From Nakamurella flava (GTDB taxonomy: Bacteria > Actinomycetota > Actinomycetes > Mycobacteriales > Nakamurellaceae), in the NCBI RefSeq assembly GCF_005298075.1, contig NZ_SZZH01000001.1:806001-870000 (forward strand): DNA of 64,000 nt. The letters run 5' to 3'. The notes below the pieces were generated by a model that worked only from the letters and a program-made list of their open reading frames with translations, made no database searches and was not told the DNA's origin. A program made the translations under genes and the position numbers. Position 1 is the stretch's first letter, and each line of letters opens with the position of its first letter. Positions 1 through 64,000 of the stretch are shown here, in pieces.

Positions 1-2
1 AG

Positions 3-203
3 GTCGTCGTCGGCATCGTGCTGTTGGCTGCCGGGTACACCGCGGCCGGTGCGACCGCCGTCCTCATCGGCACCGGCTCGATGCTCGCTGCCGGCCTGGT
101 CCTCATCCTGTCCGATCGGTCCAAGGCACGGCCCGCGCTGATCCAGGCGGTGCCGCCGTTGATTGCGATCGTGCTGCTCGTGATCGGCCTGGTCAGCCGC
201 TGA
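3..203 (+). CDS. C-terminal part of a membrane protein (cut by window edge)
   Basis: The frame is open from the left edge and ends at TGA 201-203, so only the last 66 or so residues are visible. They form two hydrophobic stretches separated by a short polar turn (SDRSKARP), which fits two membrane helices at the C-terminus of an integral membrane protein. A GTG at 18 could start a 61-residue protein, but the frame continues upstream with equally hydrophobic residues (VVVGIV), so truncation by the window edge is more likely. I do not recognise the family and assign no function. Confidence 0.5.
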   Translation, partial: VVVGIVLLAAGYTAAGATAVLIGTGSMLAAGLVLILSDRSKARPALIQAVPPLIAIVLLVIGLVSR

Positions 204-209
204 CCTGCT

Positions 210-710
210 TCACGACTTCTCCGCGGGGGCATCCGGGTTGTCGGCGGTGAACGGCCCCTCGTCGTCACCCTCGCCGGGTTCCCGCTCCTTGCGGCGGAGC
301 AGCAACGCCGTGCCACCGAGCAACAGGACCAGGACGCCGAGCACGCCGACCTCCCACATCGCGTCGGAGAACGGGGTGCCGGTGCCGATCTCGTCGGCCG
401 CCTTCACCGACAGCACCACGATTTCCTTGATGGAGGCGATGATGCCGACCAGCAGGAACGGTTCGGCGATCAGCTCCCGGCGGGCGATCGTGATCCGCAC
501 GGCGTACAGCAACTCGACGACGATGAAGACGAGCAACAGGGTGTCGAGCATCTCCAACGCCGACTGGGCCGCGCTGTCGCCGGAGAACAGCGGCGGGATC
601 GAACGGGCGGCGATGACGAACGCGCCGATGGCCAGGATCAGCAGGAAGACCGCGACCCCGGCGTAGACGATGCCCTCGGCGATCTCCAGTGCCCGGTTGC
701 CGGCGCGCAC
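210..710 (-). CDS. PsiE-like (phosphate-starvation-inducible E family) membrane protein
   Basis: This 166-residue protein has four hydrophobic segments and the pattern of the PsiE/DUF family: an N-terminal helix after ALEIAEG, a central ELLYAVRITIARRE element, then EPFLLVGIIASIKEIVVLS and a last helix before a basic LLRRKERE stretch. The tail is acidic and low in complexity. The family is named for phosphate-starvation induction in E. coli, but its biochemical role is unknown and no pho box was recognised here. The start is GTG at 710. The frame stays open further upstream without a better start and there is no clear Shine-Dalgarno, so the N-terminus is uncertain. It is convergent with the gene at the left edge. 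Confidence 0.7.
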   Translation of the reverse strand: MRAGNRALEIAEGIVYAGVAVFLLILAIGAFVIAARSIPPLFSGDSAAQSALEMLDTLLLVFIVVELLYAVRITIARRELIAEPFLLVGIIASIKEIVVLSVKAADEIGTGTPFSDAMWEVGVLGVLVLLLGGTALLLRRKEREPGEGDDEGPFTADNPDAPAEKS

Positions 711-961
711 GAGGGGTGGAACGTCGGCGTCGGTCGTCTCGTCCTGCGGACGGCGGCGGCGCGGTGCGTCCGTGATGACGACCTCCGGTGGTCGGACTCG
801 AACCGACGGTCGAGTGGTCTGGTGATCATGGTTTCGGGTGGTGGTCCCGTCAAGGCGAGGGTTCGGCGAGCGCCGCTTCCGGCGCGTGAGGTTCTCAGCC
901 GATGGTGCGGCGGTACCTTCGGCCCTGTTCCGACGGCGCGGTGGAACCCAGACTGCGGTTC

Positions 962-1258
962 ATGACGACGAGCACGCGGAAGTGGCAGGACATGTCGCCC
1001 AGCCGACGGGCGGGTCTCGCGGTCGGCACTCTCGGACAACTGGCGTTGCTCGGCGCGGCCCTGCGCAGTCTGAGCAAGCGGTCCGCCGCGGAACTCAATG
1101 GTCCCCGGGCCCTGTGGATCGCCGTCTCGTTCGTGAACTTCGTCGGCCCCATCACCTATTTCGTCCTGGGACGCCGCCGATCTACCGACCGGGGAAGCGA
1201 AGGTGCCGCGCGAGAGCCAACGACAAGAAAGAGAGGATGTGTCCGAGGGGGGACTTGA
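962..1258 (+). CDS. Small membrane protein with phospholipase D N-terminal (PLDc_N-like) domain
   Basis: The product is about 98 residues from ATG 962. Upstream GTG codons in frame (902) would add a basic, non-hydrophobic extension, so I prefer 962. It has two hydrophobic helices, and the second contains LWIAVSFVNFVGPITYFVLGRR. That segment closely follows the PLDc_N pattern (W-x-n-P-x-G-x-n-Y-x-x-x-G-R) seen in stand-alone actinobacterial membrane proteins and at the N-terminus of cardiolipin synthases. No catalytic HKD motif is present, so it is not a phospholipase by itself. The function of such stand-alone proteins is unknown. The last codons overlap the 3' end of the opposing tRNA-Leu gene. 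Confidence 0.6.
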   Translation: MTTSTRKWQDMSPSRRAGLAVGTLGQLALLGAALRSLSKRSAAELNGPRALWIAVSFVNFVGPITYFVLGRRRSTDRGSEGAAREPTTRKRGCVRGGT

Positions 1259-1322
1259 ACCCCCACGCCCTTGCGGGCACTAGCACCTCAAGCTAGCGCG
1301 TCTGCCATTCCGCCACCCGGAC
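1240..1322 (-). tRNA. tRNA-Leu (anticodon GAG)
   Basis: An 83-nt type II tRNA reads on the minus strand from G at 1322. The acceptor stem is GTCCGGG paired with CTCGGAC (one G-U pair) and the discriminator is A at 1240. The anticodon arm CTAGC-TTGAGGT-GCTAG gives anticodon GAG at 1287-1289, which reads CTC and CTT. The long variable arm GCCC-GCAA-GGGC and the T arm with GTTCAAG are both clear. CCA is not encoded. The gene overlaps the last codons of the opposing PLDc_N gene. Confidence 0.95.
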
Positions 1323-1435
1323 CGGTGTGCCGCGCCATCAGCGCTGCGACGTCAAAGACTACTCGATCGCGGGAGCCGGAACCAACTGCGCAGGCCAGGG
1401 ATGGTGCCGGGGCCGTCGGGGTGTAGGAAAGAGGC

Positions 1436-2788
1436 ATGGCGCCTGACACCTCGCTCCCGTCCGATCGCCCCTCGCATGACGGCCCCGACGTGGCCGTGGA
1501 GGAGGTCGTCGGCCTGTGCAGCGAGCTGATCCGCTTCGACTCAGTGAACACCGGTGACCCGGCGACCATCGGGGACGGGGAAGCCCGGGCGGCCCGCTAC
1601 CTCCAGGAGAAGCTGGAGGAGGTCGGGTATGAGACGACCTACGTCGAGGCCACCCCGGGCCGTGGCAACGTCATCTGCCGGCTACCCGGTGCCGACCCGT
1701 CCCGCGGGGCCCTGCTGGTCCACGGACACGTCGACGTCGTCCCGGCCGATGCCTCCGAGTGGACGGTGGACCCGTTCTCCGGTGCCGTGCAGGACGGGTA
1801 CGTCTGGGGTCGGGGCGCGGTCGACATGAAGGACATGGTCGCCATGACGGTCGCGGTGGCCCGCGACTTCAAGCGCCGCGGGGTCGTCCCGCCCCGCGAT
1901 CTGATCTTCGCCTTCATGTCCGACGAGGAGGCCGGCGGCCTGTTCGGTGCGCACTGGCTGGTCGAGCATCACCCCGAGCTCTTCGAGGGGGCCACCGAGG
2001 CCATCTCCGAGGTCGGCGGCTACTCCATCACCATCGGCGACGACGAGCGGGCCTACCTGTTCGCTGCGGCCGAGAAGGGCGTCGCCTGGGCCACTCTCAC
2101 CGCCACCGGCCGGGCCGGACACGGGTCGATGATCAACGACGACAACGCGGTCACCCGCATCGCCCGGGCCGTCACCGCCCTGGGCAGCCATGAATTCCCC
2201 ATCGTCCGGACCGCCACCATCAATGCCCTGCTGGCCAAGGTCACCGAACTGACCGGACTGGAGTTCCCGGACGACGACCTCGAGGGCAGCATCCGCAAGC
2301 TGGGCCCGGTCGCCCGGATCTTGAACGCCACCCTGCGCAACACCGCGAACCCGACCATGCTGTCGGCCGGCTACAAGGCCAACGTCATCCCGTCGACCGC
2401 CAAGGCCACCGTGGACTGCCGGGTGCTGCCCGGCTCCGAGGACGGCTTCCGCGAGCAGGTCGCTGAGATCGTCGGCCCTGATGTCGACATCGAGTGGGTG
2501 TGGCAGCCGCCGCTGGAGTACCCGGCGTCCGGGGACCTGGTCGATGCCATGGCCGCGGCCCTGGAGGCCGAGGACCCCCACGGGCATCTAGTGCCATACA
2601 TGCTCTCCGGCGGCACCGACAACAAGGCGTTCGCCAAGCTCGGCGTCGTCGGGTACGGGTTCTCCCCGCTGCGGCTGCCGGCCGACCTGGACTTCAGTGC
2701 CCTGTTCCACGGGGTCGACGAACGGGTGCCGATCGATGCCCTGCAGTTCGGTGTCCGGGTCCTGGACCGGTTGCTCCGCAACTGCTGA
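1436..2788 (+). CDS. M20/M25/M40-family metallopeptidase/amidohydrolase
   Basis: This 450-residue protein is a complete M20 dinuclear-zinc hydrolase. Metal and catalytic signatures are in order: HGHVD at 96-100 (metal His98, Asp100), GRGAVDMK at 125-132 (bridging Asp130), SDEEAGG at 162-168 (general base Glu164 and metal Glu165), and a late GGTDNKAF. The dimerisation lid follows GRAGHGS. Family members cleave peptides, acyl-amino acids or succinyl-diaminopimelate. The length and sequence match the actinobacterial group that includes mycobacterial Rv2141c (annotated dapE2), but the substrate cannot be read from sequence. ATG 1436 has a good AGGAAAGAGG ribosome site. The gene is convergent with azlCD and separated from it by a large inverted repeat. 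Confidence 0.88.
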   Translation: MAPDTSLPSDRPSHDGPDVAVEEVVGLCSELIRFDSVNTGDPATIGDGEARAARYLQEKLEEVGYETTYVEATPGRGNVICRLPGADPSRGALLVHGHVDVVPADASEWTVDPFSGAVQDGYVWGRGAVDMKDMVAMTVAVARDFKRRGVVPPRDLIFAFMSDEEAGGLFGAHWLVEHHPELFEGATEAISEVGGYSITIGDDERAYLFAAAEKGVAWATLTATGRAGHGSMINDDNAVTRIARAVTALGSHEFPIVRTATINALLAKVTELTGLEFPDDDLEGSIRKLGPVARILNATLRNTANPTMLSAGYKANVIPSTAKATVDCRVLPGSEDGFREQVAEIVGPDVDIEWVWQPPLEYPASGDLVDAMAAALEAEDPHGHLVPYMLSGGTDNKAFAKLGVVGYGFSPLRLPADLDFSALFHGVDERVPIDALQFGVRVLDRLLRNC

Positions 2789-2798
2789 CCCACGCCAG

Positions 2799-2854
2799 GG
2801 GTCGGTCAAGACTGCCGCTACCGCATGAGCGGTAGCGACACTTTTGACCGACCC
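2799..2854. terminator. Nested inverted repeat between convergent genes (probable bidirectional terminator)
   Basis: An 11-bp outer stem (GGGTCGGTCAA at 2799-2809 with TTGACCGACCC at 2844-2854) encloses a perfect 9-bp inner stem (CGCTACCGC at 2816-2824 with GCGGTAGCG at 2829-2837) and an ATGA loop. A 6x6 internal loop separates the stems. It lies 11 bp after the M20 peptidase stop and 6 bp after the azlD stop on the other strand. Termination in both directions is the natural reading. A protein-binding role for the palindrome is possible. Confidence 0.7.
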
Positions 2855-2859
2855 GGGGG

Positions 2860-3174
2860 TCAGCTCCCTGGCCAGATCAGCCGGACGAGCGCGGTGGTGG
2901 CCGCGGCCAGCCCGACCACCACCAGGAACGGCCACCGCCGCCACACCGCGATCCCGGCCACCGCGAGCCCCGCGACCCGGGCGTCCACCGTCAACGACGT
3001 TCCGGTCGAGAACGTCTGCAGCACGATCAAGGCCGCCAGCAGCACGACGGGCAGCAGCCCGGCGACCCGGTGCACCGTCCGGTTGTCCAGCACCCGCCGG
3101 GGCACCGAGAGTCCGGCCAGCTTGAGCAGGTAGCAGCCCAGCGCCCCGCCCAGGACGCCCCACCACAGCGTCAT
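2860..3174 (-). CDS. azlD: AzlD family branched-chain amino acid exporter subunit
   Basis: This is a small (104 residues) very hydrophobic protein with about four predicted helices and the AzlD-type N-terminal segment LKLAGLSVPRRVL followed by a helix rich in LLPVVLLAAL. AzlD partners AzlC to form an exporter of branched-chain amino acids (BrnE with BrnF in Corynebacterium). ATG 3174 overlaps the azlC stop by 4 bp, so the two subunits are translationally coupled. That coupling is the main reason for choosing this start over the longer open frame upstream, which is the azlC shadow. The true substrate is inferred from the family only. Confidence 0.85.
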   Translation of the reverse strand: MTLWWGVLGGALGCYLLKLAGLSVPRRVLDNRTVHRVAGLLPVVLLAALIVLQTFSTGTSLTVDARVAGLAVAGIAVWRRWPFLVVVGLAAATTALVRLIWPGS

Positions 3175-3905
3175 GCGGGGACGTCCGCAGACCGGCCACG
3201 GCGCCGCACCAGGGCCGCGACCACGCCGACCACCGCGGCCAGCAGCACCGGCACGCCGACCGGGACGAACGGCACCGCCAGCACCGCGACCGCGGCGGCC
3301 AGGCCGGCGACCACCCAGGCGTGCCCGCCGGTGAGCCGGGGGGCCAGCAGAGCCAGGAACGCGGCCGGCGCCGCGGCGTCCAGCCCCAGCACCCGCGGCT
3401 CGGCCAGCCACGACGCCCCCAGCGCGCCGATCAGGGTGCCCAGGTTCCACAACACGAACACCCCGAGTCCGGTGGCCCAGAAACCGAGTCGCGCCGAACG
3501 CGGGTCGCGGCGGGCCACGGCCATCGCCGTCGACTCGTCGATCACTAGCTGAGCGGCCAGCAGCCGACGCGGACCTTGGGCCTGCAGGATCTCGGTCAGT
3601 CGCAGCCCGTAGAGCGCGTTACGGACGCCGAGCAGGATCGCCGTCACCGCGCCGGCCACCGGGGCGCCGCCGCCGGCGACCACCGCGACCAGCCCGAACT
3701 GGCTGGCCCCGGTGAACATCAGCGCGGACAGTGCCATCGTCTGCCAGACGTCCAGCCCGGTGGCCAGCGCGATGGCGCCGAACGACAGCCCGTACGCGCC
3801 GGTGGCGACAGCGACCCCTGCGGCGTCCCGGAGCACCTCCCGGCGGTCGGGTACAGCGCACGGCGGCTTGACGGACTCTGACTCGGACTCGGGCACGGCG
3901 CTCAC
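3171..3905 (-). CDS. azlC: AzlC family branched-chain amino acid exporter subunit
   Basis: The product is 244 residues with the AzlC hallmark region: AAGVAVATGAYGLSFGAIALATGL near residue 30, MFTGASQFGLVAVV, a conserved GVRNALYGLRL element, then LVIDESTAMAV. Multiple helices follow, ending in a basic tail. AzlC with AzlD (the overlapping downstream gene) forms a branched-chain amino acid efflux system in the inner membrane. The start is GTG 3905. The N-terminal 20 residues are acidic and serine-rich (SESESES), unusual but short. The pair is transcribed divergently from the ABC-2 operon, with only 71 bp between start codons. Confidence 0.88.
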   Translation of the reverse strand: MSAVPESESESVKPPCAVPDRREVLRDAAGVAVATGAYGLSFGAIALATGLDVWQTMALSALMFTGASQFGLVAVVAGGGAPVAGAVTAILLGVRNALYGLRLTEILQAQGPRRLLAAQLVIDESTAMAVARRDPRSARLGFWATGLGVFVLWNLGTLIGALGASWLAEPRVLGLDAAAPAAFLALLAPRLTGGHAWVVAGLAAAVAVLAVPFVPVGVPVLLAAVVGVVAALVRRRGRSADVPA

Positions 3906-3962
3906 CGTAGGCCGCCGGACGACCCGAGTCCGCGCTGCGTGCCGACTGTCGGTGCCGCCACG

Positions 3963-3968
3963 TAGCGT
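3963..3968 (+). promoter_or_regulatory. Putative -10 box (TAGCGT) of leaderless ABC operon
   Basis: TAGCGT ends 8 nt before the GTG start at 3977, the spacing expected if transcription begins at or next to the start codon. No convincing -35 element is visible. No Shine-Dalgarno precedes the GTG, which supports a leaderless transcript. Confidence 0.45.
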
Positions 3969-3976
3969 CGGTCGGC

Positions 3977-4927
3977 GTGAGCGTCGTTGCCGATGAACCG
4001 ATGATCAGCGCCCGGGGCCTGCGCAAGTCGTTCCCGGTCAAGGGCGGCCAGTTCGAGGCGGTGCGGGGCATTGACGTGCAGGTGCGCCGGGGCGAGGCAT
4101 TCGGGTTCCTCGGCCCCAACGGGGCCGGCAAGTCCTCGACCATGCGGATGGTGGCGGCCGTGTCGCCGCCGACGGCGGGGGAGTTGCGCATCCTCGGCCT
4201 GGACCCGGCCACCCACGGCCCGGACATCCGGGCCCGGATCGGGGTCTGTCCGCAGGACGACACCCTCGACCTGGAGCTAAGTGTCGTCGACAACCTGTAC
4301 ATCTACGGCCGCTACTTCGGCATCCCGCGGCGGGAGCTCCGGGAGCGGTGCGAGGAGCTGCTGGGCTTCGTGCAGCTGCTCGACAAGCGGGACGCCAAGG
4401 TCGACGGCCTGTCCGGCGGGATGAAGCGCCGGCTGACCATCGCCCGCTCCCTGGTCAACTCGCCCGATCTGCTGCTGCTCGACGAACCGACCACCGGTCT
4501 GGATCCCCAGGCTCGACACCTGCTGTGGGACCAGCTGTTCCGGCTCAAGCAGCAGGGCGTGACCCTGGTCCTCACCACCCACTACATGGACGAGGCGGAG
4601 CAGCTGTGCGATCGCCTGGTGGTGATGGACGGCGGCGTCATCGTCGCCGAGGGTCCACCGCAGCAGCTGATCCGCACCCACGCCACCCGCGAGGTCGCCG
4701 AACTCCGCTTCGGGACCGGCGAGCACGAGGCGCTGTCCGAGCAGGTCGTCGACCTGGCCGAGCGGGTCGAGGTGCTGCCCGACCGGCTGTTGCTCTACAC
4801 CGAGAACGGGGAGGAGACGCTGGCCGCGGTGCACGCCCGGGGTCTGCGTCCGGTGGCGTCCCTGGTCCGGCGGTCGTCGCTGGAGGACGTGTTCCTGCGG
4901 CTGACCGGACGGGCGCTGGTCGACTGA
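3977..4927 (+). CDS. ABC-2 type exporter ATP-binding protein (DrrA/NodI-like)
   Basis: A 316-residue ATPase has all ABC motifs: Walker A GPNGAGKSS (46-54), Q-loop near CPQDD, signature LSGGM (145-149), Walker B LLLLDE (165-170) and the H-loop histidine in TTHYMDEA (about 202). After the nucleotide-binding domain comes a 90-residue C-terminal domain ending LEDVFLRLTGR, typical of the DrrA/CcmA/NodI exporter subfamily. It energises export through the two permeases encoded immediately downstream (TGATG overlap at 4925-4929). The substrate is unknown; relatives export lipids, polyketides or daunorubicin. The GTG start sits 8 nt after a TAGCGT box. Confidence 0.9.
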   Translation: MSVVADEPMISARGLRKSFPVKGGQFEAVRGIDVQVRRGEAFGFLGPNGAGKSSTMRMVAAVSPPTAGELRILGLDPATHGPDIRARIGVCPQDDTLDLELSVVDNLYIYGRYFGIPRRELRERCEELLGFVQLLDKRDAKVDGLSGGMKRRLTIARSLVNSPDLLLLDEPTTGLDPQARHLLWDQLFRLKQQGVTLVLTTHYMDEAEQLCDRLVVMDGGVIVAEGPPQQLIRTHATREVAELRFGTGEHEALSEQVVDLAERVEVLPDRLLLYTENGEETLAAVHARGLRPVASLVRRSSLEDVFLRLTGRALVD

Positions 4928-5736
4928 TGGCCACCACCGACTCCCACGTCCGCGTCCGCCGCGCACCCCTGGCCGGGCGGCTCACCGACTACTGGTTCAC
5001 CGTCTACCGCCGCACCTGGAAGGGCAGCATCGTCTCGTCGTTCGTGACGCCGCTGCTGTACGTGCTCTCGCTCGGCGTGCTGCTCGGCGGGTACGTGCGG
5101 GCCGACCCGGCCACGCTGGAAGGCGCCCCGACCTACGTCGCGTTCGTCGCCCCCGGCATGCTGGCCGCCGCCTCGATGCAGATGGTGTTCGGCGAGCTGT
5201 CCTACAACGTGTTCGGCCGGATCCGCTGGCAGAAGACCTACCACGCGATGACGGCCAGCCCGCTCGGTGTCACCGACATCGTGCAGTCGCAGGTCGCCTA
5301 CGTGCTGGCCCGGGTCACGCTGGCCGCCGCGGTGTTCGTGATCGTCCTCGCGCCGTTCGGGGTGTTCGCCTCGCCCGGCGGCGCCGTGCTGGCCCTGCTG
5401 GCCCAGCCGCTCATCGCGCTCGCGTTCGCGACCCCGGTCTTCGCGTTCTCGGCCTGGGTGACCAGCGACTCCGCGTTCGCCCTGCTGTTCCGATTGGCCA
5501 TGCTGCCGCTGTTCCTGTTCTCCGGGGCGTTCTTCCCGATCGCCAACCTGGGTCCGGTACTGGAGACCGTGGCCCGGCTCAGCCCGCTCTGGCACGGCGT
5601 CGACCTGACCCGGATGCTGACCCTCGGCACCGTCGAGGTGGGCCCGGTGCTGGTCCACCTGGTCTACCTGCTGGTCCTCGGCGGGGTCGGCTATCTGCTG
5701 GCCGTGCGCGCCCTGACCCGCAAGCTCGTCCGATGA
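4927..5736 (+). CDS. ABC-2 type transporter permease (first subunit)
   Basis: This 269-residue protein has six predicted membrane helices and the ABC-2 signature region: a cytoplasmic N-terminus ending YWFTVYRRTWKGSIVSSFVTPLLYVLSLGV, then AFVAPGMLAAASMQ and the RWQKTYHAM coupling segment, and late MLPLFLFSGAFFPI. Its ATG overlaps the ATPase stop codon (TGATG). It is probably one half of a heterodimeric exporter channel, since a second, clearly homologous permease follows with a 4-bp overlap. The substrate is not predictable. Confidence 0.88.
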   Translation: MATTDSHVRVRRAPLAGRLTDYWFTVYRRTWKGSIVSSFVTPLLYVLSLGVLLGGYVRADPATLEGAPTYVAFVAPGMLAAASMQMVFGELSYNVFGRIRWQKTYHAMTASPLGVTDIVQSQVAYVLARVTLAAAVFVIVLAPFGVFASPGGAVLALLAQPLIALAFATPVFAFSAWVTSDSAFALLFRLAMLPLFLFSGAFFPIANLGPVLETVARLSPLWHGVDLTRMLTLGTVEVGPVLVHLVYLLVLGGVGYLLAVRALTRKLVR

Positions 5737-6545
5737 GCGCGCTCACCCACCTCGCGCTGCGCGAGGAACGCCGCCGCCGCGGCGCGCTCGCCTCGGCCGG
5801 TGTGGTCGTGCACCGCAACTACCTCACCTACCGCCGCATGTGGTGGCTGTTCCTCTCCGGCTTCCTCGAGCCGGTGCTCTATCTGTTCTCGATCGGCGTC
5901 GGCGTCGGCCAGCTGGTGACCGGCTTCGAGGTCGACGGCCGAGAGATCTCCTACGCGGCTTTCGTGGCCCCCGGCATGCTGGCGTTCGCAGCGATGAACG
6001 GCACCCTGCTCGACGCGACCATGAACTTCTTCTTCAAGCTCAAGTTCGCCAAGACCTTCGACCAGATGCTCGCCACCCCGCTCTCCACCCGGGACATCGC
6101 GCTCGGCGAGCTGGCCTGGTCGCTGGCCCGCGGTGGCATCTACTCGACCGCGTTCCTGCTGCTGATGGTCGTCCTCGGTCTGGTCCAGTCGTGGTGGGCG
6201 GTGCTGGTCGTGCCGGCCGCACTGCTGATCGGGGTCGCGTTCGGCGCGGTCGGGATGGCCCTGACCACCTGGATGCGGACGTTCCAGGACTTCGAGTGGG
6301 TCACCGTCGCCACGCTGCCGATGTTCCTGTTCTCGGCCACGTTCTATCCGGTGACCACCTACCCCCGGTGGCTGCAGCTGTTCGCCGAGATCACCCCGCT
6401 GTACCGGGGTGTCGTGCTGGTCCGCGAGCTGTGCCTGGGCACCGTCGGTCCCGCCGCCCTGGTCTCGGTGGTCTACCTGCTGCTGCTCGGGGTGGCCGGT
6501 CTGCTGGTGGTGCGTCGCCGGCTGGACCGGTTGCTGCTGCGGTGA
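5733..6545 (+). CDS. ABC-2 type transporter permease (second subunit)
   Basis: This 270-residue protein parallels the preceding gene: an N-terminal RNYLTYRRMWWLFLSGFLEPVLYLFSIG segment, AFVAPGMLAFAAMNG, a KLKFAKTFDQMLATPLS coupling helix, and TLPMFLFSATFYPVTTYPRW near the end. The two permeases share order and motifs, so they look like a paralogous pair forming one heterodimeric channel with the ATPase at 3977. The start ATG lies in an ATGA overlap with the upstream stop. The stop overlaps the next start (GTGA), which makes a four-gene coupled operon. Confidence 0.88.
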   Translation: MSALTHLALREERRRRGALASAGVVVHRNYLTYRRMWWLFLSGFLEPVLYLFSIGVGVGQLVTGFEVDGREISYAAFVAPGMLAFAAMNGTLLDATMNFFFKLKFAKTFDQMLATPLSTRDIALGELAWSLARGGIYSTAFLLLMVVLGLVQSWWAVLVVPAALLIGVAFGAVGMALTTWMRTFQDFEWVTVATLPMFLFSATFYPVTTYPRWLQLFAEITPLYRGVVLVRELCLGTVGPAALVSVVYLLLLGVAGLLVVRRRLDRLLLR

Positions 6546-7093
6546 GCGGTCTGCAGATCCCGCACCGGCTGGTCGCCTGGGGCACCACGAGAGCCGAGCG
6601 CGACGCCCGACACCCGGCCGACCGGCACGTACCGGCCGGAGGTGAGCACCTGGTGCGGGCGATCGACGTCGACGCCGATCCCGCCGTGGTGTACCGCTGG
6701 CTGGTCCAGCTGTCGGTCGCGCCCTACTCCTATGACCTGATCGACAATCTGGGCCGCCGGAGCCCTCGGACCCTGACGCCGGGCGCCGACGATCTGCGGC
6801 TCGGCCAGCACGTGCTGATCGGGCCGCTGGTCGAGATCCTGCCCGGGCGCGGGTTCGTCACCGCGGCCGGGCCGACCGGGCAGCGCCTGTTCGGCGACAT
6901 CGCGATGAGCTACGAGGCGGTACCAGGCATCTCGACCCCCGGACGTATCCGGGTCTGCCTCGCCCTGGGGCCGCGACGGCGACACAGCCTGGGCGTCTGG
7001 CGCACCGTGCTGGCCGCCGGGGATCTGGTGATGATGCGCAAGCAACTCCACACCCTGCGCGACCTGGCCCAGCGCACCTCGGGCGGCGCCTGA
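6542..7093 (+). CDS. SRPBCC-like hypothetical protein coupled to the ABC-2 operon
   Basis: A 183-residue soluble protein starts at GTG 6542 and overlaps the permease stop by 4 bp. The region IDVDADPAVVYRWLVQLSVAPYSYDLIDNLGR, followed by RLGQHVLIGPLVEILPG, resembles polyketide-cyclase/START-like (SRPBCC) proteins, which bind hydrophobic ligands in a helix-grip pocket. The call rests on pattern resemblance, not a diagnostic motif. Tight coupling to an exporter of unknown substrate suggests the protein may bind or present that substrate, or modify it. This is inference. The open frame upstream of 6542 is the shadow of the permease gene and is excluded. Confidence 0.55.
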   Translation: MSGLQIPHRLVAWGTTRAERDARHPADRHVPAGGEHLVRAIDVDADPAVVYRWLVQLSVAPYSYDLIDNLGRRSPRTLTPGADDLRLGQHVLIGPLVEILPGRGFVTAAGPTGQRLFGDIAMSYEAVPGISTPGRIRVCLALGPRRRHSLGVWRTVLAAGDLVMMRKQLHTLRDLAQRTSGGA

Positions 7094-7189
7094 GCGCCGA
7101 CGGGCAGGCCCACGGATTGTTGAACGCGAAACATCCGCAACACGCAAGCTTCTCGACCACCCACCGCGGCCGGAGGCGCCGGGGAGTTG

Positions 7190-7195
7190 TAGCGT
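7190..7195 (+). promoter_or_regulatory. Putative -10 box (TAGCGT) of the leader-peptide transcript
   Basis: TAGCGT ends 6 nt before the ATG at 7202, so the transcript would begin at or close to the start codon of the small ORF. This is the layout reported for cysteine-responsive upstream ORFs in mycobacteria. No clear TTGAC-type -35 is visible. Confidence 0.55.
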
Positions 7196-7201
7196 GCGCC
7201 C

Positions 7202-7279
7202 ATGCTGATCGCCCACTCCACCCGCCTCGTCGGCCGCCGGTGGATCGATCTGCACCGCGTGAAGACGACTGCCTGTTGA
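7202..7279 (+). CDS. Putative cysteine-responsive leader peptide (attenuator uORF)
   Basis: A 25-codon ORF runs from ATG 7202 to TGA 7277-7279 and ends in the C-terminal stretch RRWIDLHRVKTTAC. That matches the recurring R-R-x-(I/V)-D-L-x-R-V-x-x-x-x-C pattern of small leader peptides found upstream of sulfur-related genes in actinobacteria. In those systems, ribosome stalling at the cysteine codon when Cys-tRNA is scarce changes RNA folding and switches on the downstream genes. Here the Cys codon (TGT) is the last before the stop, and a TAGCGT box lies 6 nt upstream, so translation should be leaderless. The gene it precedes, 90 bp away, is a solute-binding protein. The motif match is read directly; regulation by cysteine is inferred. 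Confidence 0.65.
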   Translation: MLIAHSTRLVGRRWIDLHRVKTTAC

Positions 7280-7369
7280 CGCCGGTCGCCGTTGCCAGCG
7301 GACTCGTTGGCTGTCGACGGCGCCCGCCCGTCCGTTCCCGCCGCGTCCCCACCCGCTAAGGATCACGCC
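7280..7369 (+). promoter_or_regulatory. Leader between uORF and solute-binding protein (possible attenuator)
   Basis: Ninety bases separate the leader stop from the ATG at 7370. They contain a possible stem GGTCGCCGT/ACGGCGCC around an inner GCCAG/TTGGC stem, and a purine-rich AAGGA ribosome site 8-9 nt before the ATG. The order short cysteine ORF, structured RNA, ribosome site is what translational attenuation requires. The folding was judged by eye only. Confidence 0.35.
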
Positions 7370-8692
7370 ATGCCCGATCAGTCGTCCCTCCCCGCGCCGT
7401 CCCCGTTGACCCGCCGCCGCTTCCTCGGCGTTTCCGGGGGCCTGGCCTCCACTCTGCTGCTGGCCGCCTGCGGTTCCAACACCGGCCGGGAGGCCGCCAC
7501 CACCGCCGGATCCGGCGGGTCGGGCGCTTCAGGGTCCAAGCCCACGCTGGCGCAGTGGTACCACCAGTACGGAGAGACCGGCACCCAGCAGGCGGCCGAG
7601 GGGTACGCCGCGGCCTACCCGGACGCCACGGTCAGCGTGCAGTGGACCCCGGGGGACTACGAGAGCAAGCTGTCGTCCTCGCTGGTCGCCGGGAACGGTC
7701 CGGACGTGTTCGAGTGGGGCAACGGCCCCTCGATCGACCAGATCCAGGGCGGCCAGGTCGCCGCCCTCGACGACCTGCTCGGCGACGCGAAGTCCGACTT
7801 CACGTCATCACTGCTGCAACGCATGTCGTACGACGGCAAGCTCTACGGCATCCCGCAGGTCATCGACATGCAGCTGCTGGTCTACCGGCCCAGCCTGCTG
7901 CAGGCGGCGGGCGTCCAGCCGCCGGAGACGTTCGACGACCTCGTCAGCGCCGCCGCCAAGCTCACCACCGGTGGCGTCAAGGGCCTGTTCGTCGGCAACG
8001 ACGGCGGCGGTGGCGTGCTCACCGGACCGACCCTGTGGTCGGTCGGCGCCGACTACCTGACGTCGGACAACAAGGTCGGCTTCGACCAGCCCGCGGTGGC
8101 CGAGGCGTTCGGTCGGCTGCACGGGCTGTTCACCAGCGGCTCGCTGCTGCTGGGCGCGCCCACCGACTGGTCGGACCCGTCCGCCATCACCCAGGGCCTG
8201 ACCGCCATGCAGTGGACCGGGCTCTGGACGCTGCCGACGCTGGCCAAGGAACTGGGCGACGACTTCGCGGTGACCGCGTGGCCGAAGTACAGCTCCTCGG
8301 TCGGCGCCCCGTCCGTGCCGATCGGGGCCTACGGCTCCGTGGTGAATGCCAAGGGCGCGAACGTGGATGCGGCCAAGGCGTACGTGAAGTGGCTGTGGGT
8401 GGACAACACCGCCGATCAGCTCGACTGGGCGCAGAGCTTCGGCTTCCACATCCCGGCCCGGCAGAGTGTCGCCGCGCAGGCCGACAAGCTCAAGACCGGG
8501 GTGGCCGCCGACGCGGTGGCCCTGGTACAGAACTCCGGCCACGCCCAGTCGCCGCTGCTGTGGACCCCGGCCTCCGGGACGGCCATGAGCGACGCGGTCA
8601 GCCGCATCATCAAGGACGGCGCCGACCCGGCCGAACAGCTCGGCCAGGTCGCCACCACCGTGCAGTCCGAGCTGCAGCGCGTCGCCGGCTGA
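7370..8692 (+). CDS. ABC importer solute-binding lipoprotein (carbohydrate-type)
   Basis: This 440-residue protein has a Tat-type twin-arginine signal (RRRFLG at 15-20) and a lipobox LAAC with Cys34 as the lipidation site. It would be exported folded and anchored to the outer face of the membrane. The mature part has the family-1 extracellular solute-binding fold: WTPGDYESKLSSSLVAGNGPDVFEWG early, YGIPQVIDMQLLVYRP, then NAKGANVDAAKAYVKWLW near the end. Two MalF/MalG-type permeases follow. Such systems usually import oligosaccharides or sugar derivatives. The leader ORF upstream hints at a sulfur-containing substrate, but the protein sequence does not show it. ATG 7370 is chosen for the AAGGA site and the position of the signal peptide. 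Confidence 0.88.
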   Translation: MPDQSSLPAPSPLTRRRFLGVSGGLASTLLLAACGSNTGREAATTAGSGGSGASGSKPTLAQWYHQYGETGTQQAAEGYAAAYPDATVSVQWTPGDYESKLSSSLVAGNGPDVFEWGNGPSIDQIQGGQVAALDDLLGDAKSDFTSSLLQRMSYDGKLYGIPQVIDMQLLVYRPSLLQAAGVQPPETFDDLVSAAAKLTTGGVKGLFVGNDGGGGVLTGPTLWSVGADYLTSDNKVGFDQPAVAEAFGRLHGLFTSGSLLLGAPTDWSDPSAITQGLTAMQWTGLWTLPTLAKELGDDFAVTAWPKYSSSVGAPSVPIGAYGSVVNAKGANVDAAKAYVKWLWVDNTADQLDWAQSFGFHIPARQSVAAQADKLKTGVAADAVALVQNSGHAQSPLLWTPASGTAMSDAVSRIIKDGADPAEQLGQVATTVQSELQRVAG

Positions 8693-8703
8693 CATCGCCG
8701 CCG

Positions 8704-9678
8704 ATGAGCGCTCCGACCCGGTCACGGCCGGTGGCCCAACGGCCACCGCTGTGGCGTCGACTGGCGGGCGACCAGAACCGCAACCTGTGGTTCTGGGCGT
8801 TTGTCGGCCCGTTCGTCGCCGGCCTGACCGTCTTCGTCTACATCCCGATCCTGTGGAGCGTCTACCTCAGCTTCTTCGACGCCCGGAACACCGTGACGCC
8901 CACCGATTTCGTGGGCTTCGGCAACTACCGCGACATGCTGACGGACCCCGCGTTCCTGTCCAGCATGGGCACGTTCATCGTGTTCGCCGCGTTCATCGTG
9001 CCGCTGACGTTCGCGGCGTCCCTGGGCCTGGCCCTGATGATTCACCGGGTCCGGCGGTTCAAGGCGTTCTTCCGGTCGGTCTACTTCCTGCCCACCGCCT
9101 GCTCGTACGTGGTCGCCGCGCTGATCTGGAAGCTGTCGATCTTCAACGGGGTCCGGTTCGGTCTGGTCAACACGGTGCTCAGCTGGTTCGGCATCGAACC
9201 GATCGCCTGGCTGTCGGTGACCCAACCACCCTGGTACTGGCTGGTTCTCGTCACCTTGCGGCTGTGGCTGCAGGTCGGCTTCTACATGATCCTGTTCCTG
9301 GCCGGGCTGCAGCGCATCCCCACCGTGCTCTACGAGGCAGCCGCGGTCGACGGCGCCGCCCCCGGCTGGCAGACGTTCCGGTACGTCACCTTCCCGCAGC
9401 TGCGGACGACGTCGGTGGCCGTACTGGTGCTGTTGCTCATCAACGCGTTCCAGGCGTTCGACGAGTTTTACAACCTGCTGGCCAACGCGGGCGCGGCGGG
9501 CAGCGGCGGCGCCTACCCGCCGTACGCCCGGCCGCCACTGGTCTACCTCTACTACGTGGCCCTGGGCAGCCAACAGGACTTCGGCCACGGCAGTGCCGGC
9601 GCGGTGCTGCTGGCCCTGGTGATCGCACTGTTCACCGTGCTGCAGGGGCGCCTGCTGCGGTTCGGACGCAACGAATGA
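8704..9678 (+). CDS. ABC importer permease, MalF/UgpA type
   Basis: This 324-residue inner-membrane protein has six predicted helices. The coupling (EAA) loop reads YEAAAVDGAAPGWQTFRYVTFPQL, which docks onto the ATPase. The N-terminal helix pattern FVGPFVAGLTVFVYIPILWSVYLSF is typical of MalF/UgpA proteins. It begins 11 bp after the binding-protein stop and is followed by the second permease. No ATP-binding subunit is encoded nearby, so a shared MsiK-type ATPase elsewhere probably serves it, as is common for actinobacterial sugar importers. Confidence 0.88.
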   Translation: MSAPTRSRPVAQRPPLWRRLAGDQNRNLWFWAFVGPFVAGLTVFVYIPILWSVYLSFFDARNTVTPTDFVGFGNYRDMLTDPAFLSSMGTFIVFAAFIVPLTFAASLGLALMIHRVRRFKAFFRSVYFLPTACSYVVAALIWKLSIFNGVRFGLVNTVLSWFGIEPIAWLSVTQPPWYWLVLVTLRLWLQVGFYMILFLAGLQRIPTVLYEAAAVDGAAPGWQTFRYVTFPQLRTTSVAVLVLLLINAFQAFDEFYNLLANAGAAGSGGAYPPYARPPLVYLYYVALGSQQDFGHGSAGAVLLALVIALFTVLQGRLLRFGRNE

Positions 9679-9694
9679 GCGGGGGAGGACGGCG

Positions 9695-10594
9695 ATGACG
9701 GCAACGGACTCGGACCGGCGGACCCCGGCAGCGGGCCGCCGCCCGCAGGCGGGCATCCGCCTCGGACGGGCCCAGCGGACCGGGCAGGCCCTGCGCTTCG
9801 TCGCCCTGCTGCTCGGCGCGGTGGTGTTCCTGGTCCCGTTCTACCTGCTGGTCCGCAACGGTCTGTCGACCAACGCCGACATCACCGCACCCACCTGGCG
9901 CCTGCTGCCCACGCAGGTGCAGTGGGGCAACGTCGGTGAACTGTTCGCCGACCCCGCCGTGCCCATGCTGCGCAGCCTGGTCAACTCGCTGCTGGTGTCC
10001 GTTGTGCAGACCACGGGCACCATCGTGCTGTCGGGGCTCGCCGGCTACGGGTTGGCCCGCATCCCGGTCCGGTACGCGGGCGTCGTGTCCGGGCTGATCG
10101 TCGCCACCCTGCTCATCCCGGCCGCGGTGACGTTCGTGCCCACCTTCGTCGTCGTCTCCAGCCTGGGCTGGGTCAGCAGCTTGCGCGGCCTCATCGTCCC
10201 CGGCCTGTTCCAGGCGCTGGCGACCTTCCTGTTCCGGCAGTACTTCCTCAACTTCCCCCGGGAACTGGAGGACGCCGGGCGCGTCGACGGGCTGAACTAC
10301 TGGGGGGTGTTCTGGCGGATCGTGCTACCGAACTCGAAGGGGTTCGTCGCTGCCGTCGCGACCATCACCTTCATCGGATCCTGGAACGCGTTCCTGTGGC
10401 CGTTGGTGATCGCGCAGGACTCGTCGTCCTGGACGGTGCAGATCGCGTTGTCGACGTTCCTGACGTCCCAGACGATCAACCTGCACGAGCTGTTCCTGGC
10501 GGCCGTCTTCTCGATCCTGCCGTTGTTGCTGATCTTCATCGGGCTCCAGCGGTTCATCGTGCAGGGCGTCGAGTCGACCGGCATCAACCGCTGA
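9695..10594 (+). CDS. ABC importer permease, MalG/UgpE type
   Basis: This 299-residue permease partners the preceding gene. Its EAA loop is ELEDAGRVDGLNYWGVFWRIVLPNSKG, the MalG form. An N-terminal FLVPFYLLVRNGLST segment and the C-terminal FIGLQRFIVQGVESTGIN are typical of the family. ATG 9695 follows a GGGGGAGGA ribosome site, 16 bp after the upstream stop. It is the last gene of the importer unit and ends 3 bp before the opposing DUF5703 gene, with no room for a separate terminator. Confidence 0.88.
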   Translation: MTATDSDRRTPAAGRRPQAGIRLGRAQRTGQALRFVALLLGAVVFLVPFYLLVRNGLSTNADITAPTWRLLPTQVQWGNVGELFADPAVPMLRSLVNSLLVSVVQTTGTIVLSGLAGYGLARIPVRYAGVVSGLIVATLLIPAAVTFVPTFVVVSSLGWVSSLRGLIVPGLFQALATFLFRQYFLNFPRELEDAGRVDGLNYWGVFWRIVLPNSKGFVAAVATITFIGSWNAFLWPLVIAQDSSSWTVQIALSTFLTSQTINLHELFLAAVFSILPLLLIFIGLQRFIVQGVESTGINR

Positions 10595-10597
10595 CCG

Positions 10598-10801
10598 TCA
10601 CGGGGTCAGGTCGGGCAGCAGGCCGGGGGAGCGCTTGCGGCGCAACCACACCCGGCGGGTGCCGTCGGAGTACTTGAGCACGCGGGCCAGTTCCCAGCCG
10701 GAGAACTCGGCCCGCACGGCCAGCATCGTCGCCGCGGCCGCCCGGGACATGCTCGGGTCGATGCGCAACGGCCGGTACTCGAAGTCGTCGTTCGTCTCGA
10801 T
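10598..10801 (-). CDS. DUF5703 family protein (apparent ATC start)
   Basis: A 67-codon minus-strand frame reads FEYRPLRIDPSMSR, then FSGWELARVLKYSDGTRR and VWLRRK. This matches the small actinobacterial DUF5703 family (E-Y-x-x-L-R ... W-E-L-x-R-x-x-x-Y-x-D-G-x-R-R-V-x-L-R-R). The function is unknown. The frame has no ATG, GTG or TTG before the conserved DFEYRPL. It is closed just upstream by TGA, leaving ATC at 10799-10801 as the first usable codon, with a GAGGTG ribosome-site-like sequence 4 nt before it. Either ATC is a rare start, or one C is extra in CCC next to it: removing one would join the frame to a GTG giving M-T-I-E-T. The family call is firm; the start is not. Confidence 0.7.
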   Translation of the reverse strand: METNDDFEYRPLRIDPSMSRAAAATMLAVRAEFSGWELARVLKYSDGTRRVWLRRKRSPGLLPDLTP

Positions 10802-10908
10802 GGGTCACCTCGACAGGTCAAGGGTGGGCGGGTGGGGCCGATGTGGGCGAACGGTCCAACCAGTGTGCACCCCGCCCTGTTCCCGCCCACGCCGCCGGCC
10901 AGCGGCGT

Positions 10909-12855
10909 TCAGGGGGCCTGCAACAGCTCCACCAACCGGGTACGCCGCGGTCGGGACCCGATCGTCGACACCGCGCGGGCCACGGCCGGACCGGCCGCGT
11001 GCACGATCGACAGGTGCCGCCTGGCCCGGGTCAGCGCCGTGTAGACCAGCGGGCGGGACAGCATGGCACCGGCCTCCGGGGGCAGGACGGCGACGACCGA
11101 CTCCCACTCCGATCCCTGCGCCCGGTGCACGGTGATCGCCCAGCCGTGCAGCAGTTCACCCAACGCCCGGCCGGACACCTCGGACTCGCCCCCGCTGAAC
11201 GCCACCCGCAGCGAGTTGTCGCCGGTGGCCACGACGGTGCCGACCTCGCCGTTGGCGTACCCGGTCGGGGTGGCGTCGGCGTGGTTGGCCGTGGCCACCA
11301 CGCGGTCGCCCTTGTCGAAGCCGCGCACCGCCCCGGGCCCCGGATTGAGCTGCGCCTTGAGGGCCTTGTTCAGGGCCTGGGTGCCCGCCGGTCCCCGGTG
11401 CACCGGGGTCACCACCTGGGTCTGATCGGGCGCAGACCCGAACACCCGCGGGATCGAGTCGGTGATCAGCTGCACCACCCGGGTCGCGGCCTCGGCCGCA
11501 CCGCGCGCCGGGACGATGACCACCTCGTGGGTCGGGTCGTCCACCGCCGGCAGCGTGCCCTGCCGGACGGCCGTCGCCAATCGGGCGATGCTCCCGCCCT
11601 CGCTCTGCCGGTACAGCGTGACCAGCTCGGTCACCGGCACCACCCCGCTGGCCAGCAGATCGGCCAGCACCTGCCCGGGGCCGATCGACGGGAGCTGCGC
11701 CGGGTCCCCCACCACCAGCAGATGCGTCCCGTCCGGCAGGGCCGAGATGAGAGCGGCGGCGAGCTGGACGTCGAGCATGGAGGCTTCGTCCACGACGACC
11801 AGGTCGGCATCCAGCGGGTTGTCCGCGTCGTGGTCGAAGAAGCCGGCGCGAGAGCCGCCGTCCGTCACCGGGCGGGCACCGAGCAGCTTGTGCACGGTGC
11901 TGGCCGCGGCCCCCGCCAGCTCCTCCAGGCGCTTGGCCGCGCGGCCGGTGGGCGCCGCCAGTGCGACGCTCCGGCCGTGCCGGTAGGCCAGGGCGACCAC
12001 GGCCGACACGGTGCGGCTCTTCCCCGTCCCCGGTCCGCCGGTCAGCACGCTGACGCCGTGCCCGGCCACGAGATCAACGGCGGCGCGCTGGGTCTCGTCC
12101 AACGCGTCGTCGCCGGTGTCGTCGGCCGCTTCGGTCGACCCGGCCGTGGGCGCCCACGGTGTGGCCGAGCCGATCAGGCGACGCAGTCCGTCGGCGATCG
12201 CCTGTTCGGCGGTGGCGAGTTCGGTGGGGGAGAACCAGCTGCGATCCGGCCCGGACGTCGTCGTCCCCGCTTTGACGGCCGCGGCGACGGCCGACGGCAG
12301 GTCCACGCCGAACGCCCGCACCGCCGTTCCCAGGTCGTCCCCCGAGGTGACGGTGTGCCCGTCCCGCTCGAAGCGGGCCATGGTCCACTCCAGCAGGGCC
12401 CGCCCCCGGCGGGCGTCGAGCCGGCCGGCGTCCGGGTCCAGGGAGCGGGCCAGCCGGTCGGCCTGCGCGACCGTGACCTCCGGCAGGGCCAGCAGCCGCC
12501 ACGGGTCGGCCCGCAACGCCTCGGCCGCGTCCATCGAGACCCCGGACTGCTCCAGGGCTTCGGCCAGCCGGGTGGCCCAGCGGGCCGGCAGCTCCAGGGG
12601 CAGCAGCAACTCGACCAGGCCCAGCAGGTGTTCGTTGCCGATTAGCGACGTCACCAGCCGGTTGGCCCGGCGCTCGGTCATCCGTGGCAGTGCCGTCAGC
12701 GCCCGGACCGTGACCTGTTCGCGGCGGGTGATGCCGGCCGCGGTCAGCTGCGCCGCGGTCGTCGCGCCCAGCCCCGGCCAGAGGCCGGCCGCGCAGAACT
12801 CGGCGAACGCGCGCTCGGCCGCCGCGCTCGATGCCCCAGCGGGTGAAGCCGTCAC
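10909..12855 (-). CDS. RecD-like superfamily 1 DNA helicase
   Basis: This 648-residue protein has a helix-hairpin-helix-rich N-terminal domain (about 1-240, with repeats such as GLGATTAAQLTAAGI and LPRMTERRANRLV) and then two RecA-like helicase domains. Helicase motifs are Walker A GGPGTGKS (273-280), VVVDEASMLD (Walker B), GDPAQLPS and, near the C-terminus, TVHRAQGSEW and YTALTRARRHL. This arrangement is that of RecD2/RecD-like 5'-3' helicases that act without RecBC. It is somewhat shorter than typical RecD2 (above 700). It is co-directional with the upstream aldo/keto reductase gene (4-bp overlap), so translation is coupled although the functions look unrelated. Confidence 0.85.
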   Translation of the reverse strand: MTASPAGASSAAAERAFAEFCAAGLWPGLGATTAAQLTAAGITRREQVTVRALTALPRMTERRANRLVTSLIGNEHLLGLVELLLPLELPARWATRLAEALEQSGVSMDAAEALRADPWRLLALPEVTVAQADRLARSLDPDAGRLDARRGRALLEWTMARFERDGHTVTSGDDLGTAVRAFGVDLPSAVAAAVKAGTTTSGPDRSWFSPTELATAEQAIADGLRRLIGSATPWAPTAGSTEAADDTGDDALDETQRAAVDLVAGHGVSVLTGGPGTGKSRTVSAVVALAYRHGRSVALAAPTGRAAKRLEELAGAAASTVHKLLGARPVTDGGSRAGFFDHDADNPLDADLVVVDEASMLDVQLAAALISALPDGTHLLVVGDPAQLPSIGPGQVLADLLASGVVPVTELVTLYRQSEGGSIARLATAVRQGTLPAVDDPTHEVVIVPARGAAEAATRVVQLITDSIPRVFGSAPDQTQVVTPVHRGPAGTQALNKALKAQLNPGPGAVRGFDKGDRVVATANHADATPTGYANGEVGTVVATGDNSLRVAFSGGESEVSGRALGELLHGWAITVHRAQGSEWESVVAVLPPEAGAMLSRPLVYTALTRARRHLSIVHAAGPAVARAVSTIGSRPRRTRLVELLQAP

Positions 12856-13862
12856 CCGGCCGGTTCCGGTGCGCCGGCCGGCGGGGTCGCCCCGGTGGCC
12901 GGGTCGACGGCCGGGACGGTGGAGGCGTCGGCGAGGTCGACGTCCGACACGTCGTCCAGGGCCGCCCGGATCGTGGCCGGCAGGACCAGATCGGAAGCGG
13001 CGAGCGAGCCGAGCAACTGGGCGCGGTCCCGGGCGCCGACGACCACTCCGGCCACTCCCGGCCGATCCCGCACCCAGGCACAGGCGACCGCCAGAGGCGA
13101 GGTCCCCAACCCGTCGGCCGCGGTCGACACCGCCTCGACGATACGGGCGGCCCGGTCACCGCGATACCGGCCCACATACCGGCTGAACTGCGGTGAGGCG
13201 CCCCGCGAATCGGCCGGCGTGCCGTGCCGGTACTTGCCGGTCAACACCCCCCGTCCCAACGGTGCCCAGCCCAGCAGCCCGAGACCGAAGGAACCGGCCG
13301 CGGGCAGGACGGTGCCCTCCGGGGACCGTTCGACCAGCGAGTACTCGTTCTCCACCGCGACCAGGGGGACCGCGCCCCCGTGCCGACCGGCCAACCACCC
13401 GGCGAGCGCGGCGATCTGCCAACCGGCCATGCCGGACAGGCCCACGTAGCGCGCGCGCCCGGAATCCACGGCGGTGCGCAGGGTCTCGGCCGTCTCCGAC
13501 AACGGCACCGTGTCGTCGTGCCCGTGGACCTGCCAGAGATCGACGTGATCGGTCTGCAACCGGGTGAGCGACTCGTCCAGTGCGGCCAGCAACCGACCCC
13601 GCCCCGCGCCGACCCCCACCGTCGTGGTGGCCAGGGTGACCGCGGACCGCGGCACGACCCGGGGGACCAGGGTGCCGAGGATGGTCTCGGCCGCGCCGTC
13701 GCCGTACACGTTGGCGGTGTCGACGAACGTCCCGCCGGCGCCGACGAACGCCTCCAACTGCTCCGCGGCGGCGTCGGAATCGGTGTCCCGACCCCAGGTC
13801 ATCGTGCCCAGGCCCAGGGTGGAGACGGACAGGCCGCTACGGCCGACCGGACGGATCTGCAT
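12852..13862 (-). CDS. Aldo/keto reductase family protein lacking the catalytic lysine
   Basis: This 336-residue AKR barrel has recognisable family elements: GLGTMTWG (17-24), FVDTANVYG with Asp48 and Tyr53, DLWQVHGHD with His113, GLSGMAGWQ, and a late cofactor-binding ARDRAQL. The catalytic tetrad is Asp-Tyr-Lys-His in active members. Here the residue expected to be lysine (usually LATKVG) lies in LATTTVG, so lysine appears replaced by threonine near position 80. The enzyme may be inactive as an oxidoreductase or use altered chemistry. ATG 13862 is 6 nt after a TAGGTT box on its strand, suggesting leaderless expression. The stop overlaps the RecD-like gene. The last 25 residues are Ala/Pro-rich. 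Confidence 0.82.
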   Translation of the reverse strand: MQIRPVGRSGLSVSTLGLGTMTWGRDTDSDAAAEQLEAFVGAGGTFVDTANVYGDGAAETILGTLVPRVVPRSAVTLATTTVGVGAGRGRLLAALDESLTRLQTDHVDLWQVHGHDDTVPLSETAETLRTAVDSGRARYVGLSGMAGWQIAALAGWLAGRHGGAVPLVAVENEYSLVERSPEGTVLPAAGSFGLGLLGWAPLGRGVLTGKYRHGTPADSRGASPQFSRYVGRYRGDRAARIVEAVSTAADGLGTSPLAVACAWVRDRPGVAGVVVGARDRAQLLGSLAASDLVLPATIRAALDDVSDVDLADASTVPAVDPATGATPPAGAPEPAG

Positions 13863-13868
13863 ACCGCC

Positions 13869-13874
13869 AACCTA
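13869..13874 (-). promoter_or_regulatory. Putative -10 box (TAGGTT) of the AKR-helicase unit
   Basis: On the minus strand TAGGTT lies 6 nt before the ATG of the aldo/keto reductase, a leaderless arrangement. The promoter shares the 99-bp divergent intergenic region with the LLM oxidoreductase gene, whose own transcript would carry a leader because its start has an AAGGGGG site. Confidence 0.45.
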
Positions 13875-13961
13875 CTGACACCGCCGGAGCCTGTCCGGAA
13901 GGCGGGCCGATGCCCGGTAGCGTGCAGTCGGCTCGGACTCGACCGGCAAGGGGGACATGAC

Positions 13962-15014
13962 GTGCGCTTGGGACTCAGTCTCGGATACGTCACCACCGCC
14001 GCCGAACTGGCTGACAACCTCGCCCTCGCCCAGGCCGCGGAGAGCCTCGGCTTCGACGTCGTCTGGGTCGCCGAGGCCTACGGCTCCGACGCGGTCAGCG
14101 TCCTCGGGGCCATCGCCGCGCGGACCACGGCCATCGGCATCGGGTCGGCCGTGCTGCAGATCCCCGGCCGCACCCCGGCGATGACGGCCATGACGGCCGC
14201 GACCCTGGACGCGGTCTCCGACGGCCGGTTCCGGCTCGGTCTCGGCGTCTCCGGACCGCAGGTCTCCGAGGGGTGGCACGGGGTGCGGTTCGCCGACCCG
14301 GTCGGCCGCACCCGCGAGTACGTCCAGATCATCCGGACGGCCCTGGCCCGTCGACGGGTGACCGCCGGCGGCGAGCACTTCACGTTGCCGCTCCCCGAGG
14401 GTCCCGGCAAGTCGCTGGTGCTCTCGCTGCAACCCGTCCGCCGGGACATCCCCGTCTACCTGGCCGCGCTCGGCCCCCGGAATCTCCGTCTGGTCGGAAA
14501 ACTGGCCGACGGCTGGCTCGGCATCTTCCACGACCCGCTCACCGGCGCGGCCACCCTGACCACCATCGCCGACGCCGCCCGCGCCGCCGGCCGTGACCCC
14601 CGGGACATCGACATCTGCGTGTCCGTACCGGTGTCCGTCCACGACGATCCGCAGGTCGCCGCCGACCGGGTGCGCGGTCACGCCGCCCTCTACCTGGGCG
14701 GTATGGGGTCCCGGGAACAGAACTTCTACCACCGCACCGCGACCGCCATGGGTTTCGGACCGGAGGCCGACGAGGTGCAGGACCGGTTCCTGCGACGGGA
14801 CTACGGCGGAGCCGCCGCCGCGGTGCCGTTCGACTTCCTCGACCGGACCAGCCTGCTCGGTCCGGTCGATCGGATCGCTGCCGGGATCAACCGACTGGCC
14901 GACAGCGGCGTCACCACCCTGAGCGTCTCGACCTTCGACGGTGAACTCGAGGCCCGCATCGCCACCCTGGCCACCGTCGTGGCCGCCGCCGAGCAAGCCG
15001 GAGTACGTGAGTGA
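13962..15014 (+). CDS. LLM-class F420-dependent oxidoreductase
   Basis: This 350-residue luciferase-like monooxygenase-fold protein begins VRLGLSLGY with the early ALAQAAESLGFDVVWVAEAYGSDAVSVLGAIAARTTAIGIGSAVLQIPGRTP block. That block is characteristic of F420-dependent LLM oxidoreductases. It continues with GRFRLGLGVSGPQVSEGWHG and LAALGPRNLRLVGKLADGWL. The cofactor is probably F420 (typical of this subgroup in actinobacteria) rather than FMN. The substrate is unknown. GTG 13962 has a strong CAAGGGGG site upstream. It overlaps uppP by 4 bp (GTGA), so both are on one message. Confidence 0.85.
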   Translation: MRLGLSLGYVTTAAELADNLALAQAAESLGFDVVWVAEAYGSDAVSVLGAIAARTTAIGIGSAVLQIPGRTPAMTAMTAATLDAVSDGRFRLGLGVSGPQVSEGWHGVRFADPVGRTREYVQIIRTALARRRVTAGGEHFTLPLPEGPGKSLVLSLQPVRRDIPVYLAALGPRNLRLVGKLADGWLGIFHDPLTGAATLTTIADAARAAGRDPRDIDICVSVPVSVHDDPQVAADRVRGHAALYLGGMGSREQNFYHRTATAMGFGPEADEVQDRFLRRDYGGAAAAVPFDFLDRTSLLGPVDRIAAGINRLADSGVTTLSVSTFDGELEARIATLATVVAAAEQAGVRE

Positions 15015-15844
15015 ACATCTTCCAAGCCCTGGTCCTGGGCATCGTCGAGGGGCTGACCGAGTTCCTCCCCGTGTCCTCGACCGGTCACCAGACCATCGTC
15101 GCGGGGCTGATGGGCATCAAGATCGACGACCCGTCGGTGACGTCGTTCATCGCCGTCATCCAGGTCGGCGCCATCCTCGCGCTGGTGCTGTACCTGTGGA
15201 AGGACATCCAGCGGCTGTTCCTGGCCTGGGTCCGCGGGCTCCGTTCGGCCGACCAGCGCCGTGACCCGTACTACCGCTTGGCGTGGCTGGTGATCATCGG
15301 CTCGATCCCCATCGTCATCGTGGGCGTCGTCGGCCGCGACCTGGTCAAGGGTCCGCTGCGCTCCCTGTGGGTGGTGGCCGCCGGACTGATCCTGTGGAGC
15401 TTCGTCATGCTCTACGCGGAGTACAAGGCGCGCCAGACCCGCAAGGACACCGACCTGACGCTGAAGGACTCCCTGCTCATCGGCGGCGCCCAGGCGCTCG
15501 CCCTGGTCCCCGGTGTGTCCCGCTCCGGGGCCACCATCTCGGCCGGCCTCATCCTCGGCGTCGACCGGGTGACCGCGGCGCGGTTCGGCTACATGCTGGG
15601 GATCCCCGCTCTCGCCGGCGCCGCCGTGCTGGAGACCCCGGACGCGTTGTCGGGCGGGGTGGGCCTCTGGCCGACCCTGGTCGGCACCGTGGTGTCCTTC
15701 GTCGTCGCGTACTTCACCGTGGCGTGGATGCTGCGGTTCGTCAGCCGGCACACCATCCGCGGGTTCGTCTGGTACCGGCTAGGTCTGGGCGCGCTGCTGA
15801 TCGTGCTGCTGTCCACCGGTGTCCTGTCGGCGACGGGGGTCTGA
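15011..15844 (+). CDS. uppP: Undecaprenyl-diphosphatase
   Basis: This 277-residue integral membrane protein carries the two BacA/UppP signatures: EGLTEFLPVSSTGH at 13-26 and PGVSRSGAT at 167-175. The enzyme removes a phosphate from undecaprenyl diphosphate so the lipid carrier can be reused in peptidoglycan and wall polymer synthesis. Loss or overexpression alters bacitracin sensitivity in other bacteria. The GTG start overlaps the LLM gene stop, and the next gene starts 3 bp after its stop. Its place before the MSMEG_4193, DUF3090 and SCO1664 genes is the usual actinobacterial order. Confidence 0.95.
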   Translation: MNIFQALVLGIVEGLTEFLPVSSTGHQTIVAGLMGIKIDDPSVTSFIAVIQVGAILALVLYLWKDIQRLFLAWVRGLRSADQRRDPYYRLAWLVIIGSIPIVIVGVVGRDLVKGPLRSLWVVAAGLILWSFVMLYAEYKARQTRKDTDLTLKDSLLIGGAQALALVPGVSRSGATISAGLILGVDRVTAARFGYMLGIPALAGAAVLETPDALSGGVGLWPTLVGTVVSFVVAYFTVAWMLRFVSRHTIRGFVWYRLGLGALLIVLLSTGVLSATGV

Positions 15845-15846
15845 TC

Positions 15847-16620
15847 GTGAACGCCGCCGCACCCGCCGGGACGACCGGGGCCACGGTCCTGCTGCTCCGG
15901 CACGCCCGGTCCACCGCCAACACCGCCGGCGTGCTCGCCGGCCGCACTCCCGGGGTGCACCTCGACGAGCACGGACGGGGGCAGGCGGACAGCGTGGCCG
16001 GGCGCCTGGCCGACCTGCCGGTGACCCGCATCGTCTCCTCCCCCCTGGACCGGTGCCGGGAGACCGTCGGACCGCTGGCCGAACGCCTCGGACTGGCCGT
16101 CGATGTCGACGACCGGCTCGCCGAGGTCGACTACGGCCATTGGTCGGGTCGGCCCCTGAAGGACCTGGTCTCCGAACCGCTCTGGCGGGTCGTCCAGGGC
16201 CACCCGTCCGCCGCCGCCTTCCCGGGCGGGGAGGCCATGTCCTTCATGTCGGCCCGGGCGGTCGCCGCCGTGCGGGACGCCGTCGCCGCTGCCGCCGTGC
16301 CGCTGCCCCCGGCCCCCGATCCGCAGGCCGACCCGCCGGCGGCCCGATCGGCCGCACCGGCCACCCCGGTGGTGCTGGTCTGCAGCCACGGGGACGTGCT
16401 GAAAGCGATCCTGGCCGACGCCCTCGGACTGCACCTGGACCAGTTCCAGCGGATCGTCGTCGCCCCGGCGTCACTGTCCGTCGTCCGGTACACCGATCTG
16501 CGGCCCTTCGTCGAGCGGGTCAACGACACCGGTGACCTGACCGGGCTGCGCCCTGCCCCCCCGGCGGCGGATGCGGCAGGATCGAGTTCGGACGCCGTCC
16601 CCGGCGGGACCACCCGCTGA
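15847..16620 (+). CDS. Histidine phosphatase family protein (MSMEG_4193 type)
   Basis: The product is about 257 residues from GTG 15847. It has the phosphoglycerate-mutase-like core: LLLRHARST with the phospho-acceptor His, SSPLDRCRETVGPLAERLGL, then the general-acid region LAEVDYGHWSGRPLKDL and the second catalytic histidine in VLVCSHGDVLKAILA. A proline/alanine-rich insertion (PLPPAPDPQADPPAARS) interrupts the second half. The length and context match the MSMEG_4193 (Rv2135c) family. These are acid phosphatases of unclear physiological substrate linked to the mshC neighbourhood. It is tightly spaced after uppP. Confidence 0.88.
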   Translation: MNAAAPAGTTGATVLLLRHARSTANTAGVLAGRTPGVHLDEHGRGQADSVAGRLADLPVTRIVSSPLDRCRETVGPLAERLGLAVDVDDRLAEVDYGHWSGRPLKDLVSEPLWRVVQGHPSAAAFPGGEAMSFMSARAVAAVRDAVAAAAVPLPPAPDPQADPPAARSAAPATPVVLVCSHGDVLKAILADALGLHLDQFQRIVVAPASLSVVRYTDLRPFVERVNDTGDLTGLRPAPPAADAAGSSSDAVPGGTTR

Positions 16621-16665
16621 TCCGCGGCCCGACGTCCACCACCCGTCGCCGCGACCGCGGTGGCC

Positions 16666-16671
16666 TAAGCT
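16666..16671 (+). promoter_or_regulatory. Putative -10 box (TAAGCT) before DUF3090 gene
   Basis: TAAGCT ends 10 nt before ATG 16682, which would give at most a few untranslated nucleotides. The 61-bp gap after the phosphatase gene makes an internal promoter here plausible. Confidence 0.35.
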
Positions 16672-16681
16672 CGAAGGTGCC

Positions 16682-17242
16682 ATGTCACGACAGGTCCACG
16701 TCTTCCGCTCACCCGATCGTTTCCTCGCCGGAACCATCGGGCAGCCCGGCGAACGCGAATTCTTCCTCCAGGTGGTCGACGGTCGCCGCGTGCTGTCGGT
16801 GTCCTGTGAGAAGCAGCAGGTCGCGGTGCTCGCCGACCGGCTCGGCTCACTGATCACCGAGGTGGCCAAGCGCTTCGGCGCGACCGCCGACTCCGCCGCC
16901 CCGTCCGGCACCGACCCGCTGCTGACGACCCCGGTCGACGCCGAGTTCCGGGTCGGCACCATGGGCCTGGCCTGGGACGGCGAGGGCTCGCAGGTGATCG
17001 TCGAGTTGCTGGCCCTGTCCGAGGAGGACGTCGGCGAGGAGATCGTCCTGGAGGACCGCGAGGACGGTCCCGACGCGCTGCGGGTCTTCCTCTCCCTGGG
17101 CGAGGCCCAGCACTTCGCGGACCAGGCCCAGCGGGTCGTGGAGGCCGGTCGGCCACCGTGCCCGCTGTGCGCCAACCCGCTCGACGCCGAGGGTCACATC
17201 TGCCCGCGGCTCAACGGATACCACCGCGGTGCGAGCGGCTGA
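16682..17242 (+). CDS. DUF3090 family protein
   Basis: This 186-residue protein starts MSRQVHVFRSPDRFLAGTIGQPGEREFFLQ, the invariant opening of the DUF3090/TIGR03847 family, and ends with a possible zinc-knuckle segment CPLCANPLDAEGHICPR. The family is restricted to actinobacteria and is almost always adjacent to the SCO1664-like and MSMEG_4193-like genes, as here. The biochemical function is unknown. The middle part alternates acidic and hydrophobic residues (LLALSEEDVGEEIVLEDREDG). ATG 16682 is chosen because it begins the conserved N-terminus; an upstream open extension is proline-rich shadow sequence. Confidence 0.92.
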   Translation: MSRQVHVFRSPDRFLAGTIGQPGEREFFLQVVDGRRVLSVSCEKQQVAVLADRLGSLITEVAKRFGATADSAAPSGTDPLLTTPVDAEFRVGTMGLAWDGEGSQVIVELLALSEEDVGEEIVLEDREDGPDALRVFLSLGEAQHFADQAQRVVEAGRPPCPLCANPLDAEGHICPRLNGYHRGASG

Positions 17243-18086
17243 TCAGCCCACCTGGGGGGAGTCGGGGGACGGGGAACCGTCCGACGACGTCGTCGCCCGG
17301 GTGTTGGCCGAGGGTGAACTGACGGTCACGGGCCGGATCAGTGATGCGTCGAACCTGACCCTGCTGGCGACCGCGACCGCCGATCTCGGTGCCGTGGGCG
17401 GCCCGGTCTCGGTCGAGTGTGTCTACAAGCCGGTCCGGGGCGAGCGGCCGCTGTGGGACTTCCCCGACGGCACCCTGGCGGCCCGCGAACGCGCCGCCTA
17501 CCTGGTGTCGCACGCGGCCGGGTGGGACTGCGTCCCCCTGACCATCCTGCGACCCGGCCCCTACGGCGAGGGCATGGTCCAGCGGTGGATCACCGTCCCG
17601 GACGACGCCGAGGACACCGTGGACCTGCTACCGGTCGACCGGATGGTGCCCGGGTGGTTGCCCGTCCTGCGGGCCGTCGACATGGACGGCTCCGACGTCG
17701 TCGTCGCCCACGCCGACCGCCCCGCGCTGGCCCGGCTGGCCGGGTTCGACGTCGTCGTCAACAACGCCGACCGCAAGGGCTCCCACATCCTGACCAGCCC
17801 CGACGGACGCATCCTCGGCGTCGACCACGGCCTGTGCTTCCACACGGACAACAAGTTGCGCACCATCCTGTGGGGGTGGGCCGGCGACGACCTGCCTGCC
17901 GAGGTACGCGACGGGGTCGGGCGCCTGCGGACCGCGCTGGACGCCGACCTGGGCGAACAGCTCGACGAACTGCTCACCGTCACCGAGGTGACCGCGTTCC
18001 GCCGGCGCCTCGAGCGGCTCCTGGAACGCCCGGTGTTCCCGCGGCCGCCGACCAACCGCACGCCCATTCCCTGGCCGCCGCTGTGA
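17229..18086 (+). CDS. SCO1664 family protein (PI3/PI4-kinase-like fold)
   Basis: The product is 285 residues, with LAEGELTVTGRISDASNLTLL near the N-terminus, ECVYKPVRGERPLWDFPDGTLAARERAAY, and a kinase-like active-site region DVVVNNADRKGSHILTSPDGRILGVDHGLCFH. These are the marks of the TIGR03843/SCO1664 family, which is distantly related to phosphatidylinositol 3/4-kinases (HxxNxDRKxxH-like loop and DHG motif). The substrate is unknown. GTG 17229 overlaps the DUF3090 stop by 14 bp. The stop overlaps the downstream metalloprotease-like gene by 4 bp, so translation is coupled on both sides. Confidence 0.88.
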   Translation: MRAADQPTWGESGDGEPSDDVVARVLAEGELTVTGRISDASNLTLLATATADLGAVGGPVSVECVYKPVRGERPLWDFPDGTLAARERAAYLVSHAAGWDCVPLTILRPGPYGEGMVQRWITVPDDAEDTVDLLPVDRMVPGWLPVLRAVDMDGSDVVVAHADRPALARLAGFDVVVNNADRKGSHILTSPDGRILGVDHGLCFHTDNKLRTILWGWAGDDLPAEVRDGVGRLRTALDADLGEQLDELLTVTEVTAFRRRLERLLERPVFPRPPTNRTPIPWPPL

Positions 18087-18853
18087 GCCCGGGGGGCGGT
18101 CTGTTCCGCGACGCCCGGGAGGCGCTGCTCGGCGTACCGCGGGTGCTCGGTCGCACTCTCGGCGCCGCGACCACCGACCTCGCCTCCGGGGCGGCCGAAC
18201 TCGTCGAGACCACCGGCGAGCGACTGACCGGCCGCCGCCGCGACCTGTCAAGCCTTCGGGTCGCGGTCGTCGTGCTGTCCGACGAACAGGGCCGGCCCGT
18301 CACCAGCGTCGAACGCGTGCAGGCATCCCTGGACCGCGCGGACGCCGTACTGCGGGCCGAAGCCGGGATCGCCGTCCGGGTGACCGGGGTGACCGTCGAC
18401 CCCGACCCCGCGCCGACCGACGCTCTCGACCCCCCGGCCAACCGGCGCCTGCTGTTGGCCGACGTCCTGGGACGCACCGAGACCTACCGTCGACACACCG
18501 ACCCGCCGGGTCCCGGCGGCGGCGCCACCAGCCTGGGCGCCCCCGTCACCGTCGTCGTGGTCCGCGACATCTCCGGCCGCACCACCGGGTGCTCGCTGGG
18601 CATGACCGCCGACTGGGTCATCGTGCAGGCCGCGCTGTTCGACCCGGAGCGGGCCCACACCTACGACGAGACGGTGCTCGCCCACGAGCTCGGGCACGCC
18701 CTGAACCTGCCCCACCACCGCGACCGGCACAACCTCATGTTCCCCGCGTCCTCCCCGCCCGGCGACCTCCGCGGCACCGACCTCACGCCCTGGCAGGGCG
18801 CCGTGCTGCGGGCCAACCGGCACGTACTCCCCGGGGTACCGCTGCATCCGTGA
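18083..18853 (+). CDS. Putative zinc metalloprotease with metzincin-like HExxH...H site
   Basis: A 256-residue protein starts at GTG 18083, inside the SCO1664 stop (GTGA). An amphipathic N-terminal part (about 1-55) is followed by a soluble domain. The zinc site HELGHALNLPH at 201-211 has the two histidines and glutamate of HExxH plus a third histidine spaced as in metzincins. Asparagine replaces the usual glycine. A Met-turn-like NLMFP follows about 9 residues later. No signal peptide is evident. It lies between the SCO1664 gene and mshC, where I know of no standard protease. The zinc site is read directly; proteolytic activity and the target are inferred. Confidence 0.72.
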   Translation: MSPGGGLFRDAREALLGVPRVLGRTLGAATTDLASGAAELVETTGERLTGRRRDLSSLRVAVVVLSDEQGRPVTSVERVQASLDRADAVLRAEAGIAVRVTGVTVDPDPAPTDALDPPANRRLLLADVLGRTETYRRHTDPPGPGGGATSLGAPVTVVVVRDISGRTTGCSLGMTADWVIVQAALFDPERAHTYDETVLAHELGHALNLPHHRDRHNLMFPASSPPGDLRGTDLTPWQGAVLRANRHVLPGVPLHP

Positions 18854-18913
18854 CACCGGCGGGTGACCGCGCATGCTCGACGGCGGCGTCGCGAGTTCGG
18901 TCGCCGCGCCAAC

Positions 18914-18919
18914 TAGGCT
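18914..18919 (+). promoter_or_regulatory. Putative -10 box (TAGGCT) of leaderless mshC
   Basis: TAGGCT ends 6 nt before the GTG at 18926 and no Shine-Dalgarno is present. Transcription would start at the mshC start codon, giving mshC its own promoter separate from the upstream gene cluster. Confidence 0.55.
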
Positions 18920-18925
18920 GGTGCC

Positions 18926-20149
18926 GTGCAGTCCTGGAACCCGCCCGCCATCCCGTCCGTGCCCGGCCCCGGACCGCAGCTGTGGTTGTACGACTCGTCC
19001 AGCGAAATGGTCCGCCCGACCACGCCGGGGGAGACCGCCACCCTCTACGTCTGCGGCATCACCCCCTATGACGCCACCCACCTCGGCCACGCGGCGACGT
19101 ACCTGTCGTTCGACCTGGTACAGCGGGTGTGGTTGGACGCCGGGCGCCAGGTGCACTACGTGCAGAACGTCACCGACATCGACGATCCGCTGCTGGAGCG
19201 GGCCGAGCGGGACGGCGTCGACTGGCGGGACCTCGCGGCCGAGCAGATCCAGCTCTTCCGCGACGACATGGAATGGCTGCGCATCATCCCGCCGCGCGAC
19301 TACATCGGCGCCGTCGAGGCCATGGACGAGATCAGCGCGGCCGTGGCCGACCTGATGGAGAAGGGCGCCGGCTACCGGGTGCCCGACGACGACCACCCGG
19401 ACATCTACTTCGACCTCCGCTATTCGCCGCGGTTCGGCTACGTCTCGCACTACGACAGCGACACCATGTTGGCGTTGTCCCGGGAACGCGGTGGCGACCC
19501 CGATCGCGAGGGCAAGTACGACCGGCTCGATCCGCTGCTGTGGCGGACCGCCCGGGACGGCGAACCCTCCTGGGAGTCCCCGCTGGGGGCCGGCCGCCCG
19601 GGCTGGCACGTCGAATGCGCGGTGATCGCCGGCAACCGACTGGGTTGGTCGATCGACGTGCAGGGCGGCGGCAGCGACCTGATCTTCCCGCACCACGAAT
19701 GTTCCGCCGCGCACAGTGAGACCCTCTCGGGGGAGGGACCTTTCGCCAAGCACTACACGCAGGCCGGCATGATCGGGCTGGACGGCGAGAAGATGTCTAA
19801 ATCCCGCGGCAACCTGGTGTTCGCCTCCAAGCTGCGGGCAGCCGGCGTCGATCCGATGGCCGTGCGGCTGGCCCTGCTCACCGGGCACTACCGGCAGGAC
19901 CGCGAGTGGACCGACGACGCGCTGGAGCAGGCGACCATCCGGCTGGGCGTGTGGCGCAAGGCCGCCGATCGCCGTGGCTTCGACACCACGCCGCTGCTGC
20001 AGGCCATGCGGTCCGCCCTCGCCGACGACCTCGACACCCCCACGGTGGTGGCCCGTCTCGACGCCTGGGCGATCGACGACTCCTTGGAGGGGTCCGTCGT
20101 CGCCGATGCCGTGGACGCTCTGCTGGGGATCGACCTGCGCTCCTCCTGA
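18926..20149 (+). CDS. mshC: Cysteine--1-D-myo-inosityl 2-amino-2-deoxy-glucopyranoside ligase
   Basis: MshC joins cysteine to GlcN-Ins with ATP in mycothiol synthesis. The 407-residue protein is a shortened cysteinyl-tRNA-synthetase-like enzyme. [15 protein letters not shown] (41-55) combines the zinc cysteine Cys43 with the HIGH-like motif, [11 protein letters not shown] and [16 protein letters not shown] supply further zinc ligands, and [10 protein letters not shown] is the KMSKS loop. The C-terminus lacks the anticodon-binding domain, which separates it from CysS. The start is GTG 18926. A PlsC-like gene lies on the opposite strand just past the stop, and its frame runs open right through mshC. 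The neighbourhood (uppP to mshC) is the conserved actinobacterial one. Confidence 0.95.
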
Positions 20150-21049
20150 CGTCGCCGGGTGCTCAGGCAGCGGCTCATACCACGGGGCCGGTGGTGGTCC
20201 GCTGACCGTCAGGGTTCGCGGCCGCGTCACGACCGGTTGCTCGAGCAGGTCGGCGACCGCCTGCTGCGCCGCAGCCGCCGACCGCGCCCGCGCGACCGCG
20301 GACACGGCCCGCTCGTGGCCGACAAGCGGCGCAGCCCAACGGACCTCAGCCACGATCGGTCCGCCGCGAAGCAGGGTCAGCACCGAGGACAGCAGGGTCT
20401 GATCGCCGACGAAGGCGGCAGCGCTGGTCGGCCGGCCGTTCCGGTCCCGGTAGGCCAGCGCCACCGGTCGCACCGGCACAGCAGCATCGAGGGCGGCCTG
20501 GAAGGCGGCCCGACGGAACGGATCCAGGGCGGTGCCACACCTGGTGGTCGCTTCGGGGAAGACCTGCACGCAGGCCCCGGCCCGCAACGCGGCGGCCATC
20601 GACGCCACCGTGGCGGGCAGCGACCGCAACCTCCGGCGATCGATGAAGACGGCGCCCACCCGGCGGGCGACGGGACCGATGACCGGCCAGCCGGCGATCT
20701 CCACCTTGGCTACCGGCACCAGGGGGCCGCCGGCGGCCAGCACCGGGATGTCCAGCCACGACATGTGATTGGCGACGATCAGTCCGCGGCGCGGCCCCGG
20801 CGGGCCGTCCTCCCGCATCTCGACCCGCAGGGACCACAGCAGGGCCCGGCAGCCGGCGCTGAGCGCCCGCGACCCGGACCAGCGGGAGCCGGCGGGCAGC
20901 AGGTAGGTCACCCGCACCAGGACGGCGACGCCCACCAGCACCAGCAGCGTCCGGCCGGCCCGCAACAGCACCACCGGCCACGGCACCTGTGGGCGGACCT
21001 GCACGCACGATCGCTCGCACCGGGTCCGCCGGCAGGGCAGGGCGCTCAT
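20150..21049 (-). CDS. PlsC-type acyltransferase (possible OlsA); natural stop codon not found
   Basis: The N-terminal 260 or so residues form a 1-acyl-glycerol-3-phosphate acyltransferase. A membrane helix (RTLLVLVGVAVLVRVTYLL) is followed by NHMSWLDIPVLA (NHxxxxD catalytic motif), VFIDRRRLRSLP and FPEATTRCG (FPEGT-like, with A for G). It shares a 4-bp overlap with the upstream N-acyltransferase, an OlsB-OlsA type arrangement for aminolipid synthesis. The reading frame does not stop where the domain ends: it stays open across and far beyond the mshC 3' end, to 18248 (933 codons). I give the end as the last point before mshC coding sequence. A frameshift, lost stop or sequence error is likely, since stop codons exist in other frames around 20165 and 20210. 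Confidence 0.7.
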
Positions 21050-21921
21050 GGCTGGTCCGCAGCAGGCACCATTCCGGCCGGGGCGGGAGCCGCACCCCCC
21101 TGGCCCAGGTCACGACGGGCCCGCCGGGCGCGTTCGATGACGACCGCGTCCCCGGCCGAGACCCGTTCCAGCATGCGCGGATTCGCGGCGTGCAGGTCGA
21201 GCAGGACCAGGAAGTCGGCGGTGCCGAACTCACGGTCGACGGCCGGGTCGCCGCAGACCCGCGCCCCCAGATTCAGGTAGGCCCGCAGCAACGGCGGCAG
21301 ATACAGGCGCTCCGGCCGCGCCACCCCCTCGAGCTCGAACGGCACCCGCGGCCGGCACGGGGCCGGGAGATCGGCCCGGTAGCGGGTGCGGGCCTGATCG
21401 GCGAACCCGGCCGCCGTCGCGCCCCCGTCGGTCAGGTCGACCGATGCGCACCCGATCAGGTACCGGTAGCCGTCCCGGCGCAGGTAGCGCAGGATGCCGG
21501 CCCACAGCATCATGATCGCCGCACCGTTGCGGTGGTCCGGGTGCACGCAGGCCCGGCCGGCCTCGACCGCGTCGGGCAGGTTTCCCGCCAACGGGTCGAT
21601 GTCGAACTCGGTCGCGGTGTACAGCCCGCGGCTGCGGGGGCCGCTGGTGGAGCGGCGGGCTGGCAGCAACCGGTAGGTCGCGACGGCCCGACGGTCGGAC
21701 CCGTCGACCGACCACACGATCACGTGGTCGCAGACGGCGTCGAAGCGGTCGCGGTCAACACCGTCCGGACCGGGGGTCCGCGCCCCCAGTTCGCCGGCGA
21801 ACACCGCGAAGCGCAACTGCTGCGCGGCGAGCACATCGGCCCGGTGGCGGGTGATGCTGACCTGGTAGGCGGGTGTCGGCTCGGGACGAGCCAGGACGGG
21901 TACCGGCTGGACTGTGGTCAC
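21046..21921 (-). CDS. GNAT-like N-acyltransferase, OlsB-type
   Basis: The product is about 291 residues from GTG 21921. The N-terminal half resembles acyl-homoserine-lactone-synthase/OlsB-like acyltransferases: YQVSITRHRADVLAAQQLRFAVFAGELGA, a substrate loop FDAVCDHVIVWSVDG, then EAGRACVHPDHRNGAAIMMLWAGILRYLRRDGYRYLIGCASVDL. OlsB transfers a 3-hydroxyacyl chain from ACP to an amino acid such as ornithine. The adjacent PlsC-like gene would add the second acyl chain. The actual amino acid headgroup cannot be told from sequence. A longer frame extends into the ppk2 gene on the same strand and is rejected; GTG 21984 is an alternative start adding 21 residues. Confidence 0.68.
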   Translation of the reverse strand: MTTVQPVPVLARPEPTPAYQVSITRHRADVLAAQQLRFAVFAGELGARTPGPDGVDRDRFDAVCDHVIVWSVDGSDRRAVATYRLLPARRSTSGPRSRGLYTATEFDIDPLAGNLPDAVEAGRACVHPDHRNGAAIMMLWAGILRYLRRDGYRYLIGCASVDLTDGGATAAGFADQARTRYRADLPAPCRPRVPFELEGVARPERLYLPPLLRAYLNLGARVCGDPAVDREFGTADFLVLLDLHAANPRMLERVSAGDAVVIERARRARRDLGQGGAAPAPAGMVPAADQP

Positions 21922-22027
21922 GTACCGGGACGGTGACCTCCCCAGGTGAGCGAACGACCAACTGCGGCTGACGTGTTCGAGCACCTCGTGTGAACTGCGC
22001 CGACCCCGCCGGTCGGCCGTCGGGAGA

Positions 22028-22927
22028 TCAGTCGACGATCGCCTCGCGGGCGCGCTGCACGATGAGCGGGTCGGGGGCGTGGACCACGTCGGTGTTCTTG
22101 TCCTCGTAGTCGAACTGGGAGAGGAAGAACCGCATGGCGTTGATGCGGGCCCGCTTCTTGTCGTTGCTCTTGATCGACGTCCACGGGGCGTGGTCGGTGT
22201 CCGTGGCCAGCACCATGGCCTCCTTGGCCTCGGTGTAGGCCTCCCACCGGTCAAGGGACTCGATGTCCATCGGTGAGAGCTTCCAGCGCCGTACCGGGTC
22301 GATCTGCCGGATGGCGAACCGGGTGCGCTGTTCGGACTGCGTCACCGAGAACCAGAGTTTGGTCAGTGTGAACCCGCTCTCGACCAGCATGTCCTCGAAG
22401 AGGGGCGCCTGTCGCAGGAACATGCGGTACTCGTGTTCGCTGCAGAAACCCATCACCCGCTCGACGCCGGCCCGGTTGTACCAGGAGCGGTCGAACAGCA
22501 CGATCTCCCCAGCCGTGGGCAGGTGGGTGACGTACCGGTGGAAGTACCACTGACCGCGCTCGGTCTCGGTCGGCTTGTTCAGCGCCACCACCCGCGCCGC
22601 CCGCGGATTCAGGTGCTCCATGAACCGCTTGATCGTGCCGCCCTTACCGGCGGCGTCCCGGCCCTCGAACACGATGACGTGCTTGCCGCCGGTCTCCTGC
22701 GCCCAGTACTGGAACTTCAGCAGTTCGATCTGCAGCCGGTATTTCTGTTCCTCGTAGTCGTCCCGGTCCATCCGTTCGTCGTACGGATAGTCCTCCCGCC
22801 ACGTCTTGATCGGGTTCCCGCCCGGGTCGATAAGGTCCGGGTCTGACCCGTGCTCATCGTGCCGGACGGAGTACCCGTCGGTGAGCAGCTTGTCGAGGTA
22901 CTCGCGGAAGTTCTCCCTGATCAGCAC
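22028..22927 (-). CDS. ppk2: Polyphosphate kinase 2
   Basis: This 299-residue protein has the PPK2 core: Walker A GRDAAGKGG (89-97), TIKRFMEHLNPRAARVVAL, the lid RGQWYFHRYVTHLP and Walker B VLFDRSWYNRAGVERVMGF. PPK2 enzymes use polyphosphate to phosphorylate nucleoside mono- or diphosphates (or the reverse). The length fits single-domain members. The N-terminal 60 residues are more charged than the core. GTG 22927 is preceded 6 nt upstream by GATAAT on the coding strand, so the message is probably leaderless. The OlsB-like gene follows, 106 bp from stop to chosen start. Confidence 0.92.
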   Translation of the reverse strand: MLIRENFREYLDKLLTDGYSVRHDEHGSDPDLIDPGGNPIKTWREDYPYDERMDRDDYEEQKYRLQIELLKFQYWAQETGGKHVIVFEGRDAAGKGGTIKRFMEHLNPRAARVVALNKPTETERGQWYFHRYVTHLPTAGEIVLFDRSWYNRAGVERVMGFCSEHEYRMFLRQAPLFEDMLVESGFTLTKLWFSVTQSEQRTRFAIRQIDPVRRWKLSPMDIESLDRWEAYTEAKEAMVLATDTDHAPWTSIKSNDKKRARINAMRFFLSQFDYEDKNTDVVHAPDPLIVQRAREAIVD

Positions 22928-22933
22928 TGCTGG

Positions 22934-22939
22934 ATTATC
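22934..22939 (-). promoter_or_regulatory. Putative -10 box (GATAAT) of leaderless ppk2
   Basis: GATAAT on the minus strand ends 6 nt before the GTG of ppk2. It is the closest match to the general -10 consensus seen among the leaderless starts in this window. No Shine-Dalgarno is present. Confidence 0.5.
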
Positions 22940-23035
22940 CGGCGGCGCAGACGACCGGTCGGTGATCGGGCGGTGAACATACCGGCATGAGTTCCAGCTG
23001 CCAGAGTGACTGATGTGCGCTACAACGGACCAACC

Positions 23036-23449
23036 ATGCCGGAGACCACGTCAACGCGCACTGCGCCGACCCTCGTCAGGTGGCTGGGCGCCATCAGTGC
23101 GGTGTGTGTTCTGCTCGCTGCAGGTGCCGCCGTCGTCACCGTGACCCAGGGCGGCCAGAGGCCGTTGTTGCTCCTGGCGCTGACCGCGGTGAGCTGGACG
23201 GTGACCACCGGGCTGCTCCCGGTAGTGCCCTCCTGGCGGCAGCGTCCACTGGTGGGGGTCATCGGAGCCGTCGTCACCATCGGACTGGGTATCGCCGCCG
23301 CGACCGTCGGTGGGGGAGACGGTGTGCTCGGGAGAATCGGAGCAGCCCTGGTCGCGCTGGGTCTGTCGGGAGCGGCCGGGGTCATTGGCTGGATGGCCCT
23401 GGGCCTGCGCCGCCGACAACGGCGGCGACCGGACGAGCCGGAGAGCTAG
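23036..23449 (+). CDS. Small membrane protein of unknown function
   Basis: I do not recognise the family. From ATG 23036 the protein is 137 residues with four hydrophobic segments: WLGAISAVCVLLAAGAAVV, PLLLLALTAVSW, VGVIGAVVTIGLGIAAATV and LGLSGAAGVIGWMALGL. It ends in a strongly basic RRRQRRR tail that would face the cytoplasm. GTG 23006 is an alternative start adding 10 polar residues. It stands alone between ppk2 (divergent) and the PAC2 gene (convergent). Confidence 0.5.
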   Translation: MPETTSTRTAPTLVRWLGAISAVCVLLAAGAAVVTVTQGGQRPLLLLALTAVSWTVTTGLLPVVPSWRQRPLVGVIGAVVTIGLGIAAATVGGGDGVLGRIGAALVALGLSGAAGVIGWMALGLRRRQRRRPDEPES

Positions 23450-23463
23450 GTCCCCGGACACGG

Positions 23464-23506
23464 GTGAAGGCCCGCGCGACCGCTCAGCGCTTACCGGGCC
23501 CTTCAC
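23464..23506. terminator. Inverted repeat between convergent genes
   Basis: GTGAAGGCCCG at 23464-23474 pairs, with one unmatched base, with CGGGCCCTTCAC at 23495-23506. The loop holds the PAC2 stop codon, so the right arm lies in the last codons of the PAC2 gene. It probably terminates the membrane-protein transcript and may also act on the opposing one. Confidence 0.4.
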
Positions 23507-24362
23507 GGCCCGGACCGTCGCCTCGGCCGGGACCCCGGCGGCGCAGGTACCGTTCGAACTCGGCGGCGATCGATTCCCCGGAGGCCGGCTGGAGCGGCTC
23601 GTCGGCCTCCTCGCGTTCTTCCAGGGAACGGATGTACTCGGAGATCTCCTCGTCCTCCGAGGCGATCTGCGAGACCTCGGTCTCCCACTCGTCGGCCTGC
23701 TGGGGCAGGGCGCCGAGCGGCACCTCGACGTCCAGGGCCTCCTCGACCCGGTGCAGCAGCGCCAGCGTCGCCTTGGGTGACGGGGCCTGGGACACGTAGT
23801 GCGGGACCGACGCCCAGAAGGAGACGGACGGGATGCCGGCCTGTACGCAGGCGTCCTGGAAGACCCCGGAGATGCCGGTCGGGCCCTGGTAGCGGGAACG
23901 GGTGAGGTTGAGGCGCTCGGCGGTGGTCTCGTCGTGGGCGGACCCGGTCACCTGGATGGGGCGGGTGTGCGGGACGTCGGCCAGCAGCGCGCCCAACGAG
24001 AGCACCGTGCTGACCTCGTGTTCCAGTGCGATCTTGAGCAGCTCGTCGCAGAACGCGCGCCACCGGAAGTTGGGTTCGATGCCGTGGACGAGGATCACGT
24101 CGTGGGCGGCGTCGGGAAGACGGCAAACGGACAGGCGGGTGGTCGGCCACTCGATGGTCCGGGTCACCCCGTCGACGAGTTTGACGGTCGGGCGACTGAC
24201 CTGGAAGTCGTAGTACCCCTCGGGGTCCAGCTCGGTCAATGGTGTGGCGTCCCAGGTCAGACCCATCTGCTCGACGGCCGCGCTGGCGGCGTCGCCGGCG
24301 TCGTTCCACCCCTCGAAGGCAGCGATCATCACCGGGCTGCGCAGTGGCGGGAACTCGGTCAC
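23484..24362 (-). CDS. PAC2 family protein
   Basis: This 292-residue protein has the PAC2 (proteasome assembly chaperone 2-like) fold pattern: PVMIAAFEGWNDAGDAAS at the N-terminus, PTVKLVDGVTRTIEWP, ILVHGIEPNFRWRAFCDELL, and LGALLADVPHTRPIQVTGSA. The family is widespread in actinobacteria near metH (the mycobacterial counterpart Rv2125 has the same context). Its role is unsettled. The C-terminal 50 residues are acidic then very basic (YLRRRGPGRGDGPGREGPGKR). GTG 24362 is chosen because a TAGGCT box lies 7 nt upstream and conserved sequence begins at once. A longer frame upstream overlaps the metH promoter. Confidence 0.85.
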   Translation of the reverse strand: MTEFPPLRSPVMIAAFEGWNDAGDAASAAVEQMGLTWDATPLTELDPEGYYDFQVSRPTVKLVDGVTRTIEWPTTRLSVCRLPDAAHDVILVHGIEPNFRWRAFCDELLKIALEHEVSTVLSLGALLADVPHTRPIQVTGSAHDETTAERLNLTRSRYQGPTGISGVFQDACVQAGIPSVSFWASVPHYVSQAPSPKATLALLHRVEEALDVEVPLGALPQQADEWETEVSQIASEDEEISEYIRSLEEREEADEPLQPASGESIAAEFERYLRRRGPGRGDGPGREGPGKR

Positions 24363-24369
24363 GCAGCTC

Positions 24370-24375
24370 AGCCTA
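24370..24375 (-). promoter_or_regulatory. Putative -10 box (TAGGCT) of the PAC2 gene
   Basis: On the minus strand TAGGCT ends 7 nt before the PAC2 GTG start. It faces the metH promoter 90 bp away, so two leaderless promoters fire divergently from one 116-bp spacer. Confidence 0.5.
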
Positions 24376-24465
24376 CGTCCGGCCACGGGTCGCCGGTGGC
24401 GGGTGCCACGCCGGTGTCGGTGGCCGGCGGACGTGTGTGCGACCCGAGCCCCCCGGCTGGGCAAC

Positions 24466-24471
24466 TACCCT
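24466..24471 (+). promoter_or_regulatory. Putative -10 box (TACCCT) of leaderless metH
   Basis: TACCCT ends 7 nt before the GTG at 24479 and there is no ribosome binding site. The same ACTACCCT sequence and 7-nt spacing precede uvrC. There is no room for a cobalamin riboswitch in the 116-bp divergent spacer. Confidence 0.55.
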
Positions 24472-24478
24472 GAACGGC

Positions 24479-28037
<3,559 letters not shown>

Positions 28038-28051
<14 letters not shown>

Positions 28052-28736
28052 TTCTCGTCCCGATCAACTCCGGGCGGTGCTGTTCGACATGGACGGCACC
28101 CTGGTCGACTCCGAGGGTCACTGGGAACGGGCGATGTTCGACCTGGCGGCCGAGTACGAGCGGACGTTGCCGCCGGACATCCTCACGGCGGTGACCGGCA
28201 CGTCCGTCCCGGACACCGTCCAGCTGCTCACCGAACGGCTGTTGCCCGGCGGCGACCCGGTGGCGGTGCAGACCCGACTGCTCGAGCTGACCGCGACCCG
28301 GCTGGCCGAAGGCGTGCTGTGGCAGCCGGGGGCCGAGGAACTGCTGGAAGCGGTCCGGGCGGCCGGGTTGGCGACGGCGCTGGTGACGAACTCGCCGCGG
28401 TCGATCGTGCAGTCCTCGCTGCCGCTGCTCGGGGTCGACCGGTTCGACGTCACCGTCTGCGGCGACGAACTGCCCCGGCAGAAACCGGATCCCCTGCCGT
28501 ACCTGGAGGCCATGAACCGGCTGGGCGTCACCGCCGCCGAGTGCCTGGCCATCGAGGACTCGCCGAGCGGGGTGCAGGCCGCCATCGACGCCGGTGTCCC
28601 GGTCCTGGTGGTGCCGTCATCCGCCGGGGCCATCGTGCCCGAGGGGCCCGGCCGGATCTTCGCCGCGTCGTTACTGGAGGCGACCGTCGAGGAGCTCCGA
28701 CACCTGCACGCCGAGTTCCGCCGACGCCACGCCTGA
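28038..28736 (+). CDS. HAD-superfamily phosphatase (beta-phosphoglucomutase/GPH-like)
   Basis: This 232-residue protein has HAD motif I VLFDMDGTLVDSEG (nucleophile Asp17, acid Asp19), motif II ALVTNSPRS, motif III lysine in LPRQKPDPLPY and motif IV CLAIEDSPSGVQAA. The helical cap between motifs I and II marks a subfamily-I phosphatase or phosphomutase. The substrate is unknown. The most sensible start is TTG 28038, inside the last codons of metH (14-bp overlap). It supplies a short N-terminus before motif I, whereas GTG 28077 would begin inside motif I. Coupling to metH is common in actinobacteria. Confidence 0.82.
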
Positions 28737-28938
28737 CCGCGGGATCCGTCCACGCCGTCACCCAGGACACGGAGCGTGACGCTCGGAGACCCGGCCGAGT
28801 TGACGGCATCCTCCGAGCGGATGACACTGCATGCTGTCATCCCAGTCGCGCCCACGGCCGGTGAGTTCCGCACGTCGGTGCGTACCCCCCACGGTGGTCG
28901 GCCCGGCCGTTCCCCTGACGGAAGGACCCGGCCAGTCG

Positions 28939-30000
28939 ATGGCGCGCACCTCAGGCCGGCACCGTGCCGTCGCCGTCCCCACCCGCTCCCGGCGCCGCGG
29001 TCTCGTCGTCGGGGCCGCCGCCGTGGTGGTCGCCGCAGCCGCACTGTCCAGTTGGGCGGCGACGGCTCCGGCGGGTCCCGACGGCGCGGCCGTCGCGGTG
29101 GCCGAGACCGCAGCCCGGCCGACGCTGCTCGAGCAGGCCCGCGCCGACCGGGAGTTCCGTAGCGCGGATCCCTCGACCAGTACGGCCGCCCCAGTCCCGC
29201 CCGCCATCGAGTTGCCGGGCGGCGGACGTTCCTTCTTCCCGGATCGCCGGGTCGTGGCGCTGTACGGCAAGCCGGGCGTCGACGGCCTCGGGGTCCTCGG
29301 TCAGCAGGATCTGCCGTCCACGATCGCCCGGGTGCAGGCCACCGCGGCCGAGTACCAGGCGGTCAGCGACCGGCCCATCCTGCCCACCCTGGACATCATC
29401 GCGACCGTGGCCGACACGTCGCCGGGCGAGGACGGCGACTACTCCCGGGCCACCTCGGTGGACGACCTGCGACCGTGGGTTCAGGCCGCCGCCGACGCCG
29501 GGGTGTACGTCGTCCTGGACCTTCAGCCCGGTCGATCGACGTTCCTGGAGCAGGCCCGGGCCTACGAGGAACTGCTGCGCCTGCCGAACGTCGGTTTGGG
29601 CCTGGACCCGGAATGGCGCGTCGGTCCCGGTCAGGTCCCCGGATACACCCGCGGCACGGTGGGGGCCGCCGAGGTCAACGAGGTGCAGGGCTGGCTCGCC
29701 GGTCTGGTGCAGGAGGGCCGACTCCCGCAGAAACTCCTCGTCGTCCACCAGTTCGTGGACTCGATGATCGCCGACAAGATGCTCATCCACGCGGACCGGC
29801 CCGAGATCGCCGTCCTGTTCCAGATGGACGCGCAGGGCCCGACGATCACCAAGGGGCTGGCCTGGAAGGACGTCCTGCAGGACGCCCCGGCCGGGACGGC
29901 GTTCGGGTGGATGAACTTCGTGACCCTGGACGAGCCGATGCTGAACCCGGCCGACACGCTCGCCCAGCAGCCGCGGCCGGACATGGTGTCCATCCAGTAA
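28939..30000 (+). CDS. Exported hypothetical protein, possible glycosidase-like barrel
   Basis: I do not recognise the family with certainty. From ATG 28939 it has 353 residues. A basic N-terminus (HRAVAVPTRSRRRG) is followed by a long hydrophobic segment (LVVGAAAVVVAAAALSSWAA), which looks like a secretion signal or membrane anchor. The exported part has alternating strand/helix pattern with RRVVALYGKPGVDGLG, PILPTLDIIATVADTSPGEDGDYS, YVVLDLQPGRSTFLEQA, LPNVGLGLDPEW, KLLVVHQFVDSMI and IAVLFQMDAQGP. Acidic residues at the ends of predicted strands suggest a TIM-barrel hydrolase-like fold. AAGGA 11-15 nt upstream is a weak ribosome site. It is flanked by the HAD gene and the M4 protease and shares no obvious operon with either. 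Confidence 0.55.
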   Translation: MARTSGRHRAVAVPTRSRRRGLVVGAAAVVVAAAALSSWAATAPAGPDGAAVAVAETAARPTLLEQARADREFRSADPSTSTAAPVPPAIELPGGGRSFFPDRRVVALYGKPGVDGLGVLGQQDLPSTIARVQATAAEYQAVSDRPILPTLDIIATVADTSPGEDGDYSRATSVDDLRPWVQAAADAGVYVVLDLQPGRSTFLEQARAYEELLRLPNVGLGLDPEWRVGPGQVPGYTRGTVGAAEVNEVQGWLAGLVQEGRLPQKLLVVHQFVDSMIADKMLIHADRPEIAVLFQMDAQGPTITKGLAWKDVLQDAPAGTAFGWMNFVTLDEPMLNPADTLAQQPRPDMVSIQ

Positions 30001-30144
30001 CGCCGCCGCGCGAAACGGTCGCTGCCTGCGCTGGCCGGCTCACTGTCGGTGCGATGTGATGGTGTGGTTCCACCTCCGGATCCCCCCCGGGGCGCCAACC
30101 GGACCGCGCCGCGTGCGGCGCGGTGACAGCGAGAGGACCGGGCC

Positions 30145-31431
30145 GTGAACACCTTTCGGCAGCCCCTGCACTGCATCATCCCGCCGTACATCTTCGTCCG
30201 CCTGCTGGGCAGCACCGATCCGCAGGTCCGGCTGTCGGCCATGAGCACCCTGCTGACCACCGTGCGGCTGCGGGGGGAGCGGGGCGTCCGCGCCGAGGAA
30301 CCCACTCTGCCCACCGCTGCCGCCCCCGGAGCCGCGAACGGCGAACGCAGCATCTACGACTGCCGGAACGCCACCAACCTGGCCCGCGCGGTCCTGGTGC
30401 GCTCCGAGGGTGACGCCCCGACCGGGGACGTCGTGGTCAACCGGGCCTATGACGGTCTCGGCGACACCCGGCAGTACTACCGGGACGTGCACGCCCGCAA
30501 CTCGATCGACGGCGCCGGCCTGCCGCTGGACGGGTACGTGCACCGCGGTCGCCGCTACAACAACGCGTTCTGGGACGGCCGGCAGATGGTGTTCGGGGAC
30601 GGCGACGGCGAGGTGTTCACCGATTTCACCGCGTCGCTGGACGTCATCGCCCACGAGCTGACCCACGGGGTCACCGAGTTCACGGCCGCGCTGGAGTACC
30701 GCAACCAGTCGGGGGCGCTCAACGAATCGATCTCGGACGTGTTCGGATCGCTGGTCAAGCAGTGGAAGGCCGGTCAGACCGCCGATCAGGCCGACTGGCT
30801 GATCGGGACCGAGGTGTTCACTCCAGGCATCGAGGCCGATGCGCTGCGGTCGATGAAGGCCCCGGGTACCGCCTACGACAACGAGCTGCTGGGCAAGGAT
30901 CCGCAGCCCGGGCACATGGACGACTACGTGCAGCTGCCGGACACCGAGGAGGGCGACAACGGCGGGGTGCACATCAACTCCGGCATTCCCAACCGCGCCT
31001 TCTACCTGGCGGCCAGCGGTATCGGGGGCCGTTCGTGGGAGGCGCCCGGGGCGATCTGGTACGCCGCCCTGCTGGCCAGCGGCGCACAGGACGATTTCGC
31101 GACCTTCGCCGCGACCACCGTCGCCCAGGCCGCCACCCTGTACGGCGAGTCATCCAGCGAGCAGGCGGCGGTGCGCGAGGCCTGGGCCGGGGTCGGGATC
31201 ACCGTCGGCGCGGCCGCCGGTCCCACCTCCACGTCGACCCCTCGCTCCGTCGACGCGGTCGCCGCCCTGACGTCCGCCGGGGTGGCGGCCGCCGTCCCGT
31301 CCGGTGAACCTGTGGTCGGCGGCTTGGCACCCGTCGTGGACCCGCGCGACACTGTGCTGGCTGCCCTGACCGCCGAGGTCGCCGCCCTGTCGGCCCGGCT
31401 GGACCAGGTGATCGAGCGCCTGTCCCGGTGA
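30145..31431 (+). CDS. M4 family metalloprotease, protealysin-like
   Basis: This 428-residue protein is a thermolysin-family zinc protease. The zinc site is HELTH (170-174) with downstream NESISD (193-198, third ligand Glu194). The catalytic histidine region is NGGVHINSGIPNRAFY. There is no signal peptide and no long propeptide. Instead the N-terminus carries CIIPPYI (10-16), the short pro-region motif of protealysin-like enzymes, which are cytoplasmic in origin. The last 80 residues are an Ala/Val/Pro-rich extension ending in a coiled-coil-like ALTAEVAALSARLDQVIERLSR. The next gene encodes the emfourin-type inhibitor, so the protease is kept in check by its partner. Confidence 0.9.
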   Translation: MNTFRQPLHCIIPPYIFVRLLGSTDPQVRLSAMSTLLTTVRLRGERGVRAEEPTLPTAAAPGAANGERSIYDCRNATNLARAVLVRSEGDAPTGDVVVNRAYDGLGDTRQYYRDVHARNSIDGAGLPLDGYVHRGRRYNNAFWDGRQMVFGDGDGEVFTDFTASLDVIAHELTHGVTEFTAALEYRNQSGALNESISDVFGSLVKQWKAGQTADQADWLIGTEVFTPGIEADALRSMKAPGTAYDNELLGKDPQPGHMDDYVQLPDTEEGDNGGVHINSGIPNRAFYLAASGIGGRSWEAPGAIWYAALLASGAQDDFATFAATTVAQAATLYGESSSEQAAVREAWAGVGITVGAAAGPTSTSTPRSVDAVAALTSAGVAAAVPSGEPVVGGLAPVVDPRDTVLAALTAEVAALSARLDQVIERLSR

Positions 31432-31471
31432 GGCCCCGGCCGCTCCGGGCCCGAGGCGGAAGGAGCGTGCC

Positions 31472-31843
31472 GTGCAGATCGAGGTGTCGTCGTCGGGCGG
31501 CCTGACCGCCGGGATGCGGTACGGGCGGACACCCCAGGTCCTGGACACCACCGGTCTCGACGCCGACGATGCCCGGGCGCTCAGCGAACTGGTGCGGGCC
31601 GCCCGATCCGCCGAAGCCGGTCCGGGAGGACCGTCGGTGGGCTGCGACGACGAATCGGGCGCCGTGGGTCCGGCCCGGTCGGGCCCGGCGGCGGCACCGC
31701 GCCGGATGCCGGACGCGATGAGTTACACGATCACCGTGCGGGACGGTAGCCGGGCCGCCGTGCTGCGGGAGTCGGACGCCGACATGACCGAGGAGTTCGC
31801 GGCCCTGCTCGACTGGGTGCAGGGGCGCCTGGCCGACCGCTGA
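31472..31843 (+). CDS. Emfourin-like inhibitor of protealysin-type proteases
   Basis: A 123-residue protein starts at GTG 31472 after a GGAAGGAG ribosome site, 40 bp past the M4 protease stop. It begins MQIEVSSSGGLTAGMRYGR, has DDARALSELVRAA in the middle and PDAMSYTITVRDG near the end. This pattern matches the emfourin (protealysin-associated inhibitor) family, which binds the active site of its cognate M4 protease. A glycine/serine/proline-rich insertion (about 50-78) makes it somewhat longer in the centre. Pairing with the upstream protease strongly supports the call; the protease-inhibitor interaction itself is inferred. Confidence 0.82.
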   Translation: MQIEVSSSGGLTAGMRYGRTPQVLDTTGLDADDARALSELVRAARSAEAGPGGPSVGCDDESGAVGPARSGPAAAPRRMPDAMSYTITVRDGSRAAVLRESDADMTEEFAALLDWVQGRLADR

Positions 31844-31876
31844 GCGACGCAGCACCCCCTCCCCGGCAGGCGCCGG

Positions 31877-33418
31877 CTACGGGGCCGCCGACCCGCGCGC
31901 ATCCTCCTGGGCCACCAGCTCGGCGAGGTCGGAGAGCCGGTCCAGGCCGCGCAACGGCTGCTGCAGGCGCCGGTTCCCGGCGAACTCCTCCCGGTGCCGG
32001 TGCAGGAACCACCAGTAGCCGGCAGTGAACGGACACGCGTCGTCACCGACCCGGACCTTGGGGGAGTAGCGGCACCCCCCGCAGTAATCGCTCATCCGGT
32101 CGATGTAGGCGCCGCCGCCGGCGTAGGGCTTGGTGACGATGCGCCCGCCGTCGGCGTACTGCGACATACCGATCACGTTCGCGACCATCACCCACGCGTA
32201 CCCGTCGACGAACACCGTGTGGAACCAATCGGTCACCTCGGCCGGGTCCCAACCGCGTTGCATGGCGTAATTGCCCAGCACCATCAACCGCGGGATGTGG
32301 TGCACCCACCCGTGGTCGCGGACCTCGGCGAGAATCGATGACAGGCAACGGGCTTCCACGGCGTCGGCGTCCAGATCGGCGAACCAGTCGGGCAGGCTGC
32401 GACGGGCCCGCAGCGCGTTGCGGTCCTTCCAGTCCCGGCCCGAATGCCAGTACAGGTGCCACATCCAGTCCCGCCAGCCGATGAGTTGACGGACGAAACC
32501 CTCCACCGCCGCGAGCGGGGCGCCGTCCTGCCGGTGGGCCTGTTCGGCGGCGTGCGCCGCGTCCAGCGGATCGAGCAGCCCCAGGTTGATGGAACTGGAC
32601 AGCAGGGAGTGCGACATCCAAGGGTCGTCGGCCAGCATGGCGTCCTCCCACCGGCCGAAGGTCGGCAGCCGGTGGTCGATGAACCGGTGCAGCGCCTCGG
32701 TCGCCTCGGTGGTGGTCGCCGGGAAGATGCGGGGGCCGTCGCGTCCGACGAAGCGGACGTTGCCGTCGGCCTCCCACCGGTCGAGATCGGCCCGCACCTC
32801 CTCGTCGATCTCGTCCTCGGTGGCCCACCATGGATCGGGGACGCCCAGGGTGAACGGCTCGGCGCCGTCTCCCCGTCCGCGCCTGCCGGATCGGCGGGGT
32901 GGGGCTTCCCGGTTCTCTTCGTCGAAGTTCCACCGGCCCCCGGTCGGTTGGTCGCCGTCGACGAGGATCTCCAGGCGCCGACGGGCGTCCCGGTAGTAGT
33001 CCTCCATCAGCAGGCGCTTGCGACCGGTGCCGTCGGGCCCGCCGACCCAGTCGACGAAATCGGCCATCGACGTGGCGTACCCACGGGCGGGCAGCACGGT
33101 CACGTCCGCCCGGCCCACGGCGAAGTCCCGGGCCGGCCAGCTCGTCGGATGGCACACCTCGAAGCGGGGGGAGCGACCCAGCTCACGGGGCGGCGCGTCG
33201 AGCACCTGGGCGTAGGTGTCCGCCCGGACATAGCTGCAGCGATCGCCGAGCTCCCGCGCCCGGTGCCGCATGGCCGACAACACCAGGTGGGCCTTCTGGC
33301 GATGGAACCGCCGGCGTGCGAACACCTTTCGCGACTCGATCAGCAGGACGGGCTGATCCTCGTCGTCGAGGAAGTGCGGGCCGAGATGGTCACCGAGCAG
33401 CCAGCGGACGGTGGTCAT
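31877..33418 (-). CDS. Cryptochrome/photolyase-related protein, FeS-BCP type
   Basis: This 513-residue protein starts TTVRWLLGDHLGPHF and shows the features of bacterial iron-sulfur (6-4) photolyases/cryptochromes (PhrB-like): an N-terminal Rossmann-type domain, DWVGGPDGTGRKRLLMEDYYRDARRRL, the FAD region GWRDWMWHLYWHSGRDW, then HHIPRLMVLGNYAMQRGW. Four cysteines suitable for a [4Fe-4S] cluster are present: one in ARCLSSIL and three in YCGGC plus DACPFTAGYWWFL near the C-terminus. An Arg/Gly-rich insertion (RRSGRRGRGDG) is unusual. It probably repairs (6-4) photoproducts with light or acts as a photoreceptor; sequence cannot separate these. It is convergent with the emfourin gene. Confidence 0.88.
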   Translation of the reverse strand: MTTVRWLLGDHLGPHFLDDEDQPVLLIESRKVFARRRFHRQKAHLVLSAMRHRARELGDRCSYVRADTYAQVLDAPPRELGRSPRFEVCHPTSWPARDFAVGRADVTVLPARGYATSMADFVDWVGGPDGTGRKRLLMEDYYRDARRRLEILVDGDQPTGGRWNFDEENREAPPRRSGRRGRGDGAEPFTLGVPDPWWATEDEIDEEVRADLDRWEADGNVRFVGRDGPRIFPATTTEATEALHRFIDHRLPTFGRWEDAMLADDPWMSHSLLSSSINLGLLDPLDAAHAAEQAHRQDGAPLAAVEGFVRQLIGWRDWMWHLYWHSGRDWKDRNALRARRSLPDWFADLDADAVEARCLSSILAEVRDHGWVHHIPRLMVLGNYAMQRGWDPAEVTDWFHTVFVDGYAWVMVANVIGMSQYADGGRIVTKPYAGGGAYIDRMSDYCGGCRYSPKVRVGDDACPFTAGYWWFLHRHREEFAGNRRLQQPLRGLDRLSDLAELVAQEDARGSAAP

Positions 33419-33495
33419 CGTCGACCCCGATGATCGGTGGTGGCACGCTGGAGGGGACGATGCACCGGACCGGCCGGCCGACGAGAGGCGTTGCG

Positions 33496-33834
33496 ATGAC
33501 CACCGAACCCACCGCCGATGCGGCTGCCGAGGCGACGGTCGTCGTCTATCGCCGGGACCATTGCCCGTTCTGCTTCCGGCTCGAGCGCGGTCTGCAGCAC
33601 GCCGGCGTCCCGTACGAGGCGCGGGACATCTGGGCCGACGACGGCGCGGCCGATTTCGTGCGCTCGGTCAACGATGGCAACGAGACCGTGCCGACGGTCG
33701 TCGTCAGCCACCCCGACGGGCAGCAGACCGTGCGCACCAATCCGGGAGTGGCCCAGGTGCTGGCCGACCTGGGGCAGGTGCCGGAGGAGCGCCCCGGTCT
33801 GCTGGGTCGGCTGCTCGGCCGGGGCCAGGACTGA
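33496..33834 (+). CDS. Glutaredoxin-family protein
   Basis: This 112-residue protein has the glutaredoxin fold signature VVVYRRDHCPFCFRLERGLQHAGVPYEARDIW, with the CPFC redox pair at 23-26, and NDGNETVPTVVV with the cis-proline. In mycothiol-making organisms such proteins often act as mycoredoxins, reducing mixed mycothiol disulfides. The CPFC motif differs from the CGYC of known mycoredoxin-1, so this role is inference. ATG 33496 is preferred; ATG 33461 would add a basic extension. It is divergent from the photolyase gene. Confidence 0.85.
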   Translation: MTTEPTADAAAEATVVVYRRDHCPFCFRLERGLQHAGVPYEARDIWADDGAADFVRSVNDGNETVPTVVVSHPDGQQTVRTNPGVAQVLADLGQVPEERPGLLGRLLGRGQD

Positions 33835-33842
33835 CCGGCAGA

Positions 33843-34229
33843 TCACCCGGTGCCCCGCCGGGCCAGCACGCCGGCGGCCGCGGACAGCGCCGCCCACCCG
33901 GTGGTGACGGCCAGGATCTTGCCTTTCGGGGCTGACGCCGGCAGGGCCCGGGACAGCACGGCCCCGTCGCCGAGGTCGAAGACGACCCGGACGGCGGAGG
34001 CCACTGTCCGCTGGGTGGGGGTGCGGGCGAAGGCCAGCGCCAATCCGCTCACCACGTCCCGGACCCCCAGCCCGACGGAGGCCTTGCGCAGCTTCGCGGC
34101 GATCTCCGGGTGGGTGCCGCTCATGCGGGTCTGGTCGGCGAGGAGCCGTGGACGGGCGATCTCCAGGACGCCGTAGCCGGCGGTCAACCCGCCCATGATC
34201 ATCGCGGGCCAGTTCAGGGGTCGAGACAT
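33843..34229 (-). CDS. Membrane protein of unknown function (DUF4267-like)
   Basis: From ATG 34229 the protein has 128 residues with about four hydrophobic segments: PAMIMGGLTAGYGVLEIARP, SVGLGVRDVVSGLALAFA, VRVVFDLGDGAVL and ILAVTTGWAALSAAAGVLA. The GLGVRDVVSGLALA motif with a following D-G-A resembles the DUF4267 type of small membrane proteins, but I could not confirm it. The start is chosen because the frame upstream encodes an Arg/Pro-rich stretch typical of non-coding shadow. It is convergent with the glutaredoxin gene (8 bp between stops) and divergent from the amylase gene. Confidence 0.55.
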   Translation of the reverse strand: MSRPLNWPAMIMGGLTAGYGVLEIARPRLLADQTRMSGTHPEIAAKLRKASVGLGVRDVVSGLALAFARTPTQRTVASAVRVVFDLGDGAVLSRALPASAPKGKILAVTTGWAALSAAAGVLARRGTG

Positions 34230-34408
34230 GGCTGCTCGATACCCCGCGACAGTCGAGCGCACACCCGGCAGCGCATCCGGGTGTGCCCGTTCTGTTCGCC
34301 GTGTGTCCGGGTTGCCCCTCCTCGGGCGGGATGGCACTGTGACGGCCACCACGTCGCTGTAGCTCACAGTGATTTCCAACCCACCTGCCGTGATACCTGG
34401 AGGGTTCT

Positions 34409-37399
34409 GTGCCACTCAGACCGATGACCCGCCTTCTCCCGGTGGTGCTGGCCGCCGCGCTCGTCACCCAGGCGATGGTCACACCGGCCTCGGCGGCCCC
34501 CGCGGACCCCTCCGCGGCGGCCGACGCAACCCAGGAGGGCGCGACCTTCCAGGTCGACGCCGCGCAGATCGAAGCGGCGGAGCAGCAGGCCGCGGCTGCG
34601 CCCGCCCAGGCCGGTCGCCCCGGTCCGACCCCCGGACACGGGAACCGGGCCATGGCTTCGCTCCGCACGGCCGAGACCGACGAGAACTTCTATTTCGTGA
34701 TGGCCGACCGGTTCGCCAACGGCGACCCGACCAACGACCGCGGCGGCATCGACAGCGACGACCCCTCGGTGACCGGCTTCGACCCGACCCGCAAGGGCTA
34801 TTACAACGGCGGCGACCTGCAGGGCCTGCGCGATCGGCTCGACTACATCGAGGGCCTCGGGACCACGGCGATCTGGCTGACCCCCAGCTTCAAGAACAAG
34901 CCCGTCCAGGGCACCGGGAGCAACGAGTCGGCCGGCTACCACGGCTACTGGATCACCGACTTCACCCAGATCGACCCGCATCTGGGTACCAACGACGACC
35001 TCGCCGCCCTGATCCAGGACGCGCACGCCCGCGGCATCAAGGTCTACTTCGACATCATCACCAACCACACCGCCGACGTCATCAAGTACCAGAACCCGAA
35101 CTTCGATCCGAGCAAGCCGGTCAACGACACCAACCGGGAGCTGCTGGACGGCGGGGCCTACGTCTCCAAGGACAGCCGGCCGTACACCGATGCCCAGGGC
35201 CGGACGTTCGACGACCGGGACGTCGCCGGCACCGACGCCTTCCCGGAGCTGGACGCGACCACCTCGTTCCCCTACACGCCGGTGAATCCCGCCGGCGAGA
35301 CCGACGTCAAGGTCCCGGCCTGGCTGAACGACGTGACGCGGTACCACAACCGGGGCGACACCAGCTTCGTCGGCGAGAACTCGCAGTACGGCGACTTCTT
35401 CGGTCTGGACGACCTGTTCACCGAAGACCCGGTGGTCGTCAACGGCATGATCGACATCTACGGCACCTGGATCCGTGATTTCGGCGTCGACGGCTTCCGC
35501 ATCGACACCGTCAAGCACGTCGACGACCAGTTCTGGCAGGCGTTCTCCCCGGCGGCGCTGAAGATCGCGCACGACGCCGGCAAGAAGGACTTCTTCATGT
35601 TCGGCGAGGTCTACGACACGACCCGTCCGTTCACCTCGCACTACACGACGGCCGGCCAGCTGCAGGCCGTTCTGGACTTCCCGTTCCAGGACGCCGCCCG
35701 CAGTTTCGCCAGCAAGAACGGTTCGGCCGCCGACCTGCAGACGTTCTTCGCCGACGACGACTGGTACACCGACGCGGATTCGAACGCCTACCAACTCCCC
35801 ACGTTCCTGGGTAACCACGACATGGGGCACATCGGGTACTTCATCCAGTCCGACAACCCGGACGCCGGTGACGCCACCTGGCTGGCGAAGGACCGGTTGG
35901 CGCACCAGTTGATGTACCTGGTGCGGGGGAACCCGGTCGTGTACTTCGGCGACGAGCAGGGTTTCACCGGCACCGGCGGCGACCAGCTGGCCCGGCAGAC
36001 CCTGTTCGCGAGCCGCGTGGCCGAGTACCTCGACGACGACCTCATCGGCACCGACCGCACCCACGCGGTCGACAACTACGAGACCACCCACCCGCTGTAC
36101 CGCTCGATCGCCGATCTGGCCGCGCTCACCAAGAAGTACCCGGCGCTACGGAACGGCGCGCAGCAGAACCGTTACGCGGCCGAGGGTCCCGGCATCTACG
36201 CGTTCTCCCGGATGGATCGCACCGAACAGCGGGAGTTCGTGGTGGCCGTGAACAACAGCACCACGGCCCAGACGGCGACCCTGCCGACCTACGCGACGCG
36301 GGCCGGTTTCTCGCTGGTCTACGGCGCGGCGAACGGGGTCCCGGACACGGCGAAGACCGATCGGGCCGGCAAGCTCACCGTGTCGGTGCCGTCGATGTCC
36401 ACCGTCGTCTACCGAGCGGACGGCACGATCCCGGCAGCCCGGTGGGCGCCGAACGTCAAGTTGATGTCGGCCGCCCCGGCCGCAGACACCAAGGGCCGGA
36501 TGGAGGTCACCGCCAGGGTCGGCGGCACCGGATTCGCGGAGGTCACCTTCCAGGCCAGGATCGCCGGCGGCCAGTGGCAGACCATCGGCACCGACGACAA
36601 CGCGCCGTACCGGGTCTTCCACGACGTGAGCGCTCTCGATCCCGGCACGAAGGTGCAGTACCGCGCCGCCGTCCTGGTCTCCGCGAACAACGGCAAGGGG
36701 CTGTGCCGATCGACCGGAGTGCTGTCCGCGAAGGTCCCGGCACCGGGCATCACCATCGATTCGCCCACCGAGGGCGGCGCCGTGCACACCGACGGTCCGA
36801 TCACGATCTCGGCGGTGACCGACCCCGAGAAGGCCAGCAACGTGGTGACCTTCGAACGGTCGGTGGCTGGGGGAGCGTGGACCGCGTTCCACACCGACGA
36901 CTCCTCGCCCGCCTACGTGGCGACCGACGACCTGGCCGCCGCCGGGTTCACCGACCTGCCCAACGACACCCCCGTGCGCTACCGGGCGACGGTCAGCACC
37001 CCCAGCGGCGCCTCGTCCAGTGCCGAGATCGGCCTGACGGTCAAGGACCGGGTGACTACGGCCACGGTGCACTACTACCGCCCCGATCAGCAGTACCTGG
37101 ACTGGGGTCTGCACCTGTGGGGCGGGGCCGTCGACCCGGCCACCCTGGCCGGCATCACCTGGGACACCAGCCCGCTGCAGCGGACCGGGGTCGATGCCGA
37201 CGGGTGGGCGACCTACGCCATCCCCCTGGTCGACGACCTGCAGAGAGTGAACTTCATCCTGCACAGGCCCAACGGTGACCAGGTACCGGCGACGCGCGAA
37301 CCCGGCGGTGACCGCTCCTTCGTCCCGGTGCAGAGCGCCGAAATCTGGCTGGTGGCCGGCGATCCCACCGTCCACATCAGTAAGCCGGCGGTGGGCTGA
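34409..37399 (+). CDS. Secreted GH13 alpha-amylase/pullulanase with C-terminal pullulanase-type domain
   Basis: This 996-residue secreted enzyme breaks down starch-like alpha-glucans outside the cell. A Sec signal (LLPVVLAAALVTQAMVTPASA) is followed by a disordered linker and the GH13 barrel from about residue 90 (ENFYFVMADRFANGDPTND). Catalytic motifs are DGFRIDTVKHV (nucleophile Asp near 365), MFGEVYD (acid Glu near 399) and LGNHDMGHIG (Asp near 470). After about 670 come two beta-sandwich modules, and a C-terminal starch-binding pullulanase-associated domain with HYYRPDQQYLDWGLHLWGGA. GTG 34409 has a GGAGGG site 5-6 nt upstream; ATG 34424 is an alternative. A LacI regulator is convergent downstream. 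Confidence 0.9.
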   Translation: MPLRPMTRLLPVVLAAALVTQAMVTPASAAPADPSAAADATQEGATFQVDAAQIEAAEQQAAAAPAQAGRPGPTPGHGNRAMASLRTAETDENFYFVMADRFANGDPTNDRGGIDSDDPSVTGFDPTRKGYYNGGDLQGLRDRLDYIEGLGTTAIWLTPSFKNKPVQGTGSNESAGYHGYWITDFTQIDPHLGTNDDLAALIQDAHARGIKVYFDIITNHTADVIKYQNPNFDPSKPVNDTNRELLDGGAYVSKDSRPYTDAQGRTFDDRDVAGTDAFPELDATTSFPYTPVNPAGETDVKVPAWLNDVTRYHNRGDTSFVGENSQYGDFFGLDDLFTEDPVVVNGMIDIYGTWIRDFGVDGFRIDTVKHVDDQFWQAFSPAALKIAHDAGKKDFFMFGEVYDTTRPFTSHYTTAGQLQAVLDFPFQDAARSFASKNGSAADLQTFFADDDWYTDADSNAYQLPTFLGNHDMGHIGYFIQSDNPDAGDATWLAKDRLAHQLMYLVRGNPVVYFGDEQGFTGTGGDQLARQTLFASRVAEYLDDDLIGTDRTHAVDNYETTHPLYRSIADLAALTKKYPALRNGAQQNRYAAEGPGIYAFSRMDRTEQREFVVAVNNSTTAQTATLPTYATRAGFSLVYGAANGVPDTAKTDRAGKLTVSVPSMSTVVYRADGTIPAARWAPNVKLMSAAPAADTKGRMEVTARVGGTGFAEVTFQARIAGGQWQTIGTDDNAPYRVFHDVSALDPGTKVQYRAAVLVSANNGKGLCRSTGVLSAKVPAPGITIDSPTEGGAVHTDGPITISAVTDPEKASNVVTFERSVAGGAWTAFHTDDSSPAYVATDDLAAAGFTDLPNDTPVRYRATVSTPSGASSSAEIGLTVKDRVTTATVHYYRPDQQYLDWGLHLWGGAVDPATLAGITWDTSPLQRTGVDADGWATYAIPLVDDLQRVNFILHRPNGDQVPATREPGGDRSFVPVQSAEIWLVAGDPTVHISKPAVG

Positions 37400-37411
37400 C
37401 CCCTCCGGTGT

Positions 37412-37470
37412 GACGGCCCCGGTTCCCCACCCGACATCGTGGGAAGCCGGGGCCGTCGGCTGCGGCCGAC
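37412..37470. terminator. Double hairpin between amylase and LacI genes (bidirectional terminator)
   Basis: GACGGCCCCGG-TTCCCCAC at 37412-37430 pairs almost fully with GTGGGAAGCCGGGGCCGTC at 37439-37457 around an 8-base loop. A second perfect 6-bp stem GTCGGC-TGCG-GCCGAC at 37455-37470 overlaps its end. It sits in the 82-bp gap between convergent stops, so terminating both transcripts is likely. Confidence 0.75.
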
Positions 37471-37481
37471 GGGAGCCGGGT

Positions 37482-38513
37482 TCAGGACCCGACGACCGGC
37501 GGAACGTTGAACGGGGTGATCACCTGGACCGGGGTGGGCCCGGTGGGACCGACCACGTCGATCGCGCCGTGGAAGCCCATCACGAGGTGCGCCGCGCGGC
37601 GCAGGTCCGCCGCCAGGTCGTGGTGCAGTACGGCGGAGATGCGGTGGCCGGCCAGCAGGGCTCGATTGTCCCGGTCGAGATCGTGTCCGATGAAGACCGA
37701 GCAGACGCGGGCGCTGTCGTCGAAGGCGTCCAGGATGGCGCGGTTGCCGCCGCCCGTCGAATAGACGGCGACGATGGCGGGGTCGGCCGCCAGCCGGGCC
37801 CTGACCTGTTCCCGCACCGACGCGTCGAGACCGTCGGTGTCGGTCACCTCGATGACCCGGCGGCCCGATCCGGTCCGCAGGGTCGAGCGGAACCCCATCT
37901 CCCGTTCCTCCTCGCCCCGGAACTCGCTGCGGCTGATGGCGATGAGCACGGCGCCGTCCGCTGCCCCGAGCCACCGGTCCACCAGGTAGGCGGCGGTCGC
38001 GCCGGCGGCGCGGTTGTCGCTGCCGACGTACCCGATGCGCCGGCTGTGCGGCAGATCGGTCACGAACGTCACCACGGGGATGCCGGCCTCGGTCAACCGC
38101 TCGACCTCGGCGACCACCTCGCCGTGGTCCGGCGCCTTGAGGATGACGCCGGACGAACCGCGGTGCCGGATGTCGCGCAGCACCCGGGCGATGTCAGCCG
38201 GCCGTCCGGACTCGCGGAAGTCGAACCGGGCGCGGACCACGGCCGGCAGCATCGTCGGCAGGACCGCCTCGGCCGCGCTCTTGACGGCTGACGAGAACCG
38301 GTCCGGGGTCTGCATGACCAGGTCCACCAGGAACGTGCGGCCCCGCAGGCGCAGTTGGGCCCGCTGCCGATCGAGATCGGTGATGGCCTGCCGGACCTTG
38401 GCGTCGGTACTGGCCCGGACCCCGGGCCGCTGGTTGAGCACCCGGTCGACGGTCGCCTCGCTCACCCCGGCCTGCCGCGCGATCTCCCGGATCGGATAGG
38501 GGTGCGTGGTCAT
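37482..38513 (-). CDS. LacI family transcriptional regulator
   Basis: This 343-residue repressor-type protein has the LacI N-terminal helix-turn-helix IREIARQAGVSEATVDRVLNQRPGVRAST (8-36; usual AAxAGVSxxTVSRVLN with D replacing S) and a periplasmic-binding-like sensor domain: VDLVMQTPDRFSSAVKSA, VTFVTDLPHSRRIGYVGSDNRAAGATAAYL, and GGGNRAILDAFDD. The substitution in TVDRVLN and the sensor sequence are like the inositol/sugar-responsive LacI regulators next to catabolic dehydrogenases. It is divergent from the SDR-Gfo/Idh/MocA genes, its most likely targets, across a 254-bp spacer containing three tandem repeats. Confidence 0.9.
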   Translation of the reverse strand: MTTHPYPIREIARQAGVSEATVDRVLNQRPGVRASTDAKVRQAITDLDRQRAQLRLRGRTFLVDLVMQTPDRFSSAVKSAAEAVLPTMLPAVVRARFDFRESGRPADIARVLRDIRHRGSSGVILKAPDHGEVVAEVERLTEAGIPVVTFVTDLPHSRRIGYVGSDNRAAGATAAYLVDRWLGAADGAVLIAISRSEFRGEEEREMGFRSTLRTGSGRRVIEVTDTDGLDASVREQVRARLAADPAIVAVYSTGGGNRAILDAFDDSARVCSVFIGHDLDRDNRALLAGHRISAVLHHDLAADLRRAAHLVMGFHGAIDVVGPTGPTPVQVITPFNVPPVVGS

Positions 38514-38540
38514 CCCGTCATTGTGGACCCGTCATTCTCA

Positions 38541-38730
38541 CCGCATTTCCCGTCAGCAGCCCCGCACCCCGGGGCTGCCCGGCACCCGGCGGCTAGGGTT
38601 CGGACCGCGTTTCCCGTCAGCAGCCCCGCACCCCGGGCTGCCCGGCACCCGGCGGCTAGGGTTCGGACCGCGTTTCCCGTCAGCCGAACCGCACCCCGGG
38701 CTGCCCGGCACCCGGCGGCTAGGGTTCGGA
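38541..38730. repeat. Three tandem copies of a 63/64-bp repeat in the LacI/SDR promoter region
   Basis: Copies span 38541-38604 (64 bp), 38605-38667 (63 bp) and 38668-38730 (63 bp), and a 4-base start of a fourth (CCGC) follows. Each begins CCGC(A/G)TTTCCCGTCAG and ends CGGCTAGGGTTCGGA. Copies 1 and 2 carry an AGCCCC/GGGGCT-type dyad around GCACC; copy 3 has CAGCCGAACC instead and breaks it. Each copy also contains TAGGGT, which resembles an actinobacterial -10 box. Lying between a LacI gene and its divergent neighbours, the array may multiply an operator or promoter. Low divergence suggests recent or maintained duplication. Confidence 0.9.
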
Positions 38731-38767
38731 CCGCAGGACCCGGCGACCGATCAACGGAGGATCGAAC

Positions 38768-39550
38768 GTGCAGGAACTCTTGACCGACCGGGTGGTGCTC
38801 GTCAGCGGCGGCACCCAGGGGCTCGGTCTGGCGATCGCCCGGGCCGCGGGCCGGGAGGGCGCCGCCGTTGTGGTCACCGGACGCGACGCGAGTCGGGGGG
38901 CGGCCGCGGCCGACGGATTGCGGGCCGAGGGGATCGACGCGTCCTTCGTCGTTGCCGATGTCTCCGACGTCGCTTCCGCCCAGGCGTCGGTGGCCGCCAC
39001 CGTCGCCCGGCACGGCCGCATCGACGCCCTGGTCAACTCGGCCGGGCTGACCAGCCGCGGGTCGCTGCTGGACACCACCCCGGAACTGTTCGACCAGCAC
39101 ATGGCGATCAACCTGCGGGGGCCGTTCTTCCTCATGCAGGCCGCGGTCGCCGACATGCGCCGACGTCAGGCTCCGGGGGCGATCGTCAACATCGTGACCA
39201 TCGACTCCCACGGCGGCCAGGCGGTTCTCGCGCCGTACGTCGCCAGCAAGGCCGGGTTGGCCGGCCTCACCAGGAACGCCGCCCACGCCCACCGGTGGGA
39301 TCGCATCCGCATCAACGGGGTCAACATCGGTTGGACCGCCACCGACCAGGAGACCGTCACCCAGCGGGAGGCCAACGGAGCCGGGGCCGACTGGGCGGAG
39401 CGGGCCGGTGCGACCCTGCCGATGGGCAAGGTCGGTCAGGTCGACGAGATCGCCGACTTCGTGGCGTTCCTGCTGTCCGACCGCAGCGGCGTGGTCACCG
39501 GCTCGGTCATCGACTGGGACCAGAACGTCATCGGCGCCCTCGGACCCTGA
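38768..39550 (+). CDS. Short-chain dehydrogenase/reductase
   Basis: This 260-residue classical SDR has the cofactor motif VLVSGGTQGLGLAIA (TGxxxGxG form, S-G-G-T-Q-G-L-G), DVSDVASA, the NSAG motif (VNSAGLTSRG), and an active site with Ser in NIVTIDSHGG and YVASK (Tyr and Lys). The C-terminal part includes GVNIGWTATDQE and VTGSVIDWDQNV. The family oxidises or reduces sugars and polyols. With two sugar-type dehydrogenases following and a LacI regulator opposite, it probably belongs to a carbohydrate or inositol catabolic unit. GTG 38768 follows an ACGGAGGA site. Confidence 0.87.
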   Translation: MQELLTDRVVLVSGGTQGLGLAIARAAGREGAAVVVTGRDASRGAAAADGLRAEGIDASFVVADVSDVASAQASVAATVARHGRIDALVNSAGLTSRGSLLDTTPELFDQHMAINLRGPFFLMQAAVADMRRRQAPGAIVNIVTIDSHGGQAVLAPYVASKAGLAGLTRNAAHAHRWDRIRINGVNIGWTATDQETVTQREANGAGADWAERAGATLPMGKVGQVDEIADFVAFLLSDRSGVVTGSVIDWDQNVIGALGP

Positions 39551-39615
39551 TCCCGGCGGGTCACCCCGGTACCGCACCACCCCCCTCTGTCGTCCGTCGA
39601 AAGGACACCCCCGTC

Positions 39616-40635
39616 ATGCGTCTCGGTCTGATCGGCCTCGGCCGGATCGGCGCCTTCCACGCCCGCACCCTCGCCGCACTACCGGCCGTCGACTCGCTGG
39701 TCGTCACCGACGCGGTGCCCGCGGCCATCGCCGCCACGGTCGAGGCGGTCGGCGCCGAGGCCGCGGACAGCCCCGAGGCGCTGCTGGCGGCCGGGGTCGA
39801 CGGCGTCGTCATCGCCGCGGCCACCCCGGCCCACACCGCCCTCATCCGGGCGGGTCTGGACGCCGGGATCCCCGTCTTCTGCGAGAAGCCGCTGTCGGCC
39901 GACCCGGCCGAGGCGGTGCAGGTCGCCCACCTGGTCCGGGAGTCGGGTCTCGCGGTGCAGATCGGTTACCCCCGCCGTTTCGATCCGGCGTTCGCCGCGG
40001 CCCGCCGGGCCGTGGAGTGCGGCGAGCTCGGCTGGGTGCACACCGTGCGGTCGACCACGCTGGACCCGGCTCCCGCGCCGCGGGAGTACCTGGAGGTCTC
40101 CGGCGGCATCTTCCGGGACTGCTCGGTCCACGACTTCGACACCGTCCGCTGGTTGACCGGTCGGGAGCCGGTGGAGGTCTACGCGGTCGGCACCGCCCAC
40201 GGCGCCGACTTCTTCGCCGAGATCGACGACGTCGCCACCGCGACGACGCTCGTCACGTTCGACGACGGGGCGACCGGCATCATCACCAACACCCGCTACC
40301 ACGGCCGGGGGTACGACGTTCGCGCCGAGATCCACGGCGTGGCGGACAGTGTCGCCGCCGGCTGGTCGGACACCACGCCACTGCGGAACGTCGATCCCGA
40401 CGTGTCCTGGCCCGCCGGGCCGGCCGCCTCGTTCTTCATGGACCGACTGGCTTCGGCGTTCCAGGCCGAGCTCGGCGTGTTCACCGAGGTGGTCGCGGGC
40501 CGTCGCCCGTCGCCGTGCACGGTCGACGACGCGCTCGCCGTGACCTGGATGGCCGAGGCCGCGACGCTGTCCCGGCGTGAGCACCGCCCGGTGCGCATCG
40601 ACGAGGTGCGCCTGGACGCACCGGGTGCGAAATGA
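39616..40635 (+). CDS. Gfo/Idh/MocA family oxidoreductase (inositol 2-dehydrogenase-like)
   Basis: This 339-residue protein opens LGLIGLGRIGAFHARTL (GxGxxG NAD site at the N-terminus), has CEKPLSADPAEA with the conserved EKP lysine, QIGYPRRFDPAF and GGIFRDCSVHDFDTVRWL, whose aspartate and histidine form the active site. IGYPRRFD and GIFRDCSVHDFD are close to myo-inositol 2-dehydrogenase (IolG) sequences. Exact substrate is uncertain. ATG 39616 follows AAAGGACACCC. The next Gfo/Idh/MocA gene overlaps its stop by 4 bp. Confidence 0.87.
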   Translation: MRLGLIGLGRIGAFHARTLAALPAVDSLVVTDAVPAAIAATVEAVGAEAADSPEALLAAGVDGVVIAAATPAHTALIRAGLDAGIPVFCEKPLSADPAEAVQVAHLVRESGLAVQIGYPRRFDPAFAAARRAVECGELGWVHTVRSTTLDPAPAPREYLEVSGGIFRDCSVHDFDTVRWLTGREPVEVYAVGTAHGADFFAEIDDVATATTLVTFDDGATGIITNTRYHGRGYDVRAEIHGVADSVAAGWSDTTPLRNVDPDVSWPAGPAASFFMDRLASAFQAELGVFTEVVAGRRPSPCTVDDALAVTWMAEAATLSRREHRPVRIDEVRLDAPGAK

Positions 40636-41645
40636 CCGCGGGCGGTGAGCCGCTGCGCATCGGCGTCCTGGGGGCCGCGCGGATCTCGGCACTCTCGATC
40701 GTCGAACCGGCCCGGCTGACCGGCGCGCGGCTGGTGGCCGTGGCGGCCCGGGATCGGGGCCGGGCCGAGGCGTTCGCCGCCGAACACGGTGTCGAGCGGG
40801 TCCTGGACGGATACGCCGACGTGCTGGCCGATCCCGAGGTCGAGGTCGTCTACAACCCGCTGGCCAATTCGCTGCACGCGCCGTGGAACATCCGCGCCCT
40901 GCGGGCCGGCAAACACGTGCTGAGTGAGAAGCCGTCGGCCGGGACCGCTGACCAGGCCCGTGCCGTCCGGGATGTCGTCCGGCAGACCGGACGAACGTTC
41001 ATGGAGGGCTTCCACTACCGCTACCACCCGGTGATCACCCGACTGCACGAGCTGCTGACCACCGGTGAGTTCGGCGAGTTGCGGCGGGTCGAGACGGTCA
41101 TGGAGATGCCGGCGCCCGACGACTCGGACCTGCGCTGGCAGTTCGATCTGGCCGGTGGCGCACTGATGGACCTCGGCTGCTACAGCCTGCACACCCATCG
41201 GGAGCTGGCCCGGTTCGCCGGCGGGCCGCCGCAGGTCGTCACCGCCCGGGCGGGGGAGCGCGCCGGTCACCCCGGTGTCGACGAGTGGATGACCGCCGAG
41301 CTGACGTTCCCGTCGGGTGCGACCGGGACGGCGTCCTGTCACATGGCGGCCGACGCGTTCGTCATGCGGCACCGGGTGGTCGGTACCCGGGGTGAGGCGA
41401 CGATCCCCGACTTCATCCATCCCCATGAGGACGACCGGCTGATGATCGACACCGAGAACGGTTCGCGCACCGAGCATCTCGGGACGCGCTCGTCGTACAC
41501 CTACCAGCTCGACGCCTTCACCGCGGCCGTACGGGGCGGCGCCGCATTCGCCACCGACGCCGACGACGCCGTGGCGACCATGGAACTCATCGACGAGTGC
41601 TACCGACTGGCCGGTCTTCCGTTGCGTCCGACCCCGGGACGGTAG
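40632..41645 (+). CDS. Gfo/Idh/MocA family oxidoreductase (trans-1,2-dihydrobenzenediol dehydrogenase-like)
   Basis: This 337-residue protein has the N-terminal NAD motif IGVLGAARISALSIVEPARLTGARLVAVAARD, YNPLANSLHAPWNIRALRAGKHVLSEKPSA, then MEGFHYRYHPVITRLHELL and GGALMDLGCYSLHTHREL. The EKP lysine and the YHP/D-x-G-C-Y active-site features are present. This subtype resembles Gfo/Idh/MocA members of unknown substrate common in actinobacteria. The ATG overlaps the previous stop (ATGA), so translation is coupled to the first dehydrogenase. A strong bidirectional terminator follows. Confidence 0.87.
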   Translation: MTAGGEPLRIGVLGAARISALSIVEPARLTGARLVAVAARDRGRAEAFAAEHGVERVLDGYADVLADPEVEVVYNPLANSLHAPWNIRALRAGKHVLSEKPSAGTADQARAVRDVVRQTGRTFMEGFHYRYHPVITRLHELLTTGEFGELRRVETVMEMPAPDDSDLRWQFDLAGGALMDLGCYSLHTHRELARFAGGPPQVVTARAGERAGHPGVDEWMTAELTFPSGATGTASCHMAADAFVMRHRVVGTRGEATIPDFIHPHEDDRLMIDTENGSRTEHLGTRSSYTYQLDAFTAAVRGGAAFATDADDAVATMELIDECYRLAGLPLRPTPGR

Positions 41646-41651
41646 ATCCGC

Positions 41652-41691
41652 CCGGTTCGCGGTGGCACCTGACGGCGCCACCGCGAACCGG
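41652..41691. terminator. Perfect 15-bp inverted repeat (bidirectional terminator)
   Basis: CCGGTTCGCGGTGGC at 41652-41666 pairs perfectly with GCCACCGCGAACCGG at 41677-41691 around a 10-base loop. It fills the 51-bp gap between the convergent stops of the second Gfo/Idh/MocA gene and treZ. There is no T-tract, as usual in high-GC actinobacteria. Confidence 0.8.
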
Positions 41692-41696
41692 CCCGT

Positions 41697-43463
41697 TCAG
41701 TCCGCCGGGCCCAGCACCACCGCGGCGCGAGGCGGCAGACGGAGGGTGGTGCCCGAGGCCACGACACGGTCCGCGACGGCCGGATCGGTGGCGAAGAGCA
41801 CCGCGCCGGCCGGCGCACCCAGGGGCACCTCGCGCTCGGAGTCGGACAGGTTGGCCGCGATCCGCACCCCGGACCGGTCGATGACCAGCCAGCGCTCGTC
41901 GTCGTCGCACTCCACCGAGGTCAGCGGGAACCGCGGGTCGGTCAGCTCCGGCCGGGCCCGGCGCACCGCGATCAGCCGCTGGTAGACGTCGAGCATCTCG
42001 GCGTGCCGGCCCTGCGACCGCTCGTCCCACTGCAGCTTGGCCGAGGCGAACGTGTCCGGGTCCTGGGGATCGGGGACCTGGGAACGGTCCCAGCCCATCC
42101 GCTCGAACTCCTTGAACCGGCCCTCGCGGGTGGCCTCACCGAGCTCCGGCTCCGGGTGCGAGGTGAAGAACGGCCACGGTGTCGACGCGGCCCATTCCTC
42201 GCCCTGGAACAGCATCGGGGTGAACGGACCGGTGAGCACCAGGGTGGCGGCCAGCACCGCGTGGTCGAACGAGGCCTGGTGCGCCAGACGATCGCCGGCG
42301 GCCCGGTTGCCGATCTGATCGTGGTTCTGCGAGTACCCCACGAACCGCCAGGTCGGGACGGTCAGCACGTCGACGGGACGGCCGTGGTCCCGGCCGCGGA
42401 AGCTGGAATGGGTGCCGTCGTGGAAGAACCCGCGGGTGAGCACCTTCGCGATCGCCGACACCGGCCCGAAATCGGCGTAGTAGCCGGTGGTCTCCCCGGT
42501 CAGGGCGACGTGCAGCACGTGGTGGAAGTCGTCGTTCCACTGCGCGGTCAGGCCGTAGCCGCCGGTCTCCCGCGGCATGATCATCTTCGGGTCGTTCAGG
42601 TCGGACTCCGCGATGAGCGACAGCGGCCGCCGCACGTGCGGGGCCAGCGCGTCGACCCGAATCGCGATCTCCTCCAGCAGGTGCACCGCGTTGGTGTCCT
42701 GCAGGGCGTGCACGGCATCCAGCCGCAGACCGTCGACGTGGTAGTCGCGCAGCCACATCTCGACGTTGTCCAGGATGTAGTGGCGCACCTCGTCCGACTG
42801 CGGACCGTCGAGGTTCACCCCGGCGCCCCAGGTGTTGGCTCGGCCGTCGTCGTGGAGGTAGGGCCCGTACTGGGTGAGGTAGTTCCCGCTCGCGCCCAGG
42901 TGGTTGTAGACCACGTCCTGGATGACGCCGATGCCGCGCTGGTGGCAGGCGTCGACGAACCGCTGGTAACCGGCCGGCCCCCCGTAGGTCTCGTGCACCG
43001 CGTACCAGAGCACGCCGTCGTAACCCCAGTTGTGCACCCCGTTGAAGTCGTTGACCGGCAGGATCTCCACCATGTCGACCCCGATCGACGTCAGGTGGTC
43101 GAGCCGACCGATGGCCGCGTCGAACGTCCCCTCGGGGGTGAAGGTGCCGATGTGCATCTCGTACAGGACGCTGCCGGCCAGCCGTCGCCCGGCCCACAAT
43201 CCGTCCTGCCACCGGTGGGCGGTGAGATCGAAGGTGCGGGAGAGGCCGTGTACCCCCTCGGGCTGCCGACGCGACCGCGGATCGGGTCGGGGTTCGCTCC
43301 CGTCGATCCGATACCCGTAGTCGATCCCGTCGTCGCCGCTCGCGACGTCGAGATCGACCGACCACCAACCCTTCTCGTCGGCGGCCATGGGATGGTCCCC
43401 GCCGAGGGCGTGCAGCTGCACGGTGTCGGCCAGCGGTGCCCACACCCGGAAAGTCTCAGACAT
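41697..43463 (-). CDS. treZ: Malto-oligosyltrehalose trehalohydrolase
   Basis: TreZ releases trehalose from maltooligosyl-trehalose, the last step of glycogen-to-trehalose conversion. The 588-residue protein has an N-terminal beta-sandwich ([15 protein letters not shown]) and a GH13 barrel with [38 protein letters not shown] (nucleophile Asp), IAESDLNDP (acid Glu) and [12 protein letters not shown] (Asp). [19 protein letters not shown] is characteristic of TreZ. ATG 43463 has an AAGGGATC site upstream. It follows treY by 26 bp on the same strand and ends at a strong terminator. Confidence 0.93.
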
Positions 43464-43489
43464 CGAAGATCCCTTCGTCCTTGTGGCGG

Positions 43490-45781
43490 TCAGGCCCGGT
43501 GGAGCAGGGCGACGGGGTAGCGCTGCAGAACGGCACCGACCGGCAGGCCGGACTCCGCGGTGAACCGTGCTCCGGTCAGGGCGTCGAGCCATTCGCCGTC
43601 GGCAACGGCCACGGTGGTGTCGCCCCAGCCGCCGCGTTCGGCCAGGCCCACCGGCAGCCGGGTGGCCAGGGTGACGGCGCCGCCCCGGTCGGCGGCCACC
43701 AGATGCCCCGCGGCCTCACCGGTCACCGTCACCGGGGCATAGGAACCGAACAGCTCGGGTCGGTCCCGGCGCAGTCGCAGGGCCCGGCTCGTGACCAGCA
43801 GCTTCGCCGCGCCGGACTCGTCGATCTCGGGGACCCAGCCGGAATCCAGGCGACCCAGCAGCTCCCGACGACGGTCGTAGTCGACCTCGCGACGGTTGTC
43901 CGGGTCGACCAGCGAGAAGTCCCACAGTTCCGTGCCCTGGTAGACGTCCGGCACCCCCGGGCCGGTCACCTGCAGCAGCTTGAGCGCCAGCGAGTTCGAC
44001 CAGCCGGCGACCCGGATGCGGTCCACCATCGCGGCGACGAGCGCGGCCACCGCCTCGTCGTCGTACACGGCGTCGACCAGGGCGTGCATCCGCTCCTCGA
44101 ACTCCGGGTCTCCGTCGATCCAGCGGGTCGACACCCCGGCCTCCCGGGAGGCCTTCTCGGCGTAGGCGTGCAGGCGGTCACGCTCGATCGGCCAGGCGCC
44201 GACGGTGGCCTGCCACAGCAGGTTGGCCAGCGACCCGTCGGCCAGCGGGGCCAGCGAGCCGACCTCCCGGACGAAACCGCCCCATTCGTCGGCGATCTCG
44301 GACAGGACGCTGATCCGCGCCCGGGTGTCCTCGGAGCGCTTGGTGTCGTGGGTCGACAGCGCGGTCATGCTCCGGGGCAGGGTCCGGGCGCGCTCGGCCT
44401 GGCGACGGTGGAATTCGGCCGGGTCCAGCGCGAAGTCCGCCGGCTCCGCGCCGACCTCGGTGAGCGAGGTCAGTCGCGTCCACCGGTAGAACGCGCAGTC
44501 CTCCACGCCCTTGGCCATCACCATCCCGGACGTCTGCTGGAAGCGGACCGAGACCTCGGTGTCCGTCTCGCGCAGCCGATCGGCGACCTCCCGGATCGTG
44601 ACGGCGATCTCCGGCCGGTTGGTGACCGCCACCTCGACCGCCTCGTCCAGGTATTCGGCCCCGACCGGCAGATAGGTGCGGTAGACGCTCATCGAACTGA
44701 GCAGCTCGGCCACCGCGTCGTCGGCCCCGTCGATGTCCGGCAGCAGCCGGGCCAGGCGGAGCACCTCCGATCGGAGGATGCCGTCGGCCACCGCCCGCTT
44801 GGTGTACCGGGTCATCTCCGCCCAGTCGACCCGCAGACCACCGCGCAGCTGGGTGTCCAGCAGGTCCAGGCCGTCCTCCCCGGCCGGGTCGACCAGCACC
44901 CGATCCAGCACGGCGAGTGCGTCGTACCCGGTCGTGCCGGCGCACTGCCATGCGTCGGGCAGGCGCTCGTCACCCTCGAGGATCTTCTCGACGAGCACGT
45001 ACCGACCGCCGGACAGCTTCGCCAAGTCGTCCAGGTACTTGCCCGGGTCGGCCAGACCGTCCGGGTGGTCGATCCGCAGACCGTCGACCCACCCGGCGTC
45101 GATCCAGTGCTTGATCTCCGCGTGGGACTCCGCGAACACCTCCGGGTCCTCCACCCGCACGGCCGACAGGGTGCTGATCGCGAAGAACCGGCGGTAGTTC
45201 AGCTCGGTGTCGGCCCGCCGGTAATTGACCAGGCGGTAGTGCTGCCGGTCGTGGACCTGCCGGGCGGTCCCCGACCCGGTGCCCTCGGCGATCGGGAACC
45301 GATGGTCGTAGTACCGCAGCTCCGCGCCGTCGTCGGAGACGGCCAGCTCCGCCAGTTCTTCGGGACCGTCGCCCAGGATGGGGATGACCAGCTTGCCGTG
45401 GCCGGCCGCCCAGTCCACGTCGAACGCGGTGGCATACCGGGACTGTGGGCCGTGGCTCAGCAGGTCCCACCACCAGGTGGACAGGCGGGGCGTCGCCGTC
45501 CCGACGTGGTTGGGGACGATGTCGACGAGAACGCCCAGGCCGGCGTCGTGCGCGGCCCGCGCGGTGGCCTCCAGACCGTCGCGGCCACCGCGGGGTTCGT
45601 CGGTGACCGCGTGGTCGGTGACGTCGTAGCCGTGGGTCGATCCGGGCTCGGACTGCAGCAGCGGCGAGAGGTAGACCCAGTCGGCGCCGAGGTCCTGCAG
45701 GTAGGGGACCAGCGCCGCGGCCCGGTCCAGGGGCCAGTCGGCGGTGATCTGCAGCCGATAGGTCGAGCGGGGCGTTCTCAC
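43490..45781 (-). CDS. treY: Malto-oligosyltrehalose synthase
   Basis: TreY isomerises the reducing-end alpha-1,4 bond of a maltooligosaccharide into an alpha,alpha-1,1 bond. The 763-residue protein begins [42 protein letters not shown], the standard TreY N-terminus, and has [22 protein letters not shown] (catalytic Asp), [15 protein letters not shown] (Glu) and [16 protein letters not shown] (Asp). The C-terminal domain contains [28 protein letters not shown] 45781 follows GGAGAG. It lies between treX (upstream, separated by a hairpin) and treZ. Confidence 0.93.
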
Positions 45782-45837
45782 GGAATCTCTCCAGGGGTGC
45801 GGGGGTGGCGCGAGCCCGGCGCCCGGCCGGTGACGCA

Positions 45838-45874
45838 CGGTCGGGCACGGGACTGGATGCCCCGTGCCCGACCG
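45838..45874 (-). terminator. Hairpin between treX and treY (terminator or processing site)
   Basis: CGGTCGGGCACGGG at 45838-45851 pairs perfectly with CCCGTGCCCGACCG at 45861-45874 (14 bp, 9-base loop), 4 bp beyond the treX stop on the minus strand. It lies 57 bp before treY. It may attenuate transcription so that treY-treZ are expressed less than treX, or protect the treX message end. Confidence 0.65.
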
Positions 45875-45878
45875 CTCA

Positions 45879-48302
<2,424 letters not shown>

Positions 48303-48608
48303 AGTCACTCCCTGTGCTGCCGTGCCATCCCGCTGCGGGCGGCTCCCGGACAGATACCCCAGAGGCTGGGGGACCATGCGGCGGGGAGTGCGTCCGGACC
48401 GGGCGCCGGTCCGACCGGCGGCCCAACCCTATCGGCCGTCGTCGGCCCCGCTCGTGACCGAGGCGAGTGCCAAGTCTCTCGCTTGGTGAGGCTGATAGTC
48501 GGGTAGAAGGGAACGATCCGGGCGCGGCCGACGGGGCGGTTCGGGTGCGTCCGGTCGGACCGGATGCGCTCGGACGGACTGTCGGTCCGCGCAACTACCC
48601 TCGATCGC
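48303..48608. other. 306-bp divergent intergenic region, treX/uvrC
   Basis: The uvrC side ends in a leaderless promoter (TACCCT at 48596-48601). On the treX side TAGGGT (minus strand, 48426-48431) could serve as a -10 box and would give a leader of about 118 nt; its -35 is poor. The sequence TTGGCACTC on the minus strand near 48465 resembles half of a CIRCE element, but no matching second half is seen. No other gene-like ORF is convincing. Confidence 0.35.
48596..48601 (+). promoter_or_regulatory. Putative -10 box (TACCCT) of leaderless uvrC
   Basis: TACCCT ends 7 nt before the ATG of uvrC at 48609. The preceding bases GCAACTACCCT repeat exactly in front of metH at the same distance. No Shine-Dalgarno is present. 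Confidence 0.55.
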
Positions 48609-50951
48609 ATGCCCGATCCCGCCACCTACCGCCCGGCCCCGGGGACCATCCCGGACTCGCCCGGGGTGTACCGCTTCCGGGATCCCGCCGGCACCGTCAT
48701 CTACGTCGGCAAGGCCAAGAGCCTGCGGTCGCGGCTGAACTCCTACTTCTCCGACCTGTCGGCGCTGCACCCGCGGACCCGGCGCATGGTCACCACCGCC
48801 GGGTCGGTCCAGTGGACGGTCGTCACCACCGAGGTCGAGGCCCTCCAGCTGGAATACAACTGGATCAAGGAGTTCGACCCTCGCTTCAACGTGCGCTACC
48901 GGGACGACAAGTCCTACCCCGAGCTCGCGGTCACGGTGGGCGAGGAGTACCCACGCCTGCAGGTCATGCGCGGGCCGCACCGCAAGGGCGTGCGGTACTT
49001 CGGGCCGTACGCCCACGCCTGGGCGATTCGGGAGACCCTCGACCTGCTGCTGCGCGTGTTCCCGGCCCGTACCTGCTCGGCCGGGGTCTTCAAGCGCTCG
49101 GGACAGATCGGCCGACCCTGCCTCCTGGGGTACATCGGCAAGTGCTCGGCTCCCTGCGTGGGCCGGGTCAGCGCCGACGAGCACCGCGACATCGTCGACT
49201 CGTTCTGTGACTTCATGGCCGGACGGGCCGATCCGCTGATCCGGCGCCTCGAGGGCCAGATGCAGGCCGCCGCCGAGGAACTGGACTTCGAGCGGGCCGC
49301 GCGGTTGCGCGACGACCTCGGCGCGGTGCGTCGCGCGGTCGAGAAGCAGGCCGTCGTCTTCGGCGACGGGACGGACGCCGACGTCATCGGCATCGCCGCC
49401 GACGATCTCCTCGCCTCGGTGCAGGTGTTCCACGTCCGGGGCGGACGGGTCCGCGGTCAGCGGGGCTGGATCGTCGACGCGACCGCCGACCTGCGTGGTG
49501 TCGGCACCCAGGGTTCACCGGTGGCCGCCAAAGATCTCGACACCGACGAGACTGCGGTGGCAGCAAGAGATCTCGCACTCGGCGCGCTGGTCGAGGATTT
49601 CCTGCTCCAGTTCTACGGGGGGCGGGCGGCCGACGACGGAGCCACCGCGATCCCCCGGGAGATCCTCGTCCCGGCGCTCCCGGCCGAGCCTGTGCCCACG
49701 GTGTCGGCCGACCCGGTCGACCGACCCCGCAACGAGCCGGAGGGCGACTCCGACGATCCGGCGGGCGACGGCGAAGAACCCACCGACGTGACCGCCTGGC
49801 TGTCGTCCCTGCGCGGCGGACGGGTTCGGCTCCGGGTGCCGCGACGGGGCGACAAGAAGGCTCTGGCCGACACCGTGACCCGTAACGCCGCCGAGGCGCT
49901 CGCGCTGCACCGGCTGAAGCGGGCCAGCGACCTGACGGCCCGGTCGGCCGCGCTCAGCGAACTCGCCGACACGCTGGAGATGGACCAGGCGCCACTGCGC
50001 ATCGAGTGCATCGACATCTCGCACGTCCAGGGCACCGATGTGGCCGCTTCGCTGGTCGTCTTCGAGGACGGTCTGCCCAAGCGCAGCGACTACCGCCGGT
50101 TCGCGATCCGCGATCGGCCCGGCGACGACGTCGCGTCCATCGCCGAAGTGGTCCGCCGCCGGTTCAGCCGGGGGCTGCGCATCGAGGCAGCCAGCACCGG
50201 GGACGCGACCGAGGTCGACGGGGCAGCGATGCAGACGTCGGAGCAGACCGACGCGGACCGCCCGCCCGGCATCAACCCCGAGACCGGGCGGCCCCGCCGG
50301 TTCGCCTACCCGCCCCAACTCCTGGTGGTGGACGGGGGCGCGCCCCAGGTGAACGCGGCGGCGACCGTTCTGGCCGACCTGGGCATCACCGACGTCACGG
50401 TCTGCGGGCTGGCCAAACGGCTGGAGGAGGTCTGGGTGCCGGACCGCGACGACCCGGTCATCTTCGCGCGGACCAGTGAGGCGCTCTACCTCCTGCAGCG
50501 GCTGCGCGACGAGGCGCACCGCTTCGCGATCACCTACCACCGGGCCAAGCGGTCCAAGTCGATGACGGTGTCGGCGCTCGACCAGGTCCCGGGTCTCGGA
50601 GAGGTGCGGCGCAAGGCCCTGATCCGGCACTTCGGGTCGGTCGCCGCCCTGCGCCGGGCCGACGTGGAGGAGGTGATGGCCGTGCCGGGGATCGGCCGCC
50701 GGACCGCCCAGACGATCATCGACGCGCTTGCCGGATCCACCACGGCCCCGGCGGCGTCGGGTCCGCCGGGCCGAGAACCCGCTTCGCCGTCCGGTGTGTC
50801 GTCGTCCGGGGCCCAGGCAGGTCTTCCGCGGCCGGATCCGACGGACGCCGACCGCCCGTCCGACCCACCGAGTGACGGGAGTGAAGCGGGTGACAGCATG
50901 GATTCCGCGGAAATCGTCACGGTGGCGGCCCGGATAGGAGAGGATTCCTGA
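48609..50951 (+). CDS. uvrC: Excinuclease ABC subunit C
   Basis: UvrC makes both incisions in nucleotide excision repair with UvrAB. The 780-residue protein has the GIY-YIG nuclease domain ([31 protein letters not shown], about 15-95), a cysteine-bearing iron-sulfur-like segment ([30 protein letters not shown]), the UVR helix [21 protein letters not shown], an RNase H-like endonuclease domain ([34 protein letters not shown]) and two helix-hairpin-helix motifs ([25 protein letters not shown]). It is about 130 residues longer than usual, through an acidic insert (about 355-400), a second insert near 530 and an 80-residue disordered C-terminal tail. ATG 48609 is set by the TACCCT box 7 nt upstream. 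Confidence 0.95.
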
Positions 50952-51032
50952 CGGCACGGCGGGGGGCCGCGGGCCGATGACGGGCGGGGGTCGCATGGGA
51001 AAGTCGGCGGTGGAGCGAACAGGGGTGATCCG

Positions 51033-51968
51033 GTGACCGAGGAACAGCACGGGCAACCGTCATCGGACGCGCGGACGTCGCCTTCGGCGACGCCGACGGC
51101 CACCGGGGCCATCGAGGTCGCCATCGTGTCCGGGTTGTCCGGAGCCGGCCGGTCCACGGCGGCCAAGGTGCTCGAGGACATGGGCTGGTTCGTGGTGGAC
51201 AACCTGCCCCCGGAGCTGATCTCGCGGATGGTCGACCTGGGGTCCCGCACCAGCGGTGACGTCACCCGCATCGCGATCGTGCTGGACGTCCGCACCCGGG
51301 CGTTCACCGAGGACCTCGCGTCCGTCATCAAGGATCTCGACACCCGCGGCTACCGGCCCCGCGTGCTCTACCTGGAAGCCGACGACGCCATCCTGATCCG
51401 GCGCTTCGAGTCGAACCGCCGCTCCCACCCGCTGCAGGGCGGCGGCCGGTTGGCCGACGGCATCACCCGCGAACGCATGCTGCTGGAGCCGCTGCGGCAG
51501 GAGGCCGACGTGGTCGTCGACACCTCCAAGATCAGCGTCCACCAGCTCCGCAACCAGATCGAACGGGCCTTCGGTCAGGATGCGCCGGACCGGCACGCCT
51601 CCCTCACCGTTGTGTCCTTCGGCTTCAAGTACGGGCTGCCGCTGGACGCCGACATGGTCGTCGACATGCGGTTCCTGCCCAACCCGCACTGGATCCCCGA
51701 GCTTCGCGAGCACACCGGACGCGACCAGGACGTCAGCGACTACGTGCTGTCCCAGGACGGCATCTCCGAGTTCCTCGACCGCTATGTCGAGCTGCTCGGC
51801 CTGGTCAACGGCGGCTACCGCCGGGAGGGCAAGCGCTACCTCACGCTCGCGGTCGGCTGCACCGGCGGCAAGCACCGCAGTGTCGCCGTCGCCGAGGAGT
51901 TCGCCCGGCGGCTGGCCGACGAGTCGCTCGCCGTCACGGTGGTGCACCGGGACCTGGGGCGGGAGTGA
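51033..51968 (+). CDS. rapZ: RNase adapter RapZ / nucleotide-binding protein YvcJ
   Basis: This 311-residue P-loop protein has Walker A GLSGAGRSTA (34-43, arginine in the usual lysine place, as in many actinobacterial members), FVVDNLPPELI, VLYLEADDAILIRRFESNRRSHPL and the C-terminal VAVGCTGGKHRSVA-like GCTGGKHRSVAVAEEFA. In E. coli RapZ guides RNase E to GlmZ; in Gram-positive bacteria YvcJ hydrolyses GTP and its role is less clear. GTG 51033 follows AGGGGTG. It overlaps yvcK by 4 bp and is followed by whiA. This rapZ-yvcK-whiA order is conserved across Gram-positive bacteria. Confidence 0.93.
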   Translation: MTEEQHGQPSSDARTSPSATPTATGAIEVAIVSGLSGAGRSTAAKVLEDMGWFVVDNLPPELISRMVDLGSRTSGDVTRIAIVLDVRTRAFTEDLASVIKDLDTRGYRPRVLYLEADDAILIRRFESNRRSHPLQGGGRLADGITRERMLLEPLRQEADVVVDTSKISVHQLRNQIERAFGQDAPDRHASLTVVSFGFKYGLPLDADMVVDMRFLPNPHWIPELREHTGRDQDVSDYVLSQDGISEFLDRYVELLGLVNGGYRREGKRYLTLAVGCTGGKHRSVAVAEEFARRLADESLAVTVVHRDLGRE

Positions 51969-53011
51969 CGGCCACCGTGACCCGTCCCGCCGGCCCCGCG
52001 CTCGTCTCCGGAACCGCACCGTCCGGTGGCGACGGCGACGTCGACGGCCCGCTGCGGGTGGTCACCCTGGGCGGGGGCCACGGCCTGCACGCCATGCTCA
52101 CCGCCCTGCAGCGGCTGCTGCCCGACCGGCGGCTCGACATCACGGCCGTGGTGACCGTGGCCGACGACGGCGGGTCCTCCGGGCGCCTGCGTCGCGAGGT
52201 CGACGGCATCCTGCCCCCCGGTGACCTGCGGATGGCGCTGTCCGCGCTGAGCGCCCCCGACGACCGGGGGCGACTGTGGTCACGGACCTTCCAGCACCGG
52301 TTCACCGGTCAGGGCGCTCTCGCCGGCCACCCGGTCGGCAACGTCGTCCTCATCGGCCTGACGGAGGTGCTCGACGACCCGGTCGCCGCGCTCGACGCCG
52401 CCGGAGCGCTGCTCGGAGCGCGGGGCCGGGTGCTGCCGATGGCCTGTCAGCCGCTCGACATCGTCGCCGAGGTGGTGGGCGTCGACGACGACCCGGCGGC
52501 CGTCCGGACCATCCGCGGCCAGGTCGCGGTGGCCACCACGGTGGGTCAGGTGCAGTCGGTCTCCCTGGATCCGGCGGACGCGACGGCCTGCCCGCAGGCG
52601 CTGGAGGCCATCGCCGCGGCGGACGTCATCACCTTCGGGCCGGGCTCCTGGTTCACCAGCGTGCTGCCCCACGTGCTGCTGCCCGACATGCGGGCCGCCC
52701 TGGCCGCCAGTCCCGCCCACCGGCTGGTGGTGCTCAACCTCGCGGCCCAGATGGGGGAGACCGAAGGGTTCTCCCCCGAGCAGCACCTCGAGGTGCTCGC
52801 GGCGCACGCCCCCGACGTGCAGGTGGACTCCGTCCTCGCCGACCGGTCCGCGGTCGCCCTTCCCGGGCGGTTGCGGACGGCGGCCGAGCGCATGGGCAGC
52901 CGGCTGGACCTGCGGGACATCGCCGTCCCGGGAACCGCCCGCCACGACCCCGACCGGCTCGCCGCCGCGCTGGCCGACGTGTTCGCCCGGCTGCCCGGGC
53001 CCGCCCGGTGA
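51965..53011 (+). CDS. yvcK: Gluconeogenesis factor YvcK/CofD-like
   Basis: This 348-residue protein has the CofD/YvcK nucleotide-binding fold: LRVVTLGGGHGLHAMLTALQ (first glycine loop), VVTVADDGGSSGRLRRE, PPGDLRMALSAL, GHPVGNVVLIGL and ITFGPGSWFTSVLPHVLLP. YvcK proteins bind UDP-sugars and are needed for normal growth on gluconeogenic substrates and cell-wall homeostasis. The GTG start lies within the rapZ stop (GTGA). A 103-bp gap separates it from whiA. It is not CofD itself, because the flanking genes are the Gram-positive yvcK set. Confidence 0.93.
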   Translation: MTATVTRPAGPALVSGTAPSGGDGDVDGPLRVVTLGGGHGLHAMLTALQRLLPDRRLDITAVVTVADDGGSSGRLRREVDGILPPGDLRMALSALSAPDDRGRLWSRTFQHRFTGQGALAGHPVGNVVLIGLTEVLDDPVAALDAAGALLGARGRVLPMACQPLDIVAEVVGVDDDPAAVRTIRGQVAVATTVGQVQSVSLDPADATACPQALEAIAAADVITFGPGSWFTSVLPHVLLPDMRAALAASPAHRLVVLNLAAQMGETEGFSPEQHLEVLAAHAPDVQVDSVLADRSAVALPGRLRTAAERMGSRLDLRDIAVPGTARHDPDRLAAALADVFARLPGPAR

Positions 53012-53114
53012 GCGGGCCACCGGCCCGGCGACCGTCCGCCGGCCGCGATCCCCACCCCTTCCCCGTTCCGTTCGGCGCCGGTGACCCGGCGCGACCCGCT
53101 CGAAAGGCCCACAC

Positions 53115-54095
53115 ATGGCGATGACCGCCGCCGTCAAGGACGAACTGAGCCGGGTGGCGGTCAGCAAGATCCCGGCTCGCAAGGCCGAGGTGTCCGCGCT
53201 GCTCCGCTTCGCCGGTGGGCTGCATCTGGTCGCCGGCCGCATCGTGGTCGAGGCCGAACTCGACACCGGTGCCGTCGCCCGGCGACTCCGCCGCGAGATC
53301 GGCGAGCTCTACGGGCACACGGCGGACATCCAGCTGCTGAGCCCCTCCGGTCTGCGCAAGAGCACCCGGTACATCGTGCGCGTCGTGGCCGGCGGGGACT
53401 CGCTGGCCCGGCAGACCGGACTGCTGGACGGCCGGGGCCGCCCCGTCCGCGGCCTGCCGCCCCAGGTCATCGCCGGATCGGTCGCCGACGCCGAAGCCGC
53501 TTGGCGGGGCGCCTTTCTCGCCCACGGCTCGCTCACCGAACCAGGCCGCAGCGCCTCGCTGGAGATCACGTGCCCCAGCCCGGAGGCCGCGCTGGCACTG
53601 GTCGGATCGGCCCGCCGGATGGGCGTGAGCGCCAAGGCCCGGGAGGTGCGGGGCGCCGATCGGGTGCTGGTGCGGGACGGCGACGCGATCGCCGCACTGC
53701 TGACCCGGCTGGGCGCGCATTCGTCGATGCTCGACTGGGAGGAGCGGCGGATGCGGCGGGAGGTGCGGGCCACCGCGAACCGGCTCGCCAACTTCGACGA
53801 CGCCAACCTGCGCCGGTCCGCCCGGGCCGCCGTCGCCGCGGCCGCCCGGGTGGAGCGGGCGCTGGCCATCCTGGGCGAGGAGGCCCCCGACCATCTGAGC
53901 CAGGCCGGTCGGCTGCGCATCGCCCACGGTCAGGCATCGCTGGAGGAGCTGGGTCAGCTGGCCGACCCGCCGATGACCAAGGACGCGGTGGCCGGACGCA
54001 TCCGGCGTCTGTTGACCATGGCGGACAAGCGGGCGGCCGATCTGGGGATCCCGGACACCGAGTCGGCGGTGACGGCCGACATGCTCGACGCCTGA
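53115..54095 (+). CDS. whiA: DNA-binding protein WhiA
   Basis: This 326-residue protein starts [16 protein letters not shown], the usual WhiA opening, with a LAGLIDADG-like N-terminal domain ([51 protein letters not shown]) and a C-terminal helix-turn-helix region ([31 protein letters not shown]). WhiA is a sporulation/division regulator in Streptomyces, working with WhiB, and is retained in non-sporulating actinobacteria. ATG 53115 follows GAAAGG. Confidence 0.95.
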
Positions 54096-54140
54096 GGTGC
54101 GGTTCGATCCGTAGTCCAGTACTGTGACCCGGGTCGCTGA

Positions 54141-55331
<1,191 letters not shown>

Positions 55332-55333
55332 GT

Positions 55334-55430
55334 ACCTGATCGCGGGTGGCACCGGCTGCCGGGCGCTTCGTTCCGACCTCAATCGGACCGGAGCCCGGTG
55401 CCGGGGCCACCCGTGTCCCATGTCTCCGGT
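55334..55430 (+). other. Structured spacer between gap and pgk
   Basis: GGGTGGCACCGG near 55347 can pair with CCGGTGCC-GGGG-CCACCC near 55397-55413, leaving a CCGGGG bulge. The spacer of 163 bp is long for an operon and may hold an attenuator or mRNA-processing structure. Folding was judged by eye. Confidence 0.3.
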
Positions 55431-55494
55431 CGACCGCGCCGACCGGCGCCGGTCGCGCCCACCCCGCTGAGCGAACTTCCCGCTAGGAGCTGCT

Positions 55495-56691
55495 GTGCAC
55501 ACTCTCGACGACCTGCTCGCGGCCGGAGTGGCCGGCCGTACCGTGCTGGTCCGGGCCGACCTCAACGTGCCCCTCGACGGCTCGGTCATCACCGACGACG
55601 GGCGCATCCGCGCGTCGCTGCCCACCCTGCAGGCGCTGCGCCAGGCCGGTGCCCGCGTCGTCGTCACCGCCCACCTCGGTCGCCCGAAGGGCGCCCCGGA
55701 GGCCAAGTACTCGCTCGCCCCGGCGGCCGAGCGGCTCGCTGAGCTGCTCGAAATCGACGTCCCGCTCGCCGACGACCTGGTGGGCCCGTCCGCCCGGTCC
55801 ACCGTGGCCGCGCTGCAGGACGGCGACATCGCGCTGCTGGAGAACGTCCGCTTCGACGCCCGCGAGACCAGCAAGGACGCGGCCGAGCGTGCCGCCCTGG
55901 CCGATGACCTCGTCGCCGTGGTCGGGGCGGATGCCGCGTTCGTCTCGGACGGGTTCGGCGTGGTCCACCGCAAGCAGGCCTCGGTCTACGAGATCGCGCA
56001 GAAGCTCCCGCACTTCGCCGGCTACCTGGTCTCCAACGAGACCGCCGTCCTGAAGAAGCTGACCGTCGACCCCGAGCGGCCCTACGTGGTGATCCTCGGC
56101 GGGTCCAAGGTCTCCGACAAGCTCGGTGTCATCACCTCGCTGCTGCCGCAGGTCGACCAGCTGCTCATCGGCGGCGGCATGGCCTACACCTTTCTGGCCG
56201 CCCAGGGCCACGACGTGGGGCAGTCGCTGCTGCAGGAAGACCAAATCCCGACCTGCCGCGATCTGCTGGCCGAACATGGCGACAAGATCGTGCTGCCCAG
56301 CGATTTCGTGGTGGCCGACAAGTTCGCCGCCGACGCGGAGACCAAGATCGTGTCCGCCGACGCCATTCCGTCCGAGTGGATGGGCCTGGACGTCGGACCG
56401 GACACCGCGGCCCGGTTCGCCGAGATCGCCGCGGGAGCGGCCACCGTGTTCTGGAACGGTCCGGTGGGCGTCTTCGAGATGACGGCGTTCGCCAACGGAA
56501 CCCGTACGGTCGCCGAAGGCATCGCGGGTGCGTCCTCGTTCTCCGTGGTCGGTGGCGGTGATTCCGCCGCGGCCGTCCGGACGCTGGGCGTCGACGAAGC
56601 CGGTTTCACCCACATCTCGACCGGTGGAGGTGCCTCCCTCGAATACCTCGAGGGCAAGGAGCTCCCCGGCCTGGCCGTCCTGGAGGACTGA
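55495..56691 (+). CDS. pgk: Phosphoglycerate kinase
   Basis: This 398-residue enzyme makes ATP from 1,3-bisphosphoglycerate. The N-domain has [29 protein letters not shown] and AHLGRPKG; the C-domain has [24 protein letters not shown] and the nucleotide loop [27 protein letters not shown] and [17 protein letters not shown] 55495 follows TAGGAG. The stop is 6 bp before tpiA. Confidence 0.96.
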
Positions 56692-56697
56692 CCGATC

Positions 56698-57480
56698 ATG
56701 TCGCGTACGCCGCTCATCGCCGGCAACTGGAAGATGAACCTGAACCATCTGGAGGGCATCGCGCTCGTCCAGAAGATCGCGTTCACCCTGCCGGAGAAGT
56801 ACTACTCCCACGTCGAGGTGGCGGTCTTCCCACCGTTCACCGCGCTGCGTTCGGTGCAGACCCTCATTGAGGGCGACAAGTTGGCCGTCAAGCACGGCGC
56901 CCAGGACCTGTCGCCCGAGGCGTCCGGTGCCTACACCGGTGACATCGCGGGCTCCATGCTGGCCAAGCTCGGCTGCACCTACGTGCTGGTCGGCCACTCC
57001 GAGCGGCGCGAGTACCACGGCGAGACCGACGAGCTGCTGTCCCGCAAGGTGGCGGCGGCGTTCGCCAACGGCATCATCCCGATGCTCTGCGTCGGCGAGG
57101 GCCTGGAGGTCCGCGAGGCCGGCAATCAGGTCCAGCACACCGTCGACCAGGTGCTGGCGGGCATGTCCACCGTCACCCCGGAGCAGGCCGAGACCATCGT
57201 GCTGGCCTACGAGCCGGTGTGGGCCATCGGTACCGGACGGGTCGCCACCCCGGCCGACGCCCAGGAGGTCTGCGGGGCGATCCGCGCCGCGCTGGCCGGC
57301 AAGTACGGCCAGGAGACGGCCGACAAGATCCGCATCCTCTACGGCGGCTCGGTGAAGTCGGGCAACGTCGCGGAGATCTGCGGCCAGCCGGACGTCGACG
57401 GTGCGCTGGTCGGTGGCGCGTCCCTGGACGGCACCGAATTCGCGACCCTGGCTGCCAACGCGGTCGGCGTCCTGCCGTAA
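56698..57480 (+). CDS. tpiA: Triosephosphate isomerase
   Basis: This 260-residue barrel interconverts dihydroxyacetone phosphate and glyceraldehyde 3-phosphate. Active-site pieces are [10 protein letters not shown] (Lys), [12 protein letters not shown] (His), [17 protein letters not shown] (Glu and the mobile loop) and [18 protein letters not shown] (phosphate site). It lies 6 bp after pgk. The last 20 bases, including the stop, are duplicated 53 bp further on. Confidence 0.96.
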
Positions 57481-57565
57481 CGACGCCGTTCGTGAGCCGG
57501 GCTGGCTCGATCACGGTCGGCGTCCTGCCGTAACCACGCCGTTCGTGGGCCCGTCGGCCCGGTCA
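57461..57565 (+). repeat. Tandem duplication of the tpiA 3' end, each copy with a hairpin
   Basis: Unit 1 (57461-57513) and unit 2 (57514-57565) share the first 20 bases exactly (CGGTCGGCGTCCTGCCGTAA, the tpiA end and stop), then nearly all of the next 16. Each unit then forms a similar hairpin: GAGCC/GGCTC in copy 1 and GGGCC/GGCCC in copy 2, inside a CGTG/CACG outer stem with a short bulge. The stem sequence changed on both sides, so pairing was kept. It may be a doubled terminator downstream of tpiA. Confidence 0.75.
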
Positions 57566-57659
57566 CGTCAGGGGCGCACCGCCGCTGCTGACCGGGTCCG
57601 GCGGAGCCTACGGGGTAGACTCGCCGGGCCCGACGGACCGCCGAACATCCAAGGTTGAC

Positions 57660-57896
57660 ATGACTCTCGTTCTCCAGATCCTGCTGCTGATCACCAGCCT
57701 GGCCCTGATGGCGTTGATCCTGCTGCACCGGGGCAAGGGTGGCGGTCTGTCGTCGCTGTTCGGCGGAACGATGCAGTCGTCCTTGTCCGGCTCGTCGGTC
57801 GTGGAGAAGAATCTCGATCGGCTCACCCTGTTCGTCGCGGCGATCTGGGTCATCTCCATCGTTGGTGTCGGTCTGCTCATCAAGGTCGGCGCCTGA
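57660..57896 (+). CDS. secG: Preprotein translocase subunit SecG
   Basis: This 78-residue protein has two hydrophobic helices (LQILLLITSLALMALILL and TLFVAAIWVISIVGVGLLI) joined by LHRGKGGGLSSLFGG, the SecG signature. SecG assists protein translocation through SecYE. ATG 57660 follows ACATCCAAGG. It is separated from tpiA by 179 bp holding the tandem repeat and a TAGACT (57616-57621) that could be its own -10 box. Confidence 0.92.
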   Translation: MTLVLQILLLITSLALMALILLHRGKGGGLSSLFGGTMQSSLSGSSVVEKNLDRLTLFVAAIWVISIVGVGLLIKVGA

Positions 57897-57969
57897 TCGA
57901 ACGGGAGCGGCGGCCGTCCACCGCCGGCTCCCGGTGCACGTATCCACCCCAGTGACGAGGTAGGTCAGC

Positions 57970-58329
57970 ATGGCGGGCGGCAATCCGATTCGCGGTACCC
58001 GGGTGGGGGCCGGACGTATGGGCGAGGCCGAACGGGGTGAGTCGGCTCCCCGGGTTCGTCTGCAGTTCTTCTGCGGCAACGCGCACACGACGACCCTGGC
58101 CTTCGCAAGTGACGCCGAGATCCCCGAGACCTGGGACTGCCCCCGGTGCGGTCTGCCGGCGGGCCGCGATCGTGACGAGCCGCCACCACCGATCCGTAAC
58201 GAACCGTTCAAGTCGCACCTGGCCTACGTCAAGGAGCGGCGCAGCGACGCCGACGGCGAGGCACTGCTGGCCGAGGCGCTCGAACGCATCCATGCGCGGC
58301 GGAGCCCGTCGGCCGCCGAGAGCGACTGA
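57970..58329 (+). CDS. rbpA: RNA polymerase-binding protein RbpA
   Basis: This 119-residue actinobacterial transcription factor binds the sigma-2 domain of the principal sigma factor and stabilises promoter complexes. It shows MAGGNPIRGTRVGAGRMGEAERGE at the N-terminus, a zinc-binding core with Cys and His (LQFFCGNAHTTTLAFA and WDCPRCGLPAG) and the basic linker/sigma-interaction segment PFKSHLAYVKERRSDADGEALLAEAL. The ATG follows GAGGTAGG. It is followed by the N-acetyltransferase gene on the same strand. Confidence 0.95.
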   Translation: MAGGNPIRGTRVGAGRMGEAERGESAPRVRLQFFCGNAHTTTLAFASDAEIPETWDCPRCGLPAGRDRDEPPPPIRNEPFKSHLAYVKERRSDADGEALLAEALERIHARRSPSAAESD

Positions 58330-58371
58330 CTCGCCGCTGCCGGCCGGGGCGGCCGGGCTCCACGTCCTGAG

Positions 58372-58377
58372 TACTGT
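58372..58377 (+). promoter_or_regulatory. Putative -10 box (TACTGT) of the N-acetyltransferase gene
   Basis: TACTGT ends 8 nt before GTG 58386, consistent with a leaderless or nearly leaderless start. The same hexamer lies 7 nt before the rimO start. Confidence 0.45.
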
Positions 58378-58385
58378 GATCTGCC

Positions 58386-58949
58386 GTGACCCCACAGCCG
58401 ACCGAACAGTCGCCGACGACTCCGTCGTCGGCCGATCGCCTTCCGCCCACCGTCGCCGCGCCGACGGTGCGACGGGCCCGGGTCACCGATGTCCGTGCCA
58501 TCAAGCGCGTCGTCGACGTCTACGCGGGTCCGATCCTGCTGGAAAAGACCCTGGCCAACCTGTTCGAGGACGTCACCGAGTTCTGGGTGGCCGAGGTGGA
58601 CGGCCGGGTGGTCGGGTGCGGGGCCCTGCACGTCCTCTGGGAGGACCTCGGCGAGATCCGCACCATCGCCGCCCTCCCCGAGGTCCGCGGGCAGGGGGTG
58701 GGCGCCGCGGTCTGCCGCCGTTTGATCGCCGAGGCCCGCGACCTGGGTCTGCAGCGGCTGTTCTGCCTGACCTTCGAGGTGGACTTCTTCGCCTCGCTCG
58801 GTTTCCAGGCCGTGCAGGAGCTCAATCTGGGCCCCGAGGCCTACGCCGAGCTGCGCCGGTCCTACGACCGTGGGGTGGCCGAGTTCCTGGACCTGCCGTA
58901 CGTCAAACCCAACACCCTGGGCAACACCCGAATGCTGCTGCCGCTGTGA
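58386..58949 (+). CDS. argA: Amino-acid N-acetyltransferase (ArgA-like, GNAT)
   Basis: This 187-residue GNAT protein resembles the single-domain N-acetylglutamate synthases of mycobacteria (Rv2747 type). After a proline/threonine-rich lead come VRRARVTDVRAIKRVVDVYAGPILLEKTLANLFEDVTEFWVAE, IRTIAALPEVRGQGVGAAVCRRLI (acetyl-CoA loop) and LFCLTFEVDFFASLGFQAV. It would start arginine synthesis by acetylating glutamate. In Mycobacterium argA, pgsA3 and clgR are neighbours, as here. The gene symbol is by homology to that group; the substrate is not proven by sequence. Confidence 0.82.
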   Translation: MTPQPTEQSPTTPSSADRLPPTVAAPTVRRARVTDVRAIKRVVDVYAGPILLEKTLANLFEDVTEFWVAEVDGRVVGCGALHVLWEDLGEIRTIAALPEVRGQGVGAAVCRRLIAEARDLGLQRLFCLTFEVDFFASLGFQAVQELNLGPEAYAELRRSYDRGVAEFLDLPYVKPNTLGNTRMLLPL

Positions 58950-58988
58950 GCGCGCTGGCGGTGGCTTCGGGGACCCGTCCGCGGGCAT

Positions 58989-58994
58989 TACTGT
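58989..58994 (+). promoter_or_regulatory. Putative -10 box (TACTGT) that fixes the rimO start
   Basis: TACTGT ends 7 nt before GTG 59002. The GTG at 58993 overlaps the box, and the GTG at 59011 would leave a 9-nt leader, so 59002 best fits the leaderless pattern seen elsewhere in the window. Confidence 0.45.
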
Positions 58995-59001
58995 GAGGAG
59001 C

Positions 59002-60516
59002 GTGTCAACGGTGGCGAACGCGGTCAAGGTCACCGTGACGACGTTGGGTTGTGCCCGCAACGAGGTCGACTCCTCGGAGATCGCGGCCCGCCTGTCGACG
59101 GGCGGTTACGAGCTGGTCGCAGACCAGCAGGACGCCGACGTCGTCGTGGTGAACACCTGCGCGTTCGTCGCGGACGCCAAGAAGGACTCCATCGACACCC
59201 TGCTCGCCGCCGCCGAGACGGGGGCGAAGGTCGTCGCGGTCGGTTGTCTGGCCGAGCGGTACGGCCAGGAGCTGGCCGAGGCCCTGCCCGAGGCGGACGC
59301 CGTCCTCGGTTTCGACGCCTACCCCGACCTGGCCGGGCTGGTCGGTTCCGTCGTCCACGGTGAGCGGCCCGCCGCCCACGTCCCGGTCGACCGCCGCACA
59401 CTGCTGCCCATCAGCCCGGTGTCCCGCGGGGTGGCGGCCGGGGCGGTCTCGGTCCCCGGGCATTCCCAGGTCGGAGCGGCCGGCGTCCCCGGAGCCTCCG
59501 AGATCGCCCAGGGACCGGTGCTGCTGCGGCGCCTGCTGCAGACCGGCCCGGTGGCCCCCCTGAAGATCGCCTCCGGGTGCGATCGCCGCTGCACGTTCTG
59601 TGCGATCCCGTCGTTCCGGGGGGCGTTCGTCTCCCGGTCGCCCGAGGAGATCGTGGCCGAGGCGGCCTGGCTCGCCGAGCAGGGCATCCGGGAGATCGTG
59701 CTGGTCAGCGAGAACTCGACGTCCTACGGCAAGGACCTGGCCGGTCGCGACCCGCTCGAGCGGTTGATGGCGCAGCTGTCCGGTCTGACCACCACCCGGC
59801 CCGACGGTGCCCCGGGGCGCCTCGTCCGGGTCCGGCTGTCCTACCTGCAGCCCGCCGAGACGCGGCCGACCCTGGTCACTGCGATCGCGAACCTGCCCGG
59901 TGTGGCCGACTATTACGACATGTCGTTCCAGCACGCCTCCGAGCCGGTTCTGCGGCGGATGAAGCGGTTCGGCTCGCGCGAGTCCTTCCTGGCGCTGACC
60001 GATCAGATCCGCGCCGCTGCACCGGAGGCCGGTATCCGCTCGAACGTCATCGTCGGTTTCCCGGGGGAGACCGAGCACGACATCGCCGAGCTGGAGGCGT
60101 TCCTCGTCGGTGCACGGATGGACGCGGTCGGTGTGTTCGGCTATTCCGACGAGGACGGCACCGCAGCCGCCGACCTGGACGGCAAGCTGGACGACGATGA
60201 GATCGCCGCCCGGGTCGCCCGGATCACCGATCTGGTCGAGGAGTTGACCGCGCAGCGGGCCGAGGATCGCATCGGCACCGAGGTGCTCGTCCTCGTCGAC
60301 GAACAGGACCCCGAGGACATCGCGGCGGGCCGGACGCAGACCGAGCTGGTCGGCCGGGCCGAGCACCAGGCTCCCGAGGTCGACGGCGTCACCACCCTGA
60401 CCGGCGCCGGTGGGCTGCGGCCCGGTGACCTGGTCCGGGCCCGGGTCGTCGGGACCGAGGGCATCGACCTGAGGGCCGATGTCCTCGAGGTGGTCGACCC
60501 CGCCGGGTCGCGATGA
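59002..60516 (+). CDS. rimO: Ribosomal protein S12 methylthiotransferase
   Basis: RimO is a radical-SAM methylthiotransferase acting on an aspartate of ribosomal protein S12. The roughly 504-residue protein has the N-terminal UPF0004 domain with three cysteines (TLGCARNEVDSS, NTCAFVADAKKDSIDT, VGCLAERY), the radical-SAM motif ASGCDRRCTFCAIPSFRGAF (CxxxCxxC) and a C-terminal TRAM-like domain (about 440-504). A Gly/Ala/Val-rich linker (about 135-175) between the first two domains is longer than usual. GTG 59002 is chosen by the TACTGT box. GTG 59011 with GAGGAG further upstream is an alternative. pgsA follows by 13 bp. Confidence 0.93.
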   Translation: MSTVANAVKVTVTTLGCARNEVDSSEIAARLSTGGYELVADQQDADVVVVNTCAFVADAKKDSIDTLLAAAETGAKVVAVGCLAERYGQELAEALPEADAVLGFDAYPDLAGLVGSVVHGERPAAHVPVDRRTLLPISPVSRGVAAGAVSVPGHSQVGAAGVPGASEIAQGPVLLRRLLQTGPVAPLKIASGCDRRCTFCAIPSFRGAFVSRSPEEIVAEAAWLAEQGIREIVLVSENSTSYGKDLAGRDPLERLMAQLSGLTTTRPDGAPGRLVRVRLSYLQPAETRPTLVTAIANLPGVADYYDMSFQHASEPVLRRMKRFGSRESFLALTDQIRAAAPEAGIRSNVIVGFPGETEHDIAELEAFLVGARMDAVGVFGYSDEDGTAAADLDGKLDDDEIAARVARITDLVEELTAQRAEDRIGTEVLVLVDEQDPEDIAAGRTQTELVGRAEHQAPEVDGVTTLTGAGGLRPGDLVRARVVGTEGIDLRADVLEVVDPAGSR

Positions 60517-60529
60517 ACGGGTACCCGCG

Positions 60530-61114
60530 ATGACCGATCGGCCGGCGCCGGTGCCGCTGATGAACCTGCCCAACGCCCTGACGGTGTTGCGGCTGATCCT
60601 GGTCCCGGTCTTCCTGCTCACGCTCTTCGCCGAGGGTGGTCACGATCCGACGTGGCGCTGGGTGGCGTTCGTGATCTTCGCGCTGGCCGCCCTGACCGAT
60701 CGGTACGACGGGCACATCGCCCGCAAACGCGGCCAGATCACCGACTTCGGCAAGATCGCCGACCCGATCGCCGACAAGGCGCTGACCGGCTCGGCCCTGG
60801 TCGCCCTGTCGATGCTCGGTGACCTGGCCTGGTGGATCACCCTGGTCATCCTGGTCCGCGAGATCGGCATCACGCTGCTGCGGTTCGCGGTCATCCGGTA
60901 CGGCGTCATCGCCGCCAGCCCGGGTGGCAAGGCCAAGACCCTGCTGCAGATCTTCGCGATCGGCCTTTACCTCATGCCGCTGCCGGACGCCATCGACTGG
61001 GTACGGGTGGTCGTGATGGCCGGCGCGGTGGTGCTGACGGTGGGCACCGGCGTGGACTACGTGATCCGCGCCGCGGGCCTGGTCGGCCGGGCCCGGTCCC
61101 GCCCCCTGTCGTGA
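60530..61114 (+). CDS. pgsA: CDP-diacylglycerol--glycerol-3-phosphate 3-phosphatidyltransferase
   Basis: This 194-residue membrane enzyme has the CDP-alcohol phosphotransferase motif D-x2-D-G-x2-A-R-x8-G-x3-D-x3-D in DRYDGHIARKRG followed by ITDFGKIADPIADK. PgsA makes phosphatidylglycerol phosphate. Other CDP-alcohol transferases share the motif, but LPNALTVLRLILVPVFL at the N-terminus and the context favour PgsA (mycobacterial PgsA3 type). ATG 60530 is 13 bp after the rimO stop; pncC overlaps the stop by 4 bp. Confidence 0.85.
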   Translation: MTDRPAPVPLMNLPNALTVLRLILVPVFLLTLFAEGGHDPTWRWVAFVIFALAALTDRYDGHIARKRGQITDFGKIADPIADKALTGSALVALSMLGDLAWWITLVILVREIGITLLRFAVIRYGVIAASPGGKAKTLLQIFAIGLYLMPLPDAIDWVRVVVMAGAVVLTVGTGVDYVIRAAGLVGRARSRPLS

Positions 61115-61698
61115 CGGACCCCGGCACGAAGCCCGGCTCACTGGCCGCCCTGGTCGGGACGTCGGTGGCCGACGTCCGGCGCGTCGTCGTCGGATTGACC
61201 GAACGCGGCTGGACGGTCGCGGCGGCCGAATCCCTCACCGGCGGGTTGCTGACCGCCGTGCTCACCGAGGTCCCCGGCTCCAGCGCCGTCGTGCGCGGCG
61301 GGTTCGTCGTCTACGCCACCGATCTCAAGCACGCCCTGGCCGGGGTCGACGCGTCGCTGCTGGCCGCCGAGGGGGCCGTCCATCCCCGGGTGGCCGCCGA
61401 GCTGGCCGTCGGCGCCCGGGAACGCTGCGGCGCCGTCCTGGGACTCGGCCTGACCGGTGTGGCCGGCCCGGACCCGCAGGACGGTCGACCGCCGGGCACG
61501 TTCCACGTCGCCCTCGCGGGCCCGGACCCCGAAGCGGCCCCGGTCGTGGTCACCGGCGTCGCCGACGCGTCCGCTCCAGTCGACGACGACCCGGTGGTCT
61601 CACGCGCGCGTGTCCGGGCCCGCGCGGTGCGCGCCGCCCTGGATCTGCTCGCCGCCGCGATGGGTGCCGATCCGGTCGTTGGTCCGATTCGATCCTGA
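61111..61698 (+). CDS. pncC: Nicotinamide-nucleotide amidohydrolase (CinA C-terminal domain)
   Basis: This 195-residue stand-alone CinA C-terminal domain has the hallmark LTERGWTVAAAESLTGGLLTAVLTEVPGSSAVVRGGFVVYA and GLGLTGVAGPDPQDGRPPGTFHVAL. PncC deamidates NMN in pyridine-nucleotide recycling; in full CinA the domain also cleaves ADP-ribose. The GTG start lies in the pgsA stop. A weakly acidic insert (PVVVTGVADASAPVDDDP) precedes the last helix. It is upstream of the ClgR-like gene, as in mycobacteria. Confidence 0.88.
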   Translation: MTDPGTKPGSLAALVGTSVADVRRVVVGLTERGWTVAAAESLTGGLLTAVLTEVPGSSAVVRGGFVVYATDLKHALAGVDASLLAAEGAVHPRVAAELAVGARERCGAVLGLGLTGVAGPDPQDGRPPGTFHVALAGPDPEAAPVVVTGVADASAPVDDDPVVSRARVRARAVRAALDLLAAAMGADPVVGPIRS

Positions 61699-62061
61699 CC
61701 GGTGGGGCGATCGTCGACGGGACGAGCTTCGCAACCAGCCCGTCATCGGACGGGAACCCGTCGGCAACGCCGATCGCGGAACATCGGGACCAGCATCGAC
61801 GTTGGACACGTCGGTGGCACTGCCCGGGTGGGAAATGGGTCCGCACAGCTTGGCCGGGTAGCGTTGTCGAACCGGGGCCCGTCGCCCACCAGCAGACCCC
61901 CCGGTGAGGTCCACGACCGGCCGGGTGCACCCCACCATCAACGGGGAACCCACCCGGTGGTGATACCGATGGAACAACGGTCGGTGGCTGAAACGAAACG
62001 CTGTCGGTGCTGCGGAGCAGAATCGGGAACGTAGGCCACGACGGACGGGAGGAGGTGCGAC
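61699..62061. other. 363-bp intergenic region before the ClgR-like gene
   Basis: A short hairpin (CCCGTC-ATCG-GACGGG, 61739-61754) 41 bp after pncC could terminate the upstream operon. The rest holds no convincing gene. TAGCGT near 61858-61863 resembles a -10 box and would give the downstream gene a leader of about 200 nt. ClgR proteins autoregulate in relatives, but I could not identify a clear operator. Confidence 0.35.
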
Positions 62062-62430
62062 GTGCTGTTGCGAAATGCTGTGGGGGAAACGCTGCGCGAC
62101 GCGCGGACCAGACAGAACCGCACACTGCGGGACGTGTCCACTGCGGCCAACGTCTCGCTGGGGTATCTGTCCGAGGTCGAGCGTGGTCGCAAGGAAGCGT
62201 CCAGCGAGTTGCTCGCCTCCATCTGTGACGCCCTCGAGCTCGAGGTGTCGGACCTGCTGGACACCGTGAGCCGGACCATGCGGGTCGAGCAGACCGCCGG
62301 CAAGGGCGTGCTGGCCAACGCCACCAAGAACGGACTGCCGGCCACGGCGGCGGGCAACCGTTCGGCGAAGCTGGACATCGACCCGAGCCTGCGGATCGTC
62401 GTGCCCTACACCCGGGCCCCGGTGGGTTGA
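62062..62430 (+). CDS. clgR: XRE-family transcriptional regulator, ClgR-like
   Basis: This 122-residue protein has an N-terminal helix-turn-helix ([48 protein letters not shown], about 10-58) typical of ClgR, the activator of clp protease genes in actinobacteria (mycobacterial Rv2745c). The C-terminal PYTRAPVG is like other ClgR ends. ClgR is itself degraded by ClpCP in relatives. The start GTG follows GGGAGGAGG. The context pgsA-pncC-clgR agrees with other actinobacteria. Confidence 0.87.
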
Positions 62431-62466
62431 TCGTCCGCCGGCCCGGGGAGACCCGGGCCGGCCCCG

Positions 62467-62976
62467 TCAGGCCCGTCGTTCGTACCGAACGTAGCGGCAG
62501 CCGTCGCCCGCCTCGTCCGACACTCGCGCCCAGTCTCGCCCGTCGATGGCCGGAAACGTGGTGTCCCCGGCGACCTCCAGGTCGATCTCGGTGATCTCGA
62601 GTGCCGCTGCGTCCCCGATCGTCTGCCGGTAGATCTCTCCGCCACCGACCACGCTGACCCGCTCGGCCCCGGCCAGCAGCGCCAGCGCGTCGGCGACCGA
62701 GTGTGTGACCTCCACGCCGTCGGCCCCCCACAGCGGGTCCCGGGTGATGACCACGGTGCGACGGCCCGGCAGCGGTCGGCCGATCGCATCGAAGGTCCGA
62801 CGCCCCATGATCATCGGCGCGCCCATCGTCAACCGCTTGAACCGGCGCAGATCGTCCGGCAGGTGCCACGGCATCCCGCCGTCCGCGCCGATGACGCCGT
62901 TGCGGGCGACGGCGGCGACGAGGGTCATCGGAGGCAGCGGGCCCGCGGCCGCGCCGACCATCTCGTGCTTGCTCAT
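62467..62976 (-). CDS. folA: Dihydrofolate reductase
   Basis: This 169-residue enzyme reduces dihydrofolate with NADPH. After a short N-terminal stretch it shows [54 protein letters not shown] (catalytic Asp in LPDD), and [14 protein letters not shown] with the GGG nucleotide-binding motif. ATG 62976 overlaps the thyA stop by 4 bp. A start at 62928 ([10 protein letters not shown]) would be shorter and closer to typical DHFR, so the first 16 residues are uncertain. It works with ThyA, which generates dihydrofolate. Confidence 0.93.
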
Positions 62977-63767
62977 ACGGCGATCGGCGCCTTGATGCCC
63001 GGGTGCGACACGTAGTCGCGGATCACGATGTCCTCGTAGCGGAAACCGTCGATCTCGTGGACGTCCGGGTTCAGTTCTAGCCGGGGGAGCGGCAGCGGTG
63101 TCCGGGTCAGCTGGAGGCGGGCCTGTTCGAAGTGGTTGGAGTACAGGTGCGCGTCACCCAGGGTGTGGACGAAATCACCCGGCCGCAGCCCGACGACCTG
63201 GGCCATCATCTGCGTCAGCAGCGCATAGGAGGCGATGTTGAACGGCACCCCGAGGAAGACGTCGGCGGACCGCTGGTACAGCTGGCAGCTCAGGCGCCCG
63301 TCGGCGACGTAGAACTGGAACAGGGCGTGGCACGGCGGCAACGCCATGTCGCCCACCTCGGCGACGTTCCAGGCCGAGACGATGTGCCGCCGCGAATCCG
63401 GGTTATCCCGCAGCGACCGCACCACGGCGGCGATCTGGTCGATGTGCCGGCCGTCGGGGGTGGGCCAGGAGCGCCACTGGTGCCCGTAGACCGGGCCCAG
63501 GTCGCCGTCGGGACCGGCCCACTCGTCCCAGATGGTGACGCCGCGTTCCTGCAGCCACCGCACGTTTGTCGACCCCTGGAGGAACCACAGCAGTTCGACC
63601 ACGATCGACCGCAGATGCAGCTTCTTCGTGGTCACCACCGGGAAGCCGTCGGCCAGGTCGAAACGCATCTGGTGACCGAAGACGCTGCGGGTGCCCGTCC
63701 CGGTGCGGTCGGACTTGTCGGAGCCGGTGGCCAGGATGCGCTCGAGGAGCTCGTGATACTGCTGCAC
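62973..63767 (-). CDS. thyA: Thymidylate synthase
   Basis: This 264-residue classical ThyA has [18 protein letters not shown] near the N-terminus, [27 protein letters not shown] with the catalytic cysteine, [15 protein letters not shown], and [17 protein letters not shown]. It makes dTMP using methylene-tetrahydrofolate. GTG 63767 sits 6 nt after TAGCCT on its strand, a leaderless arrangement. It is followed by folA in a 4-bp overlap, coupling production of dihydrofolate with its reduction. Confidence 0.95.
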
Positions 63768-63773
63768 CCGAAC

Positions 63774-63779
63774 AGGCTA
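63774..63779 (-). promoter_or_regulatory. Putative -10 box (TAGCCT) of leaderless thyA-folA
   Basis: On the minus strand TAGCCT ends 6 nt before the thyA GTG. No Shine-Dalgarno is present. The promoter is divergent from that of the inositol-monophosphatase-like gene. Confidence 0.5.
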
Positions 63780-63846
63780 GGCCCCGGGGAACCGGCGGGG
63801 TACCGCCACGCCGGGGGCCGCGGACCGCGCGCGACACGGCGCTGAC

Positions 63847-63852
63847 TACCGT
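63847..63852 (+). promoter_or_regulatory. Putative -10 box (TACCGT) of the last gene
   Basis: TACCGT ends 7 nt before ATG 63860, again a leaderless layout, facing the thyA promoter 68 bp away. Confidence 0.45.
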
Positions 63853-63859
63853 GGGTCCC

Positions 63860-64000
63860 ATGGCCGACCTCGCACCGACCACCGTGCAGACCCGTCCCGA
63901 CCAGTCCGACACCGAACTCGCCGAGTATCTCGTCCGCACCGCCGGTGATCTAGCCGCGCGGATGCGGACGGCGGGGCTGACCGTCGACCAGAAGACCAGC
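63860..64000 (+). CDS. Inositol-monophosphatase-family protein, N-terminal fragment (cut by window edge)
   Basis: Only 47 residues are visible, from ATG 63860. They run ELAEYLVRTAGDLAARMRTAGLTVDQKTS. The helix followed by x-x-K-T-S matches the N-terminus of inositol-monophosphatase/CysQ-like phosphatases in actinobacteria, where the next residues would be the metal-site SDVVTxAD. The catalytic part lies outside the window, so the call is tentative. Confidence 0.5.
   Translation, partial: MADLAPTTVQTRPDQSDTELAEYLVRTAGDLAARMRTAGLTVDQKTS

Follow-up and report, generated by a model that had tools for sequence, protein, structure and literature searches.

Cysteine-responsive leaderless upstream ORFs with Cys codons at their C-terminal ends precede cysA2/Msmeg_5788 and nirA/Msmeg_4527 in mycobacteria, as described in Shell 2015 (PMC4633059). 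Leaders of the cis_reg_atten and Ms4527A types would be expected to precede sulfur-metabolism operons, and to feature an RR-x-(V/I)-D-L-x-R core and a Cys residue in register near the stop codon. Translation attenuation is the mode of action given for the mycobacterial cys leaders in PMC13236596, which cites Canestrari 2020. A Rho-dependent scheme involving polyY spacers is suggested in PMC1262725, where it is termed a weak prediction. The SAM-IV riboswitch (RF00634), by comparison, senses SAM, not Cys-tRNA. The listed titles and openings of abstracts, mostly of papers outside subscription journals, contained no report of a cysteine leader located before a CUT1 importer, or of a SAM-IV riboswitch paired with a cysteine leader.

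The window analysed here, a 64,000-nucleotide stretch of the Nakamurella flava genome (G000), contains a short ORF resembling these in front of a carbohydrate-type importer operon. An earlier note on this DNA had described an ORF ending with Cys as the last codon, preceded at 6 nt by TAGCGT and followed at 90 nt by a Tat-lipoprotein binding gene. All of this was confirmed by the sequence, in which the final codon is TGC, the stop codon is TGA and the 90 nt separate the leader stop from the ATG of the binding gene. The features of the locus are listed in Table 1, together with two examples of paired elements found elsewhere in the same genome.

Table 1 Coordinates of the leader, spacer and importer operon in the window, and of two SAM-IV/leader pairs
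Feature	Position	Strand	Remarks
Putative -10 hexamer TAGCGT	7190..7195	+	Exactly 6 nt between the hexamer and the leader ATG
Cysteine-leader-like sORF	7202..7279	+	25 codons, MLIAHSTRLVGRRWIDLHRVKTTAC; C-terminal end ...RRWIDLHRVKTTAC
Predicted hairpin, its 5' end falling in the leader stop codon	7278..7332	+	-31.8 kcal/mol for 7277-7335
C-rich, G-poor untranslated spacer	7322..7356	+	30-nt windows with 18 C/7 G and 16 C/6 G
Putative Shine-Dalgarno AAGGA	7358..7362	+	7 nt before ATG 7370; sequence
Tat-type lipoprotein, CUT1-type substrate-binding protein, 440 aa	7370..8692	+	Sequence matches, predicted structure
ABC permease 1 (UgpA/MalF type)	8704..9678	+	PF00528
ABC permease 2 (UgpE/MalG type)	9695..10594	+	PF00528
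SAM-IV + leader pair, example	G000:C1:891688-891940		
SAM-IV + leader pair, example	G000:C1:909658-909936		

Like the mycobacterial upstream ORFs, the window leader is a short ORF with a C-terminal Cys, placed at the 5' end of a putatively leaderless mRNA and before an operon. Its core resembles that of the Msmeg_4527 leader through the NCBIfam Ms4527A profile, at a score under the family cut-off. In contrast, it carries a single Cys rather than a Cys cluster, and its target is a carbohydrate-type importer. The link of this operon to sulfur is made only through a SAM-IV riboswitch located at an ortholog of the importer in a sister species.

The sugar-transporter character of the downstream operon, also claimed earlier, is borne out by sequence matches, by PF00528 and by the predicted fold. 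The region spanning 7370-10594 encodes a MalE-type binding protein and two MalF/MalG-type permeases, the combination that defines CUT1 carbohydrate importers. A twin-arginine motif and a lipobox were read by eye at the N-terminus of the binding protein (SPLTRRRFLGVSGGLASTLLLAACGS). Gene calls at the locus include no ATPase gene after the permeases. A gene at 18926-20149 resembles mshC, the cysteine ligase of mycothiol synthesis; located approximately 8 kb from the operon, it is presumably an ordinary neighbour.

Alignment of the leader core (RRWIDLHRVKTTAC) with those of other Nakamurella cysteine leaders (RRHVDLQRVSSALC) places the Cys residues in register. The RR-x-(V/I)-D-L-x-R pattern is present, and the residues shared in register with the leaders of the genus are RR, I/V-D-L, R, V and Cys, while core positions 10-13 (KTTA) deviate from the usual SSAL. 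The putative -10 hexamer would give rise to a leaderless leader mRNA. The corresponding layout, in which TANNNT lies 6-8 nt before the start (the gap is 6 nt here), occurs at 4 of the 998 ATGs found on both strands of the window when the same rule is applied. Of 18 other Nakamurella leaders, hand-chosen as lacking a SAM-IV partner and each scored with up to four alternative starts, 13 share this layout; these 13 leaders are not independent, because nine of them precede rhodanese genes. For TAGCGT-N6-ATG as an exact string, the counts show no enrichment relative to the control, either in G006 (7 versus 6) or in G010 (3 versus 13).

Profile scores of the leader are low. The best profile matches, both with the core aligned, are NCBIfam NF042936 leader_Ms4527A (17.2 bits against a cut-off of 45; E 0.0028 for one protein) and NF042934 cis_reg_atten (15.6 bits against a cut-off of 27; E 0.0096 for one protein), so that neither curated cut-off is reached. 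When the whole genome is searched, the leader is found by cis_reg_atten at E 0.42 per genome. A genus profile derived from 25 other Nakamurella leaders, from which the window leader was left out, finds it at E 0.205 per genome, with an alignment that covers positions 1-20 of 22. With this profile it is outscored by an unrelated place of G000, inside a 432-codon frame (E 0.081), and six other leaders of the genome reach E 1.5e-4 or less. According to profile searches and a reading of the sequences, the genes behind the six stronger leaders of G000 encode an SsuA-like sulfonate ABC system, a rhodanese, an amidohydrolase with a cysteine dioxygenase, a cystine-like ABC system, a sulfotransferase-family protein and a sulfite reductase; for the SsuA-like and the cystine-like protein, the scores fall short of the curated cut-offs. 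A matrix obtained from 21 distinct leader cores assigns 15.7 to the window leader, and 25.4-42.9 to those cores when each is left out singly. The matrix was run on 822 kb of Nakamurella DNA, a redundant and leader-enriched set in which most loci had been chosen because of a leader or a SAM-IV. Apart from the window leader, scores of 15.7 or more are confined to loci so chosen (one of the places, in L201, is without SAM-IV), and the best remaining place scores 14.7. Judged by sequence alone, the window leader would hardly stand out from chance.

The binding protein is found at E 1e-30 in 8 of the 17 Nakamurella genomes, and its closest ortholog, 72% identical, belongs to a sister species (G006). 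Among the 111 regions located upstream of the binding gene and its relatives, the leader is present in the window only and is missing from the 110 others, as an earlier pattern scan had also indicated. The survey included all 8 Nakamurella matches, 22 of the 48 other matches, a further 80 loci kept of 441, and L041; four loci occur in duplicate and L041 is a paralogue (33%), which leaves 105 distinct regions in addition to that of the window. The earlier note had listed the absence of the leader before orthologous importers as an outcome that would refute its reading, and this is the outcome obtained. What stands of that claim is that a carbohydrate-type importer is preceded by a cysteine-leader-like sORF, with a link to sulfur provided by the G006 ortholog.

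This ortholog is preceded, on the correct strand, by a SAM-IV riboswitch, identified with Rfam at 78.4 bits (E 1.8e-12) and ending 23 nt before the called GTG start of the importer gene. A genus SAM-IV model, which includes this sequence among its 25 rows, finds the same element at 91.2 bits, and reveals no other SAM-IV in the 110 loci and the window. At L019, no SAM-IV was found with Rfam. One importer is hence accompanied by two unrelated sulfur sensors in two species, the leader in G000 and the riboswitch in G006.

We consider it fairly probable that the ORF at 7202-7279 senses cysteine as a leaderless leader sORF, and thereby turns the importer at 7370-10594 into a sulfur-shortage gene. 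Control by sulfur shortage is the best reading because two unrelated sulfur sensors are found on a single importer, and we rate the window leader as a variant within an established class of attenuators, on an unusual target. The low scores and the lack of a leader in the 110 other regions could also be accommodated if the ORF had arisen by chance and the SAM-IV of G006 were private to that species, and thus uninformative on the window. We regard this explanation as improbable, since it has to face the combination of core, in-register Cys, leaderless -10 and position, the confinement of matrix matches at the leader's score to leader or SAM-IV loci, and the occurrence of only 5 SAM-IV matches in the whole G006 genome. 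Once the leaderless -10 geometry, the position directly in front of an operon and the SAM-IV of the closest ortholog are considered as well, a chance origin of the leader is unlikely.

The spacer that separates the leader from the binding gene may contribute to this control. The predicted hairpin (7277-7335) has a z score of -2.45, and 5 of 200 shuffles are equally good; the whole spacer (7277-7369) folds little better than shuffles (z -1.09). Two mechanisms were considered and discarded. A classic attenuator would feature a U-run terminator, and no U-run follows the hairpin in the folds. Simple unmasking of the Shine-Dalgarno by a stalled ribosome is not favoured, as its computed exposure barely shifts with ribosome position. 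The C-rich segment is a possible Rho-loading stretch. According to the working scheme that we propose, transcription would start at or beside the leader ATG. When Cys-tRNA is ample, the ribosome would finish the leader and leave, the spacer hairpin would form, and the C-rich spacer would remain untranslated, so that importer expression would be damped, through poor initiation or through Rho-dependent termination. With Cys-tRNA in short supply, the ribosome would dwell on the terminal Cys codon, over the base of the hairpin, and expression of the importer would rise, giving induction upon sulfur starvation. As the leader closes with its Cys codon, stalling and termination would lie 3 nt apart, and the signal would be carried by how long the ribosome dwells rather than by where it does so.

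The genomic place of the importer varies among species. In G005, G007, G016 and G001, it is located between the aconitase (acnA)/TetR genes and an ABC-F gene, and in the first three of these genomes it adjoins genes encoding a PfkB kinase and a GH4-like protein. In G000, G006 and G002, the acnA...ABC-F block retains PfkB without the importer, which maps elsewhere. We infer that the block is the older place, from which the importer would have moved; this direction is favoured by the presence of PfkB beside the importer in one Kribbella locus (L066) as well. In the binding-protein tree, all Nakamurella copies group together (support 97), and those of G000 and G006, at the base, are not firmly placed. 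Of the three species whose importer lies outside the block, two have a sulfur sensor at it; in the third, G002, neither a leader nor a SAM-IV was found at the importer. In G008, the block contains a binding gene (L040 8747-10072) with a long branch (1.01), and no permeases are present in the gene calls. The GH4-like gene adjoining PfkB in G000 (L219 7465-8646) matches only the GH4 C-terminal Pfam domain, and is 29-39% identical to two relatives.

The earlier note had put forward either uptake of a sulfur-containing sugar or a sulfonate, or a cysteine-controlled sugar importer. The former would have to be deduced, as the relatives and the fold of the binding protein are those of generic oligosaccharide binders. 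The structure predicted for the binding protein has a mean pLDDT of 89. Structural matches, for which Foldseek was also run, include among those listed cello-, laminari-, sophoro-, malto- and trehalose-type binding proteins with nearly equal Z. Sequence matches are led by the acarbose/maltose binder GacH (E 3.5e-18). The sulfoquinovosyl-glycerol binding protein SmoF belongs to the same superfamily and is matched at E 8.2e-9, but it is one of 465 matched sequences and far weaker than GacH; it is not among the 50 structural matches listed, which carries no weight for its exclusion. Inspection by eye of the gene calls beside the importer did not reveal recognisable sulfosugar-degrading or sulfoglycolysis genes.

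More specific routes to a sulfur-bearing substrate were also set aside. Import of a sulfated sugar processed by a PF00884 sulfatase is not backed by any PF00884 match at E 1e-10 in G000 or G006; such matches are present in 4 of the 17 genomes. The GH4 partner of the importer in G016 was assessed as a sulfoquinovosidase, and its best solved matches are 6-phospho-glucosidases, with 0 of 14 named sulfoquinovosidase. For the PfkB of G000 as a sulfofructose kinase, 7ag6 is only one of 35 matches, and ribokinases score higher. Cys and Met are not spared in the importer proteins, and seven Nakamurella operons do not clearly differ in this respect.

A sulfur-bearing glycoside as cargo is argued from regulation only, because the folds, the lead of GacH, the GH4 and PfkB matches and the absence of PF00884 are all ordinary. 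On these grounds the imported glycoside might supply sulfur, a suggestion to which we give slightly less than an even chance. It is conceivable, although the account as a whole is doubtful, that a CUT1-type glycoside importer left a carbohydrate locus and was recruited in two Nakamurella lineages to the cysteine/SAM regulon by two different RNA sensors, importing a sulfur-bearing glycoside as a sulfur source. Alternatively, sulfur control may be real and the cargo an ordinary sugar, if the importer, having moved from the carbohydrate locus, was captured behind sulfur-responsive 5' leaders, or if carbon and sulfur have to be balanced. The association with PfkB and GH4 genes in relatives (PfkB alone in Kribbella), the lack of SAM-IV in all surveyed relatives except G006 and of the leader outside the window, fold neighbours that bind cello-, sophoro- and malto-oligosaccharides, and the missing sulfatase of G000 and G006 are all in keeping with such a cargo. 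Neutral capture, however, poorly accounts for two different sulfur sensors in two species on the same importer, and we hold this alternative to be rather unlikely. If sulfur-bearing glycosides are indeed imported, the operon would be a concrete candidate transporter for sugar-bound organic sulfur in soil actinobacteria, a type of uptake for which few importers are known to us. It would also exemplify how two sister species can have one operon under different sensors, here a peptide leader and a riboswitch.

Elsewhere in the genus, the families found behind leaders and SAM-IVs are mostly sulfur-linked. Pfam analysis of 56 genes (from 64 loci, 8 of which were dropped because no element was located, some operons with both elements being counted twice) identified class-V aminotransferases (13), Cys/Met PLP enzymes (11), rhodaneses (9), ABC permeases (9), luciferase-like proteins (3), sulfite/nitrite reductases (2), cysteine dioxygenases (2) and SDF proteins (2), with other families found 1-2 times. 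The absence of a CUT1 binding protein among the 56 genes means little, because Pfam gives no match at E 1 for the window binding protein either. SAM-IVs are often next to cysteine leaders. In the 17 Nakamurella genomes, 37 of 79 SAM-IV matches are followed on their own strand, at a distance of 30-138 nt, by a leader match, when all 139 places from the genus-profile search are counted; the genus profile at E 0.001 recovers 24 of these pairs, and the NCBIfam model 30. No leader match lies in the 200 nt upstream of any of the 79, nor downstream on the opposite strand. Such pairs are candidate two-input sensors, which would respond to both SAM and Cys-tRNA, and their genus-wide occurrence would make them a natural device of this kind. 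In two other families of the order (G017:C1, G033:C1 and G044:C1), at least five pairs were noted among 15 hand-picked riboswitches, a figure that is not a rate. A related exchange of sensors is observed at the amidohydrolase and cysteine dioxygenase operon (L030, L208), the proteins of which are 62% identical in G000 and G006: the operon has a leader without SAM-IV in G000, and a SAM-IV with a degenerate leader in G006. At L187/L188, a leader ends in Cys as the last codon, like that of the window, and the next gene resembles an SDF-family symporter. Five SAM-IVs are clustered within approximately 22 kb at L202/L203 (G002:C11:1-30000), amid genes resembling those for luciferase-type monooxygenases and ABC transporters.
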